DNA from: a virus
DNA: 28,151 nucleotides
Direction: 5' to 3' (one strand)
Virus record (IMG/VR): IMGVR_UViG_3300022845_000014
Location: 1 to 28,151 of that record
This document shows, piece after piece, positions 1-28,151 of this stretch. Under the pieces are notes generated by a model that had not been told where the DNA came from, ran no database searches, and was given only the letters and a program-made list of their open reading frames with translations. A program made the position numbers and the translations under genes. Numbering within the stretch: position 1 is the stretch's first letter; every line of letters starts with the position of its first letter.

Positions 1-1617
1 TCCGCTATCATCCACGGGGTCAACGTTCTCTCGGGTGGGAAAGATTATACTAACGTTACTGTCTCGGTTCCTGCGGCTGCGAGTGAAAATCTTGACGCGG
101 TACTTAGCCCGGCTACCGGAAACAACCCAGCTTGTGTTTGTATCTTTGAGCAACGAGTTGTTTACGGCGCCACAGACAATTTCCCTATGCGGCTGTTCGG
201 TTCTCGTATCGGGCTCTTTAATAACTTCGGTTACAGCCCTACTGGGGCGGATGACGAGTCGTATGAGTTCGATCTGGACTCCGAGACTGTCGCGAATATT
301 CGACACCTTCGCCCCGTACAGGGTGGGATTTTGGTAATGAACCAGATCGGGGTTTGGTTAGTCTATGGTGGGGGCAACGCCAGTCTAAGCGGTAACAACG
401 CGAAAGCCGATCTTCAAACTCGGGTAGGTGCTTACACGACCGATCCTCAGTATGTTGATGGCAACCTTGCCTACGTCTCCCATGACGGACAAGAAATCCG
501 ACTTGCTGTTTACTCCGACGAGGCACAGTCCTATCTCAGCCAGAACCTGAGCCTGATCTCCAACCACCTCTTCACCCCGGCTAACCCGATTAAAAGTATC
601 GCCTACGCAGCCGTCCCGTCGAAGATCATTTACTCTGTCCAAGAAAACGGGGCTATGCTGGCATCAACCGTAGATGGCCGGAATGATGTTTTCGGAACCT
701 CCCCTCAAGCCACGAAGGGATACTACCGGGAGTGTTTGACAATAAGCGAAGAACGGCAGAGTAAACTTTACATCGCGGTTGAACGGATTATCAACGGGAA
801 CCGGGTACTCTTTTTCGAGCGACAAACTGACCGGACGACTATGAAGTGCATCGAGGATACTTTTTGTGTTGACGCAGGGTTGAAGTTGGCGCAAGCTAAG
901 CCAGCGGCTCGGGTAGTCCCGGACACCTTCACAGGGGCTGTTACCTTCACCGCCTCCGCAAGTGTCTTCACCGCCGATGATGTTGGAAAAGTTCTCCGCT
1001 ACGCAGGGGCTAAGGCGACAATTTCCACGTACACCTCCGGGACAGTTATATCCGGGACATGGGTGCTGGATTTGGAAACGTTCTTCCCGGAAGATGAGGA
1101 CGCTCCAAGTGAGTTTTATAGTGGCGACTGGACCCTCACCGATCCGGTAAGTTCTGTCACAGGTCTCTGGCATCTCGAAGGGGAAGCCGTTGCGGTTGTT
1201 GCTGATGGAATTGTTATTGAAGGAAAAACGGTTTCCGGGGGAAGTATATCCCTGGCCACTCCGGCTAGTTCAATCGTCGTTGGCCTCGCTTACACATGTA
1301 AGGCGAAGACCCTTCCCCTCGCTACGGTCGAAACTGCAATTGAGGGAAGGAGGAAAAATATCAAAGGGGTGGCTTTGCGCCAGCATGAGTCTACCGGGTT
1401 GAAGATGGGGCCAAACTTTGATAAGGCCCGTTTAATCGCAAATCGCCTCCAACGGCTTTCCGGCAGCGATGATAAACTCCGGGACTATATGACATACGAG
1501 CCGGTTAGGACTGACTGGAACTATGACACCCCGATGTGTTTCCTGCAAGACCAGCCTCTCCCTGCCGCAATCTTATCCTTTATAAAAGACACCGAGGTAG
1601 GCGATGATCGAGAATAA
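1..1617 (+). CDS. Tail nozzle / tail tubular protein B-like structural protein (5' truncated by window)
   Basis: The frame is open from base 1, so the gene starts upstream and 538 residues are visible. The stretch before and after the first internal Met reads NNPACVCIFEQRVVYGATDN...LFGSRIGLFNNF, then DDESYEFDLDSE and IRHL.PVQGG.LVMNQIGVWLVYGG. This pattern is typical of the large podovirus tail-tube/nozzle protein in the T7 gp12 position. The family forms the distal tail tube through which DNA leaves. Its place directly before gp13-, gp14-, gp15- and gp16-position genes supports the call. The stop lies 14 nt inside the next gene. Family assignment is by recalled motif similarity; exact homology is not proven here. 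Confidence 0.85.
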   Translation, partial: SAIIHGVNVLSGGKDYTNVTVSVPAAASENLDAVLSPATGNNPACVCIFEQRVVYGATDNFPMRLFGSRIGLFNNFGYSPTGADDESYEFDLDSETVANIRHLRPVQGGILVMNQIGVWLVYGGGNASLSGNNAKADLQTRVGAYTTDPQYVDGNLAYVSHDGQEIRLAVYSDEAQSYLSQNLSLISNHLFTPANPIKSIAYAAVPSKIIYSVQENGAMLASTVDGRNDVFGTSPQATKGYYRECLTISEERQSKLYIAVERIINGNRVLFFERQTDRTTMKCIEDTFCVDAGLKLAQAKPAARVVPDTFTGAVTFTASASVFTADDVGKVLRYAGAKATISTYTSGTVISGTWVLDLETFFPEDEDAPSEFYSGDWTLTDPVSSVTGLWHLEGEAVAVVADGIVIEGKTVSGGSISLATPASSIVVGLAYTCKAKTLPLATVETAIEGRRKNIKGVALRQHESTGLKMGPNFDKARLIANRLQRLSGSDDKLRDYMTYEPVRTDWNYDTPMCFLQDQPLPAAILSFIKDTEVGDDRE

Positions 1618-2026
1618 CCAGATTGATATTGTAAAAGGTCCGACTGTTAATGAGGATTTCTACGACTACTACTCCGACCGTAACGCTCATGTAAATAGTA
1701 TCTTTTTTCACTACTGCTCGAGTGTCATTGCATTATCCTCAGAACACGTTTATGTTAAGGACAAGCTAACCGGTGATCCATTGCTTGTTTGTGGGGCCTA
1801 TCGACCTTCCTATTTCAGCAGCTACCGGGAACTCTGGATGGCTGGAACTACCAAGCTTGCCCGAAGGCATTTGAAGGAGATAAAGCTCAATCTGGCTGAA
1901 TGGGCAGATGCCCAAACGGTTCCGCTATTCGCTAGAGCTTCTAGCATCAAGTCACAAAAATTCCTGACCTTTCTCGGCTTTACCGTGTTCGAGGTTGAAA
2001 GTAATATAATAACCTATAGGTGGTAA
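1604..2026 (+). CDS. Small GNAT-like phage protein (T7 gp13 position)
   Basis: 140 aa. It starts at ATG 1604 inside the end of the tail gene, with GAGG at 1594-1597 and a 6-nt spacer. The second half runs ELWMAGTTKLARRHLKEIK...ARASSIKSQKFLTFLGFTVFE. That is the layout of acetyltransferase-fold phage proteins (DUF2833 type): a helix after the acyl-CoA loop, then a SQKFLTFLGF helix-strand. The classic Q/RxxGxG/A pyrophosphate loop is not evident, so catalytic activity is doubtful. In T7-like phages this slot holds gp13, needed for virion morphogenesis. It lies between tail and internal virion genes, which suggests an assembly role. Fold assignment is moderate; function is inferred from position. 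Confidence 0.72.
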   Translation: MIENNQIDIVKGPTVNEDFYDYYSDRNAHVNSIFFHYCSSVIALSSEHVYVKDKLTGDPLLVCGAYRPSYFSSYRELWMAGTTKLARRHLKEIKLNLAEWADAQTVPLFARASSIKSQKFLTFLGFTVFEVESNIITYRW

Positions 2027-2028
2027 TA

Positions 2029-2580
2029 ATGCAAGCAGTTGGTCTAGCTGTATCGATGATTGGAACTGGGGTCGGCGCTATGGCCAGCTTCCAGCAATCT
2101 CAGTATCAAGCTGCTGTTGCCAAGGCTAACGCTCAGGTAGCAAAGAATAACGCGGAACAAGCGCGTCAACGAGGCAATGAAGATATTCAGGATATGGGGG
2201 AAGAACAGGCTGGCTTGCTTGGGGAGCAAATGTCTCGGGCGGCTGGTTCTGGGCTGGATATTAGCTCACCGTCGATTATTCAAAGCCGGGCAAGAGCGCG
2301 GGATATAGGCGTGGAAGATGCTCGTCGCCGGATCACAGCATCCCGGCAGTTGGGTGCGAATTATGACACTCAGGCGAATGTGGAAAAGTCTAACGCGAGT
2401 GCTTATAAATCTGCCGGAACGTTTGCACTTATCTCAGGCGGGTTAGAGATGGCCACCACCTTCATCGGTGGGGCACAGTCTGTCGGAGGTTTATTCGGCT
2501 CGCCTAGCGCGCAAATGGCTGTCAAACCTGTACCCAAGCCTACTTACTTTACCGGATTTGGAACTGGAGGAATTTACTAA
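2029..2580 (+). CDS. Small internal virion protein (T7 gp14-like)
   Basis: 183 aa. I chose ATG 2029 because TAGGTGG at 2017-2023 sits 5 nt upstream; the in-frame GTG at 2020 lies inside that Shine-Dalgarno. A hydrophobic Gly/Ala N-terminus (about residues 2-20) is followed by an Ala/Gln-rich helical region with coiled-coil character (about 20-75, AKANAQVAKNNAEQARQRG). A second hydrophobic Gly-rich segment lies near residues 130-155. Proteins with this build in the gp14 slot are ejected first and form a pore in the outer membrane. The sequence similarity I see is compositional; position and size carry the call. The stop overlaps the next start as TAATG. Confidence 0.8.
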   Translation: MQAVGLAVSMIGTGVGAMASFQQSQYQAAVAKANAQVAKNNAEQARQRGNEDIQDMGEEQAGLLGEQMSRAAGSGLDISSPSIIQSRARARDIGVEDARRRITASRQLGANYDTQANVEKSNASAYKSAGTFALISGGLEMATTFIGGAQSVGGLFGSPSAQMAVKPVPKPTYFTGFGTGGIY

Positions 2581-5500
2581 TGGTTGATCTTCGCGTAAGG
2601 AAAGGGTATGCCCCTCAGCAAGCAAATCAATTTGTACCTCAGCAAGGCATTGATGGCCGTGCAGGGGACATTCGTGCGCAAGCACTTTCCGGGGTGGGCG
2701 ATCAGGTTGCTCAACTAGGAGCAACGGTTTACGCAAAAAGCGAGGAGCTTAAAGGGAAGAAAAAAGTAAATGATGCGCTTGCTGCGGAAGCGGCGTACTC
2801 TGATTGGACTTATAAAACGTCAGTAGGACTGAACGATGCTTTCCAAACAGCACCGCTTTCTCAGGCTAACCTTTCTGACCAACTCGCAGCGCAGATAGAC
2901 AACAGTGGAAAGGCTTTTCTGGACACAATAGCTGACCCGGATTTGAAACGTCAGTATACCGCTCGATTGACACAGAAACAAAACGAGCTGAAGTATGCGG
3001 TTCTGAACAAGGACGAGGAAAGAATAGGTCGGCAGGCAGGCTCGCTTGTTAACCAGCTTGTGAATACCGGGAAACTTACCTTGTCCAAAGACCCCTCAGA
3101 TGACCAGCTTGCGGCGGCGAAGGAAACTGTTTTCAATAGTATCGCGCAAATCCCGGACTCCGTTCTGGGGATAGAAGTACGTGCGAAACTCCTTGAAGCA
3201 TCTGAAAATGAGCTTAATAAGATCGCTTTCGGCAAGCAGTATGAACAGGAACTTAATCAGCGTAAAGGCTGGGTTGATGATAATATTGATAGTATTGTTG
3301 ATGCTTTTGTGACACCTACCGCTCCTAATGGGGTGCTTGCTTTTGCAACAAAGATTCTTATGGAGAAAGAGGGTTTTAGATCACAACCTTATTATGATGT
3401 AACTAGGCTGAGAGCGGGCTACGGATCAGACACTTACACAACCGCCGATGGGAAAGTTCATCGGGTTACTAAAGATTCTCATGTCACCCGAGCTGATGCA
3501 GATCGAGATATTGCCAGAAGAACTAAGATTTTTTATGACGCGGAAGTTCCTCGGGTAGGTAAAGAAACGTGGGAGTCTCTTCCAGAAACTGCTCGTGGAG
3601 CACTGGTTTCTGTTGCTTATAACTACGGCGCATTGCCTAAAAGTGTCGTAACGGCTGCAAAAACGGGCGATGTTAATAAGATCGCTACAGCTGTTGAGGG
3701 ACTGCAAGGACATAATAAAGGGATTAATCGAAAACGCAGGTTGCACGAAGCAGCTATTATTCGTGCCTCGAAGGGGGCTGTAGCCTCCGATAATATTAGC
3801 TTTTTCGCGGAAAAAAATTGGACCTCGTTTATGCGGGAAAAACACCCGGAGCTTCTTAATGGAGTCAGCCGGGATATTATTGACGGTCTCCGGGAAGACC
3901 CTCGATTTGTCCGGGAAGCCCTCAAGTGGGGCATTCGTAAGAACACTACTCTTCTGCAAAGAGCCGGTGAACAGGTTAGTATGAAAAATATCCAACTGCA
4001 ACAGATGGTTGGTCCGCAGGCTGGTATTCGTTTCCTTCAAGCCCCTCCAGATGATCGGGCAGAAGACTACGCTGACCCGGATCATCTAGCGGCAAACCCC
4101 GAATTTTACGAGGGGAAAACTGTTTCGGATATAACCGGCGAGGCTGAACAAACAGCGCTGGATCAAGGGGCGGACTCCGTTGACGGGGTTGAGGATAAGT
4201 TTACTTTTAGATCACTTGACTACGACACTCGCCAGCAGGAAAAGAAGGATGCGTTGAGCCGGTTCAATGGCGAGCAGACAGAACGGGTTGGCCGGAAGAC
4301 AGCTCAATATGACAAGATGTTGAATGAAACCCTCATGGGTATCCGAGAAGGCCGGTATGGGGCCGGGCATATAGCTGGGCTTGTAGAGAGTGGTCAAATA
4401 ACCTCCTACGCGGATGCTGTTAAACTAGACTCCGCTCTCGACAAGTATCAGGAAGATGCTAAGTTCCTTGCGATGGGGCACTCTTTAATAAATAAAGATA
4501 TTGTTGGTAACCCAAATAACCCCGATCATCGAAAGGCTATAAATAGTGTATTCACTGATTCTGGTGGGGAAGAGGTTATCCAAAATCGCGATGTGGCAGG
4601 AACAGTTGCGATAATCGGGGGTATCTCCAATGGGACTAACGTATTCCCTCAGGAGGCAATGCAAACACTTAACGCTATGGTAAATGGTCGGGGTGTTAAA
4701 GACAACTTGTATGCACTAGAGGTTCTTGCGTCGTTGCGAAATCAGCAGCAAGAGGGGGGTGACTTTTACAAAAACCTTAACACTGAAGCTATCGCCATGT
4801 TGGGGACTTACGATGAACTGAGCCAGAATAACGACCAAGAAACAATAGCTACACTTCTCGGGCTGGGTACAGATACCCGGACCAAGCAAGCGCGGGAAGA
4901 ACTCCGGGAGGTTATCACAGAGCACCTTGATGACGATAAGACCTTTTCGAGAAATGTTTCCGCAATAACTAATCGGTGGTTTGGCTCGGATAAGCTGTCG
5001 GAAACATCTGCGGATTATATTCAGATGAAATCAGAGTGGGAAAATATCTATATAAAGTCTAAGATGCTCGGCCCTTTCATATCGGATGCAGGCGCTGTTG
5101 ATGCAGCTAATGAGGGGATAAAAAAGAACTGGGGTGGGTCAGACCTCGGTGGTTCTGGCGGTCGTGTTATGAAGTTTCCTCCGGAAGAACAGTTCCCCTC
5201 GGTGCCTAAAGATATACTTGAGGCTGCTATCACCGAAGATATAAAAAATATTGATAGAGAAGATGGGGAAGCCTCAGGCCCCTTCGCACTTCGACCCGGT
5301 GAAACATTTATATTGACGCCGAGTGTTAATGCGAATGCTCAGAATAACATGAACCTGCCGATTACTTATACCGTTATGGCTGTCAGGTTGGATGAAAACG
5401 GTGAAGCGGAAGATTATCGGTTTATTACCCAGAACTCCGCTAGTGAACCTATTGCTCTTGACTACTCGAAATTAGAAAAAGAGTATGCTACGATTGCGGG

Positions 5501-5849
5501 GGAAGAGCGGGAGGCTGAATTCGAAGAAAGTTCTTATCTGGACTCATTAACATTAAAGCAAAGGAGCGAGCTTAATAAGGAAAAACGCATCGAAAGAAAA
5601 GCTATCCTTTCTGACCAACTTGAAGAAGCTGATGCCATAAAACGTGCCGGGCAAGCGGCTCAATGGGGCGATGAAAACGATAAGAAGTGGCGCAACGGGC
5701 TTGACCCGGACAGGTTCCCCCTTCCTAATGTTTACCGCAGGGCTCCTCCGAATTCACTTAAAGAACATTATCAATACCTCGATGGTACGTATTACAAAAA
5801 CACCCCTCGTGGGCGGAAAAAAGTTAATAAAGAAGAGGCGATAAAATAA
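2580..5849 (+). CDS. Internal virion protein with embedded T4-type lysozyme (muramidase) domain
   Basis: 1089 aa, start ATG 2580 in a TAATG overlap, GGAGG at 2566-2570. Residues about 255-396 form a lysozyme-like (GH24) domain: KEGFRSQPYYDVTRLRAGYGSDT gives Glu264 and, nine residues on, Asp273, matching the E-x8-D spacing of T4 lysozyme. VAYNYGALPKSV and an RxxLHEAAII end also match this family. The usual Thr of the E-D-T triad is Ala279 here. The flanks are long, charged and helix-rich, as in internal virion proteins. The gp15 position and embedded muramidase suggest local peptidoglycan opening during DNA ejection; T7 uses a transglycosylase in gp16 for this. It is not a free endolysin: no holin or separate lysis cassette adjoins it. 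Confidence 0.88.
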   Translation: MVDLRVRKGYAPQQANQFVPQQGIDGRAGDIRAQALSGVGDQVAQLGATVYAKSEELKGKKKVNDALAAEAAYSDWTYKTSVGLNDAFQTAPLSQANLSDQLAAQIDNSGKAFLDTIADPDLKRQYTARLTQKQNELKYAVLNKDEERIGRQAGSLVNQLVNTGKLTLSKDPSDDQLAAAKETVFNSIAQIPDSVLGIEVRAKLLEASENELNKIAFGKQYEQELNQRKGWVDDNIDSIVDAFVTPTAPNGVLAFATKILMEKEGFRSQPYYDVTRLRAGYGSDTYTTADGKVHRVTKDSHVTRADADRDIARRTKIFYDAEVPRVGKETWESLPETARGALVSVAYNYGALPKSVVTAAKTGDVNKIATAVEGLQGHNKGINRKRRLHEAAIIRASKGAVASDNISFFAEKNWTSFMREKHPELLNGVSRDIIDGLREDPRFVREALKWGIRKNTTLLQRAGEQVSMKNIQLQQMVGPQAGIRFLQAPPDDRAEDYADPDHLAANPEFYEGKTVSDITGEAEQTALDQGADSVDGVEDKFTFRSLDYDTRQQEKKDALSRFNGEQTERVGRKTAQYDKMLNETLMGIREGRYGAGHIAGLVESGQITSYADAVKLDSALDKYQEDAKFLAMGHSLINKDIVGNPNNPDHRKAINSVFTDSGGEEVIQNRDVAGTVAIIGGISNGTNVFPQEAMQTLNAMVNGRGVKDNLYALEVLASLRNQQQEGGDFYKNLNTEAIAMLGTYDELSQNNDQETIATLLGLGTDTRTKQAREELREVITEHLDDDKTFSRNVSAITNRWFGSDKLSETSADYIQMKSEWENIYIKSKMLGPFISDAGAVDAANEGIKKNWGGSDLGGSGGRVMKFPPEEQFPSVPKDILEAAITEDIKNIDREDGEASGPFALRPGETFILTPSVNANAQNNMNLPITYTVMAVRLDENGEAEDYRFITQNSASEPIALDYSKLEKEYATIAGEEREAEFEESSYLDSLTLKQRSELNKEKRIERKAILSDQLEEADAIKRAGQAAQWGDENDKKWRNGLDPDRFPLPNVYRRAPPNSLKEHYQYLDGTYYKNTPRGRKKVNKEEAIK

Positions 5850-8800
5850 TGGCTGTTGTAAGTAATGATTTTCTTCCAGGTACTGGCGCCGCTAAACAGT
5901 ATACCCCTGAGACGCCTGGCCCTTCTGTTTTCGCCACAGCCGGGGCGGCGAGCCGAATAGGCATTGACGTAGTTAATGCTTTCGGGATTCTTACCCGGAA
6001 AGAGTTTCAAAAAGACCAAGATTTTATTGATAATAGATTTGAGGTAATAAAGCAAAAATACCCCAAGCTCGTTCAGAACCCAAATTACCATTCTCTTGCC
6101 CGGACCAATTCATTTGAAGAGTTAGAGTATGTGAAGGCACGAATTGATAAACAGGTTCAAGATAGGGAAACCCTTCACGAAGCTGGGTCACTTGGTGTAG
6201 TGCTTGAGATAGGCGCAGGGTTAATTAGTCCGACGAATTATATTCCTCTTATCGGGATTGGCGCTAGGGGCTTTAAGGCGGCAGGGCAGGGCGCTGCGTA
6301 TGTCGGCCTCGCTACTGCACTTCAAGAGGCTGTGCTTCAAGGAAACCAAGAGACTCGGACATTCGGGGAAAGTATAACCGGGATTGGTGCTGGTATGGTT
6401 TTGGGTGCATTGCTCGGACCCGCAGCGGGTAGGTTTGCGGGGAGGCGTCTGGAAAAAGTTGAAGCGCTTGTTAAAGCTGATTTGGAAGATTTTGCCGTAG
6501 ACATGGGCGTGGACGTTTCTACCCCGAAAACTGTGCCTGACAAGGACGGGACTCCGGAGGGCGGTGGGACGGTCACAGAACCTCCAGCAGGTCTGGGGAC
6601 AGGACAGGCTGGCTCAGCTGGTGCTGCTGTCACCGAGGTTGCCCCACAAGGTACAAAGGGGATATTCGGCTCGAATAAAAAGTTCGGGATCGGCAAGGTT
6701 AGTTTTGAAAGCCTGGGGCCAGTAAGTCGGCAGGCTAATAGTGTTATAAGCTACGCTCGCTGGGTGATGGGAAATATAGCTGATGGCGGGTTGTTGATTA
6801 AGTCAGGATCGGAAGGGCGTGTTGTCGCCCAAGGTGGTACTATTGAAAGTCTCCGGGCCGGGTGGAGCAGGGGTTTGGCGAAGGGGCTGACTGAGTTGGA
6901 TGGAATATACGGTCGGTATGTTTTTGACGGGAAACCTCCGGCAGTGTTCTCCGGGCCAAGAGCTTTTATAGCAGGCGCACGGAACCCACAGAAGTTTTCT
7001 CAGGAGGACTTTAACAAGCAAGTGTCTCGGTATATGCGTGATGGGGAAAAGTGGGAGGGGTCACCTAACCCTGACGCGGACAAGGCGATTAAAGAAGCTG
7101 GTGACCTGCTGCGTAAAGAAGTCTACGAGCCGATGTTTGATCAGATGAAGTTTGTTGGGCTCTTGCCGGAAGATGTGAAGACTGTGGCTGATGTGGAGTA
7201 TCTCAACCGGGTTTATAATCTGGAAGCGATTAGGAACGACACGAATAAGTTTACGGATATCCTCGTAAAGAACTTCCTCAAGAAACGGAAAGAAGCGTTT
7301 TTGAAGGAGTCGGAAAGCCTCCGCTTGAAGGAACTTGACCTTGAGCAGCGGGTCGCCGATAATGAACTTGACGCGGCGACCGCGAAAGAGTCGATTAAGG
7401 TTTTGCGGGAAGAACTGGCTCGGTTGAATGACAGTGACAATCCAGTACAGTCAGTGTTGAATGAAATTACCGACCTGAAGAAACGGATTAAGAACGGGGA
7501 GAAGGAGTCGGAAATTACCGCGAGCTTGCAGAAGGAACTGGACGATCTGAACGCTCTGCATCGTCGTGATGTTCAAGTGTTGCGGGATGAAAAGGGGAAA
7601 ATCCGAACCCGGCTGAATGGGATTAACCAGAATATAAACCTGCTTGAAAGTAAACGGCAAGCTTTTATTCGGAAGTATGAGCGGATGGATGAAATGCAAC
7701 TGGGAAGTCTCATGCGGTTGGAGCGAGCTTGGTCAGTTTTTCAGCGCAACCTTAGTATGAAGAAATGGAACCCGGAGGAAATTGAAAAAGCCTACGAGGA
7801 CATTCTCGAGAAGCTCGGGAAGACAGAAGACCTCATGACGAAGAATGAAGCGAACATGAGGAAGATGGAGGGCGACGATAAGGGGGAAACTGCGAAGTAT
7901 TTCAAGCAAGCGACGATGGTTTATAAGCGGGTGCATCGGATCAAAGCACTCCGGGAACGGTTGGATTTGGTTCAGAAAGCTGGAGACGATGCGGCTATTC
8001 GGAATCAACTTTTGGCCGAGGGTCACGAAAAGCTCCGGGTTGACATTAAAGAACTCAATCAGCGTCGGACTGCCCGGCAGCAAGTGCTTGTGGATAAGAT
8101 TAAAGAGCTTGACCCTAAGCTGGTTCAGGATAACCTGGCCCAAGCGGAAGTGGCGATGAAGGAGAAGAAGGACGCCTTGATTGAGCGATGGCACAAGCTC
8201 GGGTTTGAGGATATTGACTTCGGGGATTTACAACGGACTGCGTTTGAGAAGGTGAATGTTAAGAGACTTCAGGAATATATTAAAGAAATTGGGTCAACTG
8301 ATACATACAACACAAGCGTTATTCAGGTTGTGCCCGCGAAAAATAAAGACTTAGTCAGGAATGATCCTAATAGAGTAATGGGTGATGTAAGTAGCTCTGA
8401 GGGCTTCCATGACGAGTTGCAGAAATTTGACACGGCGGATGATTACCTCAAGTGGGCTATGGTAAACAGTACCATACCGGGGTTTAAGGAACTTGCTAGG
8501 AGGTTTATTGGGAACACAGTTAAGGCCCCGCTTCTCCATTTGAAGGCAGGTGATGTAAGCCTCGCAGGTTGGAATTTCCAAAGTGCGGATGCTTGGGCGA
8601 CACCGTTCTATAAAGAAACTGCCACATCAACTGGTGTTAAGGCAACTTATCTGGGTGCTAGTATTAGTGTTTTAGAAGACGGAGTTACTGAACGTACATT
8701 AATGCACGAGGTTATCCATGTAACTACTCTTAAAAGAACTCTCAGTAAAGATTTAGGCGGTGGTGACGGCTGGAAGAAGATGGCACAACTCAAATCAGAT

Positions 8801-10990
8801 ATCCATAATGAGTTGCCGAACCTTGATAAAGATATGACAACATGGGTAGATTCTCAAGCAGGTATGACGAAGGAACAAAAAGAGGCTTTCAAGCACAACT
8901 TTAGCTATTTTTGGAACGCCGGAAAGGACGCCACTTCCCCTGTAGCACATTTTGAACTTGAGACTCTTACGGTTGCTTTGACCGATCAATTCGTTCAAGA
9001 GTTTCTTAAATCGATTAAGCTGCCTAAAACAAATCAGACCCTTTGGAGTAAGTTTGTCGGGGCACTCGCAGAGGCGTTCGGGATTAAAGCCGGGGATGAG
9101 TACACCGCGTTTAGCCGTGTGCTTGAAATCACTGACGAACTTTCCGAAAGCGCACTGTCCGTCAAGGCAATCGAGGACATGGACTTCTTCAATCCGAAGC
9201 TGGCCTCGGCGGTAGATGTTGGCGCAAGGGAAATTGCGGAGAAGATGACGCAGAAGATACTCGGGGCTAAGGCCGGGCGCTTGTCTAACTGGGACTTGTT
9301 GGATCAGGAACAACGGGGCTCGGAATTGGAACGGGTACTTGATATTCCCTCGAATGACTTTTCCGATGCAGGGTTTTTGGAAGATAATATAGAGAAACTC
9401 ATGCGGGCATATGTGCGGACGATTGCTCCGGATATTGAAATCATGAGGAAGTTTGGCACGATCGATATGCAGAAGCTGCTTGGTGGTATTCACGAAGAAG
9501 CGGCTGTGTTGCTCCGGGCAGCTAGAGGGGTTGGTGAGAAAAAGCAAGTCATTAAGGAATTGGAAGAGGCGCTAGCGGGTGAGGTTGATCAGGGTAAAAA
9601 GGGCATCCTCAAGAACCAATTACTTTCGGTTAAGAAAGGTCTCACGACTAAGGAAATTAATGCGGCGGTGACGGAGGCGATTGACGATTTTACGGGTGTG
9701 ATTGGCCGGTTGCGGCATACACATGGAGTGCCGGATAATCCAACGGGTTGGGCTGCTAGGGGTGCAAGGATAGCTATGAACGTTAACACGTTGCGCTTGA
9801 TGGGCATGGTGGCTATCTCATCTATCCCCGATCTAGCGCGGCTTGTGATGTACATGGGGCCGATGCGGGCGTATAAAAGTGGCCTAAAGCCTTTGGTTTC
9901 AAACTTTAGCACGTTGAAGGTTTCCCTCCGGGAAGCACAACTTGCGGGGACAGCGCTCGATGTTGTGCTTCATACTCGGATGTATGAGATTATGAACATG
10001 ATGGACGATGCGATACCTGTGACAAAGTTTGAACGAGGGCTGGAGACTATGACCAGCAAGATCGGGATTGTGAGCGGGTTTGATTATTGGAACACCGCGA
10101 TGAAGACTCTCGCGTCACAACTGTTTAACGCGGAAACGCTCGATGCGATCCAGAGCGTTGTGGAGGCTAGTCATAAAGGGGCGAAGCCTTTGAAGAAAGC
10201 TCAGGAACATTTGGCTCGGTTGAACATTGACGGGCAAACGAGTATTGATATCTGGCGCCTCGTGGAGAATGGTGGCGGGTCGAAAGTTGGCGATGTTTGG
10301 TTGCCGAATACTGACGATTGGGTTAAGATCGGGGATGGGCTTGGTATGAATAGACGCCGGGTGGAGAGCGCGGTTAGAATTTACCGGCAGGCTCTCGTGC
10401 ACGATGTTGATATGATCGTGGTTACCCCAGGGCTGGAACGTCCGTTGTGGATGGACGGCTCGATTGCCGGGAAGTTAATCGGGCAGTTTAGATCGTTCAC
10501 ATTTAGCTCGACGTATAAGACTACGATGGCCGGGTTGCAGCAGAACGATTCTCGGTTCGCGCTAGGGTCGGCGGTTAGTCTCGGGTTGGGTGCGCTTAGT
10601 TATAAACTCTGGGGAGTCATGTCAGGGTACGATACGAGTGAGGATGATTGGGAGAAGTGGGCGGATGAGATGATTGATCGTAGCGGGTTGATCGGGGCGT
10701 TTAGTGAGGTTAGGCGGCTCGGGCAGACTGTCCCGTGGTTGAATGATTATGTTATGGTTAGCGGGCAGCAGTCTACTCGGTACGGTGGAATGGGCGGGGT
10801 TAGCTCTACGTTCGGTCCATCGGTTGATCTGGCTCAGACTTTCTTCGCGGCGCTAAACGGGATGAGCGATCCGACAGAGGGTACGGCCCGGATGATGCGG
10901 AAGCTCATGCCTTACCAGAATGTTTGGTGGGGGAGGCGGTTGTTCGATGAACTAATCGAAGGGTTGGATTTGCCGAAAGATCGGCGGTGA
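5849..10990 (+). CDS. Giant internal virion / DNA ejection protein with HExxH motif
   Basis: 1713 aa, the largest gene, in the gp16 position. The start ATG 5849 overlaps the previous stop (TAATG), with AGAGG upstream. The N-terminal region has a hydrophobic Gly-rich stretch (about 110-200). Residues about 475-760 are highly charged and heptad-like, probably coiled coil. HEVIH occurs at 953-957, followed by a HFELETLTVAL segment (His1034, Glu1036, Glu1038) that could supply a third zinc ligand. The C-terminus (about 1540-1600: LIGQFRSFTFSSTYKTTMAG and a hydrophobic helix) resembles the ends of large polyvalent phage proteins (LPD38-like, tentative). It is inferred to be a core protein injected with the DNA; protease activity is speculative. 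Confidence 0.85.
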   Translation: MAVVSNDFLPGTGAAKQYTPETPGPSVFATAGAASRIGIDVVNAFGILTRKEFQKDQDFIDNRFEVIKQKYPKLVQNPNYHSLARTNSFEELEYVKARIDKQVQDRETLHEAGSLGVVLEIGAGLISPTNYIPLIGIGARGFKAAGQGAAYVGLATALQEAVLQGNQETRTFGESITGIGAGMVLGALLGPAAGRFAGRRLEKVEALVKADLEDFAVDMGVDVSTPKTVPDKDGTPEGGGTVTEPPAGLGTGQAGSAGAAVTEVAPQGTKGIFGSNKKFGIGKVSFESLGPVSRQANSVISYARWVMGNIADGGLLIKSGSEGRVVAQGGTIESLRAGWSRGLAKGLTELDGIYGRYVFDGKPPAVFSGPRAFIAGARNPQKFSQEDFNKQVSRYMRDGEKWEGSPNPDADKAIKEAGDLLRKEVYEPMFDQMKFVGLLPEDVKTVADVEYLNRVYNLEAIRNDTNKFTDILVKNFLKKRKEAFLKESESLRLKELDLEQRVADNELDAATAKESIKVLREELARLNDSDNPVQSVLNEITDLKKRIKNGEKESEITASLQKELDDLNALHRRDVQVLRDEKGKIRTRLNGINQNINLLESKRQAFIRKYERMDEMQLGSLMRLERAWSVFQRNLSMKKWNPEEIEKAYEDILEKLGKTEDLMTKNEANMRKMEGDDKGETAKYFKQATMVYKRVHRIKALRERLDLVQKAGDDAAIRNQLLAEGHEKLRVDIKELNQRRTARQQVLVDKIKELDPKLVQDNLAQAEVAMKEKKDALIERWHKLGFEDIDFGDLQRTAFEKVNVKRLQEYIKEIGSTDTYNTSVIQVVPAKNKDLVRNDPNRVMGDVSSSEGFHDELQKFDTADDYLKWAMVNSTIPGFKELARRFIGNTVKAPLLHLKAGDVSLAGWNFQSADAWATPFYKETATSTGVKATYLGASISVLEDGVTERTLMHEVIHVTTLKRTLSKDLGGGDGWKKMAQLKSDIHNELPNLDKDMTTWVDSQAGMTKEQKEAFKHNFSYFWNAGKDATSPVAHFELETLTVALTDQFVQEFLKSIKLPKTNQTLWSKFVGALAEAFGIKAGDEYTAFSRVLEITDELSESALSVKAIEDMDFFNPKLASAVDVGAREIAEKMTQKILGAKAGRLSNWDLLDQEQRGSELERVLDIPSNDFSDAGFLEDNIEKLMRAYVRTIAPDIEIMRKFGTIDMQKLLGGIHEEAAVLLRAARGVGEKKQVIKELEEALAGEVDQGKKGILKNQLLSVKKGLTTKEINAAVTEAIDDFTGVIGRLRHTHGVPDNPTGWAARGARIAMNVNTLRLMGMVAISSIPDLARLVMYMGPMRAYKSGLKPLVSNFSTLKVSLREAQLAGTALDVVLHTRMYEIMNMMDDAIPVTKFERGLETMTSKIGIVSGFDYWNTAMKTLASQLFNAETLDAIQSVVEASHKGAKPLKKAQEHLARLNIDGQTSIDIWRLVENGGGSKVGDVWLPNTDDWVKIGDGLGMNRRRVESAVRIYRQALVHDVDMIVVTPGLERPLWMDGSIAGKLIGQFRSFTFSSTYKTTMAGLQQNDSRFALGSAVSLGLGALSYKLWGVMSGYDTSEDDWEKWADEMIDRSGLIGAFSEVRRLGQTVPWLNDYVMVSGQQSTRYGGMGGVSSTFGPSVDLAQTFFAALNGMSDPTEGTARMMRKLMPYQNVWWGRRLFDELIEGLDLPKDRR

Positions 10991-11034
10991 GTTGGGTATG
11001 GTCTAGTCCTTACGGTTCATAACCGTACCCAACT
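10990..11034. terminator. Bidirectional terminator-like hairpin between convergent blocks
   Basis: The arms 10990-11002 (AGTTGGGTATGGT) and 11022-11034 (ACCGTACCCAACT) pair over 13 bp with one G-T wobble around a 19-nt loop. The plus-strand stop TGA ends on the first base of the left arm, and the minus-strand gene's stop (11003-11005) lies in the loop. The two convergent transcripts therefore both end here. There is no clear U-run on either side, so it may act as a 3'-end stabiliser rather than a canonical intrinsic terminator. Confidence 0.6.
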
Positions 11035-12286
11035 GATCCCCGAATGTAGCGGACAATGCCTCGTAGAATGTCCCGGAATCGTGATGCTTTTTGCGTAGCG
11101 CTTCCGGGACTTTTTTATTTGCAACGGGTACGATTTTCCCTGACTCGATAAGAACGGAAAAGAGTTGCTTGGCATGGAAGACCGTTGTGATGGCGAGAAG
11201 GGATCGGGTTATTCGGGACTCGTGGAAGTAGGGATCGTTCTGGAGCTTGCCTTGGTACATAGCGTGGAGTAAGCGCTCGGCTTTATCTAGGTCGTTGCCT
11301 TGCTTGTTGCCGAGGAAGACGTCAGGCATTCTTGCTTCCGCGTCCATGAGTAGGTCGTAAGCCCTGACGAAGTGGTCCTCGGTTAGAAGCATGTCACCGC
11401 CCTCGTCTATGCAGTATAGTATCATGAGCTTTTCAATCTGCATGTGGCGACGTTCGCAGTAGGTTATGAAGTTGGGGTGATTAGGGACTGGTGGGCCACC
11501 TTTATTTCCGGGGTAGCGGTAGAAGTCGTTGAGGAGTTGGCGGGCTTCCGGAGTGAATGCGAGCTGGCCGGATAGCTTAGAGATTTCCTTAACGTCATGC
11601 GCTATGTCGGCTTCGAGTTTGATTAGTTCCTTAGAGCTTCGGTCTTCCGCGAATAGATCGACACGGGGGATGGAGTCGCCCATGACAATTATGACTCGTG
11701 ACATGAAGCCGGAACCCCATGCGACCTCTGGGATGAACTCGTGCAGGTCATCCGGGGTGCTACCGACAAGCATTGAGGTATAGGTCCGTTCCGCGTAGAA
11801 TGTGTGAGTGGCTTCCCGGCGACCTTCGGAGTATTCGTCACAGTCCCAAAGGTCGGTCAGCTTGGAGATCATGTCAATGTCATAGGCGTTGAATAGGACT
11901 CGGACTTCCGGGGAGAACACGTGGAGGCCGTGGAAGATTTCAGATTCCTCAGTGATGGGGTTTTTGAATTTGCGCTCGTTGGCTTGCAGGGACTGTGCTA
12001 GGAAAGCGGCGGTCATGGAGGATGCGGATAGGCGACCGGGGCCGAGTTTGTTAATGATCTTCCGGGCAGCAGTTAGAGCCATGCCTTTGCCGCAACCGGA
12101 TTTACCGATGAGCATTATGTAGAGGTTAGGGTAGACCGGGGCTCCCTTGGTCATAACCCACAGCTTGCGCTCTATCGCAGCGCTAAGGACCCAAAGCCCG
12201 CACCACTCCCGATAGTGTTCGGAGGTTTCACGGGCAGCGAGTAGGTCTTTGTAGGCTTCAATTATAGAAATCAGCTTGCGCGCCAT
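11003..12286 (-). CDS. DUF3987-like ATPase, putative replicative helicase/primase-helicase
   Basis: 427 aa. A P-loop is visible at residues 61-68 (GKSGCGKG); the residue after the Lys is Gly rather than Ser/Thr. The preceding text (REWCGLWVLSAAIERKLWV...YPNLYIMLIGKSG) and the following STPDDLHEFIPEVAWGSGFMSRVIIV resemble DUF3987-type phage ATPases, often placed beside replication genes. The start overlaps the polymerase 3' end by 29 nt and has no strong Shine-Dalgarno, so translation may be coupled. It is the last gene of the minus-strand block. Its partner is probably the split polymerase; it is the best candidate here for DNA unwinding at the fork. No zinc or TOPRIM primase motif was seen, so a primase role is not supported. 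Confidence 0.72.
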   Translation of the reverse strand: MARKLISIIEAYKDLLAARETSEHYREWCGLWVLSAAIERKLWVMTKGAPVYPNLYIMLIGKSGCGKGMALTAARKIINKLGPGRLSASSMTAAFLAQSLQANERKFKNPITEESEIFHGLHVFSPEVRVLFNAYDIDMISKLTDLWDCDEYSEGRREATHTFYAERTYTSMLVGSTPDDLHEFIPEVAWGSGFMSRVIIVMGDSIPRVDLFAEDRSSKELIKLEADIAHDVKEISKLSGQLAFTPEARQLLNDFYRYPGNKGGPPVPNHPNFITYCERRHMQIEKLMILYCIDEGGDMLLTEDHFVRAYDLLMDAEARMPDVFLGNKQGNDLDKAERLLHAMYQGKLQNDPYFHESRITRSLLAITTVFHAKQLFSVLIESGKIVPVANKKVPEALRKKHHDSGTFYEALSATFGDQLGTVMNRKD

Positions 12287-13865
12287 ATGAGCCCAGTTTC
12301 TCTTGAAGGGTTTGTGGCCGGGAGCGTTTTATACATCCCGGTGTTTTGCGGAGGTCTGAGTGTGGTCCACGCCATGCGGACAGTCCGAACTCATTAGTAA
12401 CCTCTTTAGTCTCTTTGTCTTCTTTTCGATTTGCCCAGTTCCAACCAATCTTTGCCTCAAGGGGGACGGTGAATGGCCGGCCTCCGACAAGGGTGTGGTT
12501 GATGGTGAGAAGTTCAAGGGCCTTGGGGACAATGAGGTGTTCAAGTTTTTCCGGGTACTGGAAGAGGATGGAGTCGTGGACTTGGATAAGTAAGTGGATA
12601 GATTTAAGGTTTCTCCAGAGGTTAAGGATGCCTTCGTCAATAGCATCGGCAGTCATGGATTGTGGGCCAAACGCGATTGCCTCGCGATGGGTTCGCGGAT
12701 CGTCAGGGAGTCCGAAGAAATAGCGGCGGCGGTTGTAGAGGTCGGACGTTACTTCGCCGTGTTGCAGGAGTCCGATGACGTGCTTGTGCCATGCGGGGAT
12801 ACAGGGGTAAGCGCGGAAGTATTTGGCCTGAAAGTCCTCGATGACTTTTATATCAACCTTGGTGTGCCCGGCCATAGTGCGGGGGGTGCCGAGGTAGTTC
12901 GTGCCGTGGCCTAGCTTTTTTGACATGTCCCGATAGGACAGGTCTCGGTAGACGATACGGTCAGCAACAGCTCGCCAGAGATTGGGGTCTTCCGGCCAAG
13001 GTTCTTCCGTCCAAGCCATCCGGCAAACTTGAGTGTGAAGGTCGCCGGACTCACAGGCGTCAAGGTATGCTCCGGCAAATTCCGGACCGTGTGAGTCGTG
13101 GAAAAGGTTCCAGCAGGTTGCGCCGAGGTTGCGGGAGTCGGCTTGCTCAAGATCGACATTGCAGAATTTCATACCTGGGTCTGGGATAAAGACTTCGCGG
13201 AGGGCGCTTTCGATATTCTGGTTGTTGGTGCCGGTCTCGAAGTTGGACTCGGAGGAAGATAGTCGGCCAGTCTTTGTTCCGGCAACGCTGTAGTTGGTGC
13301 GCATCCGGTTGTCTTTGTCTAGCTTGGTTGATAGGAATTGTATTTTCTTATCAAGGTCTCGGATAGCTAGGATGTACCGGCAGATCGGGGAAGCCACGAA
13401 ATAGTTCTGGAGTTTTTCAAGGGCTTCCCGGTTAGTTGTTGGGCCGTAGCTCCCGTTTGGTTTGCGAGCTTTTATCGGTACGATGTTGAAGACGGTGTAG
13501 AATAGTTTGGCGAGCTGGACAGGGCTCCGGTAATTGAACGGGGCGAAGCCGATACCTTCCTCAACTATTAGTTTAAGGTTAGTAGCGAGTTTGTCCCGGA
13601 TTTTAGAAAAGTTAGCGAGGGTTTTCCGGCGTGCATCCGTGTTGATCCGGGTTCCGCGTAAAGACATCTCGAAGGTTGGGGCCATTAGCGAGTGACTGAA
13701 CGCGGAAGTGTTGGCGGCGATCTCATCCATTTCCGCCGCTTGCTTGAGTCCTATTTCTAGAGTAAGGCAAACGTCAAGGGCGTTGTATACCCATTCAGTC
13801 TCATCAATCGTCAACTGGTTTAAGGTAGTCTCGGTAAGGTCCGCGTTCTGAATTATCTTTACCAT
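12258..13865 (-). CDS. polA: Family A DNA polymerase, polymerase half of a split enzyme
   Basis: 535 aa. It begins just before the Exo III motif (YNALD, residues 27-31). It then has TGRLSS (199-204), motif A DLEQADSR (238-245), motif B/O-helix R312-x3-K316-x3-His320-x3-Tyr324, and motif C QVHDS (428-432). All polymerase catalytic carboxylates are present (Asp238, Asp431). Exo I and Exo II are absent; they lie in the protein encoded at 14492-15496. The residue aligned with E. coli Phe762 is His320. About 55 residues extend beyond the usual C-terminus (PLEAKIGWNW). An in-frame TGA lies four codons upstream of ATG 13865, which fixes the earliest possible start. That start overlaps the preceding gene by 62 nt without a convincing Shine-Dalgarno. 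Confidence 0.92.
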   Translation of the reverse strand: MVKIIQNADLTETTLNQLTIDETEWVYNALDVCLTLEIGLKQAAEMDEIAANTSAFSHSLMAPTFEMSLRGTRINTDARRKTLANFSKIRDKLATNLKLIVEEGIGFAPFNYRSPVQLAKLFYTVFNIVPIKARKPNGSYGPTTNREALEKLQNYFVASPICRYILAIRDLDKKIQFLSTKLDKDNRMRTNYSVAGTKTGRLSSSESNFETGTNNQNIESALREVFIPDPGMKFCNVDLEQADSRNLGATCWNLFHDSHGPEFAGAYLDACESGDLHTQVCRMAWTEEPWPEDPNLWRAVADRIVYRDLSYRDMSKKLGHGTNYLGTPRTMAGHTKVDIKVIEDFQAKYFRAYPCIPAWHKHVIGLLQHGEVTSDLYNRRRYFFGLPDDPRTHREAIAFGPQSMTADAIDEGILNLWRNLKSIHLLIQVHDSILFQYPEKLEHLIVPKALELLTINHTLVGGRPFTVPLEAKIGWNWANRKEDKETKEVTNEFGLSAWRGPHSDLRKTPGCIKRSRPQTLQEKLGSYGAQADFYN

Positions 13866-14295
13866 GGGAGTTCATCTTCTTTATGATGCTGGGGGTATGA
13901 ACGAGCTTTGGATTAGCAAAGTCATTAAAGCAGGTTATTACGTAGACCGGGATGGAGAGGGATAGGGCATGTTTAAGTTCGACAAAGACTCCGTTGGACG
14001 CTTGCCAATTGTCACGTTGGAGAAGGTGGAGCCGGGTGCAGCGGGATAGGGTGGATAGGCACTGGGTTTCCCAGAAGTCTATGTCATGGGGGAGGTTGAA
14101 ACGTTTGCTTACCTCATGCCAGTGGACGATCGGGGAAAAGACGGGGATGTTTTTGAGCGCGTAGTAAGCGACTGCCCCGCAAGCGTACTCGTATCGGTCC
14201 TGTCGCACCTTAGGATCGACGTGGGTGTAGGCTTGGGCGAGGTAGATTAGATCGTGGTAGATTAGATCGTGCTTGACGTTTGGATGGGTTAACAT
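13804..14295 (-). CDS. DUF1937 / nucleoside 2-deoxyribosyltransferase-like protein
   Basis: 163 aa. The core reads DLIYLAQAYTHVDPKVRQDRYEYAC...FSPIVHWHEVSKRFNLP.DIDFWE...LHLLQRDNW..S.GVFVELKHALSLSIPVYV. This is the signature of DUF1937 proteins, which share the fold of nucleoside 2-deoxyribosyltransferases (a YLA-PY start, FSPI-H, and a GV--E-- helix near the end). Such enzymes swap or remove bases on deoxynucleosides; activity of this family is largely unproven. GGAGGAG lies 7 nt before ATG 14295. The gene sits between the two halves of the polymerase. A perfect 15-bp tandem duplication (14241-14270) repeats HDLIY at the N-terminus, so the domain proper begins at the second copy. Confidence 0.78.
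   Translation of the reverse strand: MLTHPNVKHDLIYHDLIYLAQAYTHVDPKVRQDRYEYACGAVAYYALKNIPVFSPIVHWHEVSKRFNLPHDIDFWETQCLSTLSRCTRLHLLQRDNWQASNGVFVELKHALSLSIPVYVITCFNDFANPKLVHTPSIIKKMNSHGKDNSERGPYRDYLKPVDD
14241..14270. repeat. Perfect 15-bp tandem duplication
   Basis: GGTAGATTAGATCGT occurs twice head to tail (14241-14255 and 14256-14270), encoding the repeated HDLIY at the start of the DUF1937 protein. It keeps frame. Confidence 0.95.
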
Positions 14296-14489
14296 GAGTA
14301 GTCTCCTCCCCGATGGTGGCGGTTGTACGTGTCGAGGGTGACCTCGGAAAGTTGCCTGATAAAGTCTTGGGCGTCGTTGATGTTGAAGGTTAGCTCAGTG
14401 GCCGGGCGGGAGAGTTGGATGACGACAAGACCGTCTCGCTCAGTTAGGTTTACTTCGAGGGGTTGGATGTGTTGGGGTAGGATAAGCAT
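14289..14489 (-). CDS. Hypothetical 66-aa protein inside the split polymerase locus
   Basis: I do not recognise the family. ATG 14489 has AGGA (in AAAAAGGACTCC) 8-9 nt upstream, and that Shine-Dalgarno lies in the last codons of the UDG-exonuclease gene. The stop overlaps the next gene by 7 nt. The sequence alternates hydrophobic and polar residues (VNLTERDGLVVIQLSRPATELTFNIND), suggesting beta strands, followed by an amphipathic helix (AQDFIRQLSEVTLDTYNRHH). No cysteine pair or catalytic motif is visible. Its location between the exonuclease and polymerase halves makes an accessory role plausible, but that is only inference. Confidence 0.72.
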   Translation of the reverse strand: MLILPQHIQPLEVNLTERDGLVVIQLSRPATELTFNINDAQDFIRQLSEVTLDTYNRHHRGGDYSC

Positions 14490-14491
14490 AG

Positions 14492-15496
14492 TTAGGAGTC
14501 CTTTTTAATTGTCCTACTTTTCAGCATGAATTTCCAGCTAGGCTCGTTGGTGTATAGCGACGCAAGGAAGCCAAGGCCCTTTTCCATCTCGGGTTGCATG
14601 GCGTGATGGGTAAGCATGGTATCGTGGCCGAAGTTGGGCGAGGTTATTCCGTACTTAGTCCAGAGATAGTCGAGGTCGTATACAAAGTTTTGCCCGAAGA
14701 CTGTGTTGGGAAGTGCGAGCCATTTGCGGACGTATGCAAGGGCAGCAAGCTCGGTGTTAAGGCTGGGCCAGTAGGAGTTTTGTTTGGCGCGATCGTTGAT
14801 TATGAAGGGGATGACGATAGCGCGATCGGGAGTGGGCGCGAAACCAATGCAGGTCATCTGGAGGTTTTTGGTTTCAATGTCTACGCTTAGTTCATTGGAG
14901 GCAAGGATGTACGGCTCGAAGTCAGCGAGGTCGGAAAGGGTTGGTTCGATCCAAAGCTCCCGGCGGGGTCGGCGGACTTCCGGGAAGATCATTTCGCGCT
15001 TGAGTTTCTTTATGTCGGAGAAGACTATCGGGCGAAGTTTGTAGTCCCGGAATACTGCGCCGGGGTTGTAGGATGGCAGGACTTTGTGACCGGTTACGCC
15101 AATGACAGGCGCTCCCCGGACAGATTTTATCTTAGCATTTTTAAGTATCGCCCATGTGGCGAGGCCGCCTAGGGCAAGGATGACGTTCGGGTTGACCTCG
15201 CGAATTGTAGTGTATAGGTCTTTGAGGTAGGGGGCGTATTCCTTGGAGATGTAGTTGGTTTTGATTGCGGCAGGATAGCCGGGGACGGCATTGGGTTTGG
15301 TGGAGCAGAGGGAAAGTATTTTCCCGCCATCCGGTTGGAAGGGGAAGACTGATGTGAAGTAACAGTCTCGGGAGTCTATGCCGACAGCGGAAAGCTGGGA
15401 ACGTAGGAAGCCACCAGCGGGACCGGAGAATGATTGCCCGGTCTGCCGCTCGTGGTTGCCCCATGCCTCACCGAGGATTAGGATAGGCTTGGTCAT
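14492..15496 (-). CDS. Uracil-DNA-glycosylase-like domain fused to truncated 3'-5' exonuclease domain (polymerase N-terminal half)
   Basis: 334 aa from ATG 15496, chosen because it forms an ATGA overlap with the upstream stop; a start at 15559 would overlap by 67 nt. Residues 1-165 resemble family 4 uracil-DNA glycosylase: GEAWGNHERQTGQSFSGPAG (9-28) and KVLPSYNPGAVFRD (138-151). The usual His of the second motif (HPA) is Asn144. The N-terminal CxxC of Fe-S family 4 enzymes is absent; only Cys45 and Cys64 occur here. Residues about 180-325 are a DnaQ-type domain with Exo I Asp206/Glu208 (VDIET) and Exo II Asn270/Asp274 (FGQNFVYD). The protein ends before Exo III, which is supplied by the polymerase at 12258-13865. 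It could act in uracil sensing plus proofreading. Confidence 0.85.
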   Translation of the reverse strand: MTKPILILGEAWGNHERQTGQSFSGPAGGFLRSQLSAVGIDSRDCYFTSVFPFQPDGGKILSLCSTKPNAVPGYPAAIKTNYISKEYAPYLKDLYTTIREVNPNVILALGGLATWAILKNAKIKSVRGAPVIGVTGHKVLPSYNPGAVFRDYKLRPIVFSDIKKLKREMIFPEVRRPRRELWIEPTLSDLADFEPYILASNELSVDIETKNLQMTCIGFAPTPDRAIVIPFIINDRAKQNSYWPSLNTELAALAYVRKWLALPNTVFGQNFVYDLDYLWTKYGITSPNFGHDTMLTHHAMQPEMEKGLGFLASLYTNEPSWKFMLKSRTIKKDS

Positions 15497-15813
15497 GCGG
15501 AAGGGCTTTTCGGAAAAGGAACAGGGCCGGCTGTAGGGTAAGCCGTGCCCAGACCACAAAGCGAGTCATGGACTAGCAAGGCATAGCCTGCAATGTCTTT
15601 CCAATGGTCAGGCTCGTCCGGGTTGCCGGAAAGGATGCGAGCCATCTTTGAGCAGATCATGTCAAGGGACTCGGCTTGGATGGGCATGATCTTACTACTA
15701 CTTTTGTTGCGAACAATTCTTTTGAGCCCTTGGGCTATTATGGAAGTGTCGCTGTAAGGGCCATGAGTGGTTTCACGCTCGATGATAGTTTGTTCAGCTT
15801 CATTCATTTTCAT
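15493..15813 (-). CDS. DUF6378 phage protein
   Basis: 106 aa. The pattern ERETTHGPYSDTSIIAQGLKRI...IQAESLDMICSKMARILSGNPDEPDHWKDIAGYALLV matches a small phage family (DUF6378) common in replication regions; the helical ExxD-like layout recalls MazG-type nucleotide hydrolases, but this is not established. ATG 15813 lies 12 nt inside the end of the methyltransferase gene, with GGAAAGAG immediately upstream. Its stop overlaps the next start as ATGA. The context among DNA synthesis genes fits a nucleotide-related role, inferred only. Confidence 0.8.
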   Translation of the reverse strand: MKMNEAEQTIIERETTHGPYSDTSIIAQGLKRIVRNKSSSKIMPIQAESLDMICSKMARILSGNPDEPDHWKDIAGYALLVHDSLCGLGTAYPTAGPVPFPKSPSA

Positions 15814-17176
15814 ACTCTTTCCAATTTGTCATTGCGTCTTGGGCGAAGATGGGATCACGCTCAAGACCGAGGCAACGGTTAGCCCGGAGTTTGTCAGCGG
15901 CGATGAGGGCGTTGGCACTGCCGCAGGTCGGGTCGAGGATAGATGTGTTCTCATCCACAAGCATCTCGAAGAAGTGGGTGAGGACGGGGAGAGGTTTCTG
16001 GCTCATGTGGATAGTTTTTTCTTGCGGGGCTCCGATAAGGTTGGACTTGGCCCGGACAATCGGGCGGTCATCGCGGGATAGGAGCAGGGCGGTTTCGTAT
16101 ACTTGGCGCGGACCTCGCTTGGGGTCGGGAAGGATGCCGGAGTTGTCGGACCGCCACCAGATTAGGGGTTTGGAGAGGACAGTCCAACCGAAGTCTTGGA
16201 AGAGGTCGATGGTTTGCGCGTAGTAGTCCATGGAAAACCAGAATAGAATGTGGGCGGACTCGGATATGATTGTGTGTTGGTTGAGGAGAAGGGTATCGAT
16301 TAGGGAAAAGTAAACGTCCTCGGTGTCGGCGTAGCCCCCGAATTTATCCGAGGCTCCACGGTTGTGTTTGTCCGCGTTGATGCCGTAGGGGAAGTCGCAG
16401 TGGATGAAGTTGAAAGGGTCTCCGGTGTAGTCGGTTGCCCACTCGCGGAAGTCGGTGTTGAGGATGGGGGAGGATGGGTCTGGGAGACTGTCAATAACGT
16501 CCTGTTGCCAAGGTTGGAGTATAGGGTTGTTATCTTTTATAGCTTCCCCGAAAGCATTTTGTCCAGCGGCAAGGCGTGCTTTGATCTGGTCAGCGGAGAG
16601 GGTGACGGGGATTGGTCCGCCCTTGGGGGAAGGTTTAGGCTTAGGCTTGGTGAGGCGGGCAAGTTGTTCAGACTCAGCGGCACGCTTCCGGGCATCGGAG
16701 CGTTCGAGTAGGTTACGGGCGACGGAGATTCTTTCCGCGTTGGCGATGGCGGTGTTGCCCTCATCGATGGCAGTGGCAAGGCGAACGCAGGATGTTACGT
16801 ACTTGGAGGTGAAGTTAAGTTTACGGGCGGCGTCATCAAGGGAGGGGGAAAGAGCGTAGAACCGGGAGACTGCTTGCACTTGATCCTGCCATGAGAGGTC
16901 TTTGCGCTGGATGTTCTCGTCCAGCTCTATCTTTTCCAGATCGTCCTCTGTCATGTCTTCGATGTAGGTGACGGGGATATCGGACCAGTTTAGAATATCT
17001 CGGCAAGCGGTAAGTCGGCGTTCGCCTGCAATAAGGATGTTCTCGCGGGTGATGGCGATGGGGTTGATAAGGCCGATAGAGTTTATTGACGCGGCAAGAT
17101 CGGTGAGGTCACCTAGGTCTCGGCGCTGCCGGGTGTCCCGGTTTATGGTGATGGAGGCGATTGATTTTGTGGACAT
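15800..17176 (-). CDS. ParB-domain / DNA methyltransferase fusion
   Basis: 458 aa. The N-terminal region (about 1-135) is a ParB/Sulfiredoxin-type domain: INPIAITRENILIAGERRLTAC with GERR at 51-54, followed by a helix-turn-helix-like stretch. After a Lys/Pro linker (about 176-190) comes an amino-methyltransferase of beta order. Motif IV is DFPYG (261-265) instead of DPPY, then HMSQKP (390-395), then the SAM-binding DPTCGSANAL (415-424). The likely reaction is N6-adenine or N4-cytosine methylation. No cognate restriction gene adjoins it, so an orphan, anti-restriction or regulatory role is likely. The start lacks a strong Shine-Dalgarno and follows a terminator-like hairpin. Confidence 0.87.
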   Translation of the reverse strand: MSTKSIASITINRDTRQRRDLGDLTDLAASINSIGLINPIAITRENILIAGERRLTACRDILNWSDIPVTYIEDMTEDDLEKIELDENIQRKDLSWQDQVQAVSRFYALSPSLDDAARKLNFTSKYVTSCVRLATAIDEGNTAIANAERISVARNLLERSDARKRAAESEQLARLTKPKPKPSPKGGPIPVTLSADQIKARLAAGQNAFGEAIKDNNPILQPWQQDVIDSLPDPSSPILNTDFREWATDYTGDPFNFIHCDFPYGINADKHNRGASDKFGGYADTEDVYFSLIDTLLLNQHTIISESAHILFWFSMDYYAQTIDLFQDFGWTVLSKPLIWWRSDNSGILPDPKRGPRQVYETALLLSRDDRPIVRAKSNLIGAPQEKTIHMSQKPLPVLTHFFEMLVDENTSILDPTCGSANALIAADKLRANRCLGLERDPIFAQDAMTNWKEYENE

Positions 17177-17203
17177 AGGGTGACTCGTGGTTGGAGAAAA
17201 GGC

Positions 17204-17239
17204 GGGGGTGCGGGAAAGGAAAGTAAAACCTGCACCCCC
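17204..17239 (-). terminator. Intrinsic terminator-like hairpin upstream of the methyltransferase
   Basis: The arms 17204-17214 and 17229-17239 pair over 11 bp (GGGGGTGC core, one wobble) around a 14-nt loop. On the minus strand the hairpin is followed by GCCTTTTCTCC, a short T-rich tail. It could terminate or attenuate transcription entering the methyltransferase gene. Confidence 0.6.
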
Positions 17240-17244
17240 TATCG

Positions 17245-17271
17245 GGTTACTGAGGGACCAGAACAGTAACC
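17245..17271. repeat. 8-bp inverted repeat
   Basis: GGTTACTG (17245-17252) and CAGTAACC (17264-17271) pair perfectly around an 11-nt loop. It lies between the SSB-like gene stop (17281) and the terminator-like hairpin at 17204-17239, so the minus-strand transcript carries two hairpins in tandem. Confidence 0.6.
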
Positions 17272-17280
17272 GACTCGATG

Positions 17281-17760
17281 TTAGTCGTCAAGGATCGGAG
17301 CGGTGGATGTGATTTCCACGTAGATACGCTCAGGGTTTTGCGGGTCCGGGCGGTGGCCGACAGTGCCAAGGCATTGCAGACCTTTGCATCCCTCGAGAGC
17401 TTCTTTCATAGACAGGTCTTCTGTGTCCATACCGAGGTGGTTCTCGAGGAAGTTCCGAAGATCGGACCATGTGCGTTTGCGGTTGACCTCGGCTTCGTCG
17501 GAGTCTTCCGAGATGAACATGAAGCGTTTGCGGAGGGTGATGGCTTTGACGCCACCTGCCTCAGCGAGGGCATCGGTATCAACGTCGTCTTGCGGGGCAA
17601 GCGCTCCGAGGACAATATCGACAGTATCGTAACGGCCCTGTGCGACAGAACCGAAGTCCACTTTCTTGGCTCCGAAGACGTATGTTCCGGCAGGTGCTCG
17701 GGGAGGTGCTTCGATTTCAGTTACGGCTGCATTTAGTCCGTCTGTAAAACGTGAGGACAT
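17281..17760 (-). CDS. Probable phage single-stranded-DNA-binding-like protein
   Basis: 159 aa, ATG 17760 with AGGAG 8 nt upstream. The body reads as a beta-rich domain (GTYVFGAKKVDFGSVAQGRYDTVDIVLGA), then a helix with RNFLENHLGM.TEDLSMKEALEGCKGLQCLG and a final strand HRPDPQNPERIYVEI. This layout resembles the DUF669/SSB-like proteins that phages place next to a Sak-type or RecA-like ATPase, which is exactly the neighbour here. There is no zinc motif; the two cysteines are in CKGLQC. The assignment rests mainly on context plus fold impression. Confidence 0.6.
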   Translation of the reverse strand: MSSRFTDGLNAAVTEIEAPPRAPAGTYVFGAKKVDFGSVAQGRYDTVDIVLGALAPQDDVDTDALAEAGGVKAITLRKRFMFISEDSDEAEVNRKRTWSDLRNFLENHLGMDTEDLSMKEALEGCKGLQCLGTVGHRPDPQNPERIYVEITSTAPILDD

Positions 17761-17821
17761 GGGTAGTTCTCCTATAGGTGGGCAAGGGATGGGAATTGAC
17801 AGGTGGCCCGTAGTCTGCCAA

Positions 17822-18604
17822 TTACTTCAAAGCCTTGAGGGCTTTGAAAATGTCGGCCAAGCCGGAGGCGATCGGGTAGGATTTCTCCAACTTGAATGGT
17901 GCAGGGTTTTTCAGGTCGATGATCGGTGATGGGAGGGTTTGGATTGTTCGGGCGACGTTTTTCCCGGAACCTTTTACCTCGCACTGGATCATTGTGTTGA
18001 AGTAGGAAGGAAGGGTGGGACCAAGTGCCGCGCCGATAGCGGACGGGTAGCCTTTGTGAACGCCCTCGGTTACTTCCTTGTAGTTAACGTGTGTTATTAC
18101 GATCACGTTTGTCTTGAAGGTGTCCGCGCATAGAAGGGAGATAGCTTTCTCAACGCCTTGTTGTGCCGCGAAGTACCATGTGCGTTGCTCGCGGGCGTTA
18201 GGGGTCATGGACTTGGCCCACTCATATGCGGCCTTCCCGAACATGGTGAGAGAGTCAAGGACAAAGATTGTGTCTTTCCCCCACTCGGCGGGCTTGGAGC
18301 CATCGTCCCATTTGTCGAGGAAGCTGAGACCTTTGGAATAGGCTCGGGCGGTGGTGATCGGTCCGGCTTGGGAGGATTTGATCAAGTCGGAAACTGTTAT
18401 GTAGTCCACCTCGTCAAGAAGTTTTGGGTCGATCTGGGCAAGGTGTTGGCGGAGTGCGTCGAGTCCGTTGTCGAGGTCGAGGATGCGGAGCTTGTACCCG
18501 GCTTGGACAAGTGAGACAAGGGAGCCTGTTTTGCCCGTGCCGGAGTCTCCGAGGTAGAGGAGCTTGGCGAAGTTGGCGGCTGGGTGTTCTGATAATTTGG
18601 CCAT
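17822..18604 (-). CDS. sak4: Sak4-like RecA-superfamily single-strand annealing ATPase
   Basis: 260 aa from ATG 18604, selected for AAAAGGA 6 nt upstream; the longer frame to 18649 lacks this. Walker A is GDSGTGKT (19-26). A Walker B-like strand is TIFVLDSLTMF, and NVIVITHVNY follows, as in RecA-fold AAA proteins of phages (AAA_24/Sak4). Sak4 proteins promote annealing of complementary single strands, normally with a phage SSB, and the next gene (17281-17760) is a plausible SSB. With the nuclease at 18821-19759 this makes a compact recombination module. Confidence 0.87.
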   Translation of the reverse strand: MAKLSEHPAANFAKLLYLGDSGTGKTGSLVSLVQAGYKLRILDLDNGLDALRQHLAQIDPKLLDEVDYITVSDLIKSSQAGPITTARAYSKGLSFLDKWDDGSKPAEWGKDTIFVLDSLTMFGKAAYEWAKSMTPNAREQRTWYFAAQQGVEKAISLLCADTFKTNVIVITHVNYKEVTEGVHKGYPSAIGAALGPTLPSYFNTMIQCEVKGSGKNVARTIQTLPSPIIDLKNPAPFKLEKSYPIASGLADIFKALKALK

Positions 18605-18615
18605 TGGTTTTCCTT

Positions 18616-18810
18616 TTAGTATTTGCGGGACGGGACTCCGTTGACCCATGCTTGGAGAAAGGAGGCTTGTTGGAAGACGGCGATGATACGGTCCTCGAAA
18701 GGAAGTCCCCAGTCTTTAGGGTTGGTGGAGTCGTAGGTTTCCCCGGATCGGAGTTCGATTTTGTAGATTTCTTTGGCGTGGTCCCAGTATAGGACGGTGG
18801 CATTTAACAT
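18616..18810 (-). CDS. Hypothetical 64-aa protein
   Basis: Family not recognised. ATG 18810 has AAGGAG 6 nt upstream. The protein is compact, with aromatic-rich strands (ATVLYWDHAKEIYKIELRSG) and a segment FEDRIIAVFQQASFLQAWVNGVPSRKY. It has no signal peptide, membrane segment or cysteine motif. Its position between the PD-(D/E)XK nuclease (10 nt upstream) and the Sak4 gene (11 nt downstream) suggests co-transcription and a role with the recombination proteins. Confidence 0.75.
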   Translation of the reverse strand: MLNATVLYWDHAKEIYKIELRSGETYDSTNPKDWGLPFEDRIIAVFQQASFLQAWVNGVPSRKY

Positions 18811-18820
18811 GGTAGGCTCC

Positions 18821-19759
18821 TTAACGATCTACGGATGGGTCCCAACGCGGCTCGGATGTGTGGAACTCGGCTTCGAGGAAGTTCTTGCGTAGGGATGGCT
18901 CGCGGGCACAGATCGATCGGAACTCGCATCCCCCGAAGTTGTTGCAAGACTCGGTGTTCTTCGGGAACCGGTTGGCCTTGGTATAGGCTTGGGTTTTCTC
19001 AATCACATCCATGCAATCATCGTACCACTCGTCAAGTATGGCGGCGCTGCGGAGGGCTTCGACACGCCCGAACCGGGTGAAGCCGACTGCGACCTGTGCG
19101 GCATCGATAATGACTCCCTTGATTGGTAGGTGGAAGGCAGCTTTGCCGACGAAGGAATACATGGAGAATTGCACGTCCGGGGAGAATTGTTTCCAGTAGT
19201 ACGGGGATAGAGTTTGTCCGGTAGTTTTCTGATCGTGGACGTATTGGTCGCCGTTCTCATCCTCGCAGAAGCGATCGAAGTGACCGGAGAATAGGACGCC
19301 GTTATCGACGGGGAGTTTGAAGGTTAGCTCGACAGCGGCTTTCCCTGAGTCAAGGGTGACGGTAGAGAATTTGTCATCACGGAACTCGTCGAGGTACCAG
19401 ACGATTGTTCTAATTAGAGATTGGCGTGTTTTCTTGGGGTCTAAGAATGTGTCGGGGGTGTTCTTCTCGGAGTCCCAGGTGGCGATGAGGGTAGTGCGGA
19501 TGATGGACTCAAGTGCTTCGTCAAAGGAACTGCCCTCGGCCCGAAGTTTATGGTAGGTTTCGAGGGCGGTGGCATAGTGTCCCCCGAACCAGAGGTGGAC
19601 TGAGTTGCCCCGTGGCCGGTAGTTCTCGATCATTTTGTATTGATAATAGCGAGGGCATTTGAAGGCGTACTTGAGAGAGGTGCTGTCCCATACGAACTGG
19701 ACACCGGACTCGTTGAATGAACCGCTGGTGGATAAGGGTTGGGGGGAGGTGGTGGTCAT
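18821..19759 (-). CDS. PD-(D/E)XK nuclease, RecB/Cas4-like with Fe-S cysteines
   Basis: 312 aa. The nuclease core is SGHFDRF (Asp162) and VHDQKTT (Asp176-x-Lys178), with a downstream Gln/Tyr helix (QFSMYSF, about 197-203). Four cysteines, Cys35 and Cys272/278/284, flank the domain as in AddB- and Cas4-type nucleases that bind a 4Fe-4S cluster. The family trims DNA ends, in phages alongside annealing proteins such as the Sak4 homologue two genes downstream. The start ATG 19759 lacks its own Shine-Dalgarno but overlaps the TGA of a 12-codon leader frame (19756-19794) that has one, so initiation may depend on coupling. Confidence 0.87.
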   Translation of the reverse strand: MTTTSPQPLSTSGSFNESGVQFVWDSTSLKYAFKCPRYYQYKMIENYRPRGNSVHLWFGGHYATALETYHKLRAEGSSFDEALESIIRTTLIATWDSEKNTPDTFLDPKKTRQSLIRTIVWYLDEFRDDKFSTVTLDSGKAAVELTFKLPVDNGVLFSGHFDRFCEDENGDQYVHDQKTTGQTLSPYYWKQFSPDVQFSMYSFVGKAAFHLPIKGVIIDAAQVAVGFTRFGRVEALRSAAILDEWYDDCMDVIEKTQAYTKANRFPKNTESCNNFGGCEFRSICAREPSLRKNFLEAEFHTSEPRWDPSVDR

Positions 19760-19794
19760 TGGAGGGTCTCTGTGGTTGGGGCTACGCTTGGCAT
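19756..19794 (-). CDS. Possible 12-aa leader minicistron upstream of the nuclease
   Basis: MPSVAPTTETLQ. The ATG at 19794 follows AAAAAGGAAACCGCTC, nearly the same initiation box as the real gene starting at 25374 (AAAAAAGGAACCCTCTC). The TGA overlaps the nuclease ATG as ATGA. It is probably a coupling device rather than a functional peptide. Chance cannot be excluded. Confidence 0.35.
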   Translation of the reverse strand: MPSVAPTTETLQ

Positions 19795-19815
19795 GAGCGG
19801 TTTCCTTTTTAGGTG

Positions 19816-20032
19816 TTAAAGTTTAATGTCGAGGCCTAGGTTTGTGTCGAGACCCTTGAGTGCTTTTGGCGTAGCTGGGGCTTTCTTGGGCTTGGTCGAG
19901 CCGGTTTGGTTGAAGCGTACTCTAAGTTTGCGGTACTCCCCGATGATTGCGCGGATATCTTCGGAGGTGTGGTTGATGGGGTCGCGGTCGAAAAGCTCGC
20001 CCATGTCTATGTTGGGGGCAGGATTAGTCAAG
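19816..20032 (-). CDS. Hypothetical small basic-tailed protein (71 aa)
   Basis: No family recognised. The frame has no convenient ATG at its start. I chose TTG 20032 because CGGAG lies 7 nt upstream and gives a 9-nt overlap with the preceding gene; TTG 20052 (78 aa) and the in-frame ATG at Met-Gly-Glu-Leu are alternatives. The sequence has an acidic front (DMGELFDRDPINHTSEDI), a helix (RAIIGEYRKLRVRFNQ) and a Lys/Pro linker (TKPKKAPATPKALKG). The operon position with the small genes upstream suggests it is real, but the start is uncertain. Confidence 0.6.
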
Positions 20033-20227
20033 GTGTATCTCCGGTTGGTCAAGTTGCTCGAAGGTTGTTGGGATGTCAGTAAGCTCGTCTTTCACGGAGT
20101 CAACCAGCCGGGAGACTAGTGTGCGTATGACTACCCCTGCTCCGCTTTTCGGGAAGCGGTCTATGAGGAACTCGAAGTCACCGTCCCGGAGGTTGAGCGT
20201 ATGTTTTCTAAGGCGGGTTTTGCTCAT
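20024..20227 (-). CDS. Probable ribbon-helix-helix (Arc/CopG-like) small DNA-binding protein
   Basis: 67 aa. A short strand (KHTLNLRDGDFEFL) is followed by a helix, a turn and GAGVVIRTLVSRLVDSVKDEL, the strand-helix-helix plan of RHH repressors with a G-x-x-IR-L helix start. ATG 20227 overlaps the upstream TGA as ATGA, implying translational coupling and no separate Shine-Dalgarno. If the fold call is right, it may regulate this operon or bind at the inverted repeats around 21584-21658; that is inference. Confidence 0.62.
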   Translation of the reverse strand: MSKTRLRKHTLNLRDGDFEFLIDRFPKSGAGVVIRTLVSRLVDSVKDELTDIPTTFEQLDQPEIHLD

Positions 20228-20454
20228 AGGGTTATGTCCGATTCGTTGGAGGACTCAGGTCTCTTTTTTATCAACCAGAGTTCGTTGTCTTTTACAGAAA
20301 TTACAAGGTCGGCAAGAAACGGGTTCTGAGTCCGGTATAGTTTTTGGCGGAGCAGGTTGGCGGCATCGTAGTTTTCGAGGGTTATGCGTAGGCCGAACGG
20401 CTCCCGGTTGGCAGTGTCGAGCATTGTGTTTAGTTCAAGGGAATGCTCAGACAC
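20224..20454 (-). CDS. Hypothetical phage protein, 76 aa
   Basis: The probable start is GTG 20454, overlapping the HIRAN gene by 8 nt; only a weak GGA precedes it. The text RITLENYDAANLLRQKLYRTQ...LVISVKDNELWLIKK resembles short proteins of unknown function found in podovirus early and replication regions (NYD-A---R-KLYR followed by a KDNELW strand). No function is known to me. The stop is in an ATGA overlap with the RHH-like gene. Confidence 0.7.
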   Translation of the reverse strand: MSEHSLELNTMLDTANREPFGLRITLENYDAANLLRQKLYRTQNPFLADLVISVKDNELWLIKKRPESSNESDITL

Positions 20455-20800
20455 TGGTGGGGTCCGTGTAGACGAGGTGAAGGGTGCTGTTCTCGATGTA
20501 CATACGGGTTAGGGTAGGGAGCATGACGAGTACGTTTTCGCAATGATTGCGAGGGATGTAGCCGACTTGATGGAGTTGAGTTTCGATTATGGGTTCATTT
20601 TGGTACACGTCGTCCTCGTCGAATGTTTCAACGTAACGCTCTACATAGACCGCGATGGCGTTGGAGTCGTATGGGTTGTCGGGTTCTGGGACGAGTTGGA
20701 CAGCGGTGTCCCTATCAGCCTCTGCAAGGGCGGTTTGGGCAGCGGAGTCTCGGTAGTAGGCACCGGCAATTTGAGTTGAGAAAGGGTGAGTTTTTGGCAT
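20447..20800 (-). CDS. HIRAN-domain protein
   Basis: 117 aa, ATG 20800 with AGGAG 7 nt upstream. The core AGAYYRDSA...VQLVPEPDNPYDSNAIAVYV...LHQVGYIPRNHCENVL is a clear HIRAN domain (the EPDNPYDSNAIAV block and the GYIPR strand). HIRAN modules bind DNA 3' ends or damaged DNA, usually fused to helicases such as Rad5/HLTF; here it is almost the entire protein. It sits in the recombination/replication operon, suggesting a single-strand-end sensing role for the Sak4 or nuclease system. Confidence 0.85.
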   Translation of the reverse strand: MPKTHPFSTQIAGAYYRDSAAQTALAEADRDTAVQLVPEPDNPYDSNAIAVYVERYVETFDEDDVYQNEPIIETQLHQVGYIPRNHCENVLVMLPTLTRMYIENSTLHLVYTDPTSV

Positions 20801-20841
20801 CTGGTAGCTCCTAGTGGCAAGGTAAGAGAAAGGGTAGAGGT

Positions 20842-20882
20842 GAAGACGGGGACAGGAGCATGACCAACCTGGCCCCGTCTTC
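20842..20882. terminator. Long hairpin between the 188-aa gene and the HIRAN gene
   Basis: GAAGACGGGG (20842-20851) pairs with CCCCGTCTTC (20873-20882) over 10 bp. After a single A/G mismatch, CAGG/CCTG adds 4 more bp around an 11-nt loop. No U-run follows on the minus strand, so it is either a terminator/attenuator of weak type or an RNA-stability element. Confidence 0.55.
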
Positions 20883-20915
20883 TAGGATGGAGAGTTAAGA
20901 AGTCCGTGCAAGCTG

Positions 20916-21482
20916 TTAAGCGGCGGCGGCTTCATCACCCTCGGAAGTTGACAACGATTCCAAATCGGGAAGGTCGAATTTGTCCTCTGCCAACTCATCC
21001 ATCTCTGCAACGCGCTTTTCTGCCATGGCGAGTACTTTTGAAGTAGCGGCCAAACGGGCGACCTCAGCAGCGAAAGCGTCTGGATCAACGTCTTTCTTAT
21101 TGCGGTTGCTTTCTTTCAGATGCTTGATAACATAGCCATTTGCAATTGACTTCGCCTCTTTCTCCACTGGAGTCATGGTAGATTTGGATGACCCTGTGGA
21201 GGCTTCTGTGAACTCATAGATGGCATCGTACTCGGCGAAGTCTCCGGCGCGGTATTCGTCAAGGGTGCCTTCCTTGATGGCTTTCTTGACAGCCGAGCGC
21301 TGGTTGTTCGCAATGTTCTCGGCGCGGCTTTGATTGAGTACCTTGGCGAGAATGTCGGTCATTGGTGTGTCGGCAGTGAACGGGCAAGAAACCTCGAAGG
21401 GTTCTTTTTGGATTATGATTGTTTTTGTTGCCGGAACGTCTGGGGTGTCGGTGTCGGTGTCGGTGTTTTTATTGCGGGCCAT
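20916..21482 (-). CDS. Hypothetical 188-aa acidic protein, first gene of the replication operon
   Basis: I chose ATG 21482 (MARNKNTDTD) because GGAG lies 9 nt upstream; an ATG at 21491 would abut that Shine-Dalgarno. The N-terminus has Thr-Asp repeats from a GGTGTC tandem array. The middle contains FEVSCPFTADTPMTDILAKVLNQSRAENIANN and a lysine-rich helical stretch. The C-terminus is strongly acidic (EMDELAEDKFDLPDLESLSTSEGDEAAAA), resembling the acidic tails of SSB-type proteins. The function is not recognised. It lies directly downstream of the sigma70-like promoter at 21540-21568. Confidence 0.8.
   Translation of the reverse strand: MARNKNTDTDTDTPDVPATKTIIIQKEPFEVSCPFTADTPMTDILAKVLNQSRAENIANNQRSAVKKAIKEGTLDEYRAGDFAEYDAIYEFTEASTGSSKSTMTPVEKEAKSIANGYVIKHLKESNRNKKDVDPDAFAAEVARLAATSKVLAMAEKRVAEMDELAEDKFDLPDLESLSTSEGDEAAAA
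21444..21467. repeat. Hexanucleotide tandem repeat (GGTGTC, 3 perfect plus 1 imperfect unit)
   Basis: Units at 21444-21449, 21450-21455 and 21456-21461, then GGTGTT at 21462-21467. On the minus strand they encode alternating Thr-Asp near the N-terminus of the 188-aa protein. It may be prone to length change without loss of frame. Confidence 0.9.
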
Positions 21483-21539
21483 GTTTGGCATCTCCGTTTA
21501 GTTGGTAAAGGGTTGGTGCGTTTGGTAGTTACAAGATAC

Positions 21540-21568
21540 ACTATGAAGGAGTGTAGGGCTTAAGTCAA
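21540..21568 (-). promoter_or_regulatory. Sigma70-like promoter for the replication/recombination operon
   Basis: On the minus strand, TTGACT (21568-21563) and CATAGT (21545-21540) are separated by 17 bp. The -35 matches 5/6 and the -10 matches 4/6. It lies 58 bp before ATG 21482, and an 11-bp inverted repeat sits 15 bp upstream of the -35. Confidence 0.5.
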
Positions 21569-21583
21569 GCGTTTTATTTGGAG

Positions 21584-21622
21584 TAGGTATGGTTTGGGTG
21601 TAAGGGTTTGGAACCATACCTA
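21584..21622. repeat. Perfect 11-bp inverted repeat, possible operator or RNA hairpin
   Basis: TAGGTATGGTT (21584-21594) and AACCATACCTA (21612-21622) pair perfectly around a 17-nt loop. It lies immediately upstream of the promoter at 21540-21568. The GGTATGGT core and the loop CCTTAC (minus strand) are shared with the hairpin at 10990-11034. It may be an operator, or a hairpin ending read-through from the upstream operon. Confidence 0.6.
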
Positions 21623-21633
21623 GCTCGGTCCGT

Positions 21634-21658
21634 CCTTATCCCAGTTCGCGGGATAGGG
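21634..21658. repeat. 9-bp stem-loop
   Basis: CCTTATCCC (21634-21642) and GGGATAGGG (21650-21658) pair over 9 bp with one wobble around a 7-nt loop. On the plus strand it is followed by TTTT. It lies between the 50-aa membrane protein gene and the replication promoter, so it may separate the early and replication transcripts. Confidence 0.5.
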
Positions 21659-21689
21659 TTTTGGGTTTGGCCATGATGAGGTCAGTCTC

Positions 21690-21842
21690 CTAAGGTTGGT
21701 TTTTTGGATCAAGAAGGACGTAAAGGCCGAGTAGAATAAGCACACCTCCAAGTGCTTGTGTGAAAGCTGAGATGAAGGTGAGGTGGATGGCTAGCCCGAC
21801 GCCGAAGCAGCCTAGCCCGATAGTTTTCTGGTACGGAGTCAT
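21690..21842 (-). CDS. Small membrane protein, 50 aa
   Basis: ATG 21842 overlaps the preceding TGA as ATGA, with AGGAG about 11 nt upstream. The 50 residues are almost wholly hydrophobic: about 8-27 (IGLGCFGVGLAIHLTFISAF) and about 31-44 (LGGVLILLGLYVLL), ending DPKNQP. That predicts two short membrane helices with a short polar C-terminus. Size and topology fit holin-like or other small inner-membrane phage proteins, but no lysis gene adjoins it, so function is open. Confidence 0.7.
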   Translation of the reverse strand: MTPYQKTIGLGCFGVGLAIHLTFISAFTQALGGVLILLGLYVLLDPKNQP

Positions 21843-22084
21843 TCCTGTTCGTTCTCCTGTGCTGCTGTGATAATGCCGGAGCGCTCAATATCAAGACCTG
21901 CCTCAATCGCCGCATTTGCGCCTTTGTATGAGCCGATGTAATGTCGCTTCCCGTTTTCATCTATTATTGACAGGTCGTGGCTTGAATCCCAACGCCACGG
22001 ATATATCCCGTATGCGTCGGCGTCAGCTTTAGCTTCAGGGCAGTAACCGGGGTGATATTGGACAGCCTTAATCCGAGCGCTCAT
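21839..22084 (-). CDS. Hypothetical 81-aa protein
   Basis: Not recognised. I chose ATG 22084 (MSARIKAVQYHPG) with AAAGGAG about 11 nt upstream; an upstream GTG at 22114 would add ten residues including that Shine-Dalgarno. Visible content: YHPGYCPEAKADADAYGIYPWRWDSSHDLSIIDENGKRHYIGSYKGANAAIEAGL, a tryptophan- and tyrosine-rich beta-type domain followed by an Ala-rich helix. It is coupled to the small membrane protein through an ATGA overlap and is probably driven by the extended -10 promoter near 22139. Confidence 0.72.
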   Translation of the reverse strand: MSARIKAVQYHPGYCPEAKADADAYGIYPWRWDSSHDLSIIDENGKRHYIGSYKGANAAIEAGLDIERSGIITAAQENEQE

Positions 22085-22138
22085 CTGCACCACCACTCCT
22101 TTCCATCCGGCCACCTACGGGCCAAGCCTTCATTGATC

Positions 22139-22147
22139 AGTATACCA
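22139..22147 (-). promoter_or_regulatory. Candidate extended -10 promoter
   Basis: TGGTATACT on the minus strand (22147-22139) fits TGnTATAAT at all but one position of the hexamer. No good -35 was found. It lies in the roughly 110-bp gap before the 81-aa gene, the only sizeable gap in this stretch. Confidence 0.35.
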
Positions 22148-22195
22148 CCTATGCACCCGAATGTGGCAGTTATTATGCTGAAAGGTGACAAGTGT

Positions 22196-22438
22196 CTATT
22201 CCTTTGGTGGGTCTGGTTGTGGCATCCAGTGAGAGGGTTCGTTGGTGGCGTAAGTTTCACCCAAGCCTACCCATCCCTGATAAACTTCGCCCGTGAAGAC
22301 GTTCGCCATATCACCCCAATGCACATTGCACTTTCTCACCTGTTGCTCCTCCCCGTGGCAATGGACCCGGGTGCACCACAAGTCAACCATGGTTCCATCT
22401 TTCGGCGCTGTTTCTATGTCTTGCCAGTCCATTGTCAT
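22196..22438 (-). CDS. DUF551-like protein
   Basis: 80 aa. WQDIETAPKDGTMVDLWCTRV at the N-terminus and SHWMPQPDPP at the C-terminus are the two hallmarks of DUF551-type small proteins common in phages and prophages (WxxIxTAPKDGT...W...THWMPLPEPP). No biochemical role is known. ATG 22438 is chosen for its ATGA overlap with the upstream 55-aa gene and AAGGA just upstream; ATG 22432 is possible and is better spaced. Confidence 0.82.
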   Translation of the reverse strand: MTMDWQDIETAPKDGTMVDLWCTRVHCHGEEQQVRKCNVHWGDMANVFTGEVYQGWVGLGETYATNEPSHWMPQPDPPKE

Positions 22439-22602
22439 TGATCCTTATCGTCTACGGTTTCGTTTTGCCTCAAAGGCGTTAGGGGCGAAGCGGCGAGGGC
22501 GAAGGCCGATTCTTGACCCATCTGGACCCACCAACCGGTTCTTCTTGCGGCTTTCGCCAGTTCTTTCAGTACTGCTTCACCGTCTGGTGCTGTCTGTGTC
22601 AT
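22435..22602 (-). CDS. Hypothetical 55-aa protein
   Basis: This gene fills the gap between the DUF551 gene and the 64-aa gene and overlaps both by ATGA, which strongly supports reality. The start is ATG 22602, MTQTAPDGEAVLKELAKAAR, then RTGWWVQMGQESAFALAASPLTPL and a polar end. The first part is an amphipathic helix. No family was recognised. Translation probably depends on coupling, since no clear Shine-Dalgarno precedes it. Confidence 0.68.
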   Translation of the reverse strand: MTQTAPDGEAVLKELAKAARRTGWWVQMGQESAFALAASPLTPLRQNETVDDKDQ

Positions 22603-22793
22603 GTGAGCAACTTAAAGCCCTGCTTGAGAGCTTGGATTTCTATGTCTTTTTGCTCAAGTACGAGGCGAACAAGCTCGGCGGGGGCGGTCCCAAAAGGCCC
22701 GTGCTTTTCAATCATACCTTCAGAAAGGTTCAACTCGTTCACCACATCAAAGAGCATGTCTTCAAGTTCTGGTTTAGTCCAGCATGACATCAT
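22599..22793 (-). CDS. Hypothetical 64-aa protein, helical
   Basis: ATG 22793 with AAAGGA about 5 nt upstream. It is predominantly helical and acidic (KPELEDMLFDVVNELNLSEGMIEKHG...LVRLVLEQKDIEIQALKQGFKLL), with a likely C-terminal coiled-coil segment. Not recognised. The start overlaps the TGA of a 14-codon leader frame; the stop overlaps the next gene by ATGA, forming a tightly coupled chain of four to five reading frames. Confidence 0.72.
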   Translation of the reverse strand: MMSCWTKPELEDMLFDVVNELNLSEGMIEKHGPFGTAPAELVRLVLEQKDIEIQALKQGFKLLT

Positions 22794-22834
22794 CTTGTTC
22801 CTTTCGTGTCGTGTGTTTCTGTCTGTGTGGTCAT
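22790..22834 (-). CDS. Possible 14-aa leader minicistron
   Basis: MTTQTETHDTKGTR. AAAGGAG lies 6 nt before ATG 22834, a stronger ribosome site than that of the next gene. The TGA overlaps the 64-aa gene start as ATGA. The peptide is hydrophilic and Thr-rich. It may serve to feed ribosomes into the downstream chain. Chance is possible. Confidence 0.4.
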   Translation of the reverse strand: MTTQTETHDTKGTR

Positions 22835-22856
22835 GAGTGGCTCCTTTAATTGTTGC

Positions 22857-22880
22857 GGTCTGGGCTCATACACCCAGACC
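22857..22880. terminator. Perfect 8-bp hairpin after the UvrD-like gene
   Basis: GGTCTGGG (22857-22864) and CCCAGACC (22873-22880) around an 8-nt loop, starting 8 nt after the helicase stop on the minus strand. There is no U-run. GCAACA occurs on both sides of it on the minus strand. It could be a weak terminator or attenuator ahead of the 14-aa leader. Confidence 0.5.
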
Positions 22881-22888
22881 TGTTGCGT

Positions 22889-24499
22889 TTAGTCAGAGTC
22901 TTCCCCGAAGCTGTTGGTTAGGTAGAGGTCTTCCGATTTAATGTAGGCAAGTTTGGACTGGGCACGGGTCTGGGCGACGTAGAGGAGGTTCTTGTCTTGC
23001 GGGTACTTTTTCAGGGCGAAAAGTTCCTTGTCGAGAATGTAGACGTTTTCAAACTCAAGCCCTTTGGATTTGTGGCAGGTCATGAGTTTGATGGAACCAG
23101 TCATGGTAGTGATGTGCTCGGTGTAGGATATGATTTCGGAGAGGGTGGTTCCGCCACCGGCTAGGATACGGAGGGTTTGGTAAAGGTCACGAACATTCCT
23201 CTGGCCGTGTTCGCGGGTCTTTGAGATTTGGGTGATCTCAGCCATGCCCAGTGCCTCGATGACGTGATCGAACGGCATGGTAAGGGGGCCAAGTTTCTTG
23301 AACCGGGCGATAAGGCTTTTCGCTAGGTCATTCCCGACAAGCTCGGCGAAGCGTCCCTCGGCAATGCACTTGATGGCGAGGTTGTAGAGGGGAGCATTGT
23401 TCCGGCAGAGGATTACCGCGTTGGACTCGAGGTCTTCAACGGTCCAGTCGGCTAGGGTGGTGACGATGCCTTCCTCGGCCCAATCGGGGTAAGCCATGTC
23501 AGGGGCCAGCCAGCGGGCGAGCTTAGTTACCGCTTTCGGACAGCGGAAGGAGACGGATAGGCGTTTTTCCTTCATGGAGAAGAGGGTTTTCATGTTGGTC
23601 ATGGAGTCGCTGTCCGCTCCCCGGAAACCGTAGATGGCTTGGAAGGTGTCTCCGACCGCGATTACGCGTCCATGGTGTCCGGCGATTTTCTTGACCATGA
23701 GGTGATTGATCGGGGAAAGGTCCTGTGCCTCATCCACGATGGTGAGGCGGTAGTTCGGGAAGCTAGCGCCCCAGAGGGTTGGCATGTAGAGTTGGTCATC
23801 GAAATCGATATCGCCGGAGAAGGCGGAGATTATGCCCTGTTCGAGGACGGATAGGATGAGTTCGACGATCCAAGGGTCAAGGACTTCGGGAAGGGCCGAG
23901 AAGAACTCTTCTTGGTCGATGAGGGTACGGCGAGCATTGGGGACGCCGGAGACCATAGAAGATTGTTTGTCGGCAAGGAAGGAGTCGGGGACCATGCCGT
24001 TGGCTTTGGCGAGGCCGACCGTTTTCAGGATTGTGTTTGTGTGCTCGTAGGCGGAGTCACGCATTTCTGGGGAGGCTTTGGCCAGAATGTCTTTGAGGAT
24101 GTAGAAGGATCGGCGAGCATTTGGTCGGCATCGTTTGCCAATGTGGGAGGCCCAAGTGCGGTGGCCGAGACCGTTAAGGGTCATGGAGACACAGTTGTCG
24201 GGAAGACGTTGTGCCATCTCCTCCGCGATCTTTTTGTTGAACGCGAGGGCTAGGGTTGTGATCTTTTTCATCTGGGGCTGGTTAGCCAGCATTACCATAG
24301 TTGAGGTTTTTGCCGCACCAGCATAGGCGTTGATGAGGAGGTTGTCTTTTGTGTAGACTCCGGCCCGGATAACGGCGGCCTGTTCGGAGGTGGGCGGGAA
24401 GTCACCGATCTGGAGGATGGGTTGATCATCGAGAGGGTCGTGGGCGGGGATGGACTCGGACGTAGCTGGGGCCACAGTCGCTTGGCTCGCTTTTGTCAT
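22889..24499 (-). CDS. UvrD/Rep-like superfamily 1 DNA helicase
   Basis: 536 aa. A Q-motif-like PTSEQAAVI is at 36-44. Motif I is AYAGAAKTST (58-67), with Ala-Ala in place of the usual Gly-Ser/Thr-Gly before Lys64-Thr65. Motif II is DEAQD (256-260). Motif III is GDTFQAIYGFRGA (283-295). Motif V-like TCHKSKGLEF is at about 474-483 and motif VI YVAQTRA at about 507-513. It is shorter than E. coli UvrD (720 aa), mainly lacking the large 2B insertion. A 3'-5' helicase role in replication or recombination is expected. ATG 24499 has only a weak GAAAG upstream. Confidence 0.9.
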   Translation of the reverse strand: MTKASQATVAPATSESIPAHDPLDDQPILQIGDFPPTSEQAAVIRAGVYTKDNLLINAYAGAAKTSTMVMLANQPQMKKITTLALAFNKKIAEEMAQRLPDNCVSMTLNGLGHRTWASHIGKRCRPNARRSFYILKDILAKASPEMRDSAYEHTNTILKTVGLAKANGMVPDSFLADKQSSMVSGVPNARRTLIDQEEFFSALPEVLDPWIVELILSVLEQGIISAFSGDIDFDDQLYMPTLWGASFPNYRLTIVDEAQDLSPINHLMVKKIAGHHGRVIAVGDTFQAIYGFRGADSDSMTNMKTLFSMKEKRLSVSFRCPKAVTKLARWLAPDMAYPDWAEEGIVTTLADWTVEDLESNAVILCRNNAPLYNLAIKCIAEGRFAELVGNDLAKSLIARFKKLGPLTMPFDHVIEALGMAEITQISKTREHGQRNVRDLYQTLRILAGGGTTLSEIISYTEHITTMTGSIKLMTCHKSKGLEFENVYILDKELFALKKYPQDKNLLYVAQTRAQSKLAYIKSEDLYLTNSFGEDSD

Positions 24500-24592
24500 A
24501 AGTTGGGTCTTTCTCTGTTGGGGCAGGATTGCACCATGAGGCGGATTAGGATGTTCGGTCCCAATTCGCCCTAGTTGAAATCCGGGGAGAGG

Positions 24593-25033
24593 TTAGAAGG
24601 GGATTTCGTTCTGACGGGATTTTATGTTTTCCCGCTCGAGGTCGACGTTTTTCTGGAAGGTGAGTATGTTCGTTGAAAGACGCTGGGCTTCCTCTTTGAG
24701 GATGTTGATGAAGGGTACATCTATCCCAGCCTCATAGCAGGACTCGATGGCGGTGGTGAGGGTGGAACGGGCATGAATTGTACGCGCTTGAGTTGATGTT
24801 GGTTGAATGCGGAGCCAGTCAGAGAAGCGAGCAATTGCGTCGGCCATGGACTCTTCAGAATCGAAGAGGTGGGAGTGTGTTTTGTCGGTTATGGTGTCTC
24901 GGTAGTGGAAGAAGACCATGAACTGATTGTGCCCTCTAGGGGATAAAGTGAACTCGAAAGTTATGCTTTTCATGTAGTCTGGGAGAGTGCGTTTAACGGA
25001 AATGCCATATGCGAGAATTTCATTCGTATACAT
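24593..25033 (-). CDS. Hypothetical 146-aa protein with C-terminal helical tail
   Basis: ATG 25033, AAAAAGGAAC upstream with an 8-nt gap. The N-terminal half is beta-rich (YMKSITFEFTLSPRGHNQFMVFFHYRDTITDK). The C-terminal half is helical, ending in a charged coiled-coil-like segment (EEAQRLSTNILTFQKNVDLERENIKSRQNE). No known domain or catalytic motif was recognised. It belongs to the run of small early genes transcribed from the 26483-26512 promoter. A 93-bp gap separates it from the helicase; I see no clear promoter in that gap. Confidence 0.78.
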   Translation of the reverse strand: MYTNEILAYGISVKRTLPDYMKSITFEFTLSPRGHNQFMVFFHYRDTITDKTHSHLFDSEESMADAIARFSDWLRIQPTSTQARTIHARSTLTTAIESCYEAGIDVPFINILKEEAQRLSTNILTFQKNVDLERENIKSRQNEIPF

Positions 25034-25083
25034 GAGGGTGTTCCTTTTTGGGGTTGGTAGAGTTTGGCAGGCAGGGGCTGGTC

Positions 25084-25374
25084 TTAAAGTCCCTCGATCG
25101 GCTGGCCGTAGAGCCAGTCCTTAGCTTTTTCAACCGGAAGGAAGTAGAAGCCTTTCCACCTCCCATCGGGGTATAGGAAGGCGTCGAGTTCTGCGGCGCT
25201 GTAGAGGATTGCCGCAGCGGTGAAGCCGGGATTTTCGACAAGGCAGACTAGGACGTTCTGCTTGTCCTCGGAAAGGTGGTTTTGTGGGTGAATGGGGTCT
25301 TCCGAAATCGGGATCGCTTCGCGGTTGAGGTATTCCTCTTTTGTTTCGTTTTTCGGGTCGATGTAAAATCCCAT
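25084..25374 (-). CDS. Conserved hypothetical phage protein, 96 aa
   Basis: ATG 25374 with AAAAAAGGAACCCTCTC upstream. The text MGFYIDPKNETKEEYLN, then NVLVCLVENPGFTAAAILYSAAELDAFLYPDGRWKGFYFLPVEKA, matches a small family I recall from podoviruses of proteobacteria (MGFYxDPxxxxKExxL, VCLVxNxxFTAAxIxYS.xEL.xF). The family has no known function. It is acidic in the middle (ISEDPIHPQNHLSEDKQ), with no membrane segment. Confidence 0.78.
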   Translation of the reverse strand: MGFYIDPKNETKEEYLNREAIPISEDPIHPQNHLSEDKQNVLVCLVENPGFTAAAILYSAAELDAFLYPDGRWKGFYFLPVEKAKDWLYGQPIEGL

Positions 25375-25393
25375 GAGAGGGTTCCTTTTTTAG

Positions 25394-25711
25394 CTACAGG
25401 TTGACAGGTAGGCTGGTCCGAAGTTCTTCCTCTTCGGTGGCTTTTTCTTCCGCGCGAGTTAGGGATCGTTTAAGTCGCGCGGAAGATTTTTCAAGGCTTA
25501 TGTCGTTTGTCTCCATAGCGGTGGTGACCATGTGGAGCTCGTCTAAGGTAGTGACAACCGCCACAAGATCACGAAGACCATTACAGACCACAAACCTCCC
25601 AGAAGTAAGGCGACAAATAAGGCCGAACGATCTGGAGAATTTCGTCTTTTGGAATTCGTAAATTTCCTCATCGGAAAGTTTCCTTCTGGTTTCAAATTTT
25701 AATGAGGTCAT
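25394..25711 (-). CDS. Hypothetical 105-aa protein
   Basis: I chose ATG 25711 (MTSLKFETRRKLSDEEIYEF), which overlaps the upstream gene by 20 nt; GTG 25729 is an alternative. The ribosome site is weak (GAGG about 12 nt away), so coupling is likely. The sequence has a beta segment SFGLICRLTSGRFVVCNGLRDLVAVVTTLDELHMV and an Arg/Glu-rich helical end (KSSARLKRSLTRAEEKATEEEELRTS). Not recognised. Confidence 0.72.
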   Translation of the reverse strand: MTSLKFETRRKLSDEEIYEFQKTKFSRSFGLICRLTSGRFVVCNGLRDLVAVVTTLDELHMVTTAMETNDISLEKSSARLKRSLTRAEEKATEEEELRTSLPVNL

Positions 25712-26054
25712 CGTCGTCGGGTGCCTCACTTTGGTTCGTGGCGGAGTCGGAGTCTGGGAAGACGAGGGTTGATGCGGTTCCTTGTTTGTCGATGAGGATT
25801 ATGTTTGGGGTAGCCGAGGGATTCTGGAAGACAAGTTCATCGTACGGGGACTCGCCTAGGTGTTCGGGGAGACCCTGTACTTGTGCGTTGATTTTGCGGT
25901 CGAGAAGGCGAAAGGTGTTTGCACGTTGTTTCCAGTTAAGTGCACGCCCTTTCGTCTCGAAGATGTTCTGGACGGGGTAGGAGTCTCGGCTAAGTACCGC
26001 GTCAAGGATGGTGCGGATATCTTTGTACGAGGCGATAGATTGGGATGCTGACAT
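25692..26054 (-). CDS. Hypothetical 120-aa protein with acidic C-terminus
   Basis: ATG 26054 with AGGAACCCTCC upstream. The N-terminal half is helical (SIASYKDIRTILDAVLSRDSYPVQNIFETKGRALNWKQRANTFRLLDRKI). A strand SATPNIILIDKQGTASTLVF follows, then an acidic tail (PDSDSATNQSEAPDDDDLIKI). No family recognised; the tail resembles acidic C-terminal peptides of nucleic-acid-associated proteins, but that is weak evidence. Confidence 0.75.
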   Translation of the reverse strand: MSASQSIASYKDIRTILDAVLSRDSYPVQNIFETKGRALNWKQRANTFRLLDRKINAQVQGLPEHLGESPYDELVFQNPSATPNIILIDKQGTASTLVFPDSDSATNQSEAPDDDDLIKI

Positions 26055-26063
26055 GGAGGGTTC

Positions 26064-26453
26064 CTATATGTTTACGGGTTCGGAGAGTTCGTCTAATGCT
26101 TCCGCGAGCCAATCGGGGATTTCGACGGACGGTTTGGAGGTGCGGGCGCGGCGGCGATGGGTATTCTGGGCGGCTGACTCTCCGGTTGGTATACGTTTCG
26201 GGGAATTGTTTTTCAGCCAGCTGTCTACCTCGTCCTGAAGTGGATTTCCGGGAGCGGCGATGTTCGGGGCTGGCTCGGGGGCAGATTGTCGGGCAATGAG
26301 GATGTTCTGGATTACGGCGAGACCTTTCGGGGAAGGGGTAATGCGGAGACGGGTTCGGTTTCCGGATGGTTGCGGAATGAGCAGGATAAGGGAATTGTCA
26401 GTGGGGTCGAGGGTTATGGCTATTTCAACTGACTCGGTGGACTCGGTGGTCAT
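26064..26453 (-). CDS. Hypothetical 129-aa protein, first gene after a consensus promoter
   Basis: I chose ATG 26453 (MTTESTESVEIAITL) with AAAGGA 9 nt upstream; the longer GTG start would include this Shine-Dalgarno. Beta strands VEIAITLDPTDNSLILLIPQPSGNRTRLRITPS are followed by helix KGLAVIQNILIARQ, a Pro/Ala linker, an Arg-rich stretch (NTHRRRARTSKPS) and an acidic helical end (DWLAEALDELSEP). Unknown family. It is about 23 nt from the inferred transcription start, suggesting high early expression. Confidence 0.78.
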   Translation of the reverse strand: MTTESTESVEIAITLDPTDNSLILLIPQPSGNRTRLRITPSPKGLAVIQNILIARQSAPEPAPNIAAPGNPLQDEVDSWLKNNSPKRIPTGESAAQNTHRRRARTSKPSVEIPDWLAEALDELSEPVNI

Positions 26454-26482
26454 GATCTGGGTTCCTTTCACGGTTTGGGGTA

Positions 26483-26512
26483 ATTATAGGTCGAGGTAGG
26501 CCGGAATGTCAA
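26483..26512 (-). promoter_or_regulatory. Consensus sigma70 promoter
   Basis: TTGACA (26512-26507) and TATAAT (26488-26483) on the minus strand, both exact consensus, spacer 18 bp. The start of transcription is expected near 26476, just before the gene at 26064-26453. It begins 8 nt after the preceding gene's stop. Confidence 0.88.
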
Positions 26513-26519
26513 GAACTTT

Positions 26520-26921
26520 CTACGGGGTTAGTGTGGGGTTTTTGGCGGGAAGGAGTGATTTTAGGAAAGCGATTTCCTCTTCGGCAGCGGCGTGGAACTG
26601 CTCTCGCTTGGCGGCGACTTCAACGGCAGAGGTTCGGCGTGGAAAATCGGTAGCGGGGTAGAGGGTGAAGTTTCTCAGTTCTTCTCTCCAGCCCTCTAGT
26701 GCCCAACTAGCCTCGACGTAAGGAGTTTCCGCGCAATATCTCCGGCCTGTTTTTTGGAAAATAGGGCAGTTAGTGCAATGGGGTATGGTGGCGTCGAGGT
26801 GAAGGATGCAAAGGGGACAACTTGAGCGCCCTGTATTTATCCGTTCTGGACCAGTCTCGGTGATCTTGCGTTCCCAAGCGGCGATGGAGGCTTTAAGCGC
26901 AATGAGTGTTTCATTGGTCAT
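26520..26921 (-). CDS. Cys-rich (zinc-binding type) phage protein, 133 aa
   Basis: ATG 26921, AAGGAG 8 nt upstream, ATGA overlap with the 52-aa gene. Residues about 33-66 hold SCPLCILHLDATIPHCTNCPIFQKTGRRYCAETPY: CxxC, then HCxxC, then a further Cys near TPY. This arrangement recurs in small phage proteins and suggests a zinc site. The remainder is helical (ASWALEGWREELRNF; EVAAKREQFHAAAEEEIAFLKSLL). Role unknown; a transcriptional or protein-interaction role is only a guess. Confidence 0.8.
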   Translation of the reverse strand: MTNETLIALKASIAAWERKITETGPERINTGRSSCPLCILHLDATIPHCTNCPIFQKTGRRYCAETPYVEASWALEGWREELRNFTLYPATDFPRRTSAVEVAAKREQFHAAAEEEIAFLKSLLPAKNPTLTP

Positions 26922-27076
26922 TGTTCTGTCTCCTTGTGGCGTTTGCTAAGTTCATTCTTAAGGCGGATTATTTCCGACACGTACTCACCTTGCCGTTTGA
27001 GGCTTTCCGCGAGAAGTTTCCGCAGAATGTCTCGGTCTTGCAGGATATGGTGGTGGGATTCTCCAGGTTTCGGCAT
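26918..27076 (-). CDS. Hypothetical 52-aa helical protein
   Basis: ATG 27076, AAAGGA 8 nt upstream; the stop overlaps the next gene as ATGA, so the frame is well supported. MPKPGESHHH leads into one long charged helix, ILQDRDILRKLLAESLKRQ and VSEIIRLKNELSKRHKETEQ, with heptad-like Leu/Ile spacing. It may dimerise as a coiled coil. No family recognised. Confidence 0.7.
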   Translation of the reverse strand: MPKPGESHHHILQDRDILRKLLAESLKRQGEYVSEIIRLKNELSKRHKETEQ

Positions 27077-27115
27077 TGACGTTTTCCTTTCTCAGGATGG
27101 TGCGGGGGGCGGGAA

Positions 27116-27143
27116 TGTCCCCGACAATCTCTCATCGGGGACA
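27116..27143. repeat. Perfect 9-bp hairpin
   Basis: TGTCCCCGA (27116-27124) and TCGGGGACA (27135-27143) around a 10-nt loop, in the gap between the 77-aa gene and the 52-aa gene. No U-run on the minus strand; C-rich sequence follows. It may be an RNA processing or attenuation element. Confidence 0.55.
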
Positions 27144-27158
27144 ATCGCTACGCTACAC

Positions 27159-27392
27159 TCAGGTCATGTTAACGTAGTATCCTGGAGCATGTTCAAAGTT
27201 GAGAATGTCGTCGTAAACATCATCGAAGGCGGGTGGGACATGTGTGAGCATGTAGTCTCGGCAGGCTTTTGCCGGGTCTGACATATGCGTAGCACGATAC
27301 GGGTTAAGTTTTTCAATCGTAGGTCTCGTGCGGGGATTATGGCGGTGAACTTGTCTCGTGCCAATCGCGATGGATTTTATCTGAACGGTCAT
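27159..27392 (-). CDS. Hypothetical 77-aa protein
   Basis: ATG 27392 (MTVQIKSIAIGTRQVHRHN) with CGGAG 8 nt upstream and an ATGA overlap with an 11-codon leader frame. The first half is basic (RHNPRTRPTIEKLNPYRATH). The second half is acidic and aromatic (PAFDDVYDDILNFEHAPGYYVN). Not recognised. It is the second gene after the strong promoter at 27743-27772. Confidence 0.7.
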   Translation of the reverse strand: MTVQIKSIAIGTRQVHRHNPRTRPTIEKLNPYRATHMSDPAKACRDYMLTHVPPAFDDVYDDILNFEHAPGYYVNMT

Positions 27393-27424
27393 CTTAAACA
27401 CTCCGGTTCGTTGTATTTGATCAT
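27389..27424 (-). CDS. Possible 11-aa leader minicistron
   Basis: MIKYNEPECLR. AGAGGA lies 6-7 nt before ATG 27424; the TGA overlaps the 77-aa gene's ATG as ATGA. The next gene's own Shine-Dalgarno lies inside this frame. Whether it is translated is unknown. Confidence 0.35.
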   Translation of the reverse strand: MIKYNEPECLR

Positions 27425-27439
27425 TGGTAGTTCCTCTTC

Positions 27440-27694
27440 TTAATAAACTTTGCGGTCAAAAAAGATCGCGTTCGGGAAGATTGTCTCCAAGGCGGTCTGG
27501 ACATGAGCATCGACGACAGTGTAGTCTTCGCACGCCTCCCGGTAGATATTCAAGTTGTGGGCGAGCGCCCATGCATGATAACCAGTCACCACTTTTAAGC
27601 GAGTCCAAGGTTCCTCGCTGGATATGTTTAAGAACGCTTGATCAACTCTATCTGACCAACGCATAACCTGCGTGGGGGATATTTTCTGGGGCAT
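27440..27694 (-). CDS. Hypothetical early protein, 84 aa
   Basis: I chose ATG 27694 (MPQKISPTQ) because AAAAGGA lies 9 nt upstream and the inferred transcript starts near 27736; a longer frame to 27772 would begin inside the promoter. It has a helical middle (WTRLKVVTGYHAWALAHNLNIYREACEDY) and a conserved-looking end DAHVQTALETIFPNAIFFDRKVY. Family not recognised. It is the first gene of the minus-strand block, so probably one of the earliest expressed. Confidence 0.75.
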   Translation of the reverse strand: MPQKISPTQVMRWSDRVDQAFLNISSEEPWTRLKVVTGYHAWALAHNLNIYREACEDYTVVDAHVQTALETIFPNAIFFDRKVY

Positions 27695-27742
27695 GAGACT
27701 TTTTCCTTTTCCTGTTCCGGGTGCGAAGCGGCCCGTGCTTAC

Positions 27743-27772
27743 ATTATAGGCAGAGGGTTCCGGGAAAGGCAA
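27743..27772 (-). promoter_or_regulatory. Strong sigma70-like early promoter
   Basis: TTGCCT (27772-27767) and TATAAT (27748-27743) on the minus strand, spacer 18 bp, same spacing as the promoter at 26483-26512. It drives the gene starting at 27694. Dependence on host RNA polymerase is inferred from this and from the absence of a phage RNA polymerase gene in the window. Confidence 0.78.
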
Positions 27773-27879
27773 GCGATATCTTTACCCTTCAATGGCTGAA
27801 ATCCCTTCGTGGCTCCCTATTGGGGCTTGCGGTATCGGGGCACTTAAACCACTACCGGAGCGCATAAACGCGGGGCTTA

Positions 27880-27932
27880 CGGTTGCCTAGAATAAATGGG
27901 TTTATAAAATGGCTCAGGAGCCTAGGTAACGG
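27880..27932. repeat. Interrupted inverted repeat enclosing direct repeat copy 1
   Basis: CGGTTGCCTAG (27880-27890) and CTAGGTAACGG (27922-27932) pair at 10 of 11 positions (one G-T wobble, one mismatch) and bracket the AATAAATGGG repeat. Confidence 0.5.
27891..27908. repeat. Direct repeat copy 1 (18 bp)
   Basis: AATAAATGGGTTTATAAA, identical to 27950-27967; the period is 59 bp. The copy contains the palindrome TTTATAAA. Confidence 0.95.
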
Positions 27933-27949
27933 ACAACATAAAGCCTTTT

Positions 27950-27967
27950 AATAAATGGGTTTATAAA
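27950..27967. repeat. Direct repeat copy 2 (18 bp)
   Basis: Exact second copy of the 18-mer at 27891-27908. Flanks differ (CCTTTT before, TCCCTTACGG after), so the identity is confined to the 18 bp. Confidence 0.95.
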
Positions 27968-28131
27968 TCCCTTACGGTTCCGTTAAAAAATCGATTGATA
28001 ACATCCCACAACATTCTTTACAACATAACACAAAGTTTGGGACGGGGACTAGATACCTAAGGATATTATGCGGCTATAGGGGACTTGGTAAGGATGGGGC
28101 ATAGGGTCAAGGATGGGGGGTAAGGGATGCG

Positions 28132-28147
28132 TTAACGTATACGTTAA
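28132..28147. repeat. Perfect 16-bp palindrome at the window end
   Basis: TTAACGTATACGTTAA is its own reverse complement and is followed by AAAA. It could be a regulator binding site. Confidence 0.7.
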
Positions 28148-28151
28148 AAAA

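Follow-up and report, generated by a model that had tools for sequence, protein, structure and literature searches.

Proofreading in family A DNA polymerases of phages depends on an exonuclease site built from three motifs, Exo I, Exo II and Exo III. The locus described here raises the question of whether such a site can be cut in its middle, between Exo II and Exo III, and still belong to a working enzyme, and of how it came to be cut. In the window, as we call the whole stretch of 28,151 nucleotides analysed, a single UDG-exonuclease-polymerase fusion gene has been parted, in the loop from Exo II to Exo III, into two genes with starts of their own (Table 1).

Organization of the polymerase locus

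Translation of both halves places Exo III in the second protein, P0002, only, and confirms the residues and coordinates at which an earlier, sequence-only reading of this DNA had located Exo I (D206/E208) and Exo II (D274) in a different protein, P0001. The set of Exo I, II and III is therefore complete only when both proteins are counted together. The P0001 ORF runs from an ATG at 15496 to a TAA at 14492-14494, and its Pfam matches are to UDG (PF03167, 3.5e-15) and to DNA_pol_A_exo1 (PF01612, 2.2e-5, residues 188-317). Its N-terminal domain is a predicted member of the UDG superfamily, as judged from PF03167 and from a profile that also matches type-4 UDG structures. P0002 presents the features of a family A polymerase, namely the PF00476 domain, the catalytic Asp and the conserved Arg/Lys. 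Both proteins match phrog_17 ('DNA polymerase') at consecutive profile positions, 481-788 and 809-1241, and, when aligned to intact homologues, the two halves together correspond to one intact polymerase. The N-terminal extension of P0002 is missing in these intact relatives; its position 7 is Thr in 117 of the 132 second halves, and Asn in the window.

As had been proposed, the spacer consists of a 66-aa gene and a DUF1937 gene, each behind a purine-rich ribosome-binding sequence read by eye (AAAAAGGAC and GGGGAGGAG). An overlap of 62 bp joins the DUF1937 gene to the start of the polymerase gene, and the supposed gap is in fact filled by genes that touch or overlap one another. With entire genes separating the halves, no base correction returns Exo III to the first protein, which excludes a sequencing error as the source of its absence there.

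In the same window, positions 15800-17176 (-) encode a fusion of a ParB N-terminal domain with an N6/N4 DNA methylase, and ParB or methylase genes are found directly upstream of the polymerase in several relatives too (L002-L005). A 1713-aa ORF is located at 5849-10990 (+), downstream of tail, internal-virion-protein and endolysin-like genes.

Table 1. Features of the split polymerase locus, in window coordinates
Feature	Position	Strand	Evidence
DUF6378 gene, upstream neighbour, overlaps the start of the first half	15493..15813	-	PF19905 3.3e-7
First polymerase protein P0001 (334 aa; UDG-like and exonuclease domain, Exo I and Exo II)	14492..15496	-	translation, Pfam
Exo I, D206-I-E208 in P0001	14873..14881	-	translation
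Exo II, N270 to D274 in P0001	14675..14689	-	translation
Disordered C-terminal tail of P0001 (325-334), break side of the inter-motif loop	14495..14524	-	pLDDT <50
66-aa spacer gene P0004, no assigned function	14289..14489	-	translation
DUF1937 spacer gene P0003 (163 aa, nucleoside 2-deoxyribosyltransferase-like)	13804..14295	-	PF09152 6.1e-6; phrog_355 1.8e-5
Second polymerase protein P0002 (535 aa; Exo III helix and family A polymerase domain)	12258..13865	-	DNA_pol_A PF00476 2.1e-32
N-terminal extension of P0002, ~20 residues, 'M-x-x-I-I-x-T-x-x-L'	13806..13865	-	alignment with intact relatives
Exo III, Y27-N-A-L-D31 in P0002	13773..13787	-	translation
DUF3987 primase/helicase-like gene, downstream neighbour, overlaps the end of the second half	11003..12286	-	PF13148 3.6e-17; phrog_14296 DNA primase 5.2e-29

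Distribution of the split among related phages

The window being a metagenomic virus record, an assembly or sequencing artifact that joins two loci might be suspected. We regard the chance of this as practically negligible, since two further IMG/VR contigs carry this stretch with 99.99-100% DNA identity over 13.5 kb, and the split is also present in an isolate genome, that of the cultured Caulobacter phage Kuura (OQ067476), where the locus is laid out in the same way with a different pair of small genes between the halves. The recurrence of the break in the other contigs of the same phage and in at least 135 distinct loci places it beyond chance or an assembly slip, and the misassembly that the sequence-only reading had named as the main threat to the split is contradicted by the agreement of the other contigs.

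Phages with the same split proved to be numerous. Single-protein and alignment scans recovered these 135 or more distinct loci (Kuura included), all cut at one same point, a split locus being counted where both halves were placed and separate; the alignment scans kept the best 80 matches, with several hundred others beyond this cap, and distant members are under-represented. One further locus was all that a scan based on Kuura added. Among the loci of these scans, four alone read through the break point, and all four belong to the 'phages' collection. Three of them have an intact enzyme in a single ORF, whereas Vibrio phage VS-ABTNL-3 (L004) is broken elsewhere, having an independent split inside the polymerase domain (5162-5716) with a phrog_8380 protein of no assigned function between the parts.

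An intact outgroup was obtained by a further scan with an intact enzyme. In the resulting tree, which has 87 rows, a single clade (SH-aLRT 100) takes in 68 of the 69 split rows, and the nearest intact group is that of Microcystis phage Mel-JY34 and ctMlz233. The sole split row outside the clade, L209, is a contig of a Pseudomonadota MAG and groups with an intact phage. Its membership of the clade is rejected by the AU test (p 0.005, with long branches as a caveat), and its split, found in the same loop (7102-7344), may represent a second independent break.

Other interruptions were observed in this set of polymerases. In L230 (ctLwi270) the break lies after Exo III, at 2986-3138, with a CxxC...CxxC (zinc-ribbon-like) reading frame across the gap. 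The polymerase half of L034 (3210-5594) has an in-frame insert of ~285 aa (LGHG/CLTVDHEVLT...KIFVTGN/TNYEG) that is intein-like and absent from its close relative L014.

Conservation and predicted structure of the two halves

Both halves are under strong purifying selection, with a median dN/dS, over 18 pairs, of 0.085 for the first half and 0.075 for the second. The Exo I and Exo II residues D206, E208, N270 and D274 are invariant in 134 of 134 first halves, and so are Y27 and D31 of Exo III in all 132 second halves. The polymerase residues are also kept wherever they are aligned (D238 in 132/132, R312 and K316 in 131/131, D431 in 129/129). The earlier reading had offered an old insertion or a deliberately two-part enzyme, and had argued that the two proteins must associate or the exonuclease is lost. 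Invariant catalytic residues and purifying selection on both sides of the cut favor both options, as an old break followed by retention of a two-part enzyme.

The distance matrices of the exonuclease part and of the polymerase half are correlated with an r of 0.75 (69 loci), compared with 0.44 for the UDG part, although UDG and exonuclease share a chain, and 0.36 for DUF1937 (47 loci), values to be read with the caveat that linked genes tend towards correlated distances anyway, and that the faster evolution of UDG and DUF1937 may add noise to their comparisons. In four first halves (L048, L030, L049 and L052) the N-terminal UDG motif is degenerate while every exonuclease residue is kept, and UDG activity may therefore be lost in these members.

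The read-through product of L048 was modelled with its TAA as Gln, on an alignment with intact relatives. The model, in which the halves are covalently joined and which thus says nothing on the affinity between separate chains, has a mean pLDDT of 82.8 and a pTM of 0.80, and Foldseek matches it to Klenow-type enzymes and to phage G20c polymerase I over ~650-760 columns, covering both domains (8oo6, 1kfs). Its junction, residues 311-319, has a pLDDT below 50 and lies between the helix 295-302 and the Exo III helix 336-361. P0001 modelled alone reaches a mean pLDDT of 89.3, only its C-terminal tail being disordered, and by this prediction the first half looks like a self-folding module without the Exo III helix. 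Since the junction is disordered and P0001 is modelled with confidence on its own, the cut falls in a loop that should tolerate a break.

The spacer between the halves

The length of the spacer ranges, across the split loci, from an 8-bp overlap (-8) to 2793 bp, and its frame varies too; in nine loci essentially no spacer remains, the second half starting right where the first ends or a few bases before. With a spacer that varies from an overlap to 2.8 kb, the spacer genes do not maintain the break. Their identity also changes. DUF1937-like ORFs have a direct match to P0003 in 53 other spacers and form a single-linkage cluster of 74 loci, and other spacers contain DUF7768, nucleoside deoxyribosyltransferase-like, MazG, dNMP kinase, KTSC and ligase-like genes. 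The 66-aa P0004 has a distant homologue in the corresponding spacer of the sister locus L041 (31% identity, pairwise E 4e-6). An RNase H gene (PF00075, 6.7e-7) is present in the spacer of a Kuura-like phage (L211:3154-3675).

Because other members of the clade have other genes or none at this place, the two spacer genes of the window are later, exchangeable tenants. Of the 'old insertion' suggested by the sequence-only reading, the old break thus stands, but the genes now found in it are not what made it. By these comparisons the spacer is a site for tenants and not the cause of the break. As for expression, SD-like sites precede 82 of the 135 polymerase starts, against a control rate of 18%, and the abutting or overlapping halves of the nine members above have an arrangement that would be typical of translational coupling.

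Origin of the break

By analogy with a locus of the intact group, a homing endonuclease probably made the break. A homing endonuclease gene would have entered the Exo II–Exo III loop in an ancestor, the halves would have kept working as separate chains after the insertion, and the endonuclease would later have disappeared or given way to small phage genes of an ordinary kind, DUF1937 among them. The locus in question, L226, has an HNH endonuclease ORF (phrog_3377, 8e-28) at 5052-5480, in the corresponding Exo II/Exo III loop. Its first half ends in WKPDKTTWKVGG and a stop codon, with the endonuclease starting directly after, and its polymerase half restarts at a GTG (5467), behind GGAGG, inside the 3' end of the endonuclease gene. 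No loop insert is present in its intact-type relatives L221, L223, L236, L237 and L238. L226 is a natural example of the step that probably produced the clade, as an analogue distinct from the ancestor of the clade. HNH_3 matches are found in six spacers of the split clade, three of the six above Pfam's curated cut-off; at the break of the window no endonuclease gene was found among the Pfam and phrog matches.

A two-part enzyme and its alternatives

With the same cut present in no fewer than 135 related phages, the window encodes an old and probably working two-part enzyme, not a broken or decaying gene. In our view, an inherited clade-wide split, an obligate heterodimer and an origin by endonuclease insertion, taken jointly, are quite probably the best explanation of the data. 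The most likely form of the enzyme is an obligate heterodimer in which the exonuclease site is completed by the polymerase half. Both halves would be translated from one operon and would assemble into a heterodimer of Klenow shape, the first protein providing the exonuclease sheet that bears Exo I and II, while the polymerase protein would complete the proofreading site through its N-terminal helix, which carries Exo III.

The enzyme would instead be one chain if the halves were rejoined before acting, by a self-splicing intron, a split intein, ribosomal bypassing or stop-codon read-through. Introns do interrupt phage polymerase genes (Bacillus phage SP8, our L233, and LUZ24), and in L048 a single TAA separates the two halves, which share one reading frame (junction GAT TAA ATG). 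However, coding sequence, in two genes, fills nearly all of the window's spacer, the polymerase halves have a conserved start region of their own and are often preceded by SD-like sites, and the spacers differ in length and frame, so we consider rejoining very unlikely. No Rfam match to an intron was obtained in window positions 12000-15800 at E<=5, nor at the L226 insertion under the same permissive search, which detected the SP8 intron at 1.4e-4 as a control; only the permissive result was used, because the gathering thresholds miss even this known intron. No intein-like sequence was seen at either edge of the break. The split might also have destroyed proofreading, in which case the polymerase would work without an exonuclease and the first protein would be a relic or an independent UDG/nuclease; the lack of Exo III in that protein would fit this, as would the degenerate UDG motif of several members (L048 and L030, for example). 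Against this, the exonuclease residues are fully invariant on both sides, including the Exo III Tyr and Asp in the polymerase half, and a dN/dS near 0.08 is unexpected for a dead site, which makes such a loss improbable.

In a regulated two-part layout, the polymerase half would also act alone and the supply of the exonuclease half would tune proofreading, giving high-fidelity and mutator modes. Separate genes with separate starts do permit unequal dosage, and the contents of the spacer change often, but the abutting or overlapping halves in nine members suggest an equal, coupled supply, and we give this possibility little credence. That the polymerase half replicates alone, and that docking of the exonuclease half switches proofreading on to produce an adjustable mutation rate, is a speculative idea that we also hold to be unlikely.

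If the obligate heterodimer is correct, a two-protein proofreading site across a widespread clade would be a natural test of a catalytic site surviving a cut through its middle, and polymerase engineering would gain a proofreading part that is separable by nature. How an endonuclease insertion leads to a stable two-part enzyme can be tested directly, thanks to the insertion in L226 and the HNH genes that recur in the clade. The annotation of the first halves can also be corrected, as these can stand as 'hypothetical protein', which is the case of Kuura_029, the first half of the pair whose polymerase half is Kuura_026.

Comparison with known systems

The split polymerase gp43A/gp43B of T4-type phages, which is not known to have a UDG domain, sets a precedent for function. 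In the T4-related Aeromonas phages 25 and 44RR, gp43A and gp43B co-purify with polymerase activity, and, as in the window, one replicative polymerase is made of two proteins, with a homing endonuclease or other insert between their genes (PMC2988022). The window enzyme belongs to family A, whereas gp43 belongs to family B and its split was described for two phages (PMC2988022). Essential genes split by a free-standing homing endonuclease, with parts that reassemble, are also known in Aeh1 nrdA (mobE), which is fully active when split, and in T4 gene 60/39 (mobA) (PMC2988022); these are different enzymes, and in the clade of the window the endonuclease is usually gone.

Split polymerases were also described in LUZ24 and phiEco32 (PMC3517423, PMC3890496). 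These LUZ24-type (Bruynoghevirus) and phiEco32 podophages also have a family A exonuclease and polymerase in separate genes with others between. All three motifs, Exo I, II and III, were read by eye in the translations of both LUZ24 part I and the phiEco32 exonuclease, which means that their exonuclease domain is whole and the cut is at the domain boundary, whereas in the window Exo III is in the polymerase protein. The annotation of the LUZ24 locus (L240, 6000-8306) gives the polymerase three parts and places an endonuclease between II and III. In MEP401/MEP402 (Zobellviridae) two ORFs encode the family A polymerase and flank a small ORF of no assigned function (PMC10580990), but in MEP401 the cut is inside the polymerase domain, and the first ORF, ORF13, has Exo I, II and III (translation, by eye). 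Because LUZ24, phiEco32 and MEP401 keep all Exo motifs together, a cut between Exo II and Exo III is distinct from these cases. The break had been called unusual, which is true against these three phages; within its own clade, which is large and consists mostly of uncultivated phages, it is nevertheless the rule.

Caulobacter phage Kuura (Kuura_029/Kuura_026) has the same split point and belongs to the same clade, with different spacer genes; a term search of the Kuura paper found no mention of the split (PMC9959647), and no published report of the Exo II/Exo III split of this clade was found in the open-access literature searched. The intact UDG-exo-pol enzymes of Mel-JY34 and ctMlz233 have the same domain order, at ~30% identity, but they are encoded by one ORF and have no N-terminal 'IIxT' extension before Exo III. 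Bipartite polymerases are already known, and what appears to be new, from the sequences compared here, is the position of the cut and its distribution across a whole clade.
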